Below, in pieces: positions 1-64,000 of a stretch of DNA of 64,000 nucleotides. Origin of the DNA: Bizionia sp. (GTDB taxonomy: Bacteria > Bacteroidota > Bacteroidia > Flavobacteriales > Flavobacteriaceae). The DNA lies in the NCBI GenBank assembly GCA_020631395.1, contig JAHDHI010000004.1, forward strand, positions 1-64,000, in the 5' to 3' direction. Within the stretch, counting starts at the first letter, position 1, and each line of letters begins with the position of its first letter. The notes below the pieces were generated by a model. That model did no database searches, was not told where the DNA came from, and worked only from the letters and a program-made list of their open reading frames with translations. Position numbers and translations under genes: made by a program.

Positions 1-1106
1 TAAGCGACGTGGATTACGTGTTTCAATACAAGGACCACTTGGGGAACATACGACTCTCCTACTCGGACAGCGACGGCAACGGGGACATCGATGCTGCAAG
101 TGAGATTGTCGAGGAGAACAACTACTATCCATTTGGACTTAAACATAAAGGGTACAATGACGTGGTCTCGGCGAATTCAAACTCCGTTGCGAGGAAGTTC
201 AAGTACAATGGCATAGAGTTTGAAGAGAGTTTAGGGTTGAATCTTTACGAAATGGATTTACGTCAATATGACCCAGCGATTGCTCGTTGGACTTCAATTG
301 ATCCAGTAACGCATTTTAACTTTTCTACATATACGGCATTCGATAATAATCCTGTGTTTTTTGCTGATCCAAGTGGGGCAGATAGTGAATCAGGTGGCAT
401 AGATTGGCAAAAAATATTTGATAATACAGCAGATGATGGATTAATACATCATTATAATAGTTCAGGAGAAGAAACAGGAACAACAGATCCGAAAAAGAAA
501 AAGAAAGCCAAAAAGAAAGCTGTAAAAGATATGAGTACAGGTGAGTTATATGCGATGGCTTATAATGGTGCAGCAATGAATGCTTATAAACGAAGTGGAG
601 ACCCTTATGATATTACAGAGGAAGACATAGCCCTGAATGAGAAACAAAAACAAGAAGCCGCGGGAGAGTTCTTTTTATTTATTTCAGGGGAAGTAGTCTT
701 TGCAAAAATTCTTCAAGGAGGAAATTGGCTATACAAAGCATATAAACTTAAAAAAGGTACAAAAGGTGTTAGTATAGCTGCTGGCTCAGTAAAGTTTAGT
801 GATGATGCTGCAAAAGCTATTCATGAACTAGGAACACATAATTTCTATGTATCTATAAAAAATGGAGTAGCAAAAGTAGATATTAACTTCACAAAAAAAA
901 TTGCTGAAGAAAATCTGAGATTAGTAGAGCAGACTCTTAAAGCAAATGGAGCAAATAGCATAGAAGTAATAACGAATACTGTAACACCTAGATTCAATAA
1001 ACTTTTAACTTATCTATCCAAAAGAGGTGGTCAATTTAAAGGTTATAATGTGTCTAAAAGGTGGTGGAATCCTTTATATCCATTTAAACTTACAAAAAAA
1101 TTATGA
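1..1106 (+). CDS. RHS repeat-associated core protein, C-terminal part with polymorphic toxin tip (5' truncated by window)
   Basis: This is the 3' end of a large RHS/YD-repeat gene. The frame is open to the window edge, so the GTG at 9 is not the real start. The first 120 residues carry the conserved RHS core: a DHLGNIRLSY-type YD motif, then YYPFGLKHKGYN, then GLNLYEMDLRQYDPAIARWTSIDP, ending in the DPSGA-type junction. RHS proteins form a shell that encapsulates a variable C-terminal toxin. Here the tip after the junction is about 240 residues, with a lysine-rich stretch (KKKKKAKKK) and a final domain of about 100 residues that I do not recognise. The overlapping downstream gene fits an immunity protein. 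The toxic activity is unknown. Confidence 0.85.
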   Translation, partial: SDVDYVFQYKDHLGNIRLSYSDSDGNGDIDAASEIVEENNYYPFGLKHKGYNDVVSANSNSVARKFKYNGIEFEESLGLNLYEMDLRQYDPAIARWTSIDPVTHFNFSTYTAFDNNPVFFADPSGADSESGGIDWQKIFDNTADDGLIHHYNSSGEETGTTDPKKKKKAKKKAVKDMSTGELYAMAYNGAAMNAYKRSGDPYDITEEDIALNEKQKQEAAGEFFLFISGEVVFAKILQGGNWLYKAYKLKKGTKGVSIAAGSVKFSDDAAKAIHELGTHNFYVSIKNGVAKVDINFTKKIAEENLRLVEQTLKANGANSIEVITNTVTPRFNKLLTYLSKRGGQFKGYNVSKRWWNPLYPFKLTKKL

Positions 1107-1504
1107 TGAAAATAAATATTCTAAAAGCTAGAATTAAGCGTAATAATTTAAAAAGATATGCGAAAAAGTATTTTATTGATGAAACATCTGAGACAATACG
1201 ACTTTTAAATTCTGAAGAAAAAAAAGCTTTAGTTGGGATTAAAAAAGATGATAGTCTTTATACGGTTCTAGGAGAAGAGTTTGTTTATTATTCATCTCTG
1301 TCAGGAAAAAAAGGAAAGATTAAATTGAATGTTTTTTCAAATAATTTACATGAAGAAACTTTAAGGAAAGGTAAGATTTTTGCTAGATATAAATATATTA
1401 AAATCGAAAATGGGGAAAAAGTATGGTTAAACAATAAGTTAACTATGCAAGCTTTATGGAATACTATTTTATATCTGATAGATGTTGGTAATGGTACAGA
1501 TTAG
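1103..1504 (+). CDS. Probable immunity protein for the RHS C-terminal toxin
   Basis: A 133-residue basic protein of unrecognised family, with no signal peptide or membrane segment. Its ATG overlaps the RHS stop codon by 4 bp (ATGATGA arrangement), the usual translational coupling of a polymorphic toxin tip with its immunity gene. The role as immunity protein is inferred from position and size only. It is AT-rich like the toxin tip and unlike the RHS core, as expected if the tip and this gene were acquired as one cassette. Confidence 0.6.
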   Translation: MMKINILKARIKRNNLKRYAKKYFIDETSETIRLLNSEEKKALVGIKKDDSLYTVLGEEFVYYSSLSGKKGKIKLNVFSNNLHEETLRKGKIFARYKYIKIENGEKVWLNNKLTMQALWNTILYLIDVGNGTD

Positions 1505-1569
1505 ATTGGTAAAATAGGTCAAATTGGTGCTTTTGAAAAAAAATAGAATTTCAATATTGATTATCAGTG

Positions 1570-2742
1570 ACTCACCTTACGTAAAATTTGGTTTCTATTT
1601 CTTAATTTTAACATTCGAAAAGTTGATAATTTCATTCCTTAATTATTGATGGATAATTTCCCAGATTTATACACTGATTATTTGATAAGTTCAAGTTCTT
1701 ATACCACAGCCACAGGTATGGCATCGTTGTTATCAATCCAGCATGACAAGATCACACGAGAATTATCCACTGGGAATTATGACAGTAAATTTTTATGGAA
1801 ACAAGCCAAGCCATATGTTCAAGAAATGACACAGTCCATGGATACGATTGTCCTAAGTTTTGACGATTCCATACAGGAGAAACAGTATACCGATGAGAGC
1901 GCAGTGAATTGTTGGCATTATGACCATGTGTCTGGTCGCTCTGTGAAAGGCGTTAATTTCTTAACGGCATTGGTAGAGGTTGGCGGTATGCGACTTCCTT
2001 GCGGGGTTGAGTTCATAAAAAAGGATATGTGGACAATAGACCCAAAAACAGGTAGGGAAAAGCGAAAGAGTCGTGTCACAAAAAATGAATTGTTTAGAAA
2101 AATGTTACGCGAATGCCATGGTAAATTTTTATTTGATTATGTTTTGGTAGATAGTTGGTTCAGTTCAATGGCGAATATGAAGTGTTGCAAAAAGGAATTG
2201 AACACAGACTTTGTCATGGCTCTAAAAAGCAATCGCAAGGTAGCTTTGTCATTGGAGGACAAAGAAAACAAGAAATACATACGTATTGAAACATTACAGC
2301 CAGGACAACAGACCGTGGAGGTTTGGTTCGAGGAATTGGATTTTCCGCTGTTGCTTGCAAAGCAAGTTTTCAAAAACGAGAATGATACAGTCGGCGAGTT
2401 GTACTTGGCTTGTAGTGATTTAAACGTATCGTATGACCAAATAACTACAATCTACAAAAAACGGTGGGGCGTAGAGGAATTTCATAAATCAATAAAGAGT
2501 AACACAGGTTTTGCCAAATCTCCAACAAAAACCATCAAAACCCAAACCAATCACTATGTACTGTCCATTGTGGCTTACATAAAATTGGAGTTTTTAAAAC
2601 AAAGGACTAAAAAAAATCATTTTGCGATGAAAGCACAAATCTATTTAGCTGCTCAACAAGCTGCTTATGCAGAGCTTCAAAAGTTATCAACACTTAGAGT
2701 TGCGTAATGCGATTTTGTCTGCTTTTTTTGCGTAAGGTGAGT
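1570..2742 (+). mobile_element. Insertion sequence (IS4/IS701-like DDE), about 1.17 kb, with terminal inverted repeats
   Basis: The left end ACTCACCTTACG (1570-1581) and right end CGTAAGGTGAGT (2731-2742) are perfect 12-bp inverted repeats. With one mismatch the match extends a few more A/T bases inward. One transposase gene fills the element. The flanks (CAGTG on the left, TAATA on the right) show no direct target duplication, so the element may have caused a deletion or been moved by recombination. It separates the first toxin/immunity pair from a headless toxin fragment. Confidence 0.85.
1649..2707 (+). CDS. DDE transposase (IS4/IS701-like)
   Basis: A 352-residue transposase. The acidic residues are visible in LSFDDS near residue 72 and in YVLVDSWFSS. 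The C-terminal YKKRWGVEEFHKSIKSN matches the Y-R-E-K signature of IS4-superfamily enzymes and supplies the third acidic residue. The ATG at 1649 is preferred over the TTG three bases upstream. The gene lies wholly between the inverted repeats and appears intact, so the element may be active. Confidence 0.85.
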   Translation: MDNFPDLYTDYLISSSSYTTATGMASLLSIQHDKITRELSTGNYDSKFLWKQAKPYVQEMTQSMDTIVLSFDDSIQEKQYTDESAVNCWHYDHVSGRSVKGVNFLTALVEVGGMRLPCGVEFIKKDMWTIDPKTGREKRKSRVTKNELFRKMLRECHGKFLFDYVLVDSWFSSMANMKCCKKELNTDFVMALKSNRKVALSLEDKENKKYIRIETLQPGQQTVEVWFEELDFPLLLAKQVFKNENDTVGELYLACSDLNVSYDQITTIYKKRWGVEEFHKSIKSNTGFAKSPTKTIKTQTNHYVLSIVAYIKLEFLKQRTKKNHFAMKAQIYLAAQQAAYAELQKLSTLRVA

Positions 2743-3235
2743 TAATAATGATAGTGGGGTTTTGAAAGTTATGAATAACGATAGAAATAATACACCACAT
2801 CCAAAAACAGGAGTACCATTGAAGAATTATGGTTCTCAGGCTTATCCAGAAGGGCAAATCTATTTGGATGCTAAACAAATAAATAACTTTCAAAAGTCAA
2901 TTGATGAAGCTGGCTTAGATGGAAATACGATGAATACAGGTTTTGTGTTTTTACACGAATCATTACATACTCGATTTGGGGCGTCATTTTTTAATTCAAT
3001 GACTGACAATAAACAGAAAGTAGGAGGTAGATTCAGAGACCCTAGTGGTGCTTTTGGTAAAACATATTCTGCTGGCAATACAGTTGATAGAGTTAACACT
3101 TTTAGAAGAGAGTTAGGATTAGCAGAAAGAACAACTTACTCTCCACATAACCCAAATAACCTAGGAAGTATTATCTTAAGTTTAAATGGTACATCTAAAG
3201 AAGTCACAATAAAAAATCAACCGCTCAATAACTAA
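2741..3235 (+). pseudogene. Headless RHS-type toxin tip with HExxH metallopeptidase motif (orphan C-terminal cassette)
   Basis: The frame is open right from the insertion-sequence end and reads NNDSGVLKVMNNDRNN, with no good start codon (a TTG at 2762 is the first candidate). The protein contains VFLHESLHTRFGA around residues 63-75. The HExxH pattern (HESLH) is typical of zincin metallopeptidases, which are common toxin tips in RHS proteins. The upstream RHS shell is missing, so this looks like a displaced tip in a cassette array, either cut by the IS or held as an orphan for recombination. The following lipoprotein gene starts 12 bp after its stop. Confidence 0.6.
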
Positions 3236-3246
3236 ATAATTTTAAA

Positions 3247-3786
3247 ATGTTTAATAATAAGATTATATATTACCTTTTTTTTATAACTCTTTTCTTTAAT
3301 TGTTCAGAAGAGCATAATAAATTATCGAAGAAAGAATCATTAATTATTAATAATTGTATTGAGTACTTTAACCAAAATACTTTAATTGAAAATGATTGTT
3401 ATGGTATTGACCCTTATTTTTATAATTTTTTAATTTCAAATTATTTTGATTCTCAAGACGAATCATTTAGTGAAATTTTCAAAAAAAAGACCAAAGAAGA
3501 TTATATCAAAATCGAAAAAAAAATTAATAAAGAATATTTTCAAAAATATAATGAAGATTTATATAATCTTTCTAGTTGTGATAAAAGTAGTAACATTATA
3601 GCCTTTTCAGGAATTAGTGATGAAATTATTATAGGATACTTAATGAATAATATAACTGAGGTGACTAACGAACAATTGAAAAATAAATACGAAGTTATAT
3701 CAAATCAAATAGATACTTTTATTTTTCTTTTAAATAAAGAAGGGGGAATAAAAAAGGTTCTTACTTCTAGTGTTGATATTTGGTAA
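3247..3786 (+). CDS. Small lipoprotein, probable immunity protein of the HExxH cassette
   Basis: A 179-residue, very AT-rich gene. The N-terminus is a short hydrophobic signal followed by a lipobox (LFFNC at about 16-20), so the mature protein should be a periplasmic or outer-membrane lipoprotein. A periplasmic lipoprotein is a plausible immunity factor against a periplasm-acting peptidase toxin. The family is not recognised. It lies 12 bp downstream of the toxin fragment and ends at a strong terminator. Confidence 0.6.
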   Translation: MFNNKIIYYLFFITLFFNCSEEHNKLSKKESLIINNCIEYFNQNTLIENDCYGIDPYFYNFLISNYFDSQDESFSEIFKKKTKEDYIKIEKKINKEYFQKYNEDLYNLSSCDKSSNIIAFSGISDEIIIGYLMNNITEVTNEQLKNKYEVISNQIDTFIFLLNKEGGIKKVLTSSVDIW

Positions 3787-3801
3787 ATATTATAAATAAT
3801 A

Positions 3802-3839
3802 AAAACGGTAGTTAGTAGAAATACTAATTACTGTTTTTT
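3802..3839 (+). terminator. Rho-independent terminator after the lipoprotein cassette
   Basis: Stem AAAACGGTAGTTAGTA pairs through a GAAA loop with TACTAATTACTGTTTT (two G-U pairs), followed by a T run. Confidence 0.75.
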
Positions 3840-3845
3840 ATATAA

Positions 3846-3944
3846 GAAACTAAGGCAGTTGGCGATGTCTTTGAGGTAAAGTACTCTATTGATGATAAAA
3901 GTGTAAGTGAATTAAATTTTAAAAAGAAAATAAATAATGAATAG
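3846..3944 (+). pseudogene. Remnant of another toxin tip (last 32 codons)
   Basis: An open frame between stops reads ETKAVGDVFEVKYSIDD and continues to a stop at 3944, with no start codon. Codon usage and position resemble the tail of a further RHS C-terminal domain. The overlapping ATG of the next reading frame repeats the toxin/immunity layout seen at 1103. It is too short to assign a family. Confidence 0.45.
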
Positions 3945-4023
3945 ATTAATTTTATTGATAGTCCTATTAAATTCTTATTTTCTACAATCTGGACTACCTA
4001 GTAAATTTGGTATAAATTTCTAA
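3937..4023 (+). pseudogene. Truncated start of an immunity-type secreted protein
   Basis: An ATG overlapping the end of the toxin-tail fragment opens a 28-codon frame that begins with a signal-like sequence (MNRLILLIVLLNSYF) and then stops. It looks like the 5' end of an immunity gene cut off by the transposase remnant that begins at 4020. Confidence 0.4.
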
Positions 4024-4110
4024 GCGACTTTTCTGTTATTAATTTTAATTTCTAATTCTTTTTCAGCAGGAGTTTTATAACCTATGGTAGACAATGTTTT
4101 GAAATTCAAA
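4020..4110 (-). pseudogene. IS3-like transposase C-terminal remnant
   Basis: The reverse strand reads TLSTIGYKTPAEKELEIKIN and ends at a stop at 4020. This resembles the extreme C-terminus of IS3-type transposase OrfB proteins (GYKTP-E pattern). Upstream on the minus strand the frame is broken by stops within about 30 codons, so only a scar is left. The exact IS family is uncertain. Confidence 0.45.
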
Positions 4111-4185
4111 ATAAAGACAAAATAGCACCAGTCTATTGGTAATTGCTATTGTCTTATTAAGATTTAACCCCCGCTCCCGCTAGTC

Positions 4186-5626
4186 CAATGTCATTAAGTT
4201 AAGAGGTTTTCATATGCTATCTTTTTGATTTTTAGTTATTTTAGGTTTAATTCTGGATCGATATTTTCCTGAGTTTCGTTCTAAAGACCTATTTGGTCTT
4301 ATAGGAACTTGATGTTCGAGGAAAAGTTTTTTGATGTGATGAATAGCCTTTTCCATAGAATCTTCAATAAAAAATAATTCAAGTATTCTATTTTTTAAAA
4401 ATCCATAAGATAAATTGGTGTTTATTTTATAAACATATTTTCTTTGTTTATTTTGTTGGGTAATTTCATCTTCTAATTCACTAACAATTAGAGTTTGAAT
4501 ATTACTTATGAATAGTGCAGCATAAAAGTCTTGTTGTATACTCTGGTTTGAATATCCAGAAAAATGTTCGACTTTCAGCTTATTTTTTAATTCATCATAG
4601 AACGTTTCGACTCCCCATCTTTTAAAATATAAGCTCTTAAAAATAGTGTTGGGATATAGATTAATATCTATTAAAGAGGTCATTAATATTTCAATCTGGC
4701 CTTTAGGTAGTTCTACTCGTATTAGTCGTACTGTTATAGGTGTATTTTTGCCATAGGGTTTATTAGATAATTTGGCGTTTTTGCCAGGGAAAATTGATAC
4801 GATTTGAGATCTTTTTTTACTTTTCTCAAAATTAATGGTCAGCTGACTAAAACTTACTTTTACGCGCATTAAGTAATCTAATCCATTAATAATATGTTGA
4901 TGTATAAAATCATAAGAGGGGTAACCTCGATCATATATAATTAAATCTCCTTTTTTACACAGATGGAAGTGAGACAAGGCTAGTTTCCTTTCTCCATCTT
5001 TTAGAGCTGCTAGTTTTCCATCTAAAACATATTTGTTTTCTACATCATATAGCACAGAACATCTTGCCTGTATAATAGTAGTTTTAGATTGATTTTTAGT
5101 CTCTCCGTATATTTCTTTTAATTCTTCTTTAATTGGTAAAGTAACCCGTGAACCATCAACTGCTAAAAGCCTAAAGTTCTTCCACTTTTTTATAGCGCTA
5201 TCATTATCAGTATAAAATTCATGAATCAATGTTTGTGATAAATGCTCAAATACTTCTGGTTTTATTTTCATTCGTGCCTGAACAAAAGCACTTTTTGTAA
5301 ACCTTTGGGTAGATTTGAGTTTGAGAAAACTTATGAAGTTTTCTACCTCGAGAGAAAGACTTTTTCGTAACATATTTAACATGAACAACAATATATGAGG
5401 AAATTGTTGTTTTCGTATCCTTGTAAAAAAGTTTTTTGAAACTCTAAAATCATTTTTTAACGACTCACTAAATAATTCTGTTTTGATCTTCTCAAAAATG
5501 AAAACAGTAGTTTTTTTTCAAACTATTAAGTAATTGACAATTACTATAATATACGAAAAAACGATCAGAAACTAAAGCTTAAAACACTTAAAATCAATAA
5601 TATAAACGCTTAACTTAATGACATTG
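4186..5626 (-). mobile_element. IS4-family insertion sequence, about 1.44 kb
   Basis: Perfect 18-bp inverted repeats CAATGTCATTAAGTTAAG lie at 4186-4203 and, reversed, at 5609-5626. The element sits at the boundary of the 288-bp tandem repeat. The flanks CCCGCTAG (left, ending 4183) and AGCGCTCG (right, from 5627) join into CCCGCTAGCGCTCG, the sequence found intact at 5910-5923. The pre-insertion site can therefore be reconstructed; only AG is duplicated. Confidence 0.85.
4210..5391 (-). CDS. IS4-family transposase
   Basis: A DDE transposase with LLAVDGSRVTLP (first Asp), LIIYDRGYPS (second Asp) and YFKRWGVETFYDELKNKLK (Y-R-E-K signature with Glu). The ATG at 5391 gives 393 residues. The same frame stays open upstream to about 5520 and encodes a plausible N-terminus (FEKIKTELFSESLKNDFRVS) without ATG, GTG or TTG at the expected place. 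An ATT at 5499 is the nearest candidate. Either a rare start codon is used or the start was lost and the element is crippled. Confidence 0.8.
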   Translation of the reverse strand: MLFMLNMLRKSLSLEVENFISFLKLKSTQRFTKSAFVQARMKIKPEVFEHLSQTLIHEFYTDNDSAIKKWKNFRLLAVDGSRVTLPIKEELKEIYGETKNQSKTTIIQARCSVLYDVENKYVLDGKLAALKDGERKLALSHFHLCKKGDLIIYDRGYPSYDFIHQHIINGLDYLMRVKVSFSQLTINFEKSKKRSQIVSIFPGKNAKLSNKPYGKNTPITVRLIRVELPKGQIEILMTSLIDINLYPNTIFKSLYFKRWGVETFYDELKNKLKVEHFSGYSNQSIQQDFYAALFISNIQTLIVSELEDEITQQNKQRKYVYKINTNLSYGFLKNRILELFFIEDSMEKAIHHIKKLFLEHQVPIRPNRSLERNSGKYRSRIKPKITKNQKDSI

Positions 5627-6195
5627 AGCGCTCGTCTGTGACGAGTGCCGTATTGAGTAAGCATAACAATAAACAGAGTAAGTTACCAAACAAAGAGGTG
5701 CTATCTACACAGCTATTTTAAAACAACGTGTTCCCTAAATGGAATTGCATTTAAAATGAGCTAGTTAGGAATTTTGAGTTAAAAAAATAAAACAAAGTAA
5801 AAAGTAATGTCAATAATTTCGATGTTACTTTTTACTTTTGTTAGGCTTTAGGATTTACAGACATATTTTACAGGTGTTTTCTTTGTTGAGTTGTCTTCCC
5901 CGATGTACCCCGCTAGCGCTCGTCTGTGACGAGTGCCGTATTGAGTAAGCATAACAATAAACAGAGTAAGTTACCAAACAAAGAGGTGCTATCTACACAG
6001 CTATTTTAAAACAACGTGTTCCCTAAATGGAATTGCATTTAAAATGAGCTAGTTAGGAATTTTGAGTTAAAAAAATAAAACAAAGTAAAAAGTAATGTCA
6101 ATAATTTCGATGTTACTTTTTACTTTTGTTAGGCTTTAGGATTTACAGACATATTTTACAGGTGTTTTCTTTGTTGAGTTGTCTTCCCCGATGTA
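5627..6195. repeat. Two tandem copies of a 288-bp non-coding repeat
   Basis: The 281-bp stretch at 5627-5907 recurs essentially unchanged at 5915-6195, a period of 288 bp. Each copy starts with a short hairpin (CGCTCGTC-tgt-GACGAGTG) and carries a long A/T hairpin with arms AAAGTAAAAAGTAA and TTACTTTTTACTTT (5794-5838 and 6082-6126). The motif CCGCTAG marks three boundaries (about 4177, 5910 and 6209). No open frame of note is present. Just downstream are a GTAGCC-tagtat-GGCTAC hairpin (6193-6210) and an imperfect CCGCTAGAA hairpin. The copies look recently duplicated. Confidence 0.85.
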
Positions 6196-6423
6196 GCCTA
6201 GTATGGCTACCGCTAGAATTTTTCTAGTGGCGGTAAGAGTAGGCAAATAAGAGGAAAGACTACAATGTAAATAATTATAGTGTGGTTTTTTTATGCGTAA
6301 GCTTTTTTAGTTTTGGTATTCTGGCTGATTCTTTTAAGAATTTCTTGTTTTTTCTGAATTGTATTCAGAACGTTTTTGGTCGTTTACAGCCTTCAAGAAG
6401 AGTATGTTTTTTAAAATTAAAAC

Positions 6424-7569
6424 TTAAAAACCAAAGTCAGCCTTGATTTCATGGGATAGTTCTAAGACTTGGTCTTTTGTAATGCCTCCGATATCGTCCA
6501 GAGTATAGGCGGATTGGTAAGTCTTCATTGCTTTTTTAGGTTTTCCCGTATTCTCATAAAAACGTCCTAGGTAGTAATGTCCCAACAACGTACTTGGATA
6601 TTGATCCCTTGCCAATTTTCCCAATTGTTCGTAATGTTCGAACTTCTCGGTTTTTTGGATTGCTGCAGCAATGGCCTTGAAATCATTAATTGAAATTTGT
6701 TTCTTTTTACCATATAAATCTTCTATCGCGGCATATTTTTCAAGTAAATAATCAACTGGAGACGTATCTAACTTAAGGATGATTTTCTTATACTCTTCCT
6801 TGGAGATGGGCTGAAATACGAAAAAGATGCTTTCCAAGGCTTTTGGAATGGCTCGTGCTGGCAATGAATAATGTGAAGGTTCGTCAAAATTATTAAAAGT
6901 ATATAATAAATTTTTATTGTCGATCGCAGACAAGGATGCATTCAATGCTTCTGTTTCCGTTTTTATTTTCTTGATGTCATTGTTAGAAGTTGCAGTGTAG
7001 TAGAATGTTTTTGTATCAATGGCAGATAATCTTTCTGCTAAATAAGCAGGCATGTCTGGGGCCAAATCCGGACTCAAGGATACATAGGCTTTAAACAATG
7101 GAGCTTCTTTCAATAAGAAGTAATTAATGAAATTAGCAGTAAGACCATGCCCTATGGCTACTTTAAACTTCTCTGTACGATATACCTTTTCTATGTAAGG
7201 GATAAGCTCCATTCCTATGAACTCGAAAAAATTTGCACCACTTTTTATAGGCAACGAGTTTTGCTCGGAATAATAGATGTCATCTTCTCTAGAATCTACT
7301 TGGTTGATTCCTACGACAATGGCTTCTGGGATGTCTTCCCAGTAAGAATAGTAATCGACATTGCTTGCTACAATTTCAAATAGATAATCCCCATCCAGAA
7401 CCACAACGATTGGATAGTGCTTATCTGTATCGTCATATCCTCTTGGAATTTGTATTTTCAATTGTCGTTTCTCTCCTAAAATTGAAGATTCGAACTCTTT
7501 GCTGATCGTTTGCGCATTAATTTGCTGAAAGGAAAAAATAAAAACGAAAAAATAAAATACTCTTTTCAT
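6424..7569 (-). CDS. Secreted esterase-D-like alpha/beta hydrolase with TPR-like C-terminus; nucleophile missing
   Basis: A 381-residue protein with a signal peptide ending at INAQ (residue 20). Residues 30-240 match the putative esterase (Fes/IroE-like) fold: IPRGYDDTDKHYPIVVVLDGDYLF, then YIEKVYRTEKFKVAIGHGLTANF, then a histidine in DEPSHYS. The nucleophile elbow, normally GHSxGG, reads G140-H-G-L-T-A, so the catalytic serine is a glycine (codon GGT). Residues 290-381 look TPR-like and helical (LLGHYYLGRFYENTGKPKKAMKTYQSAY). It is therefore probably a binding protein or a pseudo-esterase rather than a hydrolase. It is transcribed alone. Confidence 0.75.
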   Translation of the reverse strand: MKRVFYFFVFIFSFQQINAQTISKEFESSILGEKRQLKIQIPRGYDDTDKHYPIVVVLDGDYLFEIVASNVDYYSYWEDIPEAIVVGINQVDSREDDIYYSEQNSLPIKSGANFFEFIGMELIPYIEKVYRTEKFKVAIGHGLTANFINYFLLKEAPLFKAYVSLSPDLAPDMPAYLAERLSAIDTKTFYYTATSNNDIKKIKTETEALNASLSAIDNKNLLYTFNNFDEPSHYSLPARAIPKALESIFFVFQPISKEEYKKIILKLDTSPVDYLLEKYAAIEDLYGKKKQISINDFKAIAAAIQKTEKFEHYEQLGKLARDQYPSTLLGHYYLGRFYENTGKPKKAMKTYQSAYTLDDIGGITKDQVLELSHEIKADFGF

Positions 7570-7928
7570 TGTGAGGGAGGTTTGGATTTACGTTACAATG
7601 TACAAATTATTTTTTTATGATCTGATTTTCATGAAGTTAATGGAATTTATGTAGTGGTGTTTATAACAAGTCAATTGTGAGAGTTGAAAGAGAAGCTTTC
7701 ATTGGAAATAAAAAAACTTGTTATGAGGCTTGAGAATTTGGCTGAGGCGGGTGAAACGTTACGAGTAAGAAAGGATAAAAGTTGAATCTACATTCTGTTT
7801 TTAAGTTGTCGGATTTTTATGTGTAATTCCCAGCAATTGGGTTAAAAAAAATTGCTAATTTTTAACGATCTTTGATATGTTTTAGAAAAATAAGTCCTTC
7901 TTGAAATCGAAATTGTACTTTTGCGAAT
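7570..7928. other. Intergenic region between divergent genes
   Basis: About 360 bp with no supportable gene. It must hold the promoter of the minus-strand esterase-like gene and that of tadA. A clear TACTTTTG -7 box for tadA is at 7916-7923. Nothing else is recognised. Confidence 0.6.
7916..7923 (+). promoter_or_regulatory. Flavobacterial -7 box of tadA
   Basis: TACTTTTG is a perfect match to the Bacteroidota TAnnTTTG element. It ends 5 bp before the tadA ATG at 7929, so the transcript should start at or next to the start codon and be leaderless. No well-spaced TTG -33 element is evident. Confidence 0.55.
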
Positions 7929-8378
7929 ATGATAAATCCATACGACGATACTTATTTTATGAAGAAGGCGCTCCAAGAAGCGGAAGTGGCTTTTGAGAAA
8001 GGAGAGATTCCTGTAGGAGCCGTCATAGTCATTGAAGACAGAGTAATAGCCAGAGCCCATAATCTTACAGAGTTGTTGAACGATGTTACTGCACATGCAG
8101 AAATGCAAGCCATTACGGCAGCAGCAAATTTCTTGGGAGGCAAATACCTTAAGGATTGTACGCTCTATGTGACTTTGGAACCTTGTCAAATGTGTGCTGG
8201 TGCATTATACTGGAGTCAAATATCCAAGATCGTCTATGGAGCTAGGGACAAAGTGAGGGGTTGCATTGGTTTGAAAACGAAATTACATCCCAAGACTACA
8301 ATTGAAGGAGGCATTTTGGAAGAGGAAGCCTCGAAATTGCTAAAACGTTTTTTCATAGAAAAACGAAACCTGAATTAA
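7929..8378 (+). CDS. tadA: tRNA-specific adenosine deaminase
   Basis: A 149-residue cytidine/deoxycytidylate-deaminase fold protein. TadA converts A34 of tRNA-Arg(ACG) to inosine. The zinc site is visible as HAE at residues 56-58 (H ligand, catalytic Glu) and PCQMC at 85-89. The length is normal for the family. The gene overlaps the convergent small membrane protein by 4 bp at its 3' end, so the two share a transcription boundary. Confidence 0.93.
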   Translation: MINPYDDTYFMKKALQEAEVAFEKGEIPVGAVIVIEDRVIARAHNLTELLNDVTAHAEMQAITAAANFLGGKYLKDCTLYVTLEPCQMCAGALYWSQISKIVYGARDKVRGCIGLKTKLHPKTTIEGGILEEEASKLLKRFFIEKRNLN

Positions 8379-8611
8379 CGACGTTTGTCTCCTTCTCGTT
8401 CCCTCATCTTATCCAGATTCTCTTTGGTGAGCATGTATTCCTTAGGATCCCTATCCTTCCATCGATAATATGAAAACAAGGGAATCACGACGATAAATAG
8501 GCCGAGAACTCCAAAGCCTATTAGCTTTTGGGAATATGCTACTTCCAAAAAGTAACCTAGAATCATGCTTGTTACCGAAGCAATAAAAAAGAACCAGATA
8601 ATGTATTTCAT
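8375..8611 (-). CDS. Small two-helix membrane protein
   Basis: A 78-residue protein with two hydrophobic segments (residues about 1-22 and 30-48) followed by a charged tail (KDRDPKEYMLTKENLDKMREREGDKRR). The family is not recognised. It lies 13 bp downstream of the ClC gene on the same strand, so it is probably co-transcribed with it, and it converges on tadA with a 4-bp overlap. Confidence 0.7.
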   Translation of the reverse strand: MKYIIWFFFIASVTSMILGYFLEVAYSQKLIGFGVLGLFIVVIPLFSYYRWKDRDPKEYMLTKENLDKMREREGDKRR

Positions 8612-8624
8612 TTTTTTAACTCTT

Positions 8625-10406
8625 CTAATGTCTTGTAAAGTTAATTAATTGCCTTCGATAAGCAGTCAACAATTTGGATTTTGATACGAACCCCAAATAC
8701 TTTCCTTCCTCTATCACAGGTAGGTTCCATGCACTGGAATCTTGAAATTTTTGCATGACTATTTGCATGGAGTCCTTTTTATAATCAATGCTGTCTGGAG
8801 GATTGTGCATCAGTGCATTCACAAAAGTCGTATCATGTAAAGATTGATCGAACATGATGTTGCGAACGTCATCCAATAGGATGATGCCGACCAACCGTTC
8901 ACTTTCATCAACTACGGGGAATAGATTCCTTGTGGATTTTGCCACCCCTTGGTGTAACATCTCTCCCAAGGTCATTGTTGGTCTTATGGCGACGAAATTG
9001 GTTTCGATAACACTATCGAGGGACATCAAGGTCAAAACGCTTTCATCTTTGTTGTGAGTAAGCAATTGTCCTTTTTTGGCAAGTTCTCGAGTATAAATGG
9101 TGTAATCCACAGTGCTTTTTTTTATGCTGAACGAAATACCCACAGCTATCATGAGCGGAATGAACAACTCGTAGCCACCCGTGATCTCTGCTATTAAAAA
9201 AATAGCAGTCAAAGGAGCATGGAGCACACCTGCAATAAGGCCAGCCATTCCAATGAGAGTGAAGTTGGTTTCGGAAACTTGAAAATCCAGACCGATGTTG
9301 TTGATTACTTTGGCAACGACATTTCCCAGCGCGCTTCCCATTACCATCGTTGGAATGAAAATACCACCTACACCACCAGCAGCAAAAGTGGTCGTCATGG
9401 CAACTGCTTTGAAAATGGTGATTCCGAAGAGAAGTGAAATGATTACCCAGATGTTGTCGTTAAAGGCATCGAAAGGCGTTGTTCCCAATGCTTTCAAGTG
9501 GTTGCCTGCCAAAAGATCATTTATGAAACCAAAACCTTCACCGTACAATGGAGGTATGAAATACAACATGATTCCGATTGCCAGTCCACCTACCAGAAGC
9601 TTCTGAAAATTTGTTTTGAAACGTTTGAAGAACTCAAGTATGGAAAAATACATCCTAGTGAAATAAATGGAGGCAAAACCAGTTCCTATGCCCAGCAACA
9701 CATAGAAAAGAGTGTCTTTGATCTCAAATTTATCCGAAAAGTTGAAATTGAAAAGCAAATCGTCCCCCAAAAAGAAATAAGATGTAATTACAGAGGATAC
9801 GGATGCAATGAGCAAAGGCAACAATGATGCAAACGTAAGGTCCAAGCTAAAAACTTCGATGGCAAAGATAATTGCGGCAATTGGAGATTTGAAAATGGAT
9901 GAAATGGCACCCGCTGCTGCGCAACTTATCAATAACGTTCTCGTCTTGCGGTTAATGTGAAACAGCTTTCCCAAGTTGGAACTTATAGCTGCACCAGAGG
10001 CTATTGCCGGCCCAAGCAATCCAACGGACCCACCAAAGCCTACAGTGAGCGGGGCGGCAATCAAAGGGTAATATATTTTTGTGCGTTTTAAAAATCCACC
10101 TTTTCGGGACAGTGAAAACAGAATCGAGGGAATTGCGTGTTCAATGGGCTTTTTTGCGACATATTTCACGAACAAATAGACCAAAAGCAAACCAATTATA
10201 GGAAGAATGAAGTACAATTGGTTGTTGGAGAAGACAATGCCTTTGTCCAAAAGAGCTTCTATGTAAAAAGTGATGTTCTTCATGGTCACAGAAGCCAATC
10301 CAGCCAACAATCCAACCAAAGCGCTTAAAATAAAGGTAAAGTTCTTCTCGGAGATGTGCTTGTATCTCCAAATCAAAAAGCGTTTCAATGGTGTTTTTTT
10401 AGACAT
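8625..10406 (-). CDS. ClC-family chloride channel/transporter with C-terminal CBS pair; gating Glu replaced
   Basis: A 593-residue inner-membrane protein of the voltage-gated chloride channel (ClC) family. Residues 20-430 form the membrane domain, with motifs EHAIPSIL (GSGIP position), GGSVGLLGPAIASG (129-133, GREGP position) and GGVGGIFIPTMVMG (GxFxP). Residues 465-590 form two CBS domains (PVVDESERLVGIILLDDVR; LPVIEEGKYLGFVSKSKL). The gating/proton glutamate of GREGP is Leu131 here (codons GGA TTG CTT GGG CCG), and the GSGIP serine is also not conserved. That predicts altered or absent H+ coupling, perhaps a passive chloride path. It is probably in an operon with the 78-residue membrane protein. 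Confidence 0.88.
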   Translation of the reverse strand: MSKKTPLKRFLIWRYKHISEKNFTFILSALVGLLAGLASVTMKNITFYIEALLDKGIVFSNNQLYFILPIIGLLLVYLFVKYVAKKPIEHAIPSILFSLSRKGGFLKRTKIYYPLIAAPLTVGFGGSVGLLGPAIASGAAISSNLGKLFHINRKTRTLLISCAAAGAISSIFKSPIAAIIFAIEVFSLDLTFASLLPLLIASVSSVITSYFFLGDDLLFNFNFSDKFEIKDTLFYVLLGIGTGFASIYFTRMYFSILEFFKRFKTNFQKLLVGGLAIGIMLYFIPPLYGEGFGFINDLLAGNHLKALGTTPFDAFNDNIWVIISLLFGITIFKAVAMTTTFAAGGVGGIFIPTMVMGSALGNVVAKVINNIGLDFQVSETNFTLIGMAGLIAGVLHAPLTAIFLIAEITGGYELFIPLMIAVGISFSIKKSTVDYTIYTRELAKKGQLLTHNKDESVLTLMSLDSVIETNFVAIRPTMTLGEMLHQGVAKSTRNLFPVVDESERLVGIILLDDVRNIMFDQSLHDTTFVNALMHNPPDSIDYKKDSMQIVMQKFQDSSAWNLPVIEEGKYLGFVSKSKLLTAYRRQLINFTRH

Positions 10407-10468
10407 GATTCCTTTGCTGGGGTAAAAGTAGCAAAAAAACGATGAACCATTGGATTTTGACGAGCACG

Positions 10469-11275
10469 TTATTTCAATGTGCCTTTGAAGTCTTCGAGGT
10501 CTTCCAGATAGATTTCACGCAATGTTTCAACATAGGGCCTTTTGTTGTTGTAACCTTGTTTGAAGTCTTCAATGGCAGAATCTATCAATTCTCTCGCCTT
10601 TTCCAAGTTGTTTTTGCCTTTTAGGATTCGAGCTTTGTAATATTTGGCATCCGCACTTAGGTCAAGAGAATATTTCAATTGTTTGTTGAAGTTGTATAGT
10701 GCCTTCTCATGATTGCCGGATTCGAAATGAGCAATGCCGTTATAAAGAAATGCCGTGACATCGACATAGTCTTCTCCAAAGTCTTTGGTTTCCTTGGCAA
10801 TGTGCTTTTCAAAGAAGGCAATGGAACTTTTGTAGTCCTTTAGTCCCAAATAGGCAATGCCTCTCCAGTAATCTATGCTGTGTCCTTGTGGGGCATCTAT
10901 GAAATTTGGGGTCAAGCTATCCAAGGCATTGAAATCTGCAATGGCTTTTTCATAGTCCCTGTAAAACCAAAGGTAATTGTAACCTCTATATCCTTGCCAA
11001 TCGGCTGGACTCAAAGAAACGGCTTTGTCCATATGGGATTTGAAAAGGTGAGGGATTCCTCTTTTTAAATAAGGAATGGACAATTCTCTGTGGGTTTCCG
11101 CATTGGTGGGATCCAATTCGGCAGACAATGAAAGGGCATTGAGGCTCTGAGCGCTTCCCTGATGGTATTTGCCGAATTCCAAAATTTTCAATGCCTTTTC
11201 CTTTTTGTCTTCACAAGAAGAAAGACATATGACGATTATGGAGATGTTAAGGAATGATTTCAGTGATTTCTCCAT
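10469..11275 (-). CDS. TPR-repeat lipoprotein
   Basis: A 268-residue lipoprotein with signal and lipobox ICLSSC (Cys at about 21). The rest is tetratricopeptide-like helices, for example DWQGYRGYNYLWFYRDYEKAIADFNALDSL, YWRGIAYLGLKDYKSSIAFFEKHI and FLYNGIAHFESGNHEKALYNFNKQL. It presumably acts as a periplasmic-face protein-binding scaffold; the partner is unknown. The upstream lipoprotein gene overlaps its start by 29 bp, so they form a two-gene operon and may act together. Confidence 0.8.
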   Translation of the reverse strand: MEKSLKSFLNISIIVICLSSCEDKKEKALKILEFGKYHQGSAQSLNALSLSAELDPTNAETHRELSIPYLKRGIPHLFKSHMDKAVSLSPADWQGYRGYNYLWFYRDYEKAIADFNALDSLTPNFIDAPQGHSIDYWRGIAYLGLKDYKSSIAFFEKHIAKETKDFGEDYVDVTAFLYNGIAHFESGNHEKALYNFNKQLKYSLDLSADAKYYKARILKGKNNLEKARELIDSAIEDFKQGYNNKRPYVETLREIYLEDLEDFKGTLK

Positions 11276-11795
11276 TTTCTATTCTGTAAGATATGTACAT
11301 GTATGAATCCCTATGCTTTTCATAGGTAAAGTTCGGGTTCCACTTCTTCAACTGGGTAGTGAGTAGGAACAATTGTTGTTTTAAGTCTTCATTGAACGTC
11401 TTGGGGGTCAAATTCAAGTCGTTTTCATGAATGACGTAGCAACCGGCTTCCCCTTTGCAATTTATGATGAAACGAATGTTGAGGTACCCAGAATCCGAAT
11501 AGTTTCTGTTTTCGTAATTTGATAGTATGAACTTTCGAAGTCCATTTTTCCCTTTGCTATAAGTAGCTCGTTCAGGATTGTAATATTGAATGATGTAATT
11601 TGTGTCGCAAACTTCAAACCCTTCCGACAAAAGTGATTTTCCCATGTCAATGTATTGTGCCGAATGCGAAAACTGATTGTCTTTAGGAATGTAAGTATTG
11701 TTTCTTGAGTTGCTGGAACAACTTATGAAGCTTACCAACGGCAATAGTACTCCAAAAACAAATCTGCCTAATTCTAAAACCCCATTTCTTTTCAT
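11247..11795 (-). CDS. Lipoprotein with TonB-C-like domain
   Basis: A 182-residue protein with a signal segment and lipobox (VSFISC, Cys at about 26). The C-terminal half (GYLNIRFIINCKGEAGCYVIHENDLN, then LKKWNPNF) resembles the TonB C-terminal-like fold seen in many Bacteroidota secreted proteins. It overlaps the following TPR lipoprotein gene by 29 bp. No specific function can be given. Confidence 0.65.
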   Translation of the reverse strand: MKRNGVLELGRFVFGVLLPLVSFISCSSNSRNNTYIPKDNQFSHSAQYIDMGKSLLSEGFEVCDTNYIIQYYNPERATYSKGKNGLRKFILSNYENRNYSDSGYLNIRFIINCKGEAGCYVIHENDLNLTPKTFNEDLKQQLFLLTTQLKKWNPNFTYEKHRDSYMYISYRIENGEITEIIP

Positions 11796-11811
11796 TTCAT
11801 GAATCTAATGA

Positions 11812-11840
11812 AAAAATCCTGCGAGTGGCAGGATTTTTTG
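11812..11840 (-). terminator. Terminator of aspS
   Basis: AAAAAATCCTGC-gagtg-GCAGGATTTTTT forms a strong hairpin with T runs on both strands. It lies between aspS and the lipoprotein pair, so it separates two same-strand transcription units. Confidence 0.8.
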
Positions 11841-11886
11841 CGTATGATGCTTTCAATGATATAAGCATCTATTTCGAATATGTGAA

Positions 11887-13635
11887 TTACAAGTTCAATT
11901 TCAAATTCAATTCTTCCAATTGTTCATCGTCAATGGGTGCAGGAGCATCTATCATGACATCACGACCCGAATTGTTTTTAGGGAAAGCAATGAAATCACG
12001 AATGGTCTCTTGTCCACCCAAAATGGCAACCAATCTGTCCAATCCAAAGGCCAGTCCTCCATGAGGAGGCGCTCCATACTCGAAGGCATCCATCAAAAAG
12101 CCAAATTGAGCTCTAGCTTCTTCTTCGGAGAATCCCAAATGCTTCAACATGATTGCTTGTGTTGCTTTGTCGTGAATACGAATGGAACCTCCTCCGATTT
12201 CATTTCCGTTCAACACCAAATCATATGCATTGGCTTTTACTTCTCCTGGTTTGGTGTCCAACAATTCTATTTGGCCTGGTTTGGGAGAAGTGAATGGGTG
12301 GTGCATGGCATGATAATGTCCAGTTTCCTCATCCAACTCCAACAAAGGGAAGTCCATAACCCAAAGCGGGGCAAATACTTTGGGGTCTCTTAACTCCAAA
12401 CGCTCTGCCATTTCCATTCGCAAGGCACTCAATTGTGCTCTTACCTTGTTTTTGTCTCCAGAAAGCACGCAAATTAAATCGCCAGCATTAGCGCCAGTGG
12501 CCTCTGCCCATTTTGCCAAATCCTCCTGATCGTAAAATTTGTCTACTGAAGATTTGAAACTTCCATCGTCATTGCATCTCGAATAAACCATTCCCAATGC
12601 ACCTACTTGCGGACGCTTTACCCAATCGATTAATTTGTCTATTTCTTTTCTCGTGTATTTGTTTCCTCCAGGCACAGCGATTCCTACAACCAATTCTGCA
12701 TTGTTGAAAACACCGAAATCCCTATGTTGGGCAACGTCGTTCAATTCTCCAAACGCCATGCCGAATCTAATGTCCGGCTTGTCGTTTCCATACAAGCGCA
12801 TTGCATCGTCGTATAGCATTCTTGGGAATTTTTCGATTTCAACACCATTTACTTTCTTGAGCAAGTGGTGCGTAAGTCCTTCAAAGACATTTAAGATGTC
12901 CTCTTGTTCTACAAATGCCATTTCACAGTCTATTTGTGTGAACTCGGGTTGCCTGTCTGCACGTAGATCTTCATCTCTAAAGCACTTTACGATTTGAAAG
13001 TATTTGTCCATTCCTCCAACCATCAGCAATTGTTTAAAGGTTTGTGGCGATTGAGGAAGTGCATAGAATTCACCTTTATTCATGCGAGAAGGCACAACGA
13101 AATCACGAGCACCTTCTGGGGTGGATTTTATAAGGTATGGTGTTTCCACTTCGATGAAACCCTCTTTGGATAGAAAGTTCCGAACTTCTTGAGTCACCTT
13201 TGCCCTAAAAATCAAGTTGTCTTTAACAGGATTGCGACGAATGTCCAAATAACGATACTTCATACGAATGTCCTCGCCACCATCTGTATTGTCTTCAATG
13301 GTAAAAGGGGGAGTCAGCGCCTCATTCAAAATAGTTAACTCCGATACCAAGATTTCGATGTCGCCAGTAGACATGTTAGGGTTTTTGGAAGCTCGCTCAA
13401 TGACCTTACCTTTAATTTGAATCACGAACTCACGACCCAATTTTTGAGCTTGTTCTAACAAGGGCTTAGAAGTGCGTTCCTCATCAAAAAGCAATTGGGT
13501 AATACCATAGCGATCACGTAAATCGACCCAAATGATAAAACCTTTGTCTCGTGATTTTTGAACCCAACCTGAAAGGGTAACCTCTTTATCTATATGTGAT
13601 GCGTTTAATTCACCACAGTTATGACTTCTATACAT
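11887..13635 (-). CDS. aspS: Aspartyl-tRNA synthetase
   Basis: A 582-residue class II synthetase that charges tRNA-Asp. The N-terminal OB-fold anticodon domain ([29 protein letters not shown]) is followed by the catalytic core with motif 2 ([21 protein letters not shown]), the bacterial GAD insertion (about 280-420), and motif 3 ([16 protein letters not shown]). Length and order are those of bacterial AspRS. It is transcribed alone, and a terminator lies 47 bp downstream. Confidence 0.97.
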
Positions 13636-13844
13636 AATGGAATTTTAAAGAAGCAAATTTAATAAGATATTATGTTTTAAAATAGCATATTATGTTTATT
13701 TATAAAAGCTGGCTTTTTCAAGTGATATTATAATTGGTCTTTTGTTGTTGAAATGATGGTTTACTTGATAATAATTTAAAAACAATGTAAAATTTTAATA
13801 AAATTTTAGGATATTTAGATAATTAATCAAAAAAAACTAAAATT

Positions 13845-16802
13845 ATGAGTAAAGCATTGTCTTTAAAATTGTTTTTGTTTTCATTGTTGTTTTTCCCTCT
13901 AACAGCTGTATCTCAGCAAATTACAGGGACTGTAACAGATGGGACAAATAATCAGCCCTTACCAGGTGCAAATGTCGTAGTAAAGGGTACTTCGACTGGG
14001 ACGACGTCAGATTTTGATGGAAACTACATAGTCAACGTTTCAGATTACCCAGTAACATTGCAATTTTCCTTGTTGGGATTTGAATCGCAAGAAGTGGTGG
14101 TTGAAGCTGCTGCTACAGTAAATGTCACCTTACAAGAGTCTACAACGGCTCTTAGTGAAGTCGTAATTACAGGTTTGGCAACTTCGATAAAAAGAAGCAA
14201 TGCCGCTAATTCCGTATCAAGCATCTCTGCTGAGAAGTTAACAGGTACTACACCACCTACCACTTTGGATGGGGCACTTTATGGCAAATTCACAGGAGCC
14301 ATAGTCAGTGCCAATTCTGGTGCGCCAGGGGGAGGTTTGTCTGTTAAGATGAGAGGAATCACATCTATTGCAGGTAATTCGCAACCATTGTACATCGTAG
14401 ATGGTGTCTATATCGACAACTCCTCGATAGCAGCTGGGTTAAATACGGTTTCGGGAGCTGCTGCTGGAGGTAGTGCATCAAATCAAGACAACCCTACGAA
14501 CAGGATTGCAGACATCAACCCTGATGACATCGAGAACATCGAGATATTGAAGGGAGCCTCTGCAGCTGCGATCTATGGATCCAGAGCCTCTGCAGGTGTT
14601 GTGATCATCACAACCAAAAGAGGAAAAAGAGGAGACACGAAAATCAATTTGACGCAATCGGTTGGTTTTACCAAAGCCATCAATCTTTTGGGATTGAGAG
14701 ATTACAATGAGCAACGCGTGGAAGACTCCTTTGGTGTCGATGCCGTGGCAGATTTTATAGATGCTAGAGACAATGGTCGTTTAATAGATTATGAAGATGA
14801 ACTTTTTGGAGAGAATGGATTTATCAACAATACGAGCATTAGTGCAAGTGGAGGAGGCGAAACGACTACGTTTTATGCAGGGATATCCCATTTGGATGAA
14901 GAAGGCATAGTGAAACGAACAGGGTATGAGAAAACATCCATACGTCTTAATTTGGGACAACGTATTACAGACAACATAAAATTGGATATAAATAGCAATT
15001 ACATAAGATCTTCTTCAGACAGGGGGTTTTTCAACAATGACAATACGGGAACCACGATTGGAGTTTCTTTGACGTCAACGACGCCTTGGTTGGACTTGTT
15101 TCCTGTAAATGGTGTTTATCCGGACAATCCTACAGGTGCTTCCAATGTATTGCAAACAAGGGATCTCGTTACCAACAATGAGAAAAACTCTCGTTTCATC
15201 ACAGGAGGAAGTTTGAATGCGAACTTGTACAAAGGGGAAAAATCGGATCTCAAGTTAATCGTTAAAGCTGGTTTAGATACCTATACTTTTGTGACAAGAG
15301 CCATCTTTCCTAAGATTTTGCAATTCGAAAACCCAGACAACGGTGGAGTAGGAGGAGTTTCGGCACAAGGAACTACAAGAGTTTTCAATACGAACTATTC
15401 AGCTTTCATGGTACATAATTACACTACGGATAGCGATCTCAACTTTAGAACCCAATTGGGTGTTACCAAAGAAAACTTCGATAGAGATGGGATTTTGGTT
15501 ACGGCTACAGGCTTGGTGTCTGGTCAAACGAATTTGAATTTGGCTGCAAATAGAAATACGGTGCAAAATAGATTGAAACAAAATGATTTGGGATTCTTCG
15601 TGCAGGAAGAGTTGAATTATCAAGATAAATTCATAGCTACTGTAGGGGTAAGAGGAGATAAGTCTACTAACAATGTGGATGTGAACAAGTTGTTTTATTA
15701 CCCTAAGGCATCATTGGCTGTAAATGTAAACAACCTTGGTTTTTGGGAATCTGAAAAAATCAATCAATTGAAACTTAGAGTAGCTTATGGTGAGGCAGGT
15801 AACTTTCCGTTCTTTGGAGCGAACACGACCATATATACGAATACGACGATAGATGGATTGAGTGGAATCACCTTGGTAGGGCAATTGGGGAATGAGGATA
15901 TAGGACCTGAAAGACAAAAAGAGTTGGAACTGGGGTTTGATGTAGGAGCATTGAACAATAGAATAGGGTTGGAGTTTACGTACTACAAGAAAAAGGTTGA
16001 CGATTTGATCATACAATCATCGATAGAGCCATCTTCTGGATTCACTAGCAAAGTCGTAAATGTTGGGAATCTTGAGAACAAAGGGGTGGAGATTGCCTTG
16101 AATGCAACTCCTTACGAGACGGATGATTTCAGTTGGAATACCAATGTCTCTTATTTCAAGAATCAATCTGAAATAACAAAACTGAATGTTCCAGCCTTTA
16201 ATACAGGGGCTTTCGGTGCTACTTTGGGGACTTTTAGGATTGAAGAAGGAAAAAGCGCAACCCAAATCGTAGGGATTAGCCCGGATGGTGTTGTGGTTCA
16301 TGGAGATGCAGAAGCAGATTTTCAAATGTCATTTCAAAATTCACTGCGTTATAAGAATTTCAATCTATCCTTTTTGTTTCACTGGAAAAAAGGAGGAGAT
16401 AACATAAATTTGACGTCTCTTCTAACGGATTTGAATGGAACCAGTCACGATTATGACACAGTCGATTTGGATCCAGCTGGAGCAGTAGGAAATGGACCGT
16501 ATAGATTGAGTCAGTTGGGAGTTTCGGCAGCACCTTTCGTAGAGGATGCGTCTTATTTGAGATTGAGAGAGATTGGATTGTACTACAATTTTACGGACGA
16601 AGTCCTGAAAAACATCCTTGGAGGTCATTTGGAAAGTATCAGAGTAGGGTTTTCAGGAACTAACCTAATCAATATTTTCGATTACAACAGTTATGATCCC
16701 GAGGTTTCCAATTTTGGTTCTGGAGGAATCTCCACAGGGGTAGAGGTTACTCCTTTTCCATCATCTAAGAGATTAATGTTCAACTTATCCGTAGGTTTAT
16801 AA
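13845..16802 (+). CDS. SusC/RagA-family TonB-dependent outer-membrane receptor
   Basis: A 985-residue receptor with a signal peptide ending at VSQ. A carboxypeptidase-regulatory-like domain follows (QITGTVTDGTNNQPLPGANVVVKGTSTGT), then the TonB-box region (SEVVITGLATS), the plug with the SusC signature (PLYIVDGVYIDN; IENIEILKGASAAAIYGSRAS), and a 22-strand barrel. It should import an oligomeric nutrient using TonB energy. The SusD partner starts 12 bp downstream. No glycosidase, peptidase or regulator of a utilisation locus lies next to the pair, so the substrate cannot be inferred. Confidence 0.93.
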   Translation: MSKALSLKLFLFSLLFFPLTAVSQQITGTVTDGTNNQPLPGANVVVKGTSTGTTSDFDGNYIVNVSDYPVTLQFSLLGFESQEVVVEAAATVNVTLQESTTALSEVVITGLATSIKRSNAANSVSSISAEKLTGTTPPTTLDGALYGKFTGAIVSANSGAPGGGLSVKMRGITSIAGNSQPLYIVDGVYIDNSSIAAGLNTVSGAAAGGSASNQDNPTNRIADINPDDIENIEILKGASAAAIYGSRASAGVVIITTKRGKRGDTKINLTQSVGFTKAINLLGLRDYNEQRVEDSFGVDAVADFIDARDNGRLIDYEDELFGENGFINNTSISASGGGETTTFYAGISHLDEEGIVKRTGYEKTSIRLNLGQRITDNIKLDINSNYIRSSSDRGFFNNDNTGTTIGVSLTSTTPWLDLFPVNGVYPDNPTGASNVLQTRDLVTNNEKNSRFITGGSLNANLYKGEKSDLKLIVKAGLDTYTFVTRAIFPKILQFENPDNGGVGGVSAQGTTRVFNTNYSAFMVHNYTTDSDLNFRTQLGVTKENFDRDGILVTATGLVSGQTNLNLAANRNTVQNRLKQNDLGFFVQEELNYQDKFIATVGVRGDKSTNNVDVNKLFYYPKASLAVNVNNLGFWESEKINQLKLRVAYGEAGNFPFFGANTTIYTNTTIDGLSGITLVGQLGNEDIGPERQKELELGFDVGALNNRIGLEFTYYKKKVDDLIIQSSIEPSSGFTSKVVNVGNLENKGVEIALNATPYETDDFSWNTNVSYFKNQSEITKLNVPAFNTGAFGATLGTFRIEEGKSATQIVGISPDGVVVHGDAEADFQMSFQNSLRYKNFNLSFLFHWKKGGDNINLTSLLTDLNGTSHDYDTVDLDPAGAVGNGPYRLSQLGVSAAPFVEDASYLRLREIGLYYNFTDEVLKNILGGHLESIRVGFSGTNLINIFDYNSYDPEVSNFGSGGISTGVEVTPFPSSKRLMFNLSVGL

Positions 16803-16814
16803 AAAATAGCAATT

Positions 16815-18125
16815 ATGAAAAAATTAAATAAAATATTGATGATTGGTGGATTGGGCTTGTTGGCCTTTTCATCATGTACTTTGGACGAAGTAGGAGATTT
16901 AAATGGGCCTACAATAGAAAATATCATTGAAAGTAGTACTCGAGGAGACATTCAAGACCTTGTTGGAGGTGTATTGAACGACATGAGAATTAGATTGGGG
17001 ACATACTATGATGATGTAGGCGTAATTGGTAGGGAGTATTATCGTTTTTCCAGTTCAGATCCTAGATTCACATCAGATTTGTTGGGTAAAGGAGCTGCAA
17101 CTTTGGACAATAATACATTTTACACGACTGGACCATGGGGGGCTCGTTATGGAACAGTTAAAAGTGCGAATGTCATATTGCAAGCCATACCGAATACGAC
17201 ACCAACATATTCGGCACAGGAATTGAGTGCAATTCAAGGGTTTGCCAAGACGATTCAAGCCTATGAGTTGATGCTGAATTTGAATTTGATGTATCAAAAT
17301 GGTATACGAGTAGATGTTTCAGATCCGCAAAACCTTGGCCCATTCTTGGGGTATACAGAGTCATTGGGTGCAATAAGCACATTGTTGGATGATGCAGCTA
17401 CGGATTTGAGTGCCGGTGGAAGCGCGTTTCCATTTAACATGACTGATGGTTTCGTTGACTTCAATACACCAACTACGTTTAGGGAATTCAATAGAGGCTT
17501 AGCTGCAAGGGTTGCCATGTATGAAGGGGACAGTGCAGGAGTGTTGTCGGCTTTGGGAGAATCCTTTTTTGATTTGGCCGGAGATTTAAACAAAGGTGTG
17601 TACTATGAGTATTCATCTAACGGAGGGGATTTGTTCAATCCAATGTTTTTTCCAGAAAATGCGTCGACGGCAGGGGTACGAATAGTGCAACCTAGTTTTA
17701 TAACAGATGCGGAAACCAATGATGCCAGAGTGCCGAATAAAACATTCTTGAGAGATGCTCCGTTGACTTTGGATGATTTGACTGGAAGTTACGACGTATT
17801 TCGTTATGAGACGAATGTATCTTCCATTCCAATGATTAGGAATGAAGAGCTTATTCTTTTATATGCGGAAGCTAACATGGTGTCGAATCCAGGTGATGCG
17901 GAAACAGCAATCAATGTTGTGAGAAACGCAGCTGGTTTGGGAGATGTAGCTCCTGGTTCTGTGGACGAAGACCGAATAGTATATGAAAGAAGATATTCTC
18001 TATATGCAGAGGGGCATCGTTGGGTGGACATGAGAAGATTCGATAGATTGTCCGAATTGCCTATAGACCGTGTGGATGATGATGTTTGGGTGCAATTCCC
18101 AATTCCAGCAACTGAAAATCAATAA
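16815..18125 (+). CDS. SusD/RagB-family nutrient-binding lipoprotein
   Basis: A 436-residue outer-membrane lipoprotein with lipobox LLAFSSC. It shows SusD features: N-terminal helices (IENIIESSTRGDIQDLVGGVLNDMR), TPR-like core, and the C-terminal family hallmarks (IPMIRNEELILLYAEANM and YERRYSLYAEGHRWVDMRR near the end). It binds the substrate at the surface and caps the SusC barrel encoded 12 bp upstream. It is shorter than many SusD proteins (500-600). Confidence 0.92.
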   Translation: MKKLNKILMIGGLGLLAFSSCTLDEVGDLNGPTIENIIESSTRGDIQDLVGGVLNDMRIRLGTYYDDVGVIGREYYRFSSSDPRFTSDLLGKGAATLDNNTFYTTGPWGARYGTVKSANVILQAIPNTTPTYSAQELSAIQGFAKTIQAYELMLNLNLMYQNGIRVDVSDPQNLGPFLGYTESLGAISTLLDDAATDLSAGGSAFPFNMTDGFVDFNTPTTFREFNRGLAARVAMYEGDSAGVLSALGESFFDLAGDLNKGVYYEYSSNGGDLFNPMFFPENASTAGVRIVQPSFITDAETNDARVPNKTFLRDAPLTLDDLTGSYDVFRYETNVSSIPMIRNEELILLYAEANMVSNPGDAETAINVVRNAAGLGDVAPGSVDEDRIVYERRYSLYAEGHRWVDMRRFDRLSELPIDRVDDDVWVQFPIPATENQ

Positions 18126-18152
18126 TTTTTTCCAATAGTGGTATTAAACAAG

Positions 18153-18186
18153 AAAGCCTGCGATTAATCAAATCGCAGGCTTTTTT
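18153..18186. terminator. Bidirectional terminator between susD-like gene and RND pump gene
   Basis: A perfect 13-bp stem, AAAGCCTGCGATT-aatca-AATCGCAGGCTTT, with a T run on the plus side and AT-rich sequence on the minus side. It sits between two convergent genes. Confidence 0.85.
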
Positions 18187-18200
18187 TATATCATATCTTT

Positions 18201-21200
18201 TTAATTTTCATCCATAGCCAATGCAGGACTGTCACCAGTGAAAGTCTCACCTTCATCAATGGCCACTTTTGAAGCGGATCTACGACGCAACCACATTTTA
18301 AACCTTGTGATCAAGTAGAATAAGATAGGAACCACTATCAGGGTCAAGAAGGTTGCTATAAATAAACCATATATTACAGTCCAAGCCAATGGACCCCAGA
18401 AAATGACGTTGTCCCCTCCCATATAGATGTTAGGATCAAAATCGCTAAATAGAGTAAAGAAGTTGATGTTGAATCCAGTAGCCAATGGTATTAATCCTAA
18501 AATTGTCGTGATGGCGGTCAACAACACTGGACGAAGACGAGCTCTACCTCCTTTTATTATGGCATCCAGCAAATCCTCATTATCCAGATAATCTTCATCT
18601 TCCAAATCATGTTGTACTTTTTTTCTGTCTATTAGCAATTGAGTGTAATCCAACAATACCACTCCATTGTTTACTACAATTCCTGCAAGAGAGATAATTC
18701 CCATCATCGTCATCATGATTACAAAAGAACTACCTGTTGCCACGATACCTCCAAATACGCCAATTAAACTTAAGAAGATTGCCAACATGATGATGCCAGG
18801 TTTCGAAACCGAGTTGAATTGGAAGATCAATATGAAGAATATAAGGCCTAGTCCAGTAAAGAAGGCGCCCATTAAAAAGGACATTTGTTTGTCTTGCTCT
18901 TCTATTTGGCCAGTGTAATCAATTTTGACCGTTGCAGGTTTTTCAGTGAAACTTTGCATTTCATTTTGAATTTGAGAAACAATTGCCCCAGCATCTGTAA
19001 ACCCTGGTGCCAAAGCAGAATACAATGTTACCACACGTTTAACGTCCTTGTGTTTTATGGCGCTAAACCCAGAAGTATTGCTTTGCTTGGCAACTGCCGA
19101 AACGGGAATCTCCTTTATTTGGCCATTTGCGGGATCTCTAAATGTAATTTTCTGGTTGAATATGGCACTGGTATTATATCTGTTCTCCTCATTGAAGCGA
19201 ACATAGATGTCATAATCTTCACCATCTTCTTTGTAGATTCCTGCTTTGGCTCCAAAAATGGCATTACGCAATTGTTGGCCAACTTGCCCTGAGGTTACCC
19301 CTAGTTCTCCAGCTTTCTTTCTGTCGATTTGAACTTGCATTGAAGGTTTGGACTTGTTGACATCTATTTTTAACTCGTCTATTCCTTGAATGTTCTTGGA
19401 GTTGACGAAATCCCGCATCTTTTCTGCAGTGGCAATCAATTCTGAATAATCGTCACCTTCTAACTCGACATTGATGGGGTATCCAGCTGGAGGTCCAACG
19501 GCATCTTTTTCTACAGAGATGGCAACACCTGGATAAATGTCTTTAAGTGCCAATTGTACCTTCTTGAGAAGTACTTGACTGTCTGCTCCTTCTCTGAATT
19601 TATACTCGCGCATCGTTGCCGTAATCTTCCCACGATGAGGCATTTCGGCTGCCGATCCACCATCGGTTTGTGGATTTCCCGCGCCTTCTCCTACTTGAGA
19701 TACTGCACTTTCCGTTAGAAAATTGAAATCACCGGACTTATAGGCTTCCTCGTTTATTATTTTATAGACACGTTGTTCTATGTCTTTTGTGATTGCATTC
19801 GTCTTTTTGATATCCGTACCTTCAGGATATTCTATATACACGATAATCTGATTTGGAGTGTTGTCTGGAAAAAACTCAACTTTGGTACGCTGACTTCCAA
19901 CGGAGGCTCCAAAGCCCATGAATGCTATGATTAGTAGGACAAATGTCCCTACGGTAATCAACATGGGTTTTCTTCCTCTCAAAGCAGCACGCAATGCTCT
20001 TTCATAAAAACGTTCCCAACGTGGCAATACTTTGTTTTGAAATCCATTTGCCCATTTTCTTAGGAACAATCTATATACCCATAGCATTATGGCTGTGAAA
20101 ACCATTAAAGACCCTAAAGCTCTATAGTCTCCACCAAAGGCAAAGATCAATACTCCTATTGCTATCATTATGGCAGAAATTTTAATGATCTGTTTCATAG
20201 GCATATTCTTGTCTTCTGTAGTCATAAACTGAGAAACCAAAACCGAATTGAAGAAAATGGCTACAAATAAAGAAGAGCCTAGTACCACAGATAAGGTAAT
20301 TGGAAAATAAATCATGAATTGTCCCATGACTCCTGGCCATAGCCCCAAAGGAATAAATGCAGCTACGGTAGTTGCTGTTGAAATAATGATGGGGAATGCT
20401 ATTTCTCCAATACCCTTCTTGGCAGCTTCAATTCTACTCATGCCTTCTTCATCCATCAAACGGTATACGTTTTCCACTACGACGATACCGTTGTCCACCA
20501 ACATTCCCAATCCCATGATCAATCCGAAAAGGATCATGGTATTCATCGTAAACCCTAAATAGTCAAGTATCATCAATGACATGAACATGGACATAGGAAT
20601 GGCAAACCCAACAAAAAGGGCATTTTTAAAACCCAAGAAGAACATTAGTACGGTAACCACCAAGATAATCCCGAAGATGATGTTGTTTACCAAATCGTCT
20701 ACTTGACCAATGGTTTTGGAAGATTGGTCGTTGGCTATGGAGACTTTGAGATCTTGAGGGAAAACTTCGGCAATGGCCTTATCTACGATAACTCGGATTT
20801 GATCGGCTGCAGCCACCATGTTTTCTCCAGAACGCTTTTTTACATCAAGCATTACAACTGGGTCTCCAAATTCTCTTGCGTAAGTGGTCTTGTCTTCGTC
20901 CTTGAAAGTGATTTCTGCAATGTCTCTAAGGTAAATGGAGTTTCCTTTTTCCGACTTTACAACAAAGTCTTCTAGCGCAGAAGGCGTTTCTATTTCACCT
21001 AGAATCCTAATGGTACGGCGTTGCCCGCTTGAAATTAAATTACCGGCGGACATGGTCATGTTTTCGTTGTTTATGGCTCCAATGATGTCATTGAAACTAA
21101 CTTGGGCGGCCATCATCTTGTATATGTCCACGGCAACTTCCACTTCCTTTTCCTGAGCTCCACGGATGTCAACTTGTTTGATCTCCATCAAGCTTTCAAT

Positions 21201-21737
21201 CTCGTCTTCTAGGTATTCTCCAAACTCCTTCAACTTGTCGACTGGATAATCTCCAGAGATGTTGATGTTCAAGATTGGTATTTCTTCAGACATGCTCAAG
21301 TCGAAGATGTTAGGCTCTACTTTTGCATTGTTGAAAGTGGGCCAATCTTCACTGGAGGTTTCAGAATCTACTTCATCTTTTACCTTTTGCTTTGCTGCTT
21401 CTACTGAAATTTTTTCGTCGAATTCAACAATGACGATTGAATAGTCTTCTTGGGAGGTTGAAGTTATTTCTACGACGTTGCTAACCGTTTTCAGTTTGTC
21501 TTCAATGGGGTCTGTAATTAACTTTTCTATGTCTTCGGCTGTATTCCCAGGGTATACGGAACTAATGTAGATCTTAGTTTCCTTGATTTCAGGGAAGTTT
21601 TCTCTGGCCATGCTAAAATATGCAGAGCCACCAAGAAAAAGTATGAGCGTAATTAGAACATACATAGTCGTTTTGTTGTTTATGGCCCATGATGACAACC
21701 CAAACTCCATATCTACTTTCTTTTCTCTTTTGGTCAT
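18201..21737 (-). CDS. RND-family multidrug/metabolite efflux pump (inner-membrane permease)
   Basis: A 1178-residue AcrB/HAE-type permease, with an N-terminal TM segment, a large periplasmic domain, TM2-6 carrying the proton-relay motif region (GLIMGLGMLVDNGIVVVENVYR), a second periplasmic domain, and TM8-12 (GIISLAGIVVNNGVVLLDYT). It is about 130 residues longer than typical pumps. Two extra hydrophobic segments lie in the middle loop (about residues 515-560: ISAIMIAIGVLIFAFGGD and LMVFTAIMLWVYRLFL), a layout I recognise from Bacteroidota. It is the last gene of the TetR-OMF-adaptor-pump operon. Confidence 0.93.
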   Translation of the reverse strand: MTKREKKVDMEFGLSSWAINNKTTMYVLITLILFLGGSAYFSMARENFPEIKETKIYISSVYPGNTAEDIEKLITDPIEDKLKTVSNVVEITSTSQEDYSIVIVEFDEKISVEAAKQKVKDEVDSETSSEDWPTFNNAKVEPNIFDLSMSEEIPILNINISGDYPVDKLKEFGEYLEDEIESLMEIKQVDIRGAQEKEVEVAVDIYKMMAAQVSFNDIIGAINNENMTMSAGNLISSGQRRTIRILGEIETPSALEDFVVKSEKGNSIYLRDIAEITFKDEDKTTYAREFGDPVVMLDVKKRSGENMVAAADQIRVIVDKAIAEVFPQDLKVSIANDQSSKTIGQVDDLVNNIIFGIILVVTVLMFFLGFKNALFVGFAIPMSMFMSLMILDYLGFTMNTMILFGLIMGLGMLVDNGIVVVENVYRLMDEEGMSRIEAAKKGIGEIAFPIIISTATTVAAFIPLGLWPGVMGQFMIYFPITLSVVLGSSLFVAIFFNSVLVSQFMTTEDKNMPMKQIIKISAIMIAIGVLIFAFGGDYRALGSLMVFTAIMLWVYRLFLRKWANGFQNKVLPRWERFYERALRAALRGRKPMLITVGTFVLLIIAFMGFGASVGSQRTKVEFFPDNTPNQIIVYIEYPEGTDIKKTNAITKDIEQRVYKIINEEAYKSGDFNFLTESAVSQVGEGAGNPQTDGGSAAEMPHRGKITATMREYKFREGADSQVLLKKVQLALKDIYPGVAISVEKDAVGPPAGYPINVELEGDDYSELIATAEKMRDFVNSKNIQGIDELKIDVNKSKPSMQVQIDRKKAGELGVTSGQVGQQLRNAIFGAKAGIYKEDGEDYDIYVRFNEENRYNTSAIFNQKITFRDPANGQIKEIPVSAVAKQSNTSGFSAIKHKDVKRVVTLYSALAPGFTDAGAIVSQIQNEMQSFTEKPATVKIDYTGQIEEQDKQMSFLMGAFFTGLGLIFFILIFQFNSVSKPGIIMLAIFLSLIGVFGGIVATGSSFVIMMTMMGIISLAGIVVNNGVVLLDYTQLLIDRKKVQHDLEDEDYLDNEDLLDAIIKGGRARLRPVLLTAITTILGLIPLATGFNINFFTLFSDFDPNIYMGGDNVIFWGPLAWTVIYGLFIATFLTLIVVPILFYLITRFKMWLRRRSASKVAIDEGETFTGDSPALAMDEN

Positions 21738-21761
21738 TTTTAAAGTTTTTAGTGGTTTGAA

Positions 21762-22934
21762 TTAGTCTTCAACTACAAGAATTTTTACTTCTTGTCCATC
21801 TTTCACACTTCTTGCTCCTTCTTGAATAATTTCGTCACCATCGTTTAACCCGGAAAGGACCTCAATGTCGTCGCCTTGTGTTTTACCAGTTTCTATGATG
21901 ACTCTTTTTGCTTTTGCAAGACTATCCTTTTTGCCTGTAACTGTATATACGTATTGTTGGCCTTCTGCATTTTCAGAAATGATGTTTTGAGGTATTAGAA
22001 GCGCTTTGTTATTCGTGTAATCGTTTATCTTGAGCTTGGCTGTCAGATTGGGCTTAATCGTCTTGTCTTTGTTGGGAACGGCAACTTCTACCTTGAAGGT
22101 CCTGTTTGCTGGATTGATGAAATTTCCTGCTTGACGAATTTTAGCATCCAGGGATTTTCCCAGAATTGGAAATTCTACCTTTACAGCCTTTCCCGGAGTC
22201 ACATTGGATATGTAGCGCTCTGGTACATCAGTTTCAATGTACATGTCATTCAGGTTTACAATTCTAAACAATTGAGATTGTCCTGGCGCTACGACACTAC
22301 CTTGTTCTGTGATGACGTTGTCTATGGTTCCAGAAAAGGGGGCACGAACTATTGTCTTGCCTACTTGTTGCTGTAGTTGGTTTACCGCCTTTTGTTGTGC
22401 TTCGTATGTGGATTTTGCTTGAAGGTATTGTATTTCACTACCAATCTTTTGGTTCCAAAGGCGTTGTTGCCTTTCAAAGGTGGTTTTTGCCAAATCCGCT
22501 TGAATTTGCAATTGTGCCACTTGTTGGCTCAATCCTCCATCATCTATTTTTGCCAATTGTTGCCCCTTGCTTACGTATTGCCCTTCTTTAACATAGACCC
22601 GAGTCAAGATTCCAGAGTACTCAGGATAGATGACCAAGTTTTGTTTTGTACTTACGCTACCCTGCAATTCCACATAGTGCATGAAAACGGCTTCTTTGGC
22701 TGCCAAGGTCGTAATCAAAGGAATCTTTTCTTGAGGATCCAAGATTTTGATCCTTGATTCCAATTGCTTCAATTGGGCTGATATGGATTGTTGTTCGGCA
22801 TCCAATTCAGATTTCTTCTTACGAATCTGTTCCAAGGAACCACTTTCCACCAAACTTTCCGTTGACTGTTTTTTGTCCCCTCCACAAGCTGACAAAAGGA
22901 GAGTTAGGATTAATGCTGAATATATGTTTTTCAT
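21762..22934 (-). CDS. RND efflux periplasmic adaptor (membrane fusion protein)
   Basis: A 390-residue lipoprotein (lipobox LLLSACGG). An N-terminal coiled coil (LEQIRKKKSELDAEQQSISAQLKQLESRI) precedes the biotinyl-lipoyl half-domain (GILTRVYVKEGQYVSKGQQLAKID), an alpha hairpin, the second half (IVRAPFSGTIDNVITEQGSVVAPGQ), and the beta-barrel and membrane-proximal domains. It bridges the permease and the TolC-type channel. The gene is 24 bp upstream of the permease start and 22 bp downstream of the channel gene. Confidence 0.92.
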   Translation of the reverse strand: MKNIYSALILTLLLSACGGDKKQSTESLVESGSLEQIRKKKSELDAEQQSISAQLKQLESRIKILDPQEKIPLITTLAAKEAVFMHYVELQGSVSTKQNLVIYPEYSGILTRVYVKEGQYVSKGQQLAKIDDGGLSQQVAQLQIQADLAKTTFERQQRLWNQKIGSEIQYLQAKSTYEAQQKAVNQLQQQVGKTIVRAPFSGTIDNVITEQGSVVAPGQSQLFRIVNLNDMYIETDVPERYISNVTPGKAVKVEFPILGKSLDAKIRQAGNFINPANRTFKVEVAVPNKDKTIKPNLTAKLKINDYTNNKALLIPQNIISENAEGQQYVYTVTGKKDSLAKAKRVIIETGKTQGDDIEVLSGLNDGDEIIQEGARSVKDGQEVKILVVED

Positions 22935-22956
22935 TGTTTTGATTTTTTTGGATTGA

Positions 22957-24279
22957 TTAATTGTTTGTTATGTCATTCAATGCAGTTTCCAATTCTGCTT
23001 TCTTGTTGATGACATCGAGCATGGCTTGTAAAAGATCTTGTTGTGCCGAATACAATTGCGTCTGTGCCTGCCTTAATTCGAAGCTTGAGGCAATACCTTC
23101 AAAGAATTTGGTTTGGTTTTTCTTTTCGATGCGTTCGGCAAGATTCAAGTTTTCTTTTTTATTCGTATAATCCTCAATGGAGAATTGGTAGTCGCTTTTT
23201 GCTGCTGCAATTTGAAGTTTTATCTTTTGCTCCATTTCTAAGAGGTCGTCTTCGGCCTTGGACAAGTTTATTTTTGCTCGTTGTGTTGCTGCACTTCGCA
23301 TTCCTGAACTGAATATGGGAATGTTTATACTGAGACCGAAAGCTGAGGTGCCTGCCCATTTCTGGTTGCTTGTCAAGAATTGAAACTCGTCATTGTTACC
23401 AATGTATATCCCATTTATAAATGTGTTTACAGTTGGGAGTGCTTTGCTTTTCTCTAGTTTTACCAGAAGCTCTTTGGCTTTTTTATCGTTTTCAGCAATT
23501 TTATAGTCAATGGTGTTTTTAACATCTTCACTACCTTCCAACAAGGTCAGAGCAACGTTTTCCTTTGTCAAGGATTCCAAATTGTCCAAAAGGGTGGTCT
23601 CGGAGGTTATGTCCTTTCCTAAGGTGATGTTAAGCATTTGATAAGCCAGTTTCTTGAGTCGACTGGTGTTGTTGAAACTGCTTTTTACACCGGACAGTGT
23701 GATTTGTAATTGTTCCACGCTTTCTTCTTCTTCCAATCCATTCTCGTAGATCTTGGTAATGTCATTCAGGTTCTTTTCCAATACATCTATGTTGCGTTGT
23801 AGTATGTTAAGGCTTTCTTCTGCCAATAAAACGTTTCCATATGCATTTATAACTGTTTTGCGAACCTCTAAGTCGGTTTTGTCTTTCGCATTTCTTGAGA
23901 TCTCCAAAAATACCTTGGCAGACTGCAACCCTACCAGATATGAGCCATCAAATATTTTTTGGGTTAAGGTTGCACCAGCATTTACAGATTGTTTGGCTCC
24001 AAAATCGGTAATGCCGTCTCCGTTGAAATCTATGCCTTCAAACTGTTGTTTCAATGCATTTTGATAGTCTATGGAAGCATTGATTTGTGGTAGTCCTGTA
24101 GCAGTGGTTTCCCATTTTTGTTGTTCGGCTGCTTTGATGTCCAACGCTGCGTTTTTTGCAGTGCGATTGTTTTCTAATGCATAGTCTATGGCTTCCTGCA
24201 ATGTGAAGCTTTGCTTGTCTTCTTGAGAAAAGGCAATTGTTGTCATTAGAAATAATAGTACGATTGAAAAGTGTTTCAT
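22957..24279 (-). CDS. TolC-family outer-membrane efflux protein
   Basis: A 440-residue protein with a signal peptide (ending AFSQ). Long alpha-helical coiled-coil halves with two OEP-type repeats are visible: FTLQEAIDYALENNRTAKNAALDIKAAEQQ and SFELRQAQTQLYSAQQDLLQAMLDVINKKAELE. It provides the outer-membrane exit duct for the neighbouring RND pump. The gene starts 6 bp downstream of the TetR stop codon, so translation is probably coupled. Confidence 0.92.
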   Translation of the reverse strand: MKHFSIVLLFLMTTIAFSQEDKQSFTLQEAIDYALENNRTAKNAALDIKAAEQQKWETTATGLPQINASIDYQNALKQQFEGIDFNGDGITDFGAKQSVNAGATLTQKIFDGSYLVGLQSAKVFLEISRNAKDKTDLEVRKTVINAYGNVLLAEESLNILQRNIDVLEKNLNDITKIYENGLEEEESVEQLQITLSGVKSSFNNTSRLKKLAYQMLNITLGKDITSETTLLDNLESLTKENVALTLLEGSEDVKNTIDYKIAENDKKAKELLVKLEKSKALPTVNTFINGIYIGNNDEFQFLTSNQKWAGTSAFGLSINIPIFSSGMRSAATQRAKINLSKAEDDLLEMEQKIKLQIAAAKSDYQFSIEDYTNKKENLNLAERIEKKNQTKFFEGIASSFELRQAQTQLYSAQQDLLQAMLDVINKKAELETALNDITNN

Positions 24280-24285
24280 TACTAT

Positions 24286-24894
24286 CTACTTTTGATTGGT
24301 TTTGTTTATAAATTGATTTAATATCTTAAAGCCATCTTCAGTTACTATGGCTCTTAGGTGGTACTCCAAATAACTTTCCATCAAGTAGTCCATGTTGAAT
24401 TTCTCTTGAGGGAAGATAACCCCATCCTTAATGCCTGTCATACCATTGAAATACATGCGAGAAATGAAATCGATGTCTATGTTGGACCTAAAGACGAAAG
24501 TATCTATGCCTTTTTGTAGACTCTCCATGACGGATTCGTGCATCTTTTCAAATTGTTTCATCCTAATGATGTCGTGTATTTGGGGATAGTATTTTTTTAG
24601 TTGAAATTGTGGAGAGGTCTTCTCGTTTTTCAAATGCTGCATCACAAACATTTTGATGTCGTATAGTTCTTCAATTGGATTGGCTGAGGCTTCACAGATA
24701 CGATCTATGCCCTCACAAATGTTGTCAAAAAGAAAAAATGAGACGGCTTCAATGAGTTTGGTTTTGTTTTTAAAATGGACATAGATGGTTTTTTTGGAAA
24801 TTCCCATCTCATTGGCTATGTCGTCCATTGTAACACTTTTGAAACCAAGTGTTAAAAACAATTCTGTGGATTTTACTATTATTTGTTCTTTCAT
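24286..24894 (-). CDS. TetR-family repressor of the efflux operon
   Basis: A 202-residue regulator with an N-terminal TetR helix-turn-helix (KSTELFLTLGFKSVTMDDIANEMGISKKTIYVHFKNKTKLIEAV, residues 8-52) and a ligand-binding C-terminal domain. The ATG at 24894 is chosen over an upstream one at 24933, because a consensus promoter (24904-24933) lies between them. As first gene of the operon under its own putative operator, it likely autorepresses and is induced by a pump substrate. Confidence 0.9.
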   Translation of the reverse strand: MKEQIIVKSTELFLTLGFKSVTMDDIANEMGISKKTIYVHFKNKTKLIEAVSFFLFDNICEGIDRICEASANPIEELYDIKMFVMQHLKNEKTSPQFQLKKYYPQIHDIIRMKQFEKMHESVMESLQKGIDTFVFRSNIDIDFISRMYFNGMTGIKDGVIFPQEKFNMDYLMESYLEYHLRAIVTEDGFKILNQFINKTNQK

Positions 24895-24903
24895 AATCAG
24901 GTG

Positions 24904-24933
24904 CAAAGATAAGTATGGAAACTTTAAAAACAA
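24904..24933 (-). promoter_or_regulatory. Efflux operon promoter (TTG-N19-TATCTTTG)
   Basis: On the minus strand a TTG (24933-24931) is followed after 19 bp by TATCTTTG (24911-24904). Both are perfect flavobacterial -33/-7 elements. The transcript should start a few bases before the ATG at 24894. Confidence 0.7.
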
Positions 24934-24944
24934 AAAAAGTTTCC
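24917..24944. promoter_or_regulatory. Probable TetR operator overlapping the efflux promoter
   Basis: The inverted repeat GGAAACTTT-N10-AAAGTTTCC has perfect 9-bp arms and covers the promoter spacer and -33 box. Size and symmetry fit a TetR dimer site. Binding would block RNA polymerase and give autoregulation of the whole operon. Confidence 0.6.
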
Positions 24945-24981
24945 TAAGTTTTAATAAATTTTTAACATTAACTTAAAGTAC

Positions 24982-25013
24982 TTGTTTTAGTGGTTTCATT
25001 TGCATTATTTTTG
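24982..25013 (+). promoter_or_regulatory. Promoter of the polyprenyl synthetase gene
   Basis: TTG at 24982-24984 and TATTTTTG at 25006-25013 are separated by 21 bp. The -7 box ends 4 bp before the ATG at 25018, so the transcript is expected to be leaderless. This also excludes the TTG at 25000 as start codon. Confidence 0.6.
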
Positions 25014-25017
25014 CCAG

Positions 25018-25992
25018 ATGCAAGAGATATTAGATTACCAAACCGTATTTGTGAATTACTTACAAGCTTTTTCCAAGGAGAGAGAACCAAAGAATCTATA
25101 TGGTCCAATCAATTATATCTTGCAATTGGGAGGCAAGCGGTTGCGCCCTGTATTGACTTTGATGTCAGCGGAAGCTTTTAACTGTGATTATGAAAAAGCA
25201 CTGGATGCAGCTTTGAGCATAGAGATATTTCATAATTTCTCATTGGTACACGATGATATCATGGACGATGCGCCTTTGCGCCGAGGCAAACAGACCGTTC
25301 ATGAGAAATGGGACATTAACACGGGGATTCTTTCTGGAGATGCAATGTTGATCATGGCCTATCAATTGTTTGAGAACTATGAGCCAAGTACATTTCAATC
25401 GTTGGCAAAGTTGTTTGGCAAAACGGCATTGGAGGTCTGTGAAGGACAACAATACGATGTCGATTTTGAAACTCGTGATGACGTAACCGTTTCCGAGTAT
25501 TTGAAAATGATCGAGTACAAAACGGCAGTTTTGGTTGGAGCTGCAATGAAAATGGGCGCCATTGTTGCTGGTGCTTCAAAGCAGGATCAGGATAAAGTAT
25601 ATGAGTTCGGAAGGTTCTTGGGGATTGCATTTCAGTTGCAAGACGATTATTTGGACGCCTTTGGAGACCCAAAGACATTTGGCAAACAAGTAGGTGGCGA
25701 TATCATAGAAAACAAAAAGACATATTTGTATTTAAAGGCCATTCAGTTCTTAGCACCATCAGACAAGGTTTTGTTGCAACAATTGTTTACCGTCAATTTG
25801 GAAGATAACGTTGAAAAGATAGAAACTGTAAAGCAGTTTTTTATTTCCAGTGGTTCTGCTGAAGAAACTCAAAATAAAATAGAAAGTTATACCAACAAGG
25901 CATTCTCGGTTCTCGAAACATTGAGCATCCCAGAAGAAAAGAAATTACTTTTGAAACAATTTGGTAACACTTTAATGACACGAAAAGTTTAA
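25018..25992 (+). CDS. Polyprenyl (octaprenyl/geranylgeranyl-type) diphosphate synthase
   Basis: A 324-residue trans-isoprenyl synthase that condenses IPP onto an allylic diphosphate for quinone or other isoprenoid side chains. The first aspartate-rich motif is DDIMD (79-83) followed by LRRGKQTVH. The second is DDYLD (209-213) in FQLQDDYLDAFGDP. GGKRLRP near residue 38 is the substrate-binding segment. Product chain length cannot be read with certainty. A small gene follows 38 bp downstream. Confidence 0.9.
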   Translation: MQEILDYQTVFVNYLQAFSKEREPKNLYGPINYILQLGGKRLRPVLTLMSAEAFNCDYEKALDAALSIEIFHNFSLVHDDIMDDAPLRRGKQTVHEKWDINTGILSGDAMLIMAYQLFENYEPSTFQSLAKLFGKTALEVCEGQQYDVDFETRDDVTVSEYLKMIEYKTAVLVGAAMKMGAIVAGASKQDQDKVYEFGRFLGIAFQLQDDYLDAFGDPKTFGKQVGGDIIENKKTYLYLKAIQFLAPSDKVLLQQLFTVNLEDNVEKIETVKQFFISSGSAEETQNKIESYTNKAFSVLETLSIPEEKKLLLKQFGNTLMTRKV

Positions 25993-26030
25993 ATTGCAAT
26001 ACCTTTGAGGTTGAACTTAATTGTAAACAA

Positions 26031-26390
26031 ATGGAGTTGCCTGCAACATTTAATGAATTGATAGAGGAAGCAAATCAATTGGATTTGTACAAGAAACTCA
26101 TTCGTCAAATAAACAAGGACTTTTTGTTTGCAAACATAGATTTGGATTTTGATGAGGAAATCCTACCAACAAGCTTAAAGTTGCTTTTGCATGAGACGGT
26201 CTATGTACTCATCCAAGAAAAATTCTCCGATTACCTTAATTTGCTCTATATCATAGATGTTCCAGAAAAAACCATAAAGGCATTGGATGGAAACGATACT
26301 CTGAAATTATCCGAGGAAGTCGCCTTCTTGATTCTTAAAAGGGAATGGCAAAAAGTCTGGTTCAAGAATAAGTATTCTACCAAGCTATGA
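26031..26390 (+). CDS. Conserved-looking small protein downstream of the polyprenyl synthase
   Basis: A 119-residue acidic, probably helical cytosolic protein with no signal or membrane segment. The family is not recognised. It begins 38 bp after the isoprenoid synthase and is probably co-transcribed with it. It ends 7 bp before the convergent barrel gene. Confidence 0.65.
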   Translation: MELPATFNELIEEANQLDLYKKLIRQINKDFLFANIDLDFDEEILPTSLKLLLHETVYVLIQEKFSDYLNLLYIIDVPEKTIKALDGNDTLKLSEEVAFLILKREWQKVWFKNKYSTKL

Positions 26391-26397
26391 GTCTTCC

Positions 26398-26937
26398 TTA
26401 GAAATAGAATCTAACGAAAGGAGCCCAAGCATCTGCATAGACACTTCTGTTTTCATCATAGAGTACATCGTATCGTATTCCGATGGTTACGTTCTGGCTT
26501 CTATATCCAGCTCCAACGAACAAGGCTGGATACCAGTATTTGTCATTCTCGAAAAGGTTGCTGTCATAATTTCTGTTTACGTGCAACTCTTCGAATTCGG
26601 CAGACAGTTGCAAGGCTTCTATTGGATTGAAAAGCCCAATGATGCTGCCTCCCAAAATAGTAGATTTGTAAAAATTTTTGCGCTTGTTGTAAGTCGCGTT
26701 CAATCCTAGTCCCAAAGCAAATTGGCTATTGAAGTCATAAATGGCACTAGGGGCAATCGTTGCACTGAAAAAGCCATTGCCTGTACTTAAGCCCAAACCA
26801 CCTCCAAAACGAACATTGTTCCAAAAATCACTGGATTGCGAACGGTCATTGTCTTGGGCAATGGCCAAGTTGGCAAAAAAAAGCGATAGCAATAAAACGA
26901 TGGTATTTTTTTTAAAGTCAATGCCAATATATTTCAT
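26398..26937 (-). CDS. Small outer-membrane beta-barrel protein
   Basis: A 179-residue protein with a signal peptide ending at AIAQ. Alternating aromatic/glycine strands (FGGGLGLSTGNGFFSATIAPSAIYDF, VTIGIRYDVLYDENRSVYADAW) end in a terminal aromatic (FVRFYF), typical of an outer-membrane barrel of about 8 strands. There is no specific function and it stands alone. Confidence 0.75.
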   Translation of the reverse strand: MKYIGIDFKKNTIVLLLSLFFANLAIAQDNDRSQSSDFWNNVRFGGGLGLSTGNGFFSATIAPSAIYDFNSQFALGLGLNATYNKRKNFYKSTILGGSIIGLFNPIEALQLSAEFEELHVNRNYDSNLFENDKYWYPALFVGAGYRSQNVTIGIRYDVLYDENRSVYADAWAPFVRFYF

Positions 26938-27007
26938 AGGAACAAGATTTGTTTAAGCTAAAAGTTATAAATATAATAAAAGCATAACTATTTTTAGTAA
27001 AAGTTGT

Positions 27008-27015
27008 ATTTTTGG
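27008..27015 (+). promoter_or_regulatory. -7 box of sucA
   Basis: TATTTTTG matches TAnnTTTG exactly and lies 38 bp upstream of the sucA ATG. No convincing -33 TTG is seen. Confidence 0.4.
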
Positions 27016-27053
27016 TGAAATTTTGTTGAAGCGACAATAGCTTAAAAATTACA

Positions 27054-29810
27054 ATGGATAAATATTCCTTTTTAAACGCAGCACATACAGCATACTTTGC
27101 TGAATTATACGAACAATATCTTGAAAACCCAGATTCCGTAGAACCAAGTTGGAGAGCCTTTTTTCAAGGTTATGACTTTGGAAGTGAAAATTATGGAATG
27201 GAGGGAGAAATAGTTGAAGGCGTATCAACTCAGATTCCAGAACATGTTCAAAAAGAATTTCAAGTGGTGAAATTGATAGATGGTTATAGAAACAGAGGCC
27301 ATTTGTTCACCAAGACCAACCCGGTTAGAGCGCGAAGAAAATATGCGCCTACCTTGGAGATCGAAAATTTCGGCCTTTCCGCATCAGATTTGAACACGAC
27401 CTTCAATGCTGGGGAGATTTTGGGTGTGGGACCACAGACACTACAACAGATAATAGACCATCTGGAAACCATATATTGCGACTCCATAGGTGTCGAGTAC
27501 ATGTACATTCGTAAGCCAGAGGAGATAAAATGGATTCAAAACAAGCTGAACATCAATGACAATCAGCCCAAGTTTTCTGAAGACAGAAAAAAATACATTC
27601 TAAAAAAACTCAACGAAGCCGTCTCTTTCGAAAGTTTTCTACATACCAAATACGTAGGACAAAAGCGTTTTTCCTTGGAAGGAGGGGAGTCTTTGATTCC
27701 TGCCTTGGATGCAATCATAGAGAGAGCAGCAGATCTTGGAGTCAAGGAATTTGTAATGGGAATGGCACATCGTGGTCGTTTGAGTACATTGAAAAACATC
27801 TTTGGGAAATCCGCAAAGGACATCTTTAGTGAGTTCGATGGCAAGGATTATGAGGAAAAGGTATTCGACGGAGACGTAAAATACCATTTGGGCTTAACGA
27901 GCAATCGTAAAACGGATTCAGGAAAGAAGATACATTTGAGCATCGCACCCAATCCATCCCACCTGGAGACGGTAGGCGCAGTGGTAGAAGGTATCGCGAG
28001 AGCAAAGCAAGACAAGTATCATAAAGAGGACTTTAGCAAGGTGTTACCAATAGTAGTACATGGCGATGCAGCCATTGCTGGACAAGGATTGGTATACGAA
28101 TTGGTGCAAATGGCACAGTTGGATGGTTACAAGACCAATGGTACCATACATATCGTAGTGAACAACCAAATAGGATTCACAACCAATTATTTGGATGCGC
28201 GTTCCAGTACCTATTGCACGGATGTAGGGAAAGTGACGTTGTCTCCCGTATTGCACGTAAATGCTGACGATGTGGAAGCCGTGGTACATGCCATGCTGTT
28301 TGCCTTGGATTTCAGGATGGAATTTAAAAGAGATGTCTTCATAGACTTGTTGGGGTATAGGAAATATGGGCACAACGAAGGTGACGAGCCACGTTTTACA
28401 CAACCAAAGTTGTACAAGGCCATCTCTAAGCACTCCAACCCAAGAGACATCTATGCAGAAAGATTGATGGCTCAAGGCGTCATAACGAAAGATCACGTCA
28501 AGCAATTGGAAAAGGAGTACAAGGATTCGTTGGAGGAAAAACTAATAGACTCCCGTAAAGAAGACACGACGGTGATTACACCATTCATGCAAGATGAATG
28601 GACGGATTTTTCAAGAGTGGATGAGACAGAGATGATGAAACCTGTCGATACGACAACGACAAGGGAAAAGCTTGAAGAAATAACAAAGGTAATTTCCAAC
28701 TTGCCAGAAGATAAGAAGTTCATTCGCAAGATAGAACGTTTGATACAGTCTAGGCAAAAAATGTTCGATGAGGACAAGTTGGATTGGGCCATGGCCGAGC
28801 ATTTGGCTTATGGAACCCTCTTGGAAGAAGGTTACAATGTCAGGATTTCCGGACAAGATGTAGAGCGTGGAACATTTTCACACAGACATGCAGTCGTAAA
28901 GGTTGAAGATAGTGAAGAAGAAGTAGTATTGCTAAATAACATCAGTGAGAAACAAGGCGATTTCCACATATACAATTCATTGTTATCTGAATACGGTGTC
29001 GTAGGTTTCGATTATGGTTACGCAATGGCCAGTCCAAAAACATTGACCATCTGGGAAGCACAGTTTGGGGACTTTAGCAATGGAGCTCAAATTATGTTGG
29101 ATCAATACATCTCTGCAGGAGAAGACAAGTGGAAGACTCAAAACGGATTGGTAATGTTATTGCCACATGGTTATGAAAATCAAGGAGCGGAACACTCTTC
29201 AGCAAGAATGGAGCGTTACTTGCAACTATGTGCGAAGGACAATATGTACATTGCAGATTGTACCACACCAGAAAATATGTTCCATTTGTTGCGTAGGCAA
29301 ATGAAGGCAGGATTCAGAAAGCCATTGATAGTATTTACGCCAAAAAGTCTATTGCGTCACCCTAAAGCTGTTTCTTCAGTAGATTCTTTTGTGAATGGAA
29401 GCTTCCAAACTGTAATAGGAGATGATGTAGTGGAGACTAGTAAAGTGAAGACATTGGTGTTTGTAACAGGAAAGTTCTATTATGATTTGGATGAAGAGAG
29501 AGAAAAACTGGAAAGAGAAGATGTTGCCATTGTCAGGATAGAGCAGTTGTTCCCATTGCCAACTAAGGAAATGCGTAATGTGTTGAAAGAATACAAAGAC
29601 GCAAAAGATGTCGTTTGGGCTCAAGAAGAGCCAAGAAACATGGGAGCCTATGGCCACATGCTAATGCATTTTGATGAAGCTAAAACCTTTAGAGTAGCAT
29701 CTAGAAGGCCTTATGGAGCTCCTTCGGCAGGAAGCTCAACGCGTTCAAAGAAACGCCATCAGGAAGTTATAGATTACGTATTCGACAAGTCAAAAAACAA
29801 TCAGCGTTAA
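27054..29810 (+). CDS. sucA: 2-oxoglutarate dehydrogenase E1 component
   Basis: A 918-residue thiamine-diphosphate enzyme that decarboxylates 2-oxoglutarate in the TCA cycle and passes the succinyl group to E2. The N-terminal OGDH signature (YFAELYEQYLENPDSVEPSWRAFFQGY) is followed by the core with MGMAHRGRLSTLKNI, the ThDP-binding HGDAAIAGQGLVYE, and the transketolase-like half with AQFGDFSNGAQIMLDQYI. Length is normal. E2 (odhB) follows after one small gene; E3 is not in the window. Confidence 0.97.
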   Translation: MDKYSFLNAAHTAYFAELYEQYLENPDSVEPSWRAFFQGYDFGSENYGMEGEIVEGVSTQIPEHVQKEFQVVKLIDGYRNRGHLFTKTNPVRARRKYAPTLEIENFGLSASDLNTTFNAGEILGVGPQTLQQIIDHLETIYCDSIGVEYMYIRKPEEIKWIQNKLNINDNQPKFSEDRKKYILKKLNEAVSFESFLHTKYVGQKRFSLEGGESLIPALDAIIERAADLGVKEFVMGMAHRGRLSTLKNIFGKSAKDIFSEFDGKDYEEKVFDGDVKYHLGLTSNRKTDSGKKIHLSIAPNPSHLETVGAVVEGIARAKQDKYHKEDFSKVLPIVVHGDAAIAGQGLVYELVQMAQLDGYKTNGTIHIVVNNQIGFTTNYLDARSSTYCTDVGKVTLSPVLHVNADDVEAVVHAMLFALDFRMEFKRDVFIDLLGYRKYGHNEGDEPRFTQPKLYKAISKHSNPRDIYAERLMAQGVITKDHVKQLEKEYKDSLEEKLIDSRKEDTTVITPFMQDEWTDFSRVDETEMMKPVDTTTTREKLEEITKVISNLPEDKKFIRKIERLIQSRQKMFDEDKLDWAMAEHLAYGTLLEEGYNVRISGQDVERGTFSHRHAVVKVEDSEEEVVLLNNISEKQGDFHIYNSLLSEYGVVGFDYGYAMASPKTLTIWEAQFGDFSNGAQIMLDQYISAGEDKWKTQNGLVMLLPHGYENQGAEHSSARMERYLQLCAKDNMYIADCTTPENMFHLLRRQMKAGFRKPLIVFTPKSLLRHPKAVSSVDSFVNGSFQTVIGDDVVETSKVKTLVFVTGKFYYDLDEEREKLEREDVAIVRIEQLFPLPTKEMRNVLKEYKDAKDVVWAQEEPRNMGAYGHMLMHFDEAKTFRVASRRPYGAPSAGSSTRSKKRHQEVIDYVFDKSKNNQR

Positions 29811-29854
29811 CACCATTGAAGGATTCAAAACTTCAATCTTAAATACATAGAAAA

Positions 29855-30226
29855 ATGAAAAAAGGACTTTTAATTATCGCACTATTATGCTTCTCATTGG
29901 GATTTTCACAAACCAACAGAGAATCCATTGAAAAAGCAGCCAACAATTTTCAAACGGCATTCAATGCTTCGGACTATGATGCCATTTTCGATATGTTTGA
30001 CAGTAAGATGAAGGCAGAATTCCCATTGGAAAGAACCAAACTCTTTTTCAAAAGAATAAAAGAGTCCCGTGGAGAGATCAAATCTATGGAATATTACAAA
30101 CTTAGAGAGAAAGCTTTAGTCTATAAGACGACCTTTGAAAAGGATGTCATGGACGTTCGTTTGAGTTTGAATGAAAAAAATGGAAAACTAAGTGGCTTGT
30201 ATGTAGTCGCCATAGCAAAGAAATAA
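29855..30226 (+). CDS. Small secreted protein between sucA and odhB (DUF3887-like)
   Basis: A 123-residue protein with a signal peptide (MKKGLLIIALLCFSLGFSQ). The core AANNFQTAFNASDYDAIFDMFDSKMKAEFPLERTKLFFKRIKESRGEI looks like the NTF2-like/DUF3887 pattern. It lies 44 bp after sucA and 68 bp before odhB on the same strand. An exported protein inside a TCA-cycle operon is unexpected; it may simply share the transcript. Confidence 0.75.
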   Translation: MKKGLLIIALLCFSLGFSQTNRESIEKAANNFQTAFNASDYDAIFDMFDSKMKAEFPLERTKLFFKRIKESRGEIKSMEYYKLREKALVYKTTFEKDVMDVRLSLNEKNGKLSGLYVVAIAKK

Positions 30227-30294
30227 AGCAATATTAAAAACAAATTAGTCTAAAAAATACAGCAGACTTAAAAAACACATAAAATTATAGTACA

Positions 30295-31506
30295 ATGATT
30301 TTAGAAATGAAAGTGCCTTCTCCAGGAGAGTCGATTACAGAAGTTGAAATAGCAGAATGGTTAGTTCAAGATGGCGATTATGTCGAAAAGGACCAAGCCA
30401 TTGCCGAGGTGGATAGTGACAAGGCAACATTGGAACTTCCTGCGGAAGCAAGCGGAACCATTACTCTTAAAGCAGAAGAAGGCGATGCCGTCGCTGTAGG
30501 ACAAGTGGTTTGTTTAATAGATACGAGTGCAGCAAAGCCAGAAGGTGATGAGCCAGCCAAAACCGAAGAAAAAGTAGAGGCGCCTAAAGTCGAATCTTCT
30601 AAGCCAGCAGCTACGGAAGCAAAAACCTATGCAACAGGTACTGCAAGCCCAGCAGCCAAAAAGATATTGGCAGAAAAAGGAATGGATGCCAGTACTATTT
30701 CCGGAACAGGAAAAGATGGACGTATTACCAAAGAAGATGCTGTTAAGGCTGTGCCTTCCATGGGAACTCCAACAGGAGGAAACCGAGGTACTTCAAGAAG
30801 TAAGATGTCTATGTTGCGTCGCAAAGTGGCAGAACGTTTGGTGGAAGCCAAGAATACGACAGCAATGCTTACTACTTTTAACGAGGTGGACATGTCCCCT
30901 ATCTTTGCATTGCGCAAGGAATACAAGGAAACGTTCAAGGCCAAGCATGGTGTAGGATTGGGATTCATGTCTTTTTTCACATTGGCAGTGGTCAGAGCTT
31001 TGAAGATGTATCCTGCAGTGAATTCAATGATCGATGGCAAAGAAATGCTGTCTTATGATTTTGTTGATGTCAGCATCGCCGTTTCTGGACCAAAGGGATT
31101 AATGGTTCCAGTAATTAGAAATGCTGAGAACTTGTCTTTTAGAGGTGTTGAAGCTGAGGTGAAACGTTTGGCGCTTCGTGCCCGCGATGGAAAGATCACT
31201 GTGGACGAGATGACAGGAGGAACCTTTACCATCTCCAATGGAGGGGTATTTGGAAGCATGCTTTCCACACCAATCATAAACCCACCTCAAAGTGGGATTT
31301 TGGGAATGCACAACATTGTTGAACGACCTGTAGCCATAGATGGGCAAGTGGTGATTCGTCCAATCATGTACGTCGCCTTGTCTTATGATCATAGAATTAT
31401 AGATGGAAAGGAGAGTGTAGGATTCTTGGTTGCAGTTAAAGAAGCCTTGGAAAACCCAACGGAATTATTGATGGACAATGACATCAAGAAAGCTTTGGAA
31501 TTGTAA
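30295..31506 (+). CDS. odhB: 2-oxoglutarate dehydrogenase E2 (dihydrolipoamide succinyltransferase)
   Basis: A 403-residue protein. The lipoyl domain (1-75) carries the lipoylated lysine K43 in [10 protein letters not shown] linker and a peripheral subunit-binding domain ([33 protein letters not shown], about 118-150) precede the catalytic domain ending in [16 protein letters not shown] with the active-site His. It transfers succinyl from E1 to CoA. One lipoyl domain is normal for this E2. Confidence 0.96.
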
Positions 31507-31526
31507 GATCACATTAATAAAACATA

Positions 31527-31560
31527 AAAAGGCGCAATCTAAACAGGTTGCGCCTTTTCT
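31527..31560 (+). terminator. Terminator of the sucA-odhB unit
   Basis: AAAAGGCGCAA-tctaaacagg-TTGCGCCTTTT forms an 11-bp stem with a T-rich tail, 20 bp after the odhB stop codon. Confidence 0.85.
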
Positions 31561-31943
31561 TATATTGACTGATGCCATAGACGCATTCAATGGATCGAGC
31601 TCAACAAATATTCTGGTTAATCTAAAAGCCATTTTGTTGAGCTGGTACAGTCTATTTGTGTCATTGGCAAATTAAGCATAGAGAGCCGATGTGCCCTAGT
31701 ACTTCTCTAACTTATTATTCTACCAAGGATTGTTCCAGTCAATAAGTATTTGAAATAATCACGAAAAATATTACTAAGAAACTCTCGATGATTTAAACCA
31801 TAGAGGATCAACTAAAAAACATAGTCGGAGTAGAACATTCTAGAGGTTGGAATTCATGAACTTGGCTGCTAGTCTTAATTGCTTGTTCTTTCTCAATAAA
31901 AAGCAGCATTAAATGTTTTTTTGCTTCATAGAGAGGTATCTAT
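31561..31943. other. Intergenic region with an 11-bp inverted repeat
   Basis: No gene is supportable here. A perfect inverted repeat AGCTCAACAAA (31598-31608) / TTTGTTGAGCT (31633-31643) with a 24-bp spacer is present. It has no T run and could be a degenerate mobile-element end. The rest is featureless. Confidence 0.5.
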
Positions 31944-33154
31944 TTGAAAAACAGTGTAAATTTCTATTATTATGAGAATAGCATTTGGAATAAATTGCAA
32001 AGTCGAACTAGAGATAATTACAAATTGGTCAAAGACATTTCTGATTTAGCAGATGAACTTGCTGCTGGAGGAGGAGCAAAATATTTATTGTCATCTAACT
32101 ACTTGTACGAAATTAATGGTACAGTATCTATGGATTTCCCCATTGAACTCAATGAAGCCTATGTAAAAGGCGAGGACAATGTAGAAGATCGATTGGTAAA
32201 TGCTACAGGTGGAACATTTTTTACAGGCAATACGGGCGGGAATTTAAAAAGATTGACCATAGTTAGCGTTGGGGAACAGGTGTTCGACATTACTGGCAGT
32301 GGTACAGAAAACTTAATATGTTTGGCGGTTAATTTCATAGGAGCTAGCTCAATAGGTTCTTTAAGTACTTTAAACATAGTGTTTTTCAACACAGGTCAGT
32401 TTATAAACAATTCTGGAGGTATTGTTGCCACTGACATAAACTCTTATTTTATGACTTTGATTACTTGGACCAATACAAATGCAGGTACGTTTTTAACCTT
32501 GTCGGGAACGTATACAGAGATCCAACTTACCAATTCCAATGTCAATATAGCTTCTGGGGTGGGTATTGATGTGTCTGCGAATCCAACTGTAGGGCAAGCT
32601 ACTATATTTAATGTGGCTTTTTCAGGAGCGGGGACTTACGTTAATGGCTTTACTAGTGGCACGTATGTAGGGTATAATTTCACCAACGATTGGTTTGTTA
32701 ACTGCCCAGGCATACCTTTGGAGGCAGATTGGGTTGCTACGGGATACTATAGTATGGTAAATATTACAACGGTAACACCTTTGGTTGCGATACCACAGTC
32801 AAAATTTTAGGAACAACCACAGCCGCCAATTTATTTAGGACGACATCTACAGTTGACAATAGAATTGCCTTTGTAGGAAAAACAGATAGAGAATTCTAGG
32901 TAGTGTGTACAGGAACTCTAAACCATTCCTTAAATAACGCAAGGGAGTATGAGTTTTATGTGTATAAGAATGGAGTGCAAGTGCCCGCAATTTCTGCTGA
33001 GAGACGGTTTGCTAAAGACGACATAGGAAATTTCACCTTAACAGGGATTTTGTCTATGCAGCCTAGTGACTACATAGAGGTTTGGGTGTCTATCAACAAT
33101 GTCAATAATGTTCCAGATTGTCTAGTTGAACGAATGAGTGTCGTATTGAAATAA
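31944..33154 (+). pseudogene. Decayed phage-tail-like structural protein
   Basis: The first part (31944-32810, 288 residues) lacks a convincing start and reads from an internal position. It is a glycine/threonine/asparagine-rich beta-type sequence like phage fibre proteins. Near 32770 the frame shifts, and continuation reads GNTFGCDTTVKILGTTTAAN and VDNRIAFVGKTDREF. An in-frame TAG at 32897 follows, then VVCTGTLNHSLNNAREYEFYVYKNGVQVP to a stop at 33154. One frameshift plus one nonsense codon mark a dead gene. No other phage genes are next to it. Confidence 0.65.
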
Positions 33155-33155
33155 T

Positions 33156-33184
33156 AAGGCTTTGGTTTCCCTCATGCCTTTTTC
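33156..33184 (+). terminator. Weak terminator after the decayed gene
   Basis: AAGGC-N15-GCCTTTTT forms a short stem with a T run. It may also serve minus-strand transcription from the peptide genes. Confidence 0.4.
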
Positions 33185-33205
33185 CTTCTGTGTTTGCATA
33201 CGTAG

Positions 33206-33316
33206 TTAGCTGATTAAAAAGAAACCTGCAACGATGTTTATGGATATGACAATGATGGCAATAATAATGATTCCTATGATCAGGTTCCTGTTGTTCTCTC
33301 CTCTTATCTTTTCCAT
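33206..33316 (-). CDS. 36-residue hydrophobic membrane peptide, copy 1
   Basis: The frame starts MEKIRGENNRNL and continues with about 20 hydrophobic residues (IIGIIIIAIIVISINIVAGF) to FLIS-stop. One membrane helix follows a charged N-terminus. It pairs with a second copy at 33515-33625. Of 16 codons that differ between them, 11 are synonymous and the other five are conservative or mild (R/K twice, I/M, I/V, I/T), which indicates selection on the peptide. Size and hydrophobicity resemble type I toxins or stress peptides, but no function is known. Confidence 0.7.
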   Translation of the reverse strand: MEKIRGENNRNLIIGIIIIAIIVISINIVAGFFLIS

Positions 33317-33457
33317 GATTGTTGAGATTTTTAACTATTTCACATTCAGTTGTATATCTATAAAGACATCTATTGGTTCAAATACCCTACTGTTCAATAG
33401 TTAACGAGTGTTAACGAACCATTGGGAAACCATAAGGAATTGATTGGAATATACGAG

Positions 33458-33492
33458 AAAAGCGTAACCTGATCCTCAAGTTACGCTTTTTT
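33458..33492. terminator. Terminator after peptide copy 2
   Basis: AAAAGCGTAAC-ctgatcctcaa-GTTACGCTTTTTT is an 11-bp stem with T runs on both strands, just downstream of the minus-strand peptide gene that ends at 33515. Confidence 0.8.
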
Positions 33493-33514
33493 CCTCCTGT
33501 ATTTGCATACGTCG

Positions 33515-33625
33515 TTAGCTGGTTAAAAAGAAACCTGCAACGATGTTTATGGATATGACTATGACAGCGATAATCATAATCCCTATGATCAAATTCTTAT
33601 TGTTTTCCCCTTTTATTTTTTCCAT
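33515..33625 (-). CDS. 36-residue hydrophobic membrane peptide, copy 2
   Basis: MEKIKGENNKNL is followed by one long hydrophobic helix (IIGIMIIAVIVISINIVAGF) and FLTS-stop. It is a paralogue of the peptide at 33206-33316, 300 bp away. Upstream on the same strand are a stable hairpin (33665-33694) and the operator/promoter unit at 33733-33782, so this peptide is the likely product of that promoter. Like copy 1, it has no Shine-Dalgarno sequence. Confidence 0.72.
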   Translation of the reverse strand: MEKIKGENNKNLIIGIMIIAVIVISINIVAGFFLTS

Positions 33626-33664
33626 GACTGATAGCACTTTAAAATAGATTTTATTTAAATTGAA

Positions 33665-33694
33665 GACTCTGCACCATAGCTATGATGCAGAGTC
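33665..33694 (-). promoter_or_regulatory. Leader hairpin upstream of peptide copy 2
   Basis: GACTCTGCA-N12-TGCAGAGTC forms a 9-bp stem that extends inward. It has no clear T run on the minus strand, so it is more likely a leader structure or attenuator than a full terminator. Confidence 0.5.
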
Positions 33695-33732
33695 ATCTGA
33701 TAATTCCCCTAAAGAATTAATTAATAGCAATG

Positions 33733-33782
33733 TAAAGGTAAAATGAATATGCGAGTTATGAAATACGTAGTTCTACGTATTT
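33733..33782 (-). promoter_or_regulatory. Regulatory unit 1: palindrome plus -7 box upstream of the peptide gene
   Basis: Palindrome AAATACGTAG-tt-CTACGTATTT is at 33761-33782. After 20 bp the minus strand reads TACCTTTA (33740-33733), a near match to TAnnTTTG. The expected start is near 33727, giving a leader of about 100 nt before the peptide ATG. No -33 TTG is evident, consistent with activator dependence. Confidence 0.65.
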
Positions 33783-33959
33783 TTTTGGACTACATTTTTA
33801 GATTGATTTTCTTTGTAAAGCATTGAAAACATTGAGGTTTTATTGTTTTGTTGATTGTAGGGCATAGAATGGGGTGGTTTTTGAAAACACCCGTGAAACG
33901 TCTACAATGGCTATGTTCGGTATTGGCTTTTCCTTGTGTGAGACCTATGCAATGGTCAT

Positions 33960-34028
33960 AAAAAAAGCTTCAAAACAGTATTACAAGTTTTGAAGCTTTA
34001 GTAATTCTCCCTAAAGAATCGATTTATA
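33960..34028 (-). ncRNA. Candidate small RNA of unit 2, about 70 nt
   Basis: From the predicted start (about 34028) the minus strand carries a small stem-loop (ATTCT-TTAGGG-AGAAT), then a terminator AAAGCTTCAAAAC/GTTTTGAAGCTTT with a T run. No open frame fits. Confidence 0.55.
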
Positions 34029-34033
34029 GCACT

Positions 34034-34084
34034 GTAAAGATAAAATGAATATTTGAATTGTGAAATACGTAGAACTACGTATTT
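34034..34084 (-). promoter_or_regulatory. Regulatory unit 2: palindrome plus -7 box
   Basis: Palindrome AAATACGTAG-aa-CTACGTATTT at 34063-34084; minus-strand TATCTTTA at 34041-34034, 21 bp away. Confidence 0.65.
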
Positions 34085-34365
34085 TTTATGAATCATTTTT
34101 GGATTGTAACACGTTTGATAATCAGTAAATTGAAGAGTTGGATCAAGTGATAGGGTAGTAAAAGACAATGTGCAGCCATTACATTTTAATTTCTAGCCTT
34201 ATTATATGACACATAATTATCTTCTTGAGTACAGTAGAAAGGAGTCCTGTTTAATGATAATGTAAAAAAAGAAGTTTCGTACTTCAGCTTATCTAGAGGG
34301 CGAAAGACTCTATAAGACATTAAATTATGCATTGTTTACTTTTTCATGTCCAAGCCTCAAGGCAT

Positions 34366-34441
34366 AAAAAAAAGCTCCAAGAAACAACAATGTCGTTTTT
34401 TGAAGCCTTTAAAATAATTCTCCCTAAGAATTAATTGATAG
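34366..34441 (-). ncRNA. Candidate small RNA of unit 3, about 75 nt
   Basis: The minus strand from about 34441 has stem-loop AATTCT-TAGGG-AGAATT, then an imperfect G-U containing terminator (AAAGGCTTCAAAAAAC pairs with GTTTCTTGGAGCTTT) and a T run. It is nearly identical to units 4 and 5. Confidence 0.55.
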
Positions 34442-34446
34442 TGATG

Positions 34447-34496
34447 TAAAGATAAAAGGAATAGTCGAGTTGTGAAATACGTAGAACTACGTATTT
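34447..34496 (-). promoter_or_regulatory. Regulatory unit 3: palindrome plus -7 box
   Basis: Palindrome AAATACGTAG-aa-CTACGTATTT at 34475-34496; minus-strand TATCTTTA at 34454-34447, 20 bp away. Confidence 0.65.
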
Positions 34497-34649
34497 TTTT
34501 AGAGGCTTTTTTCACTGTGAAAGTCCCAAAAACATTGAGCTGTATGATGATTTGTTGCAAATTGCATTCGTTTTCAGCAAACTGTACAAAGTGAAAAAAA
34601 AACCAAGAAGTCTTCCTTGTTTGATGCTTTGGCTGTCGGTAAAAGAGTT

Positions 34650-35245
34650 TCATTTTTTAATGAACTTTATGGCACCATGGTTGTTCATCTTCAAGAAATA
34701 CGTTTCATCTGTAAGTTTCCGGACATCTATTTTTCCGTCTACCGAAACGACACCGTCAAAGACCTCAGCCCCCAAAACATCGTATACGACAAATTTTTCT
34801 CCTTTGATCAAACCAGAAACCTGAATGAAGTCGTTAGTCGGGTTTGGATAAAATTTAATGGAATGATTCATGGCAAAGTCGTCATCTATTGAAAGAGTGG
34901 AAATGGGATGCTTGACAATTGCACCATCGAAAAAGTCTATTCTTATAGAAATATATATGTCATTTCCAACAATGATGATGTCTGAAAGGGTATTTTCCCC
35001 ATTGTCGACTGTTAACACATCTACTATTGCTGGCGTAGACTCTGTGACATCCACCTTGGAAAGTGTAGCGTTATTTTGAGTAAAGTACAAATCATTTCCA
35101 TGGAATCTCAAATTAAAAGTCGATCCCAATCCATTTACCACGTCTGTTATTGTTGGTGTAGTCTCGGTAATGTCAATCTTGGAGATTTTACCGACCCCAT
35201 ATTTTATTTGGGTAAAATACAAATCGTTTCCCTGTTTGTCGACAG
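34650..35245 (-). pseudogene. 5'-truncated copy of a type IX-secreted repeat protein
   Basis: This frame (190 residues from its first ATG) is closely similar to the C-terminal half of the protein at 37106-38185, sharing GVGKISKIDITETTPTI and the whole sorting domain (HSIKFYPNPTNDFIQVSGLI and onward). Homology continues a few codons upstream of the ATG to about 35245 (GNDLYFTQ) and then breaks off at a stop. Signal peptide and first propeller repeats are missing, so it cannot be exported as such. Confidence 0.75.
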
Positions 35246-35565
35246 TGGTTATGCTGTTGATTATTTAGTCGCTCGTCAAAGCGATTGTTTTTTACAAGTA
35301 ATAGTTTAGAAGGGGTCGGGCAAACACGTGCTTTAATTTTAGGGACATCCAATGAATGTTTATTGTGACAAGGTGCTTTAAGTCTTTATTATTTTCTTTT
35401 CTATGTTTTTGAAGCGAACAAAAACTATTTTAATTTCAATGATTTGTTTAAAGGACAACATACAGGTTATATACCCTACTTTTTTTACGAAGAATATTTC
35501 GCATTTGTTTGGTTTAGAGCGATATGGAGTCTTTATATGGATTAATGAAGTCTTCCATTCCTACA

Positions 35566-35642
35566 TAAAAAAAGCCCCAAGAAACGACTATGTCGTTTTT
35601 TGAAGCCTTTAAAATAATTCTCCCTCAAGAATCAATTGATAT
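35566..35642 (-). ncRNA. Candidate small RNA of unit 4, about 75 nt
   Basis: Same organisation as unit 3: stem-loop ATTCT-TGAGGG-AGAAT and terminator with arms around AAAAAACGACATAGTCGTTT, ending in a T run. The loop sequence differs slightly. Confidence 0.55.
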
Positions 35643-35647
35643 CAATG

Positions 35648-35697
35648 TAAAGGTAAAATGAATAATCGAGCTGTGAAATACGTAGAACTACGTATTT
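35648..35697 (-). promoter_or_regulatory. Regulatory unit 4: palindrome plus -7 box
   Basis: Palindrome AAATACGTAG-aa-CTACGTATTT at 35676-35697; minus-strand TACCTTTA at 35655-35648, 20 bp away. Confidence 0.65.
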
Positions 35698-35849
35698 TTT
35701 CATAACCTCTTTTTAGGTTTCAAAGCCTTGCCGTAATTGGAGCTTGTGATGTTTTGTTACAAGTTTCAATCGTTTTTGACAAATATTGCCAAATAAAGAA
35801 AGCAAGGAAGCTTCTCTTCTTGATCAAATGATTTGTTAGTAAAAGAGTT

Positions 35850-36968
35850 TCATTCTTTTATGAACTTTATGGCACCATGGTTGTTCATCTTCAAGAAGTA
35901 CGTTCCATCTGTAAGTTTCCGAAGATCTATTTTTCCGTCTGCCGAAACGACACCGTTAAAGACCTCAGCCCCCAAAACATCGTATACGACAAATTTTTCT
36001 CCTTTGATCAAACCAGAAACCTGAATGAAGTCGTTAGTCGGGTTTGGGTAAAATTTAATGGAATGATTCATGGCAAGGTCGTCATCTATTGAAAGAGTGG
36101 GGAGGTCGAACTTGACAATTTTCTGATTGTCCCAATATTCTAGATCTACATCCATGGAAACATATATGTGATCTCCATCAATTATGACTTGAGAATAATA
36201 GTTGGATTCAATTGTTTCCACAACGCTTACTGTTGGGGTACTTGCGGTAATGTCTATTTTTGAGATTTGATGAAATTGAGATGAATTGTAGTCTCCTTGA
36301 GCAAAATACAAGTCATTTCCCTTGATAACCAATCCGGAAGGAAACAATTCAGTTACTAGGTCTGTAGCTGTGGGTGAGGTTTCTGTAATGTCCATTTTAA
36401 AAATTGTCGTCTCCCCATATATGGCTCCGTCTTCTCTACGATCACCGTATAAGTAGTTTCCATCGATAACAATGTCAGAAAAAAAAGCGCTTCCAGTAGC
36501 TGTCAACACTTCTATTGCCGTTGGTGTGGTTTCGGTAATGTCTATCTTGGAAATGCTACTTCCATCATTTAGATTCTGAACAAAGTACAAGTCATTCCCA
36601 TCAATAGCCAAACCTTTGGGTTCACTCAATCCAGTAATTACATCTGTTGCTGTTGGCGTAATTGCCGTCAAGTCAATCTTGGAGATTTTATTTCCGCTAT
36701 ATTCAGCAATGTATAGTATGTTTCCATCAAGAGCCAAACCACTAGGTTCAGTCAACCCAGTAACTACATCTGTTGTCGTTGTTGGCGTAGTTGCCGTAAT
36801 GTCGATTTTGGAGATTTTATTTGCGCCAGATTCGGCAATGTATAGAATGTTTCCATCTAGAGCCATTGCCCTTGGAAAGTACAATCCAGTTACGACATCT
36901 GTTGTTTGTGCACCAAGTTGAATACAACTTAGAAATAGAATGGAGGTAAAAAAGAAAATTTGTTTCAT
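35850..36968 (-). CDS. Type IX-secreted beta-propeller-like repeat protein
   Basis: A 372-residue protein with signal MKQIFFFTSILFLSCIQLGAQ (start at 36968 rather than the upstream in-frame ATG). About six repeats of a 40-residue unit follow (LDGNILYIAESGANKISKIDITATTPT), like YVTN/LVIVD-type propeller blades. The C-terminus is a type A T9SS sorting domain (SIKFYPNPTNDFIQVSGL then TDGTYFLKM). It should be secreted or surface-bound. It is paralogous to the next gene upstream. Confidence 0.82.
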   Translation of the reverse strand: MKQIFFFTSILFLSCIQLGAQTTDVVTGLYFPRAMALDGNILYIAESGANKISKIDITATTPTTTTDVVTGLTEPSGLALDGNILYIAEYSGNKISKIDLTAITPTATDVITGLSEPKGLAIDGNDLYFVQNLNDGSSISKIDITETTPTAIEVLTATGSAFFSDIVIDGNYLYGDRREDGAIYGETTIFKMDITETSPTATDLVTELFPSGLVIKGNDLYFAQGDYNSSQFHQISKIDITASTPTVSVVETIESNYYSQVIIDGDHIYVSMDVDLEYWDNQKIVKFDLPTLSIDDDLAMNHSIKFYPNPTNDFIQVSGLIKGEKFVVYDVLGAEVFNGVVSADGKIDLRKLTDGTYFLKMNNHGAIKFIKE

Positions 36969-37105
36969 GATATAATGGATTAATTGTTTTAAAATAATTG
37001 CCAAATAGCGATGATTTATTTTATAAATAATAGTTTAGGAAGGACATACAATGACAAGGATGTTCTGGATCCAGTGAGTGGACGTTGTTGTATGCGGTCT
37101 TGTCT

Positions 37106-38185
37106 TTATTTTTTCATGAACTTTATGACAGTGTGGTTGTTCATCTTCAAGAAGTACATTCCATCTGTAAGTTTCCGAACATCTATTTTTCCGCCTACCG
37201 AAACGACGCCGTCAAAGACCTCGGTTCCCAAAACATCGTATATGACATAGTTTTCTCTTTTGATCAAACCAGAAACCTGAATGAAGTCGTTAGTCGGGTT
37301 TGGATGAAATTTAATGGAATGATTCATGGCAAGGTCGTTTTCTGTTGAAAGGGAGGGAATAGGGTATTTGACTATTGTTCCTCCTGCAAAACCTTGTGAC
37401 ATGGAGATGTATATCTCGTTTCCAACAATGATGATGTCTGAAAGGGAATTGCCCCCATTGTCGACTGTTACCACATCTACTATTGCTGGCGTGGACTCTG
37501 TGACATCCACTTTGGAAAGCGTAGCGTTATTTTGAGTAAAGTACAAATCATTTCCATGGAATCTCAAATTAAAAGCCCACCCCAATCCATTTACCACGTC
37601 TATTATTGTTGGCGTAGTCTCGGTAATGTCAATCTTGGAGATTTTACCGACCCCATTTTCTATTTGGGTAAAATACAAATCGTTTCCATTGAGAGCCATC
37701 CCATTGCAAGCGGAGAGCCCAGTTATTACATCTGTTGCTGTTGTTGGAGTTGGTGCGGTAATGTCAATCTTGGAGATTTTACCTTGATCGAATCCCATCA
37801 TATACAGGTCATTTCCAACAATGAGTACTTCAGTAGGATTACCGATGCCAGTGAATACATCTGTAGCTGTTGGCGTAGGAGAGGTAATGTCGATCTTGGA
37901 AATTTTATTTCCAGAAGATTCAGCAATGTACAAGTCATTTCCATGGAGTGCCAACGACATGGGAGATTCCTGTAAAATAATTACATCTGTAGCTGTTGTC
38001 GGTGTAGGTGAAGTAATGTCAATCTTGGAAATTTTGGCTCCAACGAGTTCGGCGATGTACAAGTCGTTTCCATTTAGAGCCATTCCTCTGGGGTGAATTA
38101 GCCCTGTTACGACATCTGTTGTTTGTGCGCCAAGTTGAATACAACCTAAAAATAAAATGGTGATAAAAAAGAAATTTTGTTTCAT
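37106..38185 (-). CDS. Type IX-secreted beta-propeller-like repeat protein, paralogue
   Basis: A 359-residue protein with signal MKQNFFFITILFLGCIQLGAQ (start at 38185), blade repeats (LNGNDLYIAELVGAKISKIDITSPTPT) and a T9SS sorting domain. The neighbouring gene and the fragment at 34650 are recent duplicates. Domains between the repeats and the sorting signal differ, so the copies may bind different targets. It lies downstream of regulatory unit 5 on the same strand, with about 410 bp between that terminator and the start codon. Confidence 0.82.
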   Translation of the reverse strand: MKQNFFFITILFLGCIQLGAQTTDVVTGLIHPRGMALNGNDLYIAELVGAKISKIDITSPTPTTATDVIILQESPMSLALHGNDLYIAESSGNKISKIDITSPTPTATDVFTGIGNPTEVLIVGNDLYMMGFDQGKISKIDITAPTPTTATDVITGLSACNGMALNGNDLYFTQIENGVGKISKIDITETTPTIIDVVNGLGWAFNLRFHGNDLYFTQNNATLSKVDVTESTPAIVDVVTVDNGGNSLSDIIIVGNEIYISMSQGFAGGTIVKYPIPSLSTENDLAMNHSIKFHPNPTNDFIQVSGLIKRENYVIYDVLGTEVFDGVVSVGGKIDVRKLTDGMYFLKMNNHTVIKFMKK

Positions 38186-38595
38186 GGTATGCATATTAAT
38201 TGTTAAATAAATTGTCGAGCAATTGTTTTAAAATTGCCAGATAGTAATGATTTATTTTATAAGTAATAGTTTAGGAAGGGCATTCAATGACAAGGGGTTC
38301 TAGTTCCAGCGAGTGGACGTTGTTATATGCTGTCTTGTCTTTTCTTTTTCTAACGCTTTTGGTGGTTTCATTTTTATAATTCGTATAAGAAACAGTTTGT
38401 AGGTTGGAAACCCTACTTTTTAGAAATACGATTTTGATGTTTGTTATTTTGTTGACTGTCAGGGTTTTTGATTTCAGGATTGTACGGGGTGCGAACTTGT
38501 CTCTTGTAGAATGAATTGAAAAAGGGTAAAAGTAATTGGGATGAAGTTTCTATGAAGTCCTGAATTTCACTTCTTCTGTTACTCATATAAAAGAT

Positions 38596-38671
38596 GAAAA
38601 AAAGCTCCAAGAAACAACTATGTCGTTTTTTGAAGCCTTTAAAATAATTCTCCCTAAGAATCAATTGATAG
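38596..38671 (-). ncRNA. Candidate small RNA of unit 5, about 75 nt
   Basis: Stem-loop ATTCT-TAGGG-AGAAT, then the same G-U containing terminator as units 3 and 4 with a T run. It differs from unit 3 at only a few positions. Confidence 0.55.
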
Positions 38672-38676
38672 CAATG

Positions 38677-38726
38677 TAAAGGTAAAATGAATAATCGAGT
38701 TGTGAAATACGTAGAACTACGTATTT
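38677..38726 (-). promoter_or_regulatory. Regulatory unit 5: palindrome plus -7 box
   Basis: Palindrome AAATACGTAG-aa-CTACGTATTT at 38705-38726; minus-strand TACCTTTA at 38684-38677, 20 bp away. The palindrome centre is about 45 bp upstream of the expected start. Confidence 0.65.
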
Positions 38727-38972
38727 TTTTAAACGAACTTTTTGGTGTCAGAGCCCTATATTTATTGGTGTTCGTTAACTACAGTTGGTAAGACAACGTA
38801 TGGAAATGGGGTGTTTGACAATCTCTCATCATGGAAAACCTATGGATGTAGAAATTATATGTTGATTCCTAATGACGATGATGTCGGAGGGGAAAGAAGT
38901 TTCACTGTTTATCGTCATCAAACCTGTTATCATTGGCGATAACGTTTCTCTTTAAGGTTTTGTCATAACAAT

Positions 38973-39044
38973 GAAAAAGCTTCAAAACAATAACGAAGTT
39001 TTGAAGCTTTTAGTGATTTTTCTTGTAATTTATTGATGTATTAG
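38973..39044 (-). ncRNA. Candidate small RNA of unit 6, about 70 nt
   Basis: Terminator AAAAGCTTCAAAAC-aataacgaa-GTTTTGAAGCTTTT has the same arms as unit 2. The 5' stem-loop is not conserved here, so this copy may differ in function. Confidence 0.5.
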
Positions 39045-39049
39045 CACTG

Positions 39050-39099
39050 TAAAGATATAATGAATAATCGAGTTGTGAAATACGTAGAACTACGTATTT
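39050..39099 (-). promoter_or_regulatory. Regulatory unit 6: palindrome plus -7 box
   Basis: Palindrome AAATACGTAG-aa-CTACGTATTT at 39078-39099; minus-strand TATCTTTA at 39057-39050, 20 bp away. Confidence 0.65.
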
Positions 39100-39128
39100 T
39101 TTGCAGATTTTTTTGGGGATAAATAATA

Positions 39129-39199
39129 AAAAAAAGCCCAAAAGCAGAATTGTTTTTGGGCTCTTGATAATTCTTTTCACGGAATTAATCGATTAATAG
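39129..39199 (-). ncRNA. Candidate small RNA of unit 7, about 70 nt
   Basis: An AATTC/GAATT stem-loop is followed by terminator AGCCCAAAA-N10-TTTTGGGCT with a T run. The terminator sequence is unique but the layout matches the other units. It could alternatively terminate the response-regulator transcript. Confidence 0.45.
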
Positions 39200-39204
39200 C
39201 CTTA

Positions 39205-39253
39205 CAAATATAAGGTTAAAATTCTATCTATAAGCACGTATAACTACGCGTTT
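39205..39253 (-). promoter_or_regulatory. Regulatory unit 7: degenerate palindrome plus perfect -7 box
   Basis: The degenerate copy AAGCACGTAT-aa-CTACGCGTTT (39232-39253) overlaps the last codons of the response-regulator gene. The minus strand then has TATATTTG (39212-39205), a perfect -7 box, 19 bp away. A better -7 box paired with a weaker operator suggests less dependence on the activator. Confidence 0.5.
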
Positions 39254-39885
39254 TTCAAAAGTTTCTTGTTTGTATTGGCCCAGATGGTCAGTGCGTTATG
39301 TGATTTTTCTAGTTTCAATTTTTTTATGATGTTGCTCCTGTGCTTCTCCACCGTTCTTACCGAACTATCCAAGTCCTCAGCTATTTGTAGGCTCGTCTTG
39401 TTCTCGGAGAGGGATTGGACAACCTTCATCTCGGTCTTGGTTAAAAGCTCCATTATCTTGGTGTTGGTGTATTTTATCTTGGAGTTGAGATAAGACGCTA
39501 TTTCCTCGCTAAAATAGGGCTCTCCACGTTTTACGTGTTCAATGCAATTTTCAATCTCTTCGACGGCAAATTCCTTCAAGATGTACCCGTAGACACCATA
39601 GGCTATGGCTTTGTCATAAAGTTTTTCTTCATTGTCGAAGGTTATTAGGATTATTTTGGTGTCCAACTCGTTCTTTTTGCACTCTGCTGCAATCTCGAGT
39701 CCCGTGAGAAAAGGCATTTGTATGTCTAATACGGCAATGTCCGGATTTAATTTCACGATGAGGTTGTAGGCAGTCTTGCCATCTTCGGCACTACCTATTA
39801 TATTGTAACCCTTGGAAGAGATGTAACCGCTCAAGCCCCTAAGCATGAGTGGGTGGTCGTCAGCAATAACAATGGAAATGCTCAT
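39244..39885 (-). CDS. LuxR/NarL-family response regulator
   Basis: A 213-residue regulator. The receiver domain (1-120) has acidic residues D9/D10, phospho-acceptor D54 in AVLDIQMP and a lysine in GYILKEF. The C-terminal NarL/LuxR helix-turn-helix (about 140-200: LTKTEMKVVQSLSENKTSLQIAEDLDSSVRTVEKHRSNIIKKL) binds DNA as a dimer. No histidine kinase lies nearby. It is downstream of the retropepsin/CHAT genes (60-bp gap) and directly next to the palindrome array, whose two-fold symmetry and -45 position suit a regulator of this class. Confidence 0.9.
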   Translation of the reverse strand: MSISIVIADDHPLMLRGLSGYISSKGYNIIGSAEDGKTAYNLIVKLNPDIAVLDIQMPFLTGLEIAAECKKNELDTKIILITFDNEEKLYDKAIAYGVYGYILKEFAVEEIENCIEHVKRGEPYFSEEIASYLNSKIKYTNTKIMELLTKTEMKVVQSLSENKTSLQIAEDLDSSVRTVEKHRSNIIKKLKLEKSHNALTIWANTNKKLLKNA

Positions 39886-39945
39886 AGATGGGAATGAATT
39901 AATGATTATATGGTACTATAAAGCAAAAGCAAGTACGGTAGTTGA

Positions 39946-40392
39946 TTAATGGGGACTTAAATATAGATATTTCTTTTCATAATCTATAATACCTTTTCCC
40001 TTTTTTAAGATATCTGCTCCGATGATGCCATTCACCGCTTGTGCATTATGGGTGGTAAGTGCCGTGTTTATATGGGTGAGGTCAAATAGTATGAGATTCT
40101 TGTTCTCCATTTTCCATCTCCCGATCTTTACGGTGTTCTTTTTGGATATCTGAGTTGTCATGTCCGTGGTACCGGCACCTGCTGCCTTAATGTTGGAATC
40201 CTTAACCTTAAGGTTGAAGAAGTCTATGCTTTTAAAGCCGACACAGCTACTGGATGCCCCGGTATCAAGAATAAACAAGCCTTTCACACCGTTTATTGAG
40301 GCCTTTACTTCGAAATGATTTGTTTTTGTGAGTTTTAACTTGATTTTCTTGTAACCTTTACTCAGTAAGAATTCTTGAAGTACGTTTTCCAT
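39946..40392 (-). CDS. Retropepsin-like aspartyl protease, cytosolic
   Basis: A 148-residue single-domain clan AA protease. The catalytic motif is LFILDTGASSSCVG (D43-T-G) and the second signature is NGIIGADIL near residue 117. Such enzymes work as homodimers. There is no signal peptide or membrane segment, so it should act in the cytosol. Its ATG lies 35 bp inside the end of the TPR-CHAT gene, so translation is coupled and the two proteases are probably made together. Confidence 0.85.
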   Translation of the reverse strand: MENVLQEFLLSKGYKKIKLKLTKTNHFEVKASINGVKGLFILDTGASSSCVGFKSIDFFNLKVKDSNIKAAGAGTTDMTTQISKKNTVKIGRWKMENKNLILFDLTHINTALTTHNAQAVNGIIGADILKKGKGIIDYEKKYLYLSPH

Positions 40393-42961
40393 TTTGCTTT
40401 TTTAAAACCAAAAGTAAAAGTACTGCAATTAATAGTGAGATTGCAAAAATAGATGGGTAAATGTAGTTGTTTTGACTTGGCTTGGTCAAGTCTCCATAAA
40501 ATACGAAGGTGCTCCAGTAATAGGGAGATTTCTTTATGTTCTCGATGTCTTCATCTTGTAGGTAGTCCAATTTGGATTGGCAATTGGCCCAAAATACAGA
40601 CTCGCTTTCATCATGGTTTTTGTAAAAGTATGCCATGATTCGAGAGGTGGACAAATCATTGATCTTCCATAGGGAAAACAACATATTCTTTGCACCGGCA
40701 TATTGAAACCCTCGAGCCAAACTCATTGCGCCTTCTCCTTGCTCCAATCGCCCGACACCAGTTTCACAAGCACTCAATACCACCAAATCCACATTCAGGT
40801 TCAAGACATACAATTCATGCAAGGACAAGCTGGCATTTGCAAACTCTATGCTTGCCGGTTCTGCGAAATTGCCTGCATTGGCGTGTGTGGATAGATGTAG
40901 AATGTCATATTCGTTTGCCAATTCGATAAAGCGCTCCTTAGTGGCCAAATTATTCATCAAAAGCGTGGATTCAACCTCTTTTTCAATGCTTTTTGCCTCA
41001 TTGATGGAGTAGGTGAGTTCCTTGTTTGAGTTTTCGAAAACAGGAAAAATGCCCAATAGCCTTTGCTGGGACAATGGTTTGTTTTGCTTTAGGTATAAAG
41101 AAGCACTGGAGTTGTAAGCCAACTTGTGACTTTTTACGACAAAAGGCATGGTCTCGAAATTCAAACTTTTGGTTTTGGAGGTAAGCAAGGCATCAAAGGG
41201 GATGAAATTGATGAAACTGTCAGGAATGACGATAATGTTTGTCTTGTCTTTCACTTTGTCTAAATGTAGCGTCTCATACAAGGAGAAGGCATCGGAAGCA
41301 TACTTGATGATGTCGTTGTTTATTGCAGAGGCGTTGTCGAAATACCTTATGAACTCCAGAATGTCATTCTTCGTGGTTTCATCCAATGCTATGGCATTCA
41401 ACTCGGCAGCCTTTCCCGAAATGATGAACTGGTAGATGGCATCGCTGCCATAAAAGTATTCCACCAAGGTAGCATCATCCTCAATGAGTTTCTTTTTCAT
41501 GTCGATAAATGAAATGTCACTGTCTTGAGCTACATCGTGTTTTTCTGCTATGCTGTTTTTCGTTTCTTTCAATTCAATGCTAACACTGTTCAAAGCTTCT
41601 CTTATGGTGTTTGTCTCTCCTTTTCCTACAGGGGCGTATGGTGTCCTTACCAGTTGGTTGGTAAGCTGTATTTGTTTGTTCAATAAAAATTGTTCCTTGA
41701 TGAGCAAGGAATCTTCGGGATGGGATTCCAGAAGCGATTTCTTGTCTACCATCTCCTTTAGGACGGCAGATTTGAATCTTTCGGCATGGACGAAAGCTTG
41801 CTCGATGTAAATGGCGTTGTCACTAGTTTTACTCAATCGATGCAACAAGGAAATGGATTTCTCGCTTCGCCTCCTATTCTTGGAAAGCTGAATCAACTTT
41901 CCCTCCTGTGATGTTATGTCTCTATCCAGTAGAGAAGAAACGTGAAAACTCAATTCATAGCACTCCAATGCATTTTTTGGATCGACTTGCAAATTGGCCA
42001 AGGCGTCGAAAAGGTCAATGAAGGTATTCTCTGGGTAAAGATCGTTCTTAGTTGGCAGACCGTTGCCTTGAAAATTAGGCAATAGGGTGCGAAGAGCCAA
42101 CTTCAGTTTTTTTGCAGAAGTGTTCTTGTCGTTTAAAAGTAGATGCAAATGAGCCTCTTCGATGTTTAGTTTTGCCAAGTCTCTGGCAGAAGTCATTTTG
42201 TCGTATCCAAAAGATTTCAAGTTCTTGAACAATTTCAAAGCCTTCTTGTAATCCCCAATTTCATATGCCAATTCATATTCCATTTGAGTTTTAACGTTTA
42301 AATCCATCAAGTGGGGCAATTTCACATCCACATTGTCTATGTACACAATGGTCTTGCCCAAAAGAATGGAACTTCGGGATTTTATGGATTCGAGCTTGTT
42401 TCTTTTGCGAGATGGCAATTGGGGTATTTTCAATCCTTGGGATGCTACATCCATGGCCAATTGGTGCTTGCCTAACTTTTGGTAGAGGTTGCTTAGGTTT
42501 ATGGCACCAGAGATGCGATGGGCATCGTTTTGTTGCTTCTCTGCGAGGAAGATGTAATGTTTTATGATGTTTTCTGCATTGGTATAGTTATTTGTCTTGT
42601 GATAAAGAATGCCCAACGGAATCAAACAATATTCTATGATGTCGAACTGAAATACCGTTGCAATCTTTTCCTTCTTATATCTTGTCCAAGCTTCTTCGTA
42701 CGTTGCGATTGCTTTTTGCTGGCTATTGCTCCTATCCAAATAATAGGCCTTGTTCAAGAGTAGATTTATAAATGCGAAGTGTTCGTCCTTGGTGTGTAGT
42801 TTGGTTTTGAAATCTGATATTTCCAGATTAAGGGTGCTCAAAGCGTCATTGGTCTTGACCTTGTTGAAGATTTCTGTAGCCTCATATATTTCATTTTCCA
42901 AATCTTGGGAAAGAGCGTTTCCACTGCATAAGAGGATTAATATAAAAAGGAGTCTGTTCAT
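40358..42961 (-). CDS. TPR-CHAT (caspase-like) peptidase, membrane-anchored
   Basis: An 867-residue protein (start at 42961, giving signal MNRLLFILILLCSGNALSQ). Residues 20-400 are tetratricopeptide-like helices, residues about 480-810 a CHAT peptidase domain, followed by one membrane helix (IYPSIFAISLLIAVLLLLVL) and a short basic tail. The caspase-type dyad is visible as His693 in LHLSTHANAG and Cys732 in LVVLSACETGVG. The signal peptide plus C-terminal anchor place the protease on the outer face of the inner membrane. CHAT proteases with TPRs cleave dedicated partners; the partner here is unknown, with the neighbouring membrane TPR/anti-sigma-like protein a candidate. Confidence 0.9.
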   Translation of the reverse strand: MNRLLFILILLCSGNALSQDLENEIYEATEIFNKVKTNDALSTLNLEISDFKTKLHTKDEHFAFINLLLNKAYYLDRSNSQQKAIATYEEAWTRYKKEKIATVFQFDIIEYCLIPLGILYHKTNNYTNAENIIKHYIFLAEKQQNDAHRISGAINLSNLYQKLGKHQLAMDVASQGLKIPQLPSRKRNKLESIKSRSSILLGKTIVYIDNVDVKLPHLMDLNVKTQMEYELAYEIGDYKKALKLFKNLKSFGYDKMTSARDLAKLNIEEAHLHLLLNDKNTSAKKLKLALRTLLPNFQGNGLPTKNDLYPENTFIDLFDALANLQVDPKNALECYELSFHVSSLLDRDITSQEGKLIQLSKNRRRSEKSISLLHRLSKTSDNAIYIEQAFVHAERFKSAVLKEMVDKKSLLESHPEDSLLIKEQFLLNKQIQLTNQLVRTPYAPVGKGETNTIREALNSVSIELKETKNSIAEKHDVAQDSDISFIDMKKKLIEDDATLVEYFYGSDAIYQFIISGKAAELNAIALDETTKNDILEFIRYFDNASAINNDIIKYASDAFSLYETLHLDKVKDKTNIIVIPDSFINFIPFDALLTSKTKSLNFETMPFVVKSHKLAYNSSASLYLKQNKPLSQQRLLGIFPVFENSNKELTYSINEAKSIEKEVESTLLMNNLATKERFIELANEYDILHLSTHANAGNFAEPASIEFANASLSLHELYVLNLNVDLVVLSACETGVGRLEQGEGAMSLARGFQYAGAKNMLFSLWKINDLSTSRIMAYFYKNHDESESVFWANCQSKLDYLQDEDIENIKKSPYYWSTFVFYGDLTKPSQNNYIYPSIFAISLLIAVLLLLVLKKQNGKRTSRILTE

Positions 42962-43015
42962 GGTGACTATGGCAATTTTAGGTTTCAATTTGGGAAACGT
43001 TACAAAAAAGGAACT

Positions 43016-44977
43016 TTAAAATTTCCAAATGGCATAGAGTTGCAAGTAATTGAAGTCGTCTTTGAAATTGAACACGTAACGAGCTCCCACACTAGGTCCT
43101 ATTCTAGCAAAACCAGCTGTGGCTTCCACGAGAAGACCTGTTCTCAAATTGGAAAAGGAACTTGAGTCTTCATTGGAAGATGTGATGGTTTCTATGACTG
43201 GGCCTGGAGGTGTCATTTGCCCTTCGAAACGTTCTAACTTGATGTCTTCGGTCTTTTTTTCGCTCAGGGAGATGGTGCCTTGCACTCCTGCACCCAAACC
43301 GATGTAGTTGTTTACATTGTATCGCATAAGAACTGGGACTTCCCAGTCTATGTTGTCATATGTGGACATCACTGTTCTACGTTGGTATTCCTGTACGCCA
43401 GCGGCAGTGTCCACAAGGCCTTCTGTCACTGTCTTGCCCCCTTTGTAGGAATGGAAGCTGTTTAACAATTCCACTTGCCAATACCATCTGTAGGACTTGA
43501 AGGGAGAAAGGGTGACTCCAACAAAATAGCTTTTGGAATCCTCCAAGTTACCGAATGAATTGTAACCTGTTTTCGCTCCCACTGAGATTCCGGGTAGGAA
43601 TCGTGTGGTGGAGTAGTTGGTGATAATCGGGTCATTTTTGTCGAAGATGATTGCTGTTCGTGATTTTGTCCTCTTTTTATGAAAGTTCTTGGCAAATTTC
43701 AAACTGTATTTTACGAAACCTTTCGTGGAATCGTAATCTTTTACGTTTTTTTGCTCGCTTCCAGGCAAGTAAATGTTCTTAAAGGTGAAGATGGCCTGTT
43801 TGTCTGTGAACATTGTATCCAAGCAACTGTACCTTACTTCTTTCTTGGGGCATATTTCGCATTTGGGATACATGTCCTCAATGCGAATCGTAGATTTGTC
43901 GAACATTTCGGGAACATCCGTTTCCAATCGAATGGTTCTTGCAGGACCTTCTCCATTGTTTTGAAATTTGATTTTGAACTTGGGCCGCTTGAAACGAACG
44001 AGCCTATAGTTTAAAAATGTCCCGTTCGTGGACATCTTGTTTGGATCGTGCGAGGTGACTATTTCCATTTCCATGTTCTTTACCTTATGATTTTTAAAGG
44101 TGTCGTCTGGTACATAGACACCCCTTATGGAAATGATGGCGCTCGTGTCTTTGAGCATTTCGGGAGTCGTCTTGAAAGTGTAGAAGACGTTTCGTTCTTC
44201 GTTAGGTTTCATATCATCGAATTCCAATACGCTCGAAGTCTTGTAATTGGCTTTGGCCTCTGCCAATGTCAATTCCAAATTTTTTCTATCCGTGGTATCT
44301 TGAATGCGAGACCTTAGTTGTAACATCTGTTTTTCCGCGGAAGCGTAATAATTGAAATCGTCATCTATTTGATTGGAAAACACGATGGATTCCAAATTAC
44401 TTGCATCTCGTTCTGCATGGTAGGTTCTCGTATCTGTCAACTCGAAGTTGTCATCTTTGTATTTAACCTCGTTGTAGAATAGGTGAAGTTTCCCATTGGT
44501 ACTGTAATCCTTGGAGTTCTTGTAACTCATTACAACTACGATGTCCTCTTCTGGCATTGGTTCTCGATTGCGTTGCAAGGTGAAATCCTCACTCATTGAG
44601 GTTTCCTCGTCGTATGCAGCGGCATCGTTTTCTATTTTAATTTTTTTTGGTCGGGATACCGGAGGCTTTCCTGTGTCATAGTTGTTTGTTGCCCAGAGTC
44701 TTACTTCGTATTCGCCAGCTTTCTTGTAGACGTGGGTGGGATTGGCTTCTTTGCTGTAGTTTCCATCGCCAAATTCCCAATAATGGGTGTAAAAGGCTTT
44801 TGGAGCACCAGCTATTTGATTTAGTGGCGGAGTCTTTGCCTTGAAATCCGTAGAGGTGTTTGTCTTGGTGTACTCAATGTTTGCGATAGCCCTTGTGGTG
44901 TCTTTTGTTTGTTCTTCCTGTGAAAGTGCAGAAATGCAAAAGCACAGAAAAAATAGTGTAGAAAGCGATTTTCTCAT
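43016..44977 (-). CDS. PKD-domain protein with C-terminal outer-membrane barrel
   Basis: A 653-residue protein with signal MRKSLSTLFFLCFCISALSQ (start at 44977). Residues about 55-115 are a PKD domain (YWEFGDGNYSKEANPTHVYKKAGEYEVRL). The middle is beta-rich with a cysteine-containing segment (MYPKCEICPKKEVRYSC). The last 190 residues (VGAKTGYNSFGNLEDSKSYFVGVTLSPF and on to LQLYAIWKF) look like an outer-membrane barrel ending in Phe. It precedes the CHAT gene by 54 bp on the same strand and probably shares its transcript. The role may be surface sensing or signalling. Confidence 0.8.
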   Translation of the reverse strand: MRKSLSTLFFLCFCISALSQEEQTKDTTRAIANIEYTKTNTSTDFKAKTPPLNQIAGAPKAFYTHYWEFGDGNYSKEANPTHVYKKAGEYEVRLWATNNYDTGKPPVSRPKKIKIENDAAAYDEETSMSEDFTLQRNREPMPEEDIVVVMSYKNSKDYSTNGKLHLFYNEVKYKDDNFELTDTRTYHAERDASNLESIVFSNQIDDDFNYYASAEKQMLQLRSRIQDTTDRKNLELTLAEAKANYKTSSVLEFDDMKPNEERNVFYTFKTTPEMLKDTSAIISIRGVYVPDDTFKNHKVKNMEMEIVTSHDPNKMSTNGTFLNYRLVRFKRPKFKIKFQNNGEGPARTIRLETDVPEMFDKSTIRIEDMYPKCEICPKKEVRYSCLDTMFTDKQAIFTFKNIYLPGSEQKNVKDYDSTKGFVKYSLKFAKNFHKKRTKSRTAIIFDKNDPIITNYSTTRFLPGISVGAKTGYNSFGNLEDSKSYFVGVTLSPFKSYRWYWQVELLNSFHSYKGGKTVTEGLVDTAAGVQEYQRRTVMSTYDNIDWEVPVLMRYNVNNYIGLGAGVQGTISLSEKKTEDIKLERFEGQMTPPGPVIETITSSNEDSSSFSNLRTGLLVEATAGFARIGPSVGARYVFNFKDDFNYLQLYAIWKF

Positions 44978-45092
44978 AAGAAAAGTTGTTGATAGCATTT
45001 ATAAAGATACTAAAAAGTATAGACAAGGTTTTTTTACTTTTTAGCCATTCATAACGTTTAGATATTGTTTCGTTTCACTTGGGACTTAATGG

Positions 45093-45120
45093 AAAAAGCC
45101 AGAAACCGAAGTTTCTGGCC
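45093..45120 (-). terminator. Terminator between the lipoprotein pair and the PKD-CHAT unit
   Basis: On the minus strand GCCAGAAAC-ttcg-GTTTCTGGC followed by TTTTT forms a very stable UUCG tetraloop hairpin. It ends the lipoprotein transcript 21 bp after the stop codon. Confidence 0.88.
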
Positions 45121-45140
45121 TCATAATGGCAGGTTCTAAA

Positions 45141-46118
45141 TTATGGTAGGGCATTGATTACAGCCGTAAGGCCAGCTTCTGTTCCATCTGTGGTTTCAGC
45201 CAATGTGAATGTGATGATGTCGTCTGCTTCTATGGTTACGGGCTTTACTGCATATTTCCAGTTGCCATCTTCCACGGTTACGAATATGATATGACACTCC
45301 AAACCAATGGGGATTTGTCCATAATGCTCGCTGAATAGATTCAAGTCTCCATCATAAGTGTCTAACTGGGCCAAACCTAAATCTTCGCCATCATAAGAAA
45401 GATAAACGGCACTATTCGTATAGTTGTAACCGACTGGTGCTTGTACTTGTATTTGTGTCTTTGGTCTTGGATCACTATAGAAACGATCGATGTTGCTCCA
45501 TCCGAATCCGTCTAAAATGCTATAGTAAATGGAACCTTCCACGAATACGCCTCCTTGACCAGTTGCATCTTCTACTTCATCCCAAGTCAATGTATCGTCT
45601 GCGTCAATGTTGCCTTCCCATAATGTCATTGCTGCATCTGGTCCACCAGTTAAACCCGCAGGTACGGCTAGTTGCAATCCACAATTTGTGTTCAATGCAG
45701 TACCGTTTTGTGTGGCTTCCACAAAGAATTCACCACCAGAGATCAATAAGGCTTTATCACCGTTTGGAAGAGAACCAAGTGTTGGTTTGTTTGTGGTCAA
45801 CATGTTCCCTTTGTTGAAAAGTTCCACATATTCCAAGTCTACCGTTCCTGTTACCGCATTGCCATTTAGGGTCAAACAATTGGTGTTTATGTTTATTTGT
45901 ACACCGTTTGTCGAGGTTAATGTGATGTTTCCATCCTCTCCATCAAATTGAAAGGTTTGTGTATGGTTTTCCAAGGCTTGCTCTCTAATGCTTGCGAATT
46001 CTTGAGCAGATGGAGCTTCAAAGACAGAGATGATGTCGCTGTCATCTGAAGTTTCACAACTCGTGAATGCAATTAATGTCAATAATAATGTTCCGAATAG
46101 TTGTTTTAAGTTTTTCAT
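45141..46118 (-). CDS. Lipoprotein A with ZU5-like pattern, paralogue of the next gene
   Basis: A 325-residue lipoprotein (lipobox AFTSC, Cys at about 21). The sequence GNITLTSTNGVQININTNCLTLNGNAVTGTVDLEYVELFNKGNMLTTNKPT resembles the GxxVxIPxxAL / G-V-V-E pattern of ZU5-like domains. It shares this architecture with the lipoprotein at 46192-47214, so the two are diverged duplicates. It is preceded by the GGGTAACAA-N16-ATATAAAGG motif. The function is unknown; an extracellular or outer-membrane role is likely. Confidence 0.8.
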   Translation of the reverse strand: MKNLKQLFGTLLLTLIAFTSCETSDDSDIISVFEAPSAQEFASIREQALENHTQTFQFDGEDGNITLTSTNGVQININTNCLTLNGNAVTGTVDLEYVELFNKGNMLTTNKPTLGSLPNGDKALLISGGEFFVEATQNGTALNTNCGLQLAVPAGLTGGPDAAMTLWEGNIDADDTLTWDEVEDATGQGGVFVEGSIYYSILDGFGWSNIDRFYSDPRPKTQIQVQAPVGYNYTNSAVYLSYDGEDLGLAQLDTYDGDLNLFSEHYGQIPIGLECHIIFVTVEDGNWKYAVKPVTIEADDIITFTLAETTDGTEAGLTAVINALP

Positions 46119-46143
46119 GATTTTGAATTTTTATTGTTTTACA

Positions 46144-46177
46144 CCTTTATATAAACCGAGTAATTGTTTTGTTACCC
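46144..46177 (-). promoter_or_regulatory. Putative ECF-sigma promoter of lipoprotein A
   Basis: On the minus strand GGGTAACAA (46177-46169) and ATATAAAGG (46152-46144) are separated by 16 bp, 26 bp upstream of the start codon. The same motif precedes two other genes near the ECF sigma factor. Confidence 0.65.
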
Positions 46178-46191
46178 CGTTTGGCATTTTT

Positions 46192-47214
46192 TTAATCTAA
46201 AAGGGTCAAGGCATCAAGTATTTCTTGAGTGGACTTGGCTTCAAAGTTTAATGTCAATTCCTCTTCATCTTGTATGGTTACTTCGGTCATGGCCAGATAT
46301 TGTTGGTTGTTTTCTATTGTTATTGCGATATAGGTGACCTCCAAGCCTTCTGGAAGCATGTCAATGTAACTTTGAAGCCCATTGGCATATGTTGTGGAGA
46401 ATTTGACCACGGCAGGTAGATTGTTTTCTTCGAAAACCAGGAATACCGTTGTTTCTGAAATGTTTGGACTTCCTGTCAAATCTATGTAGTTCGTTGTTTT
46501 GTTTCCAGGGTAGTTGTAAAACTTATCACAATTGGACCATCCAGTATCAAAGACATCATAGATGTAGGACGCTGGTGCAGCGATAAAGCTCATTCCGTTT
46601 CCACTTCCTGCGCCAACATCCGATGTCGCATTCCATACGATGCCTTCCTCATCCGATGTCGTTCCTGAAAAAGGAAGCATTTGGTTGTCCAACCCACCAG
46701 CAGAAGGTACGGATACTTGATAATTCATTCCAGAAGCCAATTGGACTTCTGTTCCATTTTGAGACACGACAACTTCAGTTTCACCTTCGGACAGCAAAAA
46801 GGTGTTTTCACTTGAGAAGCTAATGGCGTTGGTGGGTTTGTTTGATAAAATCATTTGACTGGGTTTGAATATTTCTTTGATGGCCACATCCACGTTTCCT
46901 GTTATGGGGGTGTTGCTTTCGTCTACCAAAGCATTTGCAGGGAAAGTTACAATTGTACCATCCTCACCAGTTATGCTTCCTCCAATGGAAGCATCCATTG
47001 CAAAGATTTGTTCTTGCACGCCATTGGCTTCAAAAAAACCTTGAATGGTTGTGTAATCCAATACTTCTATGTCAGTATCTACATCATTATCATCATTGGT
47101 TTCACAACTAAATAGGGTGACGGTTAAGAATAAAGTTCCGAAGATTGTTTTCAAGGCTTTGTTTGCGCTGCCCATGTAGTTTAAGTACTTGTTGCTATTT
47201 GTTGAATTTTTCAT
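46192..47214 (-). CDS. Lipoprotein B with ZU5-like pattern
   Basis: A 340-residue lipoprotein (lipobox TLFSC). It contains GGSITGEDGTIVTFPANALVDESNTPITGNVDVAIKEIFKPSQMILSNKPT, the same ZU5-like pattern as lipoprotein A. An internal ATG at 47175 (MGSANKALKTIFG) would give a shorter signal peptide. The longer start is kept because its leader (TTTAGAAATTATG-like) matches that of the gene upstream. It has its own GGGTAACAA-type promoter motif and lies in a three-gene same-strand series. Confidence 0.8.
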   Translation of the reverse strand: MKNSTNSNKYLNYMGSANKALKTIFGTLFLTVTLFSCETNDDNDVDTDIEVLDYTTIQGFFEANGVQEQIFAMDASIGGSITGEDGTIVTFPANALVDESNTPITGNVDVAIKEIFKPSQMILSNKPTNAISFSSENTFLLSEGETEVVVSQNGTEVQLASGMNYQVSVPSAGGLDNQMLPFSGTTSDEEGIVWNATSDVGAGSGNGMSFIAAPASYIYDVFDTGWSNCDKFYNYPGNKTTNYIDLTGSPNISETTVFLVFEENNLPAVVKFSTTYANGLQSYIDMLPEGLEVTYIAITIENNQQYLAMTEVTIQDEEELTLNFEAKSTQEILDALTLLD

Positions 47215-47238
47215 AATTTCTAAGTTTAATGGTTTTCA

Positions 47239-47272
47239 CCTTTATATGGACAGGGTAACTTTATTGTTACCC
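47239..47272 (-). promoter_or_regulatory. Putative ECF-sigma promoter of lipoprotein B
   Basis: GGGTAACAA (47272-47264) and ATATAAAGG (47247-47239) on the minus strand, 16 bp apart. The -35-like part is also one arm of an inverted repeat (GGGTAAC-N6-GTTACCC) that could terminate or modulate upstream transcription. Confidence 0.65.
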
Positions 47273-47288
47273 TGTTTTGAATGGTCTT

Positions 47289-47783
47289 TTATTTTAAGTT
47301 ACCACTTGCGACTATCCTATAGGAAATGATGTCTCCCTTGGCTACGAAGTCGATCATGTTTTTTGCTGAATATTCATTAGAGGAGAACCCTTTTGCATGC
47401 CCTTTTTCGCTCTGTACTTCCCAAAAGTAGATTCTACTCTTTTTGGAAGACATCTCACTTTTCAATACGAAGTAATTCGTTATTTTTCGTTCCAAGACCA
47501 TTTCTCCTTGCGCTACCAAGTTGGATGATCGTTTGGCATCGAACAATGTCAAGGCCGTTCCTGAAAAGGATCCATTGGTTGTTGTTACGGACCAGTCATA
47601 GACTTCTACTATTTCATCTTTGGTAATTTCCATGTGAACTAATGTCGTGTTTGTTTCTGCCTTCAGATTTGTGGCGTTGGTGTTTAACATTCCTAAAACC
47701 AAGACAGTGACAATTAAAATTGATTTTCTACCCACGTCATTAAAATTGCTTAATCGATCGTGAAATTGTTTTACTTTTTTCAT
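47289..47783 (-). CDS. Secreted protein of unknown function
   Basis: A 164-residue protein with a long N-region and a hydrophobic signal (SILIVTVLVLGMLNTNATNLKAE). The rest (WSVTTTNGSFSGTALTLFDAKRSSNLVAQGEMVLERKITNYFVLK) is unrecognised and beta-rich. It is divergent from the sigma-factor gene and preceded by the GGGTAACAA-N16-ATATAAGG motif. It is probably part of the same regulon as lipoproteins A and B. Confidence 0.65.
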   Translation of the reverse strand: MKKVKQFHDRLSNFNDVGRKSILIVTVLVLGMLNTNATNLKAETNTTLVHMEITKDEIVEVYDWSVTTTNGSFSGTALTLFDAKRSSNLVAQGEMVLERKITNYFVLKSEMSSKKSRIYFWEVQSEKGHAKGFSSNEYSAKNMIDFVAKGDIISYRIVASGNLK

Positions 47784-47845
47784 AATTTCTAAATCTTTAT
47801 AGTTTGATTAATAGTTTTGATATTTTGCCATTTTGGCTTTTACGA

Positions 47846-47878
47846 CCTTATATCAAAACGATTCGAGGATTGTTACCC
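47846..47878 (-). promoter_or_regulatory. Putative ECF-sigma promoter of the secreted protein
   Basis: GGGTAACAA (47878-47870) and ATATAAGG (47853-47846) on the minus strand, again exactly 16 bp apart. It lies in the divergent intergenic region shared with the ECF sigma gene, 62 bp upstream of the secreted-protein start. Confidence 0.65.
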
Positions 47879-47904
47879 TTTTGTTGCAAAGTTTTTTTAA
47901 ATTC

Positions 47905-47917
47905 GTTGGTAACCAAC
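47905..47917. promoter_or_regulatory. Small palindrome upstream of the ECF sigma gene
   Basis: GTTGGT-a-ACCAAC is a perfect 13-bp palindrome 16 bp before the sigma-factor start codon. It could be a binding site or a small leader hairpin; there is no direct evidence for either. Confidence 0.35.
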
Positions 47918-47933
47918 CAAGAAACCTGGGCTA

Positions 47934-48512
47934 ATGAGTGAAAAGAAAATACACGATGATCAAAAATACATTGACGGTTTACTTAAAAACAACTCCTTTG
48001 TTATACAGGCCATTTACGATAAGTTCGCACCGAAGGTGACAAACTACGTTAAACTGAATAGCGGAAATGTAGATCAGGCCAAAGATGTCATTCAGGACAC
48101 ATTGGTCACGATTTACAATCAAGCAAAGGAAAAAGGGTTACAGCTCACATGTCCATTTGATGCTTATTTTTTCTTGCTATGCAAGCGAAAATGGTTGAAC
48201 ACGTTAAAAAAGAACAATAAGGAGGTAACAATAAACGAAGTTGTTTTATCTGAAGATGATGACACTCAAGAACTAGCATTGGAAACGGCATTGTTTACGG
48301 AAAAACAAGAGTTGTTCAATGAGATGTTTCAAAAGTTGGGAACTGCGTGTAAAGATTTGATAAAGGCAACTTTCAAAATAAAGTCTATGGAAGAAGTTGC
48401 GGCAAGTTTGGGCATAACCTATGCCTATGCTCGTAAAAAGAAGTCTTTATGCATAGGTAAATTGACAAAGCTGGTACAAGAGTCTCCAAAATTTAACAGA
48501 CTTAATTATTAA
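47934..48512 (+). CDS. ECF-type sigma-70 factor
   Basis: A 192-residue sigma factor. Region 2 is at about 20-95 (AIYDKFAPKVTNYVKLNSGNVDQAKDVIQDTLVTIYNQAKEKG, then YFFLLCKRKWLNTLKKNNKE) and region 4 at about 130-185 (CKDLIKATFKIKSMEEVAASLGITYAYARKKKSLCIGKLTKLV). It should direct RNA polymerase to the GGGTAACAA-type promoters facing it. It is followed 5 bp later by a membrane protein with an anti-sigma-like N-terminus, so the pair is probably a sigma/anti-sigma module. Confidence 0.92.
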   Translation: MSEKKIHDDQKYIDGLLKNNSFVIQAIYDKFAPKVTNYVKLNSGNVDQAKDVIQDTLVTIYNQAKEKGLQLTCPFDAYFFLLCKRKWLNTLKKNNKEVTINEVVLSEDDDTQELALETALFTEKQELFNEMFQKLGTACKDLIKATFKIKSMEEVAASLGITYAYARKKKSLCIGKLTKLVQESPKFNRLNY

Positions 48513-48517
48513 TTGCC

Positions 48518-49258
48518 ATGGAAGATCAAGATTACATATTATTCGATGACTATATCACTGGAGAGCTTTCCAAAGAAGAACGACTGATTTTTGAAAATAG
48601 ATTGAAAAGTGATTCGACATTCAAAAAGAACTTTGACACATTCAAGGAACTTTCGAGTTTTTTGGAGAATAGGTTCGAGCCAGAAACGAATGCGTTCATG
48701 GATAACTTGGAAAATATCTCGAATGCTCATTTCGATGGAATGGAAGAAGGAACGGAAAAACGACAAAAGAACAGGTTTTTCAGATATGGGCAATTTGCCA
48801 TGGCAGCAAGTATTGTCATACTTCTAGGGGTTTTCATCTTCAATCAGTTTTCTGATCCTGCCTATGGAGACTATAACAACCATGAAACCATAAGTTTGAC
48901 GGTTAGAGGAGTCGAGGATTCCGTGTTGAAAGATGCTGAAAAGGCTTTCAACTCCAAAAACTTCACACAGGCCGAAATGTTGTTTAATAAAATATTGAGC
49001 AATGATCCATCAAATTTGGAAGTGGAACTATATAAATCCATTGCCTTGATAGAAACGGGACAAGTAGGAGAAGCCGACGAATTGTTGAGAGGATTGTCCG
49101 AAACGAATTCAGCATATGGAAACAAGGCGAAATGGTACTGGGCGATGAGCAAACTAAAACAAAAAGAGTTTGAAGAATGCGTGAAGATCCTAAAGACCAT
49201 TCCCAAAGAAGCGAAAGATTACAAGCGCGCTGAGAAGTTGTGGAAGAAGTTGCAATAG
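48518..49258 (+). CDS. Membrane TPR protein with anti-sigma-like N-terminus
   Basis: A 246-residue protein. Residues 1-90 are cytosolic and begin MEDQDYILFDDYITGELSKEERLIFENRL, the pattern typical of anti-sigma N-termini. One membrane helix is at about 93-111 (FAMAASIVILLGVFIFNQF). Residues 135-245 are TPR repeats on the outer face (AEKAFNSKNFTQAEMLFNKILSNDPSNLEVELYKSIAL). It is translationally adjacent to the ECF sigma gene. Cytosolic part binding sigma and outer TPRs contacting the CHAT peptidase is an attractive but untested model. Confidence 0.82.
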   Translation: MEDQDYILFDDYITGELSKEERLIFENRLKSDSTFKKNFDTFKELSSFLENRFEPETNAFMDNLENISNAHFDGMEEGTEKRQKNRFFRYGQFAMAASIVILLGVFIFNQFSDPAYGDYNNHETISLTVRGVEDSVLKDAEKAFNSKNFTQAEMLFNKILSNDPSNLEVELYKSIALIETGQVGEADELLRGLSETNSAYGNKAKWYWAMSKLKQKEFEECVKILKTIPKEAKDYKRAEKLWKKLQ

Positions 49259-49331
49259 CGATAAACACATAAGGTTGGAAAATAGAAATATAAAACTCAT
49301 CAATTAACGATGACTTTTATATTTTTACAAA

Positions 49332-50099
49332 ATGATAATTACAGATACGCACACACATCTATATAGTGAAGCATTCAATGAGGACAGGCAAGAGATGATG
49401 CAACGAACAATCGATGCTGGAGTCTCTAGGTTGTTCGTGCCTGCAATAGATTCGACTTACACGGAGTCCATGTTGTCATTGGAATCCAAATACCCCGAGA
49501 ATGTATTTTTAATGATGGGCTTGCACCCAACCCACGTAAAGGAAAACCATGAAGAGGAGCTAAGGCACGTCGAGGATATGTTGGACAAACACAAGTTCTA
49601 TGCCGTTGGAGAAATTGGCATCGATCTCTATTGGGACAAAACGACCTTGAAAATTCAACAAGATGCCTTTAGACATCAAATCAAATTGGCGAAAAGACAT
49701 AAGTTGCCAATAGTGATACATTGTAGGGAAGCCTTCGATGAAATCTTTGAGGTTCTGGAAGAAGAGAAAAGCGAGGACTTGTTTGGAATCTTCCATTGCT
49801 TCACGGGAACCATCGAACAAGCACACCTTGCGATATCTTACAATATGAAATTGGGAATAGGAGGGGTAGTGACCTTTAAAAATGGAAAAATAGACCAGTT
49901 CTTGAATGCAATAGATTTGAAACACATCGTCTTGGAAACCGATTCACCGTATTTGGCACCAAAGCCCTTTCGAGGGAAAAGAAATGAAAGCGCATACATT
50001 GTCAAGGTGTTGGAGAAACTATCCGGAATCTATTCACTGTCGGAAGAAAAAATTGCCGAAATTACGACTGCAAATTCAAAAGCAGTTTTTGGAATTTAA
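49332..50099 (+). CDS. TatD-family metal-dependent deoxyribonuclease
   Basis: A 255-residue TIM-barrel hydrolase. Metal-binding residues are in TDTHTHLY (H7, H9), GEIGIDLYWD (Glu near 93), IVIHCREAFDE (His), IFHCFTGT and the terminal ETDSPYLAPKPFRGKRNE (Asp). It removes nucleotides from DNA 3' ends in repair and fragmentation. It is followed 71 bp later by an asparaginase gene on the same strand, a common flavobacterial pairing. Confidence 0.93.
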   Translation: MIITDTHTHLYSEAFNEDRQEMMQRTIDAGVSRLFVPAIDSTYTESMLSLESKYPENVFLMMGLHPTHVKENHEEELRHVEDMLDKHKFYAVGEIGIDLYWDKTTLKIQQDAFRHQIKLAKRHKLPIVIHCREAFDEIFEVLEEEKSEDLFGIFHCFTGTIEQAHLAISYNMKLGIGGVVTFKNGKIDQFLNAIDLKHIVLETDSPYLAPKPFRGKRNESAYIVKVLEKLSGIYSLSEEKIAEITTANSKAVFGI

Positions 50100-50170
50100 T
50101 AGATAAGTATAAAATAATGTCTGGTCTTTCATAATAAGGATAGACCTTTCGTTCAACAATAGAGTTTAAT

Positions 50171-51202
50171 ATGACGAAGAACAACCCAAACATACTCCTT
50201 ATATATACGGGAGGAACAATAGGTATGATAAAAGATCCGGAAACGGGGGCATTGCGAGCTTTCGATTTCGACAACTTGCTTGTTCGCATTCCCGAATTGA
50301 AGTTGTTGGATTGCAACATTGAAACCATTTCTTTCGAAGAACCGATAGATTCCAGCAACATGGCTCCCAAGTACTGGGTGGAAATTGCTGAGATAATCGA
50401 AGATAATTACGATGCCTTCGATGGCTTTGTAATCTTGCATGGGAGTGATACGATGAGCTATACGGCTTCCATTCTAAGCTTTATGTTGGAGCATTTGGCA
50501 AAACCAGTCATATTTACTGGATCACAACTGCCAATAGGAGATTTGAGAACGGATGCGAAGGAGAATTTGATAACCTCAATTCAAGTGGCGTCCTTGCAAC
50601 ATTACAACAAACCAGTCATCAAGGAAGTTTGTCTTTACTTCGAGTACAAGCTTTACAGGGCAAATCGTACGACAAAGATAAATGCAGAGCACTTTGAAGC
50701 ATTCGCATCTTTGAATTATCCTGATTTAGCCGAGTCAGGGGTGCATTTGAAGGTAAACAATGAATACTTGTTCAAACCCAATCCAAGAAAGTCGTTGATA
50801 GTACACAAGGAATTGGATTCCAACATTGCCTTGATAAAACTTTTTCCGGGGATCTCGGAAGCATTGTTGGTAAGCATCTTCAATACTCCAAACCTTAAAG
50901 GCGTGGTAATGGAAACCTATGGAGCCGGTAATTGTACGACCGAAAGTTGGTTTGTTTCCTTGTTGAAGGATACCATATCCAAGGGCATACACATAGTAAA
51001 TGTGACCCAATGTTCTGGCGGAAGTGTCATGATGGGGCAGTATGAAACCAGTGAAAAGCTAAAAAGAATAGGTGTAATTTCAGGAAAAGACATCACTTCA
51101 GAGGCTGCAATCAGCAAATTAATGTATTTATTGGGACAAAATATTTCCGCTAACTTGTTCAAAACCATCTATGAAACGTCTCTAAGAGGGGAGATGGCAT
51201 AA
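50171..51202 (+). CDS. ansA: Type I L-asparaginase, cytosolic
   Basis: A 343-residue enzyme that hydrolyses asparagine to aspartate and ammonia. The first catalytic threonine motif is IYTGGTIGMI (T13-GGT). The second is LHGSDTMSYTAS (residues about 93-104), with Thr and Asp of the second triad; VTQCSGGSVMMGQYETS is also family-typical. There is no signal peptide, which fits the cytosolic low-affinity type I form. Confidence 0.93.
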   Translation: MTKNNPNILLIYTGGTIGMIKDPETGALRAFDFDNLLVRIPELKLLDCNIETISFEEPIDSSNMAPKYWVEIAEIIEDNYDAFDGFVILHGSDTMSYTASILSFMLEHLAKPVIFTGSQLPIGDLRTDAKENLITSIQVASLQHYNKPVIKEVCLYFEYKLYRANRTTKINAEHFEAFASLNYPDLAESGVHLKVNNEYLFKPNPRKSLIVHKELDSNIALIKLFPGISEALLVSIFNTPNLKGVVMETYGAGNCTTESWFVSLLKDTISKGIHIVNVTQCSGGSVMMGQYETSEKLKRIGVISGKDITSEAAISKLMYLLGQNISANLFKTIYETSLRGEMA

Positions 51203-51284
51203 AATTTGCTCATAAAATTTCAGCAATTGAACTTTTTTCTCTTTATTTGGAGCTCTGAAAGCAACATCGTTTTTGGAAAAGTAA

Positions 51285-51372
51285 AGAGAGGTGGCCGAGT
51301 GGCTTAAGGCGCACGCTTGGAAAGCGTGTATACGTTTATAGCGTATCGAGGGTTCGAATCCCTTCCTCTCTG
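51285..51372 (+). tRNA. tRNA-Ser (anticodon GGA)
   Basis: The acceptor stem AGAGAGG/CCTCTCT with discriminator G encloses D-arm GCCGAGTGGCTTAAGGC, anticodon arm CACGC-TTGGAAA-GCGTG (anticodon GGA), a long variable arm (TATACGTTTATAGCGTATC) typical of class II tRNAs, and T-arm GAGGGTTCGAATCCCTT. CCA is not encoded. It reads UCC and UCU serine codons. Confidence 0.97.
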
Positions 51373-51548
51373 CGAAAGTATTTAAACTATTTTTGTAGAT
51401 AATTTAAAGAAAGTGGCGTTTAACAGACAAATCTGTAATTTAGTATTATGAATAAGTTAAAACCCTTTTGACAATTGCTATTTTTATTTTTTAATTACAT
51501 TTTTTTTATATCTTTAGCACTTTAACTAATAAAATTAAGATCACGACA

Positions 51549-52313
51549 ATGAAAAGATTATTTTCTATCCTAGCCATAGTATTTTTAATGGCATTTGGTA
51601 CCGCAAACGCAACTACAAATGCAGCTACAATCGCTACAACAGTAGTTTCCGCAACTCAAGAGACAGATGATGCAACAGAAGAATTGGGTTTTCACCAAGA
51701 ATTAAAGAAACGTTTCATCGAAGGTGGACCAGGCTTCATGGGGATTGTATTGTTATGTTTGATACTTGGTTTGGCGATATGCATAGAAAGAATCATCTTT
51801 TTAAACCTGTCGACTACGAATACAAAGAGACTGACAAGCAATGTTGAGGAAGCTTTGCAATCTGGAGGCATAGAAGCTGCCAAGGAAGTTTGTCGCAATA
51901 CAAAAGGCCCTGTAGCATCTATTTTCTACCAAGGCTTGGACAGAGCAGATGGAGATTTGGAATCTGCAGAAAAAGCAGTTGTTGCCTACGGAGGAGTACA
52001 AATGGGACAATTGGAAAAGAACATATCTTGGATTTCATTGTTTATAGCACTAGCACCAATGTTAGGGTTTATGGGTACGGTAATCGGGATGATTCAAGCC
52101 TTCGATAAGATTCAATCTGCAGGTGGTATGGATGCGACGTTGGTTGCAGGTGGTATTAAAGTAGCACTTTTAACTACGGTATTTGGTCTTATAGTAGCAA
52201 TCATACTTCAAGTATTCTATAACTACATCGTAGCAAAGATAGATAGCATCGTTAATGATATGGAAGATTCTTCTATCACTTTAATGGATATGTTATCGAA
52301 GCATAAAAAGTAA
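51549..52313 (+). CDS. exbB: MotA/TolQ/ExbB-family proton channel
   Basis: A 254-residue protein with an N-terminal cleavable-looking segment and three later membrane helices (GFMGIVLLCLILGLAICIERII, WISLFIALAPMLGFMGTVIGMI, VALLTTVFGLIVAIILQVFYNYIV). The conserved LAPMLGFMGTVIGMIQAF segment lines the pore. It powers TonB-type transport with ExbD. It is the first gene of a four-gene operon, preceded by an AT-rich promoter region. Confidence 0.92.
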   Translation: MKRLFSILAIVFLMAFGTANATTNAATIATTVVSATQETDDATEELGFHQELKKRFIEGGPGFMGIVLLCLILGLAICIERIIFLNLSTTNTKRLTSNVEEALQSGGIEAAKEVCRNTKGPVASIFYQGLDRADGDLESAEKAVVAYGGVQMGQLEKNISWISLFIALAPMLGFMGTVIGMIQAFDKIQSAGGMDATLVAGGIKVALLTTVFGLIVAIILQVFYNYIVAKIDSIVNDMEDSSITLMDMLSKHKK

Positions 52314-52343
52314 TATTGACTAATTTTAAAACTAAATAATAAT

Positions 52344-52805
52344 ATGTATAAGATTTTAAAAATAGTTGCAGGTGTTCTCGGTTTGCTAGGTGTTGTCTTT
52401 TTAGGAAGGATAATGATAGCAGGTGATACGGCACTTAAAGAAGATTATAAGTTGGAAGCAGGAAATTCTGCAATGGTCGATGGCGTTTTCAATCCATTTG
52501 CTACCGTAGCTTACATCGTATTGATATTGATATTGGCCTTTGTCGTGTTCTTCGTAGTAAAGAACTTATTTACAAGTGGGGCAGCCATTAAGAACACTTT
52601 GATAGGTGTTGGGGCTTTTTTAGTCATTTTGTTTATAGCCTATGCGATGTCTGGTGGAGATGCTATGCAATACAAGTACAATGATACGATAGCTACAGAA
52701 GGGCAATCCCAACTAGTTGGAGGAGGCTTGCTGGCTTTCTACATACTAAGTGTAATAGCAGTTGGAGCAATGTTGTTTTCAGGAATTAAAAAAATGATAA
52801 AGTAA
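52344..52805 (+). CDS. Four-helix membrane protein of the Exb operon
   Basis: A 153-residue protein with about four hydrophobic segments (IVAGVLGLLGVVFLGRIMIA, VAYIVLILILAFVVFFVV, TLIGVGAFLVILFIAYAMS, LLAFYILSVIAVGAMLFS). The family is not known to me. It lies between ExbB and the two ExbD genes, 30 bp after exbB and 1 bp before exbD, so it may be a dedicated part of the energiser. Confidence 0.75.
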   Translation: MYKILKIVAGVLGLLGVVFLGRIMIAGDTALKEDYKLEAGNSAMVDGVFNPFATVAYIVLILILAFVVFFVVKNLFTSGAAIKNTLIGVGAFLVILFIAYAMSGGDAMQYKYNDTIATEGQSQLVGGGLLAFYILSVIAVGAMLFSGIKKMIK

Positions 52806-52806
52806 T

Positions 52807-53436
52807 ATGGCAAAAAGATCAGCACCAGAAGTTAATGCAGGCTCGATGGCTGACATTGCCTTCTTGTTACTAATATTTTTCTTGGTAACAACAGATATTG
52901 CGACGGATTCAGGTTTAAACAGAAAGTTGCCGCCTATTAGTGATGAAGTTCCTCCTAAGATAAAGAATAGGAATATCTTTGTCCTCAATGTAAATAGAAA
53001 CAACGAATTGTTGATGACTAGAGCTGGTGAGGAGAAACGAGTACAACTTAAGGATCTTCGTAAGGAAGTCGTGACTTTCTTGGACAATGGAGGCGGAACA
53101 GGAGAAGATGCCTGCAAATACTGTGAAGGAGCAAGAAACCCAGATTCATCGGATAATTTTTCTAAAGCAGTTGTTTCATTGAGTAACGATAGGTTGACGA
53201 AATATAAAACCTACATCTCAGTACAAAACGAGATCATCGCTGCCTACAACGAAATAAGAAATAGGGTATACAAGAGGTTGTACCCCAAATCTGGATTGAA
53301 CTATGTAGAGACCAACAACAGATATCAAGATCCACAAACTAATCCAGATGAAAAGGAGAAGTTGAAAGAGAAGTTGGAAGAAGTAAAAAAGATTGTACCT
53401 CAAATATTCTCTGAAGCAGATACTAAGAAGGGGTAA
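52807..53436 (+). CDS. exbD: ExbD/TolR-family protein, copy 1
   Basis: A 209-residue protein. One N-terminal membrane helix contains the proton-path aspartate (NAGSMADIAFLLLIFFLVTTDI, Asp18). The periplasmic part is longer than usual, with a cysteine pair (DACKYCEGA) and a charged tail (EKEKLKEKLEEVKKIV). It starts 1 bp after the preceding stop codon. Confidence 0.92.
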   Translation: MAKRSAPEVNAGSMADIAFLLLIFFLVTTDIATDSGLNRKLPPISDEVPPKIKNRNIFVLNVNRNNELLMTRAGEEKRVQLKDLRKEVVTFLDNGGGTGEDACKYCEGARNPDSSDNFSKAVVSLSNDRLTKYKTYISVQNEIIAAYNEIRNRVYKRLYPKSGLNYVETNNRYQDPQTNPDEKEKLKEKLEEVKKIVPQIFSEADTKKG

Positions 53437-53455
53437 AAAAACAAAACACAAGATT

Positions 53456-53932
53456 ATGTCTAAATTCAAAAAGAAAAAAGAAGGAGGTTTACCTCCAATT
53501 TCAACAGCATCTTTGCCGGATATCGTGTTTATGTTATTGTTCTTCTTTATGGTGGCTACCGTAATCAAGGAAGACAATTTATTGATTGAAAACAAATTGC
53601 CTTCTGCGGATCAAATAGAAAAACTGGACAAGAAGAGACCCATAAGCTACATCTATGCAGGGAAACCGAGTAGTAGATTTCAAGATATCTATGGTACTGA
53701 AACCAGAATACAGTTGAATGACAAATTTGCTAGACCTAGTGACATAAAAGCATTCATTGCCTCAGAAAGAGCAAATTTGAGAGAAGATCAATTGAACAAG
53801 CTCATCATTGCATTGAAAGTAGACGTCGATGCCAACATGGGATTGATTGGAGACATCAAACAAGAATTGCGTAAAGAAAACGCGTTGAAGATTAATTACA
53901 CGACTAGAAAAGGAGATGCCGTTTCTAATTAA
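53456..53932 (+). CDS. exbD: ExbD/TolR-family protein, copy 2
   Basis: A 158-residue protein starting MSKFKKKKEGGLPPISTASLPDIVFMLLFFFMVATVI, with the membrane helix and key Asp. The ATG at 53456 is preferred to the in-frame upstream ATG inside the previous gene, because it lies 19 bp after that gene and matches the family N-terminus. Having two ExbD copies is usual in Bacteroidota. Confidence 0.9.
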   Translation: MSKFKKKKEGGLPPISTASLPDIVFMLLFFFMVATVIKEDNLLIENKLPSADQIEKLDKKRPISYIYAGKPSSRFQDIYGTETRIQLNDKFARPSDIKAFIASERANLREDQLNKLIIALKVDVDANMGLIGDIKQELRKENALKINYTTRKGDAVSN

Positions 53933-53961
53933 AGCAATTAAACAATATTCTTAATTTTATA

Positions 53962-53998
53962 CAAAAGACGTTTTGACATTCAAAACGTCTTTTGTTTT
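53962..53998 (+). terminator. Terminator of the Exb operon
   Basis: CAAAAGACGTTTTG-acatt-CAAAACGTCTTTTG is a perfect 14-bp stem with a T-rich tail, 29 bp after the last exbD stop codon. Confidence 0.88.
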
Positions 53999-54002
53999 TA
54001 CA

Positions 54003-54010
54003 TACTTTTG
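54003..54010 (+). promoter_or_regulatory. -7 box of the PorT-type gene
   Basis: TACTTTTG is a perfect TAnnTTTG match. Transcription should start near 54017, after the Exb terminator. Confidence 0.5.
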
Positions 54011-54038
54011 TACTGATATGAAACCTAATGTCTATACC

Positions 54039-54749
54039 ATGAAGCATCTACTTGCCTTCCTTTTATGTTTGAGCATGGCTCCTTTGGCCATATGTCAAGA
54101 TGTCGAAAGTGAAGAAGTGGAAACAAAGGTATTGGACAGTTTATACAAGGAAGATCAGTTTTACATAGGCGTCACCTATAATTTGTTGGCGTATAAACCA
54201 AAGGGCGTTTCCCAAAACGGGTTTTCCAGCGGTTTTCATTTTGGTTTCACTAAGGACATGCCAATAAACAAAAGGCGAAATATGGCCATTGGTTTGGGGT
54301 TGGGTTTGTCTTTTAACTCTTTCAACCATAATTTGCTGATTGAAAAAAAGGAAGACAATACCATAGAATTCAATGTCTTGAATGATGCCGAGACTGCATT
54401 TACAAAAAACAAATTCTCCATGCATCTCGTGGAAGTACCTTTGGAATTTAGATGGAGAACTTCTACAGCAGAAGATTATATGTTTTGGCGTATTTACACA
54501 GGTTTTAAATTTGGTTACGTCTTCTCCAATGGTTCGAAGTTTAGAGGAGACCCAAGAAACATCAAACTGAACAACATAGATGCTTTCAATAAGTTTCAAT
54601 ATGGTATAAACCTAAGTGTAGGCTACAATACTTGGAACTTTTATGCATACTACGCCTTGAACCCCATATTTAAAAGTGATTCGAAAATCAATGCTACCAC
54701 AATTGATGCAAAAGCATTGAAAATAGGGTTGATGTTCTACATATTGTAG
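54039..54749 (+). CDS. PorT-type outer-membrane beta-barrel protein
   Basis: A 236-residue protein with signal MKHLLAFLLCLSMAPLAICQ. It has eight-strand-type barrel repeats (FYIGVTYNLLAYKPKGVSQNGFSSGFHFGFTKDMPINKRRNMAIGLGLGLSFNSFNHNL) ending in LKIGLMFYIL. This resembles the PorT family, whose founding member takes part in type IX secretion. The ATG at 54039 is preferred because frames reaching further upstream (to 53973) run into the terminator and promoter; 54018 is an alternative start. Confidence 0.72.
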   Translation: MKHLLAFLLCLSMAPLAICQDVESEEVETKVLDSLYKEDQFYIGVTYNLLAYKPKGVSQNGFSSGFHFGFTKDMPINKRRNMAIGLGLGLSFNSFNHNLLIEKKEDNTIEFNVLNDAETAFTKNKFSMHLVEVPLEFRWRTSTAEDYMFWRIYTGFKFGYVFSNGSKFRGDPRNIKLNNIDAFNKFQYGINLSVGYNTWNFYAYYALNPIFKSDSKINATTIDAKALKIGLMFYIL

Positions 54750-54772
54750 TCAACCTGAATCTACTAGGCTGA

Positions 54773-55378
54773 TTACAGCCAATAATTATACAATATTATT
54801 TGTGGAAAGGCACCTATGAAAGTGCCAATGATCAATTCCATGTTGGAATGCGCCTTCAAATGCAATCTGGATGTAGCAATTGCTCCCATTATAAAGGCAA
54901 TCAATGCCAAAGAACCATTCATGTTTATGCTGAAATGCAAAGAGAGGCCCAAGGCGAACATAAATACTCCAGCTATGGCAATCATATGTATGCTGGCTTT
55001 AAATTCCAATACAGCCAATACAAGGCAGGTTAAAGTGGATATCAAGATGGCCATGAAGAAATAGTACAACTCCACAATTTGATTTGAAGGTAAGACACGC
55101 TTGATCACCAATAGAATGATCACCGAATTTATTACCAATGGAATGACCCGTTCCTTGCTTGTCTTTAGGTATATGGAATGCGTTTTTCCCAATGTTTTAA
55201 GTAGGAAATAGATGAGTATTGGCAACAATATGGTAAGAATGCTCAACGAAATGAGTTTAGCCCTTATGAGTTCATCTGCAAAAAAGCGAGGTGACTTCGA
55301 AAAGTAAAAGATAACGCCTAACAAAGGCATTATGATGGGGTGAAAAACAAAGGATATACTCTTGAGTATTATATTCAT
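54773..55378 (-). CDS. Six-helix membrane protein of unknown function
   Basis: A 201-residue protein with about six membrane segments and conserved-looking KASIHMIAIAG and AHSNMELIIGTFIGAFPQII motifs, reminiscent of PAP2-like membrane phosphatases but without their full signature. Its ATG overlaps the rpoN stop by one base (TAATG), so it is translationally coupled to rpoN. Confidence 0.65.
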   Translation of the reverse strand: MNIILKSISFVFHPIIMPLLGVIFYFSKSPRFFADELIRAKLISLSILTILLPILIYFLLKTLGKTHSIYLKTSKERVIPLVINSVIILLVIKRVLPSNQIVELYYFFMAILISTLTCLVLAVLEFKASIHMIAIAGVFMFALGLSLHFSINMNGSLALIAFIMGAIATSRLHLKAHSNMELIIGTFIGAFPQIILYNYWL

Positions 55379-56838
55379 TATATCTTTTTACGTAAACGAG
55401 CTACAGGTATGTCCAATTGCTCCCTATACTTTGCGACTGTACGACGCGCTATCGGATAGCCTTTTTCCTTTAGTATTTTGGCCAAGGCTTCATCTGTCAG
55501 GGGTTTCTTTTTACTTTCCTCTTCGACGACGGTTTCCAAGATTTTCTTGATTTCCCTTGTGGATACTTCTTCTCCCTGATCGTTTGTCATGGATTCCGAG
55601 AAGAATTCCTTTATCAATTTGGTGCCGTAGGGAGTGTCCACATATTTGCTGTTGGCCACACGAGATACCGTGGAAACATCCATTTCTATTTCGTCTGCAA
55701 TGTCCTTCAGGATCATTGGTCTCAATTTGCGTTCATCTCCAGTCAAAAAGAATTCTTTCTGATAGTGCATTATGGAACTCATGGTAACGAACAATGTCTG
55801 TTGTCTTTGTTTTATGGCTTCAATAAACCATTTTGCAGCGTCCAACTTCTGTTTTATGAACAAGACGGCATCCTTTTGGGATTTGGATTTGTCTTTGGAC
55901 TCTTTGTAGCCTTTCAGCATGTTGTTGTATTCACGAGAGACGTGCAGTTCTGGTGCGTTTCTTCCATTCAAGGTCAATTCCAATTCTCCGTTGACAATTT
56001 TAATGGCAAAATCCGGAACCACATGCTCCACCATCCGATTGTTTCCAGAATAGGATCCTCCAGGTTTTGGGTTCAATCTTTCTATTTCATGAATGGCATC
56101 TTTTAATTGTACCTCTGTGACATCGAATTTTTGCAATAACTTCTTGTAGTGTTTTTTTGTGAACTGCTCGAATGCCTTGTTGATGATGTCTGCCGCCAAT
56201 TCCACATCTGGTGTTTGCTGTTTTCTAGAAAGTTGAATGCTTAGGCATTCTTGCAAATTGCGAGCGCCAACTCCAGCAGGGTCCAATTGGTGTACTATGT
56301 TCAAGACTTGTTCGATCTTGTCTTCGGTGGTATATACGTTTTGGGTGAAGGCCAAATCGTCCATTATGTCACTTAGGTCCCTTCGGATGTACCCGCTTTC
56401 ATCTACACTACCAACTAGGAACTCCGCAATGTCACGTTCGTCATCATTCAAGCGATAGGTATTGAGTTGGGATTTTAGATGTTGCGTAAAGGAGGTGCCA
56501 GAGGCATAGGGGATGCTTTTCTCGTCATCGTCTGCACTGTAGTTGTTTACACTGGTTCTGTAATCCGGAATCTCATCGTCGCTTAGGTAGTCATCAATGT
56601 TTATGTCCTCCGTATTTATGGATTCATTGTCGTCGAATTCATCATTCGTATTGTCGAAATCGTCATCGAACTCATTGTCCTTTTCTTCCTTGCCACTGTC
56701 CAAGGCAGGGTTTTCTTCTAGTTCTTGCTTTAAACGTTGTTCAAATGCTTGTGTAGGCAACTGTATCAACTTCATCAATTGAATTTGTTGTGGCGACAAT
56801 TTTTGCGATAATTTGAACTGTAAATATTGTTTAAGCAT
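55378..56838 (-). CDS. rpoN: RNA polymerase sigma-54 factor
   Basis: A 486-residue sigma-54. N-terminal glutamine-rich activator-contact region (LSQKLSPQQIQLMKLIQLPTQAFEQRLKQELEENPAL) is followed by an acidic linker (about 50-120), a core-binding domain, and a C-terminal DNA-binding region with the RpoN box (ARRTVAKYREQLDIPVARLRK). It needs a bacterial enhancer-binding protein; none is in the window. It overlaps the next gene by one base. Confidence 0.96.
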   Translation of the reverse strand: MLKQYLQFKLSQKLSPQQIQLMKLIQLPTQAFEQRLKQELEENPALDSGKEEKDNEFDDDFDNTNDEFDDNESINTEDINIDDYLSDDEIPDYRTSVNNYSADDDEKSIPYASGTSFTQHLKSQLNTYRLNDDERDIAEFLVGSVDESGYIRRDLSDIMDDLAFTQNVYTTEDKIEQVLNIVHQLDPAGVGARNLQECLSIQLSRKQQTPDVELAADIINKAFEQFTKKHYKKLLQKFDVTEVQLKDAIHEIERLNPKPGGSYSGNNRMVEHVVPDFAIKIVNGELELTLNGRNAPELHVSREYNNMLKGYKESKDKSKSQKDAVLFIKQKLDAAKWFIEAIKQRQQTLFVTMSSIMHYQKEFFLTGDERKLRPMILKDIADEIEMDVSTVSRVANSKYVDTPYGTKLIKEFFSESMTNDQGEEVSTREIKKILETVVEEESKKKPLTDEALAKILKEKGYPIARRTVAKYREQLDIPVARLRKKI

Positions 56839-56865
56839 AGTTCTCTTTAGGGTTTTTATAAAAAT

Positions 56866-56909
56866 AAAAAAACAATCTAAATAATGGTATATAAATAGAT
56901 TGTTTTTGG
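56866..56909 (-). terminator. Terminator of asnS
   Basis: The AACAATCTA / TAGATTGTT stem with a 16-nt loop and T run on the minus strand, 39 bp after the asnS stop. Confidence 0.65.
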
Positions 56910-56947
56910 AAATTACATTGAGATATTTCCGAATTAACGGACTTTTA

Positions 56948-58378
56948 TTAAAACTCAGCGTTTTGCGGTGTTCTTGGATAAGGTATCACATCTCGAATGT
57001 TGCTCATTCCAGTTGCGAACATTACCAAACGTTCAAACCCCAATCCAAATCCTGAATGGACTGCAGTTCCGTATTTGCGTAAGTCCAGATACCACCATAG
57101 TTCTTCTTCGGGAATGTCCAATGCAGCCATCTTGTCCTTTAAGACATCCAAACGTTCTTCACGTTGGGATCCTCCAACGATTTCCCCAATTCCAGGGAAA
57201 AGGATGTCCATGGCACGGACTGTCTTGCCATCTTCATTCAATCGCATGTAGAAGGCCTTGATGTTTGCTGGGTAATCAAACAGTATGACTGGGCATTTAA
57301 AGTGCTTTTCGACTAGAAAACGCTCATGTTCTGACTGTAAATCGGCTCCCCATTCTTCAATGTGGTATTTGAATTTTTTCTTTTTGTTGGGCTTACTGTT
57401 TCTTAAAATGTCTATGGCTTCGGTGTAACTAACACGTTTGAAATTGTTTTCGGTTACGAATTTCAATTTTTCGATCAAACTCAATTCGTTTCTTTCTGCT
57501 TGTGGCTTCGTCTTGTCTTCATCTGCCAAACGCTTGTCCAAAAACTCCAAATCTTCCTTGTTGTTTTCCAACACATGGTTTATTACCGATTTCATGAAAT
57601 CTTCTGCCAAGTCCATATTTCCAGCCAAGTCCATAAAGGCAACCTCGGGTTCAATCATCCAAAATTCAGAGAGGTGACGAGAAGTGTTTGAATTCTCTGC
57701 TCTAAATGTTGGGCCGAAAGTATATACCTTGCCCAATGACATGGCATAGGTTTCCGCTTCCAATTGCCCTGAAACCGTCAAATTGGTGTCTTTTCCAAAA
57801 AAGTTTTGAGAATGGTCAATCTCACCGGATTCCATGAGCGGTGGATTCTTTTGGTCCAACGTACTCACGCGAAACATCTCACCAGCACCTTCTGCATCAC
57901 TTCCTGTGATGATTGGGGTGTGCATATAGTAAAACCCGTTCTCGTTGAAATATTTGTGAACGGCAAATGACAATGCCGATCGTAAACGCATTACGGCACT
58001 AAAGGTATTGGTTCTGGTTCTTAGGTGCGCGTTTTTTCTTAAAAACTCAAAACCATGCTTTCTAGGTTGAATGGGGTAGGTCTCAGGATCGGAATCTCCC
58101 AGTATTTCGATGGAATTTACCGTGATCTCAACGCTTTGTCCCTTTCCTTGACTTTCTACCAAGTTTCCTTTTATATGTACGGCAGCACCAGTTGTGATGC
58201 GTTTTAATATGGATTCGTCCGTATTTTCAAAATCGACCACACATTGGATATTATTAATCGTCGAACCGTCATTTAAAGCAATAAAACGATTGGCTCTGAA
58301 TGTTCTAACCCATCCCTTGATTTCTACTTCTTGCAAAGTGGTCTGTTTTAATAATTGTGCAACTGTACTTGGTGTCAT
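56948..58378 (-). CDS. asnS: Asparaginyl-tRNA synthetase
   Basis: A 476-residue class IIb synthetase. OB-fold anticodon domain (TLQEVEIKGWVRTFRANRFIALNDGSTINNIQCVVDF) precedes the catalytic core with FGPTFRAENSNTSRHLSEFWMIEPE (motif 2) and GFGLGFERLVMFATGMSNIRDVIPYPRTP (motif 3). The ATG at 58378 begins MTPSTVAQLLKQT. A longer open frame to 58714 runs into the next gene in another frame and is not real coding. Confidence 0.96.
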   Translation of the reverse strand: MTPSTVAQLLKQTTLQEVEIKGWVRTFRANRFIALNDGSTINNIQCVVDFENTDESILKRITTGAAVHIKGNLVESQGKGQSVEITVNSIEILGDSDPETYPIQPRKHGFEFLRKNAHLRTRTNTFSAVMRLRSALSFAVHKYFNENGFYYMHTPIITGSDAEGAGEMFRVSTLDQKNPPLMESGEIDHSQNFFGKDTNLTVSGQLEAETYAMSLGKVYTFGPTFRAENSNTSRHLSEFWMIEPEVAFMDLAGNMDLAEDFMKSVINHVLENNKEDLEFLDKRLADEDKTKPQAERNELSLIEKLKFVTENNFKRVSYTEAIDILRNSKPNKKKKFKYHIEEWGADLQSEHERFLVEKHFKCPVILFDYPANIKAFYMRLNEDGKTVRAMDILFPGIGEIVGGSQREERLDVLKDKMAALDIPEEELWWYLDLRKYGTAVHSGFGLGFERLVMFATGMSNIRDVIPYPRTPQNAEF

Positions 58379-58410
58379 TTTATAATTTATTTTAAGTGCA
58401 AATGTAATTT

Positions 58411-60819
58411 TTAATGTTGTTGATCTGTTGTTTCTTCCTCGCTTTCTTCCGGGATGATGTTTATAGAAGGCTCCTTTAGCGTTGTCTTGTTGGCAATGCT
58501 CTTTTCCAGAGAAAGCAACAAGGAGGGCAATAGTAGTAAATTGGAAAGCATTGCAAACAACAATGTTGCAGAGACCAATGCGCCTAATGCCACGGTACCT
58601 CCAAAGCTTGAAATCGTAAATACGGAGAACCCAAAAAACAGGACTATGGACGTGTAAAACATACTTACTCCCGTTTCTCTCAATGCAGCGTAAATGGATT
58701 TCTTTATTTTCCAATTGCTGGCCTGTAGTTCTTGCCTGTATTTTGCCAAGAAATGAATGGTGTCGTCTACCGATATGCCGAAAGCTATGCTGAATACCAG
58801 TATCGTCGATGGTTTTATGGGGACACCCAAATAGCCCATTAGACCTGCAGTAACCACAAGTGGCAACAGATTGGGTATCAGTGATACTACTATCATTCTA
58901 AAAGAACGGAACATATAGGCCATGAATAGCGAAATCAACAAAATGGCCAAGGATAGTGACAAAGCTAGGTTTTTCACCAAATAAGTGGTACCTTTTTGGA
59001 AAACCAATGCTTTCCCCGTCATAGTGACATCATACTTTTCCTTTGGGAATACCTTGTCTATCTTGTTTAGGATGTTCTCTTCGATACGTTTCATCTTATC
59101 CGTACCAATGTCTTTCATAAATGTAGTGATACGCGCATATTGACCAGTGCTATCGACAAAATTACTCAATAGGTTGATGTCCCCCGAAGCTGAATTTTTT
59201 ATGTAGGCAGATAGGAATAGGTTCTCTTGGGAAGTCGGCAATTGGTAATATTTTGGATTTCCATTGGAATAGGCTTGCTTGGAATACTTGACCAAACTGA
59301 CCACAGAGATTGGTTTGGACAGTTCTGGTGTTTCTGTGATCAAATCTTCGAGCTCATTCATACGTTTTAGCGTTGTCAACTTCATCACACCTTTCTTGCG
59401 TTTGGTGTCAATCATTATTTCCAGTGGCATTATTCCATTGAATTCTTCTTCGAAGAAACGGATGTCTTGGAAGAATTCAGCTTTCTTTGGCATGTCCTCA
59501 ATGAGACTTCCAGAGATCTTTATCTTGTAAATTCCTATTATGCATACAATTAGAAGAGCAAGCGATGTGATGTAAATGGTAATTCGTTTTTCTCTAACCA
59601 TACGCTCCATCCAATTGACGAAACCACCAATCCAACGCTTGTTCAAGTGTTCCAAATGGCGTTCCTTTGGGTAAGGTAGAAAAGTATAGATTATGGGTAT
59701 GATGAGTATGCAGAGAATGAAGATGGCGAGAATGCTCAAAGATGCCACGACTCCAAATTCTTTCAAGAGCTTGCTTTCCGTTATTATGAAAGTAGCAAAA
59801 CCAGAAGCAGTGGTTACATTGGTCATTAACGTTGCATTTCCTATTTTGGTTATAACGCGCTGCAATGACTTTACCTTATTGCCATGTAACTTTACCTCGT
59901 GTTGATATTTGTTGATGAGGAAGATGCAGTTTGGTATGCCTATAACGATAATCAATGGAGGAATCAATGCGGTAAGCACCGTAATTTCATATCTAAGGAA
60001 CCCAAGTATGCCCAGAGTCCACATTACACCAACGCAAACAACGATCAATGATATGAATGTAGCTCGGAAGGACCTAAAGAACAAAAAGAAAATCAATGAG
60101 GTTACAAGTAGTGCGGCCACAACGAACAGGCCTATTTCATCAACTATGTTTTGCGAATTGAGAGTCCGTATGTACGGCATCCCAGAAACACGAACATCCA
60201 TGTCGTACCTTTCTTCAAATGCCTTGACATTATTCAAAAGGGTCTTCATTACAAAGTCCTTTCTTTCGGGTTTGTTTATAATGTCCTTTTTTAGATATAT
60301 TGCCGTACGAATGGTCTTTGTTTCCGTATTGAACAAGAAGTTGTCGTAAAAAGGATACTTTTCAAACAGTTCGTTTTGCAGTTTTCCAATTTGTTTCAAT
60401 GAAGTAATGGAGTCTTTGATGAAAGGCTCCAATTCAAATTTCTCCTCTTTGGTATTTTTGACGAGTTTTTGTAAATCTTTGATCGAAACGACAGTTTCTA
60501 CCTCGACTTCGTTTCTGAAGGAATCGGAAAGTGCATTCCAAGCGTTTAGCTTTTCGACGGTGAAAAGAGTGGAGTCTTTAATGCCTAGAACAATCAAATT
60601 TCCTTCTTCACCGAATATTTCAAGGAATTTGTTGTACTCTTGGTTTACTTCATGTTCATCTGGTAGCAAGTTGGCTTCCGTATACGTAAAACGCATGTGT
60701 TTCCATTGCAAGCTGAATATGATGGTAACAAATATTACACCTATTAAAATGGCAATTTTATTGCGCAATATTATTCTTGCTACAATGTCCCAAAATTGTG
60801 TTTTCTTAAGTTTTGACAT
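58411..60819 (-). CDS. MMPL/RND-type exporter (patched-like)
   Basis: An 802-residue protein with 12 predicted membrane helices in two halves, each an N-terminal helix, a periplasmic domain and a five-helix bundle (VAALLVTSLIFFLFFRSFRATFISLIVVCVGVMWTLGILG; ILLISLFMAYMFRSFRMIVVSLIPNLLPLVVTAGLMGYL). The GISVDDTIHFLAKYR segment is family-typical. It is likely to export lipids or other hydrophobic compounds. It lies 32 bp upstream of asnS on the same strand. Confidence 0.87.
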   Translation of the reverse strand: MSKLKKTQFWDIVARIILRNKIAILIGVIFVTIIFSLQWKHMRFTYTEANLLPDEHEVNQEYNKFLEIFGEEGNLIVLGIKDSTLFTVEKLNAWNALSDSFRNEVEVETVVSIKDLQKLVKNTKEEKFELEPFIKDSITSLKQIGKLQNELFEKYPFYDNFLFNTETKTIRTAIYLKKDIINKPERKDFVMKTLLNNVKAFEERYDMDVRVSGMPYIRTLNSQNIVDEIGLFVVAALLVTSLIFFLFFRSFRATFISLIVVCVGVMWTLGILGFLRYEITVLTALIPPLIIVIGIPNCIFLINKYQHEVKLHGNKVKSLQRVITKIGNATLMTNVTTASGFATFIITESKLLKEFGVVASLSILAIFILCILIIPIIYTFLPYPKERHLEHLNKRWIGGFVNWMERMVREKRITIYITSLALLIVCIIGIYKIKISGSLIEDMPKKAEFFQDIRFFEEEFNGIMPLEIMIDTKRKKGVMKLTTLKRMNELEDLITETPELSKPISVVSLVKYSKQAYSNGNPKYYQLPTSQENLFLSAYIKNSASGDINLLSNFVDSTGQYARITTFMKDIGTDKMKRIEENILNKIDKVFPKEKYDVTMTGKALVFQKGTTYLVKNLALSLSLAILLISLFMAYMFRSFRMIVVSLIPNLLPLVVTAGLMGYLGVPIKPSTILVFSIAFGISVDDTIHFLAKYRQELQASNWKIKKSIYAALRETGVSMFYTSIVLFFGFSVFTISSFGGTVALGALVSATLLFAMLSNLLLLPSLLLSLEKSIANKTTLKEPSINIIPEESEEETTDQQH

Positions 60820-60881
60820 AGTACATTTAAACGAGCGTCAAAGGTATGGAAAACAGATATATTTACTATAAAAAAAAGTAT

Positions 60882-62150
60882 TTATAATGTAATGTTGAAG
60901 GTGAATTTGAAAGCGATGTTGTCATCGGTTCTAGGGAGATGATATGCTCCATACCTGTAAGACAGACTCAAACCAAAACCCAAGAGCAATTTGTTGATCT
61001 CGAAACCAGATTCCGTGTAGCCTTTGCCAAGTGTGTCAAAGTTTACATTTCGATGTCTGGAAATGTTGTTCATGCTACCTATGGCATATCTTGAGATTAG
61101 AACCAGTTGTGGGTTGAAGTGTTTGGATATGTGGAATGGCTTTAAATGGTGCTTGAAGATCAATGTGGCGAAACGATCTGAAAAGAATTCGTTGAAATAC
61201 ATTGTTTCAAAACTATTAACCCCTGCAACGGAAAACCTTTGTAAGATGGTTTCTTTGGTTATGTTGTTTGGGTAGGCATGATATAAATGAGTTAAAGGCG
61301 CATCCCCTCTTGCAATCCCGGCAGATAGCGTTGCTGTGGAAAAGGAGCCTTCACTATGGTCTAATTTGTAAACCGTTCTAAAATCTATCTTGGAAAAATC
61401 AAAATCTGCATTGAATGCTCCTTTAAAGCTTTTGGTGTATTGCAAGGTGAATTTTGGATAGCCATCCTTGACGTTTTCCGTCTTTCCATCCGCCTTTTCA
61501 TAAATGCTGAACGGGCTCCATTCCAATGCAACTTTGGCCATGGTAGTTTCAAAAGATCCGTAGGACTTTCCATTCAAGAGATAATTATAGTCATAGGTAG
61601 GCCTTATGTTGCTAATGGACAATTCTGTTTCCGAATATAGTTTGGAAGAAATCTCGTGTTCTACATTTAGTGTTGATGTAATGTGTTTATGAAAGAGGTC
61701 TATGTTTAACAAGCGAGGCTCAAAAAAGGAAAAAGAGCGTCCGTCCGTCAAAAAAGAAGAGCTTCCCGTTTCTTGCAGATCGTCTGTATACGATAGGTTT
61801 ATCCAAGTCTTGGTTTTTGGAAGCAGCCTAAAGCCACCTCCAATGCTATATTTGACTCTTTTGTCTACAAACCCATAGACGACATAGCTGTTTATCTTGT
61901 ATTTTTCTGAAAAACCATCATTTGTCACACCTCCCAAGCCTGTTCTAAAACCTTCATATTGGTTGAACTTTACTAGATACCTTAAATCGAAATTCAATAT
62001 TTTGGTAGGAAAGTAACCATTGCCCAATTGTTTTAAAAAGGCATTTTTTTTAATCGAATCCTTGGCTGTCCCAGTATCATCTTCTGGTATTTGCGAATGA
62101 GCTGAAATAGCAAAGATTAGAAAGAAGACAAAAAGTCCACGTTTAATCAT
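60882..62150 (-). CDS. Outer-membrane barrel protein of the DUF5686 type
   Basis: A 422-residue protein with a signal peptide (ISAHSQ). YLVKFNQYEGFRTGLGGVTNDGF and YGFVDKRVKYSIGGGFRLLPKTKTWINLSYTDDL match the C-terminal barrel that I associate with DUF5686 proteins. The N-terminal regulatory-like domain of full-length members is absent here. It overlaps the thioredoxin-like gene upstream by 8 bp, so they form an operon. Confidence 0.7.
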   Translation of the reverse strand: MIKRGLFVFFLIFAISAHSQIPEDDTGTAKDSIKKNAFLKQLGNGYFPTKILNFDLRYLVKFNQYEGFRTGLGGVTNDGFSEKYKINSYVVYGFVDKRVKYSIGGGFRLLPKTKTWINLSYTDDLQETGSSSFLTDGRSFSFFEPRLLNIDLFHKHITSTLNVEHEISSKLYSETELSISNIRPTYDYNYLLNGKSYGSFETTMAKVALEWSPFSIYEKADGKTENVKDGYPKFTLQYTKSFKGAFNADFDFSKIDFRTVYKLDHSEGSFSTATLSAGIARGDAPLTHLYHAYPNNITKETILQRFSVAGVNSFETMYFNEFFSDRFATLIFKHHLKPFHISKHFNPQLVLISRYAIGSMNNISRHRNVNFDTLGKGYTESGFEINKLLLGFGLSLSYRYGAYHLPRTDDNIAFKFTFNITL

Positions 62151-62895
62151 ATGATTGGTCTAATAGCGATTTAATAGATTGAGACAATACCGATTTAATG
62201 TTGGTTCTATAACCTAATTCCTTGAGTACGATCTCTCCTTTTTGATTAATTACAATGTTGGTAGGGTAACTTTGCACTCCATACATGGTAATGACATCGT
62301 TTGCGTTGGGAGCTATTCTATAGTTGAATTCATGTGTGCCCAAAAATTGTTCCACAAGTTCTTTTTTGTCGAAAGTGATGGAAAGAAACTCAACATCCTT
62401 ACCCTTGAATTGTTCAACTAAATTGTTCAAGTCTGGCATTTCCATCACGCACGGTCCACATTTCGTGAACCAGAAATTCAAAACGACGACTTTACCCTTT
62501 AACTCCGTCAATTTAGTCGTATTGCCCTCCAAGTCACTTACAATAAAATCCAGCGCTTTTTCTCCTGATTCGAAATGTGCTTCTGGGTTTTTCAGTATCA
62601 AGATGGGGGAATTGCTGTTTTTTCGGAAAATCACGGACTTTATCTTACCACTTTTGTTGGCATAGAAAAGAGGGGTGTAGTCTGAGTTTGTAATTAACTC
62701 CATTTGTGAGGTTGGTAAAAGTGTTCCATGCTCTGAAAACAATTGGACGTCTGGGGTAATCACAATTTGAGTTGTTTTGATTTCTTCATCAGTGAGCAAG
62801 TGCTGTTCACTGGGAATGAACCCATAGTCTTGTGCAGTAGATACATTAAATTGTATTAGAGCAAGTAGGAATAGAACTGTTTTTAGAATATACAT
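62143..62895 (-). CDS. TlpA-like thioredoxin-fold lipid/periplasmic protein
   Basis: A 250-residue protein with a signal peptide (VSTAQ). N-terminal part is of unknown fold. The C-terminal 135 residues are a TlpA/ResA-like thioredoxin domain with the redox motif CGPC in VLNFWFTKCGPCVMEMPDLNNLV and the cis-Pro segment YGVQSYPTNIVINQKGEIV. It should reduce or oxidise disulfides in the periplasm. It overlaps the barrel gene by 8 bp. Confidence 0.87.
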   Translation of the reverse strand: MYILKTVLFLLALIQFNVSTAQDYGFIPSEQHLLTDEEIKTTQIVITPDVQLFSEHGTLLPTSQMELITNSDYTPLFYANKSGKIKSVIFRKNSNSPILILKNPEAHFESGEKALDFIVSDLEGNTTKLTELKGKVVVLNFWFTKCGPCVMEMPDLNNLVEQFKGKDVEFLSITFDKKELVEQFLGTHEFNYRIAPNANDVITMYGVQSYPTNIVINQKGEIVLKELGYRTNIKSVLSQSIKSLLDQSYD

Positions 62896-62930
62896 AGCAA
62901 TATGACAGTAAATGTATTAAAATGACATAT

Positions 62931-62957
62931 AAAAAAAGCGACAATTATGTCGCTTTT
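62931..62957 (-). terminator. Terminator of frr
   Basis: On the minus strand AAAAGCGACA-taat-TGTCGCTTTT followed by TTT, a compact 10-bp stem just after the frr stop codon. Confidence 0.85.
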
Positions 62958-62962
62958 AACTT

Positions 62963-63520
62963 TTATACTGTCATAATCTCTTTTTCCTTGATGCCTACTA
63001 TCTCGTCTATCTTCTTGACTGAGGCATCTGTTAGGTTTTGAATGTCCTGTTCTGCTTTCTTTTGCAGATCTTCTGAGGCGTCTTCGGTTTTCTTAATGTC
63101 GTTGTTGGCATCTTTACGAGCATTTCTAACACCCACCTTTGCATGTTCTGCTTCTGCCTTGGCTTGTTTTGCCAATTCACGCCTACGTTCCTCTGTCAAA
63201 GCTGGGACATTGATTATTATGGTTTCTCCATTGTTCATTGGATTGAAACCCAAGTTGGCATACATGATGCCACGCTCTATTTCTTGAAGCATGTTCTTTT
63301 CCCATGGTTGAACGGTAATGGTTCTTCCATCGGGAGTATTTACATTGGCAACTTGACTCAACGGTGTTTGCGAACCATAATAGTCTACCATGACACTACC
63401 TAACATTGATGGACTTGCCTTTCCAGCACGGATGTTTACCAATTGCTTCTCCAAATGCTTTATGGCATTGTCCATTGCTTCTTTTGCCGAATCTATTATA
63501 AATGTTATGTCTTCGTTCAT
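62963..63520 (-). CDS. frr: Ribosome recycling factor
   Basis: A 185-residue protein, the standard length. It splits post-termination ribosomes with EF-G. Family landmarks are KHLEKQLVNIRAGKASPSMLGSVMVDYYGSQTPLSQVANV and ALTEERRRELAKQAKAEAEHAKVGVRNARKDANNDIKK. It follows pyrH by 104 bp, the usual pyrH-frr order. Confidence 0.97.
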   Translation of the reverse strand: MNEDITFIIDSAKEAMDNAIKHLEKQLVNIRAGKASPSMLGSVMVDYYGSQTPLSQVANVNTPDGRTITVQPWEKNMLQEIERGIMYANLGFNPMNNGETIIINVPALTEERRRELAKQAKAEAEHAKVGVRNARKDANNDIKKTEDASEDLQKKAEQDIQNLTDASVKKIDEIVGIKEKEIMTV

Positions 63521-63624
63521 TACTGTATGTTTTATTTATTAAGAGCTCATTTCAAAAATTGAGCCAAAATGCATGGAATACTTTAGTCTTGATTGAGTTA
63601 TATGTGTTCTGCCAGCACAAATTA

Positions 63625-64000
63625 CTACAAACTAACCTGAGTTCCAATATTTTCTCCAGAAACCACTTTCATTAAATTACCTCTTGTATTCATGTCGAAT
63701 ACTATGATTGGCAATTCATTTTCTTGACTTAAAGTAAAAGCAGTGGTATCCATCACTTTCAATCCTTTGCGCAATACGTCGTCGAAAGTGATGTGTTCGA
63801 ATTTGACGGCTTCGCTATCCTTTTCAGGATCTGCATTGTATATGCCATCTACACGCGTCCCTTTCAAAATAACGTCTGCTTCGATTTCTATTGCTCTCAA
63901 CACTGCGGCAGAGTCGGTTGTGAAATATGGATTTCCCGTACCTCCTCCAAAAATGACAACTCGTCCCTTTCTAAGATGACTCATGGCCTTCCTTCTAATA
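63625..64000 (-). CDS. pyrH: UMP kinase, C-terminal part (cut by window end)
   Basis: The frame is open to the window edge, reading [42 protein letters not shown], then [31 protein letters not shown]. This is the amino-acid-kinase core of PyrH, which phosphorylates UMP to UDP. The N-terminus, with the phosphate-binding loop, is outside the window. The apparent start at 63984 is internal. Confidence 0.95.

Follow-up and report, generated by a model that had tools for sequence, protein, structure and literature searches.

A tandem array of predicted small RNA genes beside a NarL/LuxR-type response regulator gene in Flavobacteriaceae

Introduction

What do seven copies of one operator-and-promoter unit, lined up on a single strand, produce, and which protein acts on them? 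Here, we address this question for a stretch of 64,000 nucleotides from Bizionia sp. (assembly GCA_020631395.1, contig JAHDHI010000004.1, positions 1 to 64,000; hereafter the window), beginning with the architecture of the units and their predicted RNAs, examining their conservation and gene neighbourhood, and weighing alternative explanations before a comparison with described systems. As a whole, the locus is best explained as tandem sRNA genes under the control of the neighbouring response regulator (RR), a reading to which we assign a probability of about 0.68. That the units make up an sRNA array is its firmest part and, judged from sequence, very likely.

Architecture of the array

A 22-bp palindrome, AAATACGTAGnnCTACGTATTT, is found in six exact copies in the window and in none of 100 dinucleotide shuffles of it, and a seventh, degenerate copy, AAACGCGTAGTTATACGTGCTT, overlaps the final codons of the RR gene. 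A TAnnTTTA box lies on the minus strand exactly 20 bp from the operator in all six exact units, and the box of unit 7 lies 19 bp from its degenerate operator. The original prediction had described seven such units with a fixed box distance and without a TTG box at −33, and the window bears this out on each point, with distances of 19–20 bp throughout and no −33 TTG box. In 16 of 20 distant orthologous loci, scored by eye, the palindrome ends in TATTG, which places a TTG at about −33 there. The operators and boxes are as follows.

39232..39253, minus strand: unit 7 operator, degenerate palindrome
39205..39212, minus strand: unit 7 box (−7 type), TATATTTG
39078..39099, minus strand: unit 6 operator, exact palindrome
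39050..39057, minus strand: unit 6 box, TATCTTTA
38705..38726, minus strand: unit 5 operator, exact palindrome
38677..38684, minus strand: unit 5 box, TACCTTTA
35676..35697, minus strand: unit 4 operator, exact palindrome
35648..35655, minus strand: unit 4 box, TACCTTTA
34475..34496, minus strand: unit 3 operator, exact palindrome
34447..34454, minus strand: unit 3 box, TATCTTTA
34063..34084, minus strand: unit 2 operator, exact palindrome
34035..34042, minus strand: unit 2 box, TATCTTTA
33761..33782, minus strand: unit 1 operator, exact palindrome
33733..33740, minus strand: unit 1 box, TACCTTTA

The same geometry recurs outside the array. The rest of the genome holds 17 further palindromes with at most three mismatches, and of the 34 flanks of these, 11 have TAnnTTTG at offset 20, as against three occurrences at all other offsets from 0 to 59 together, suggesting that the operator–box arrangement is a promoter type used genome-wide.

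Predicted RNAs

Beyond the boxes, six units are predicted to yield two-hairpin RNAs of about 71–77 nt, with starts guessed from the box position, in keeping with the terminated RNAs of about 70 nt proposed earlier for six units.

39128..39200, minus strand: unit 7 predicted sRNA, about 73 nt (fold and T run; R1 E=1.9e-6)
38974..39045, minus strand: unit 6 predicted sRNA, about 72 nt, hairpin 1 not formed (fold; R1 E=1.5e-4)
38597..38672, minus strand: unit 5 predicted sRNA, about 76 nt (fold; R1 E=2.4e-7)
35567..35643, minus strand: unit 4 predicted sRNA, about 77 nt (fold; R1 E=6.9e-6)
34366..34442, minus strand: unit 3 predicted sRNA, about 77 nt (fold; R1 E=4.5e-7)
33960..34030, minus strand: unit 2 predicted sRNA, about 71 nt (fold; R1 E=3.7e-8)
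33626..33728, minus strand: unit 1 leader before a micropeptide gene, with the common 5' core and a strong hairpin without a T run (fold)

The RNA 5' end is conserved as UGCUAUUAAU; a small hairpin with GG in its loop usually comes next, and the RNA has an intrinsic terminator that covaries, with double compensatory changes in 11 of 12 predicted pairs across 51 hand-picked sequences, six of them from the window (alignment A2). GCTATTAAT was not found, by eye, in the other operator promoters of the genome that were printed out, and would thus be part of the RNA and not of the promoter. For hairpin 1, 98% of cells are paired against 36–70% in slid versions of the alignment (8 distinct in-register sequences). 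A stem of at least five pairs forms in 146 of 177 distinct 5' regions and none such in the remaining 31; GG falls within the loop in 91 of the 146. The comparisons establish the predicted unit as operator, 20 bp, TAnnTTTA, and an RNA with a conserved 5' end and a terminator, and by sequence the array holds several paralogous, terminated sRNA genes.

The RNA model R1 was built with six of the seven window units, unit 1 being left out, and has seven matches at E<1e-3 in the genome, all in the array, including the unit 1 leader (33658–33729, E=1.4e-5); at this threshold the hairpin RNA is confined to the array in its own genome. Rfam covariance models gave no sRNA match at the gathering cut-off in the window or in eight relatives, and permissive matches (3 in the window, 39 at the related locus L033) were all below their own cut-offs and had no family in common. 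Flavo-1 (RF01705), earlier named as a possible relative, matched at neither the gathering nor the permissive threshold, leaving the link unsupported.

The micropeptide at the end of the array

Unit 1 had been predicted to lead into a small peptide gene. A gene of 36 codons does follow, yet as one of two in tandem.

33515..33625, minus strand: micropeptide 1, 36 aa, with one hydrophobic stretch (translation)
33206..33316, minus strand: micropeptide 2, second copy, 36 aa (translation)

In relatives, too, the array's last unit usually reads into a conserved micropeptide that has a single hydrophobic stretch. A similar micropeptide was found at E<1e-3 at 75 of 80 relative loci, using a model built from ten seed peptides, of which the window supplied one and the same loci the others; L043 (E 0.76) and L097 (E 9.4) were left out of this count. 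With a pN/pS of 0.22 in relatives, the micropeptide is under purifying selection. Its leader and the other units have a common 5' core (unit 1 in the window, and the relatives listed). The T run is weaker in last units, with a mean of 4.17 (63 units with a hairpin) against 5.51 in the 120 others, 15 units per class being without a hairpin.

Gene neighbourhood and conservation among relatives

The array starts at the 3' end of an RR gene, upstream of which stand two further genes.

39244..39885, minus strand: NarL/LuxR-type RR gene, Response_reg and GerE domains (PF00072, PF00196)
39946..40392, minus strand: retropepsin-like aspartyl protease gene, upstream of the RR gene (PF13650)
40358..42988, minus strand: CHAT-domain protein gene, accessory (PF12770)

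To examine how far this arrangement is retained, the closest 80 of 244 RR relatives were kept. Scanning with a relaxed operator plus box detected units downstream of the RR gene, within 4.5 kb, at 79 of these 80 loci; at L031, no units were seen at the scan thresholds and two by motif. The array is thus syntenic with one RR gene, and its presence in relatives, which the original prediction had called for, is confirmed. There are 1–8 units per locus and at least two at 75 of 80 loci; two rows were removed before the count of 213 units was made (a second start 10 bp away at L027 and a weak third unit at L046). Among 200 operators with at most two mismatches, the box is at an offset of exactly 20 bp in 189 and at any other offset on the box side in 8 in total, and 49 boxes are scattered across many offsets on the opposite side, with at most 7 at one. 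More broadly, R1 matches occur in 81 of 249 Flavobacteriaceae genomes. A further 20 loci were chosen from RR matches of 48–59% identity; 18 came from genomes already R1-positive, so that this selection itself leads one to expect units there, and the script recognised units in 3 of the 20, the remainder being recognised by motif.

The neighbouring genes are retained to differing degrees, with tblastn matches to the aspartyl protease gene at 80/80 loci and to the CHAT-domain gene at 40/80, and neighbour genes at 27054–31506 also found at 64/80 and 66/80. In a PADLOC search, the aspartyl protease matches the candidate model PDC-M08B (E 3.2e-9) and two genes on the regulon side hit the AbiU and type I restriction models, with no match for the CHAT and PKD proteins.

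Adjacency and fixed geometry link the RR to the operator, and the NarL/LuxR-type RR is the probable activator of the array. The fixed spacing behind the earlier assignment of an activator site stands; the choice of activation over repression comes from position only, and a repressor, too, could act from an operator at −33.

A predicted target in the regulator mRNA

In most relatives examined, the sRNAs have a candidate target close at hand. At 55 of 79 loci, the stretch immediately preceding the RR start codon shows complementarity (p<=0.05) to the 5' end and first loop of the sRNA, whereas the micropeptide start region, taken as a comparison, reaches this level in 7 of 74 (median p 0.53). The putative pairing segments are a, AUUAAUAGCA, and b, CUCCCU. 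TAATAGC is present in 43/80 RR leaders against 2/175 controls, CCCT or a CU-rich motif in 62/80 against 9/175, and both together in 34/80 against 0/175. For hairpin 1, the cognate sRNA beats non-cognate ones against the RR leader in 60 of 81 comparisons, and there are genus-specific matches, for example 13 bp in L031 and CTCCCAAAA/TTTTGGGAG in L033 and L034. RNAduplex ranking, a weaker signal than the ungapped score, places 28 of 80 in the best 5%, with a median of 8%.

These counts are not independent because the 80 loci are related, and the idea of the RR as target was drawn from the same 80 loci first used to score it. In the 20 further loci, outside the idea-forming set, CCCT or a CU-rich motif is found in 14 and TAATAGC in 5, and p is <=0.05 in 9 and >0.05 in 11 (combined p 2e-7). 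Across the main set, the order of the two paired segments would not allow collinear pairing by a single sRNA; the collinear order is found in L161, L171, L172 and L173. The RR leader of the window's own species has no significant pairing (p=0.40), nor do those of 24 of the 79 relatives, including L020, whose RR is 97% identical.

Regulon leaders with a CUUCCCUA loop were also tried as sRNA targets and rejected, with pairing at chance (p 0.54–0.87, four/six leaders). Beyond the array copies, extended hairpin 1 complements had only sites with 1–2 mismatches in the own and two same-genus genomes, in numbers near the backward control. The adjacent RR as probable regulator, the like promoters across the genome and the complementarity to the RR mRNA in relatives were all absent from the original prediction.

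Proposed mechanism

We propose that the RR, once phosphorylated by some kinase, would bind the palindrome centred near −44 and activate all units together, giving rise to redundant sRNAs and the micropeptide. In the majority of the relatives studied, the RR mRNA would then be bound just ahead of its start codon by the 5' end and hairpin-1 loop of the sRNAs, and its translation blocked, forming a negative-feedback loop that limits the response. The complementarity makes such feedback somewhat probable as a property of the family; for the window's species it is doubtful.

Alternative explanations

Other readings of the array deserve consideration. The units might be leaders of the attenuator type, or what is left of a leader duplication, with the micropeptide mRNA as the sole functional product and the upstream copies either non-functional or acting as decoys for some factor that recognises the micropeptide leader, as could be suggested by a last unit that is paralogous to the others, shares their 5' core and has the weaker T run. 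However, in different genera the upstream copies retain their core and terminators, with compensatory substitutions; decay would hardly leave this, nor at least two units at 75 of 80 loci, and we consider this explanation improbable, although a decoy role for a protein is conceivable. The GG loops and the RR, which is of the NarL type and also matches a UvrY/SirA/GacA model below that model's cut-off, recall CsrB/RsmZ-like decoys, in which GGG(A) hairpin loops sequester a translational regulator under a GacA-like RR. Against this, each RNA has a single GG loop and not many, and CsrA (PF02599, positive in 3 of 14 control genomes) has no match in the genome (assembly about 96% complete), leaving such decoys quite unlikely.

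Slightly less probable still is a type I toxin–antitoxin system with the micropeptide as membrane toxin and the sRNAs as antisense antitoxin. A peptide of about 30–36 aa, with a single hydrophobic stretch and encoded beside sRNA genes, would suit it, but the sRNAs run in the sense direction of the peptide leader and are its paralogues, their complementarity to the start region of the peptide is close to the chance level, and one operator type would drive both sRNAs and peptide. Finally, near-identical tandem unit copies at L033, a unit-like match on another contig of a same-genus genome (G001:C11) and R1 matches away from the RR in some family genomes (for example, G101) could point to a family of repeats, dispersed or mobile, that plays no part in regulation. 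This reading fares worst of all, as the units lie downstream of the RR at 79/80 loci, with the neighbour genes at 27054–31506 also retained at 64/80 and 66/80, and 7/7 matches at E<1e-3 in the own genome are inside the array; their confinement to one place and synteny with the RR uphold the earlier view that the array is not a mobile repeat.

Relation to described systems

GacA, a NarL-type RR, activates RsmY/RsmZ via an upstream palindrome, and these RNAs carry GG in hairpin loops. The array has a NarL-type RR, which would likewise act through an upstream palindrome, and GG in hairpin loops, and differs from this system in the missing CsrA match, the one such loop per RNA and the operator close to the promoter. 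Qrr genes, in turn, lie scattered and require sigma-54 and Hfq. Unlike them, the array is tandem and RR-adjacent, with a NarL-type RR, a TAnnTTTA box and a micropeptide. According to PMC3262071, Qrr1–5 of Vibrio repress production of the response regulator LuxO in a negative feedback, a likeness in that several redundant sRNAs are tied to one RR, RR feedback being inferred here from relatives' sequences. Membership of the Qrr family was rejected, with no Rfam covariance-model match in the window or eight relatives.

The FopS sRNAs of Bacteroides thetaiotaomicron, as described in PMC11697453, comprise 14 paralogues of about 65 and 70 nt, each with a single-stranded 5' stretch holding the seed and then a terminator, and bind near start codons; they are encoded at separate loci with canonical promoters, bind RbpB and repress susC homologues (PMC11697453). 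The host phylum, Bacteroidota, and the paralogous sRNAs of similar length are common to both, whereas the array's units are tandem, operator-linked and usually have one extra hairpin. FopS membership was likewise rejected, with no RRM_1 (RbpB-type) match in the genome and no such Rfam match. Rfp18 of Flavobacterium psychrophilum is a conserved flavobacterial sRNA, widely conserved in the genus, whose third stem-loop is predicted to pair with protease mRNAs (PMC9723704). The main text of that paper contains neither 'LuxR' nor 'palindrom', and no tandem sRNA array was seen in the sections consulted; Rfp18 is set apart from the array sRNAs by this description, not by sequence comparison. In the available parts of PMC2864571 and PMC13370916, no resemblance to the array is apparent. 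Among the open-access papers listed in literature searches, none concerned a comparable operator-linked sRNA array, in line with the earlier remark that no described system of this layout was known to its author.

Implications for Flavobacteriaceae

Tentatively, and at less than even odds, the locus may be a self-contained, undescribed signalling module of Flavobacteriaceae that joins an aspartyl protease, a NarL-type RR and 1–8 tandem sRNA genes to a membrane micropeptide. Its sRNAs would pair with the RR leader by two segments whose order is clade-dependent and whose complementarity is kept. If so, the module would serve a regulon as its hard-wired RNA thermostat, and in the window's species that regulon would include LodA-like oxidases and YD-repeat-like secreted proteins. 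Few regulatory RNAs are described for Flavobacteriaceae in the literature found, and the genome analysed here has neither a CsrA nor an RRM match. The array brings together in one place an sRNA family, its probable regulator, its promoter type and a linked micropeptide, to which a predicted target is added in the majority of the relatives studied, and would thus make sRNA action in this family directly testable.

A response regulator-linked array of predicted RNAs

From sequence comparison, we conclude that the feature is a response regulator (RR)-linked array of redundant predicted small RNAs (sRNAs) with a linked putative membrane micropeptide. In the window, the following elements make up the locus:

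39946-40392: small gene for a retropepsin-like aspartyl protease, adjoining the RR gene
39244-39885, minus strand: NarL/LuxR-type RR gene, upstream of the array
33761-39253, minus strand: 22-bp palindromes of units 1-7, six exact and one degenerate (unit 7, next to the RR gene)
34650-38194: genes of the propeller-like type, two intact and one 5'-truncated, that encode a Por secretion tail and are interspersed with units 3-5
33515-33625 and 33206-33316 (second copy): two tandem genes for 36-aa peptides, after unit 1

The exact 22-bp palindrome occurred in 0 of 100 shuffles of the window. A TAnnTTTA/G box, which we take to be the -7-type box of Bacteroidota promoters, follows each exact palindrome at 20 bp and the degenerate one at 19 bp. 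After the box comes a predicted RNA, 71-77 nt long in six units, with a small hairpin (hairpin 1) in most units plus a terminator; judged by conservation and distance, it would start near UGCUAUUAAU. Hairpin 1 is not folded in unit 6, and unit 1 carries a strong hairpin without a T run, followed by the two peptide genes. The genome of the window is Flavobacteriaceae-like, and its RR is 97% identical to that of an 'uncultured Bizionia sp.'. As the protein encoded at 37106-38194 had no tblastn match in 80 relative loci, the propeller-gene insertion looks lineage-specific.

Conservation among relatives

An RR-based scan of genome contigs found 244 relatives, the closest 80 of which were kept. The 4.5 kb downstream of the RR gene contain at least one unit in 79 of these 80 loci (two units in 48 of the 79, with a maximum of eight in L020), and the remaining locus, L031, has two units found by motif. 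Among 200 operators with up to two mismatches from the relatives' loci, 189 have the box at offset 20, versus eight boxes spread over the remaining offsets between 0 and 59; the flank on the other side has 49 boxes, with at most seven at any one offset.

In the terminator stem, 11 of the 12 predicted pairs are maintained through double compensatory changes (51 sequences). RNAalifold recovered no consensus helix for hairpin 1 from the gapped alignment of 51 sequences; in an ungapped subset of eight distinct sequences, 98% of cells pair, compared with 36-70% in slid versions. Of 177 distinct 5' regions, 146 form a stem with five or more pairs. A covariance model of the unit RNAs matches, at E<1e-3, only the seven units in the window's own genome, six of which were themselves in the model, and gives 17 matches there at E<=1. 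Across the family, it matches 81 of 249 genomes, in some cases away from the RR gene (e.g. G101), and RR matches at E<=1e-60 occur in 136 of 397 genomes; a phylum-wide draw yielded matches in 5 of 247 genomes, four of these inside the family.

Operator type and genes elsewhere behind it

The palindrome centre lies about 44 bp upstream of the assumed RNA start, a position bound by LuxR/NarL-type class II activators. In 16 of 20 more distant RR loci (L157-L176) the last letters of the palindrome are TATTG and overlap position -33, so the operator may instead serve a repressor. The -7 box of these loci has diverged at its first letters (e.g. GACCTTTA), and together with the TATTG end this hints at a shift of promoter type. 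In one of them, L162, the 65 nt preceding the core show no palindrome.

The window's own genome contains 17 further palindromes; 11 of their 34 flanks carry TAnnTTTG at offset 20, compared with three such boxes at all other offsets. Since the other operator promoters listed for this genome are missing the GCTATTAAT core, the core belongs to the RNA. The operator-box pattern matches in 15 of 16 genomes searched (backward control, 0); in the 13 genomes reached via relatives' loci, the matches mostly form clusters, which were taken for the array, while several lie outside the cluster in G000 and G001, and fewer in G002.

Downstream of other operators are genes for two LodA-like oxidases, a 2OG-Fe(II) oxygenase and an APH-like kinase, along with further proteins that we read as YD-repeat-like and secreted; the one YD-repeat-like protein scanned (L016) had no Pfam match. 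The own-genome set L006-L019 and L124, which shares the operator-20 bp-TAnnTTTG promoter and includes the LodA-like oxidases, the YD-repeat-like proteins, the 2OG-Fe(II) oxygenase and a PAD_porph protein behind a degenerate operator, possibly forms a competition or secretion regulon. Another such promoter precedes a 195-aa ORF without a family and then an AbiU-like protein (PADLOC E 5e-28; L009:14498-16000). Six other own-genome leaders (L120, L121, L122, L123, L124 and L126), each after an operator or degenerate operator, have in common a two-hairpin element, AACCATAAAA..TTTTATGGTTTTCAGTAAACGT..ACGTTTGCT; pairing with the array sRNAs was at chance in the four tested.

Micropeptide and neighbouring genes

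A micropeptide model, seeded with ten peptides drawn from the window and from these loci, and with start codons set by our own rule, matches after the array at E<1e-3 in 75 of 80 loci, the peptides being about 28-36 aa with one hydrophobic stretch. The match is weak in L043 (E 0.76) and not credible in L097, and none was found in L033 (contig end), L065 or L093. Among the more distant loci, 16 of 20 match at E below 1e-3; several have two matches. A pN/pS of 0.22 over 86 pairs speaks for a real protein; five micropeptides had no Pfam match above cut-off, nor three an NCBIfam match. By tblastn, the aspartyl protease gene is matched in 80/80 loci and a CHAT gene in 40/80 (short and weak in L023), which marks the latter as accessory. 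The protease also matches the PADLOC candidate defence model PDC-M08B (E 3.2e-9).

Probable target and known systems

In many loci, the RR leader contains the reverse complement of the invariant sRNA 5' end, about 28 nt ahead of the start codon. Tested on the same loci where this was noticed, which are related and not independent, TAATAGC occurs in 43/80 RR leaders versus 2/175 leaders of other genes there, a CCCT or CU-rich motif complementing the loop in 62/80 versus 9/175, and both together in 34/80 versus 0/175. Complementarity scored p<=0.05 against own shuffles in 55/79 RR leaders and 7/74 micropeptide start regions, with nothing in the RR leader of the window (p=0.40) or in 24 of the 79 loci. 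The cognate sRNA outscores non-cognate ones in 60/81 loci; RNAduplex ranking is weaker, placing the RR leader within the best 5% in 28/80. Genus-specific loops are also matched in the leader, over 13 bp in L031, as TTTTGGGAG/CTCCCAAAA in L033 and L034, and as GAGAGATAGAAT with ATTCTATCTC in L069. The 20 further loci carry the CU-type motif in 14 cases and TAATAGC in five, with p<=0.05 in nine, nothing in 11 and a combined p of 2e-7; the two segments come in the opposite order in L161, L171, L172 and L173, but not in L170.

Tests of the units as CsrA decoys, as a type I toxin-antitoxin system and as a mobile repeat disfavour all three readings. The nearest known systems are Qrr/LuxO, FopS and GacA/Rsm; by the tests made, the array is a member of none. 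The predicted mode of working of the RR-linked array would be most like Qrr/LuxO, and for most of the relatives examined, repression of the RR itself by the sRNAs is probable.
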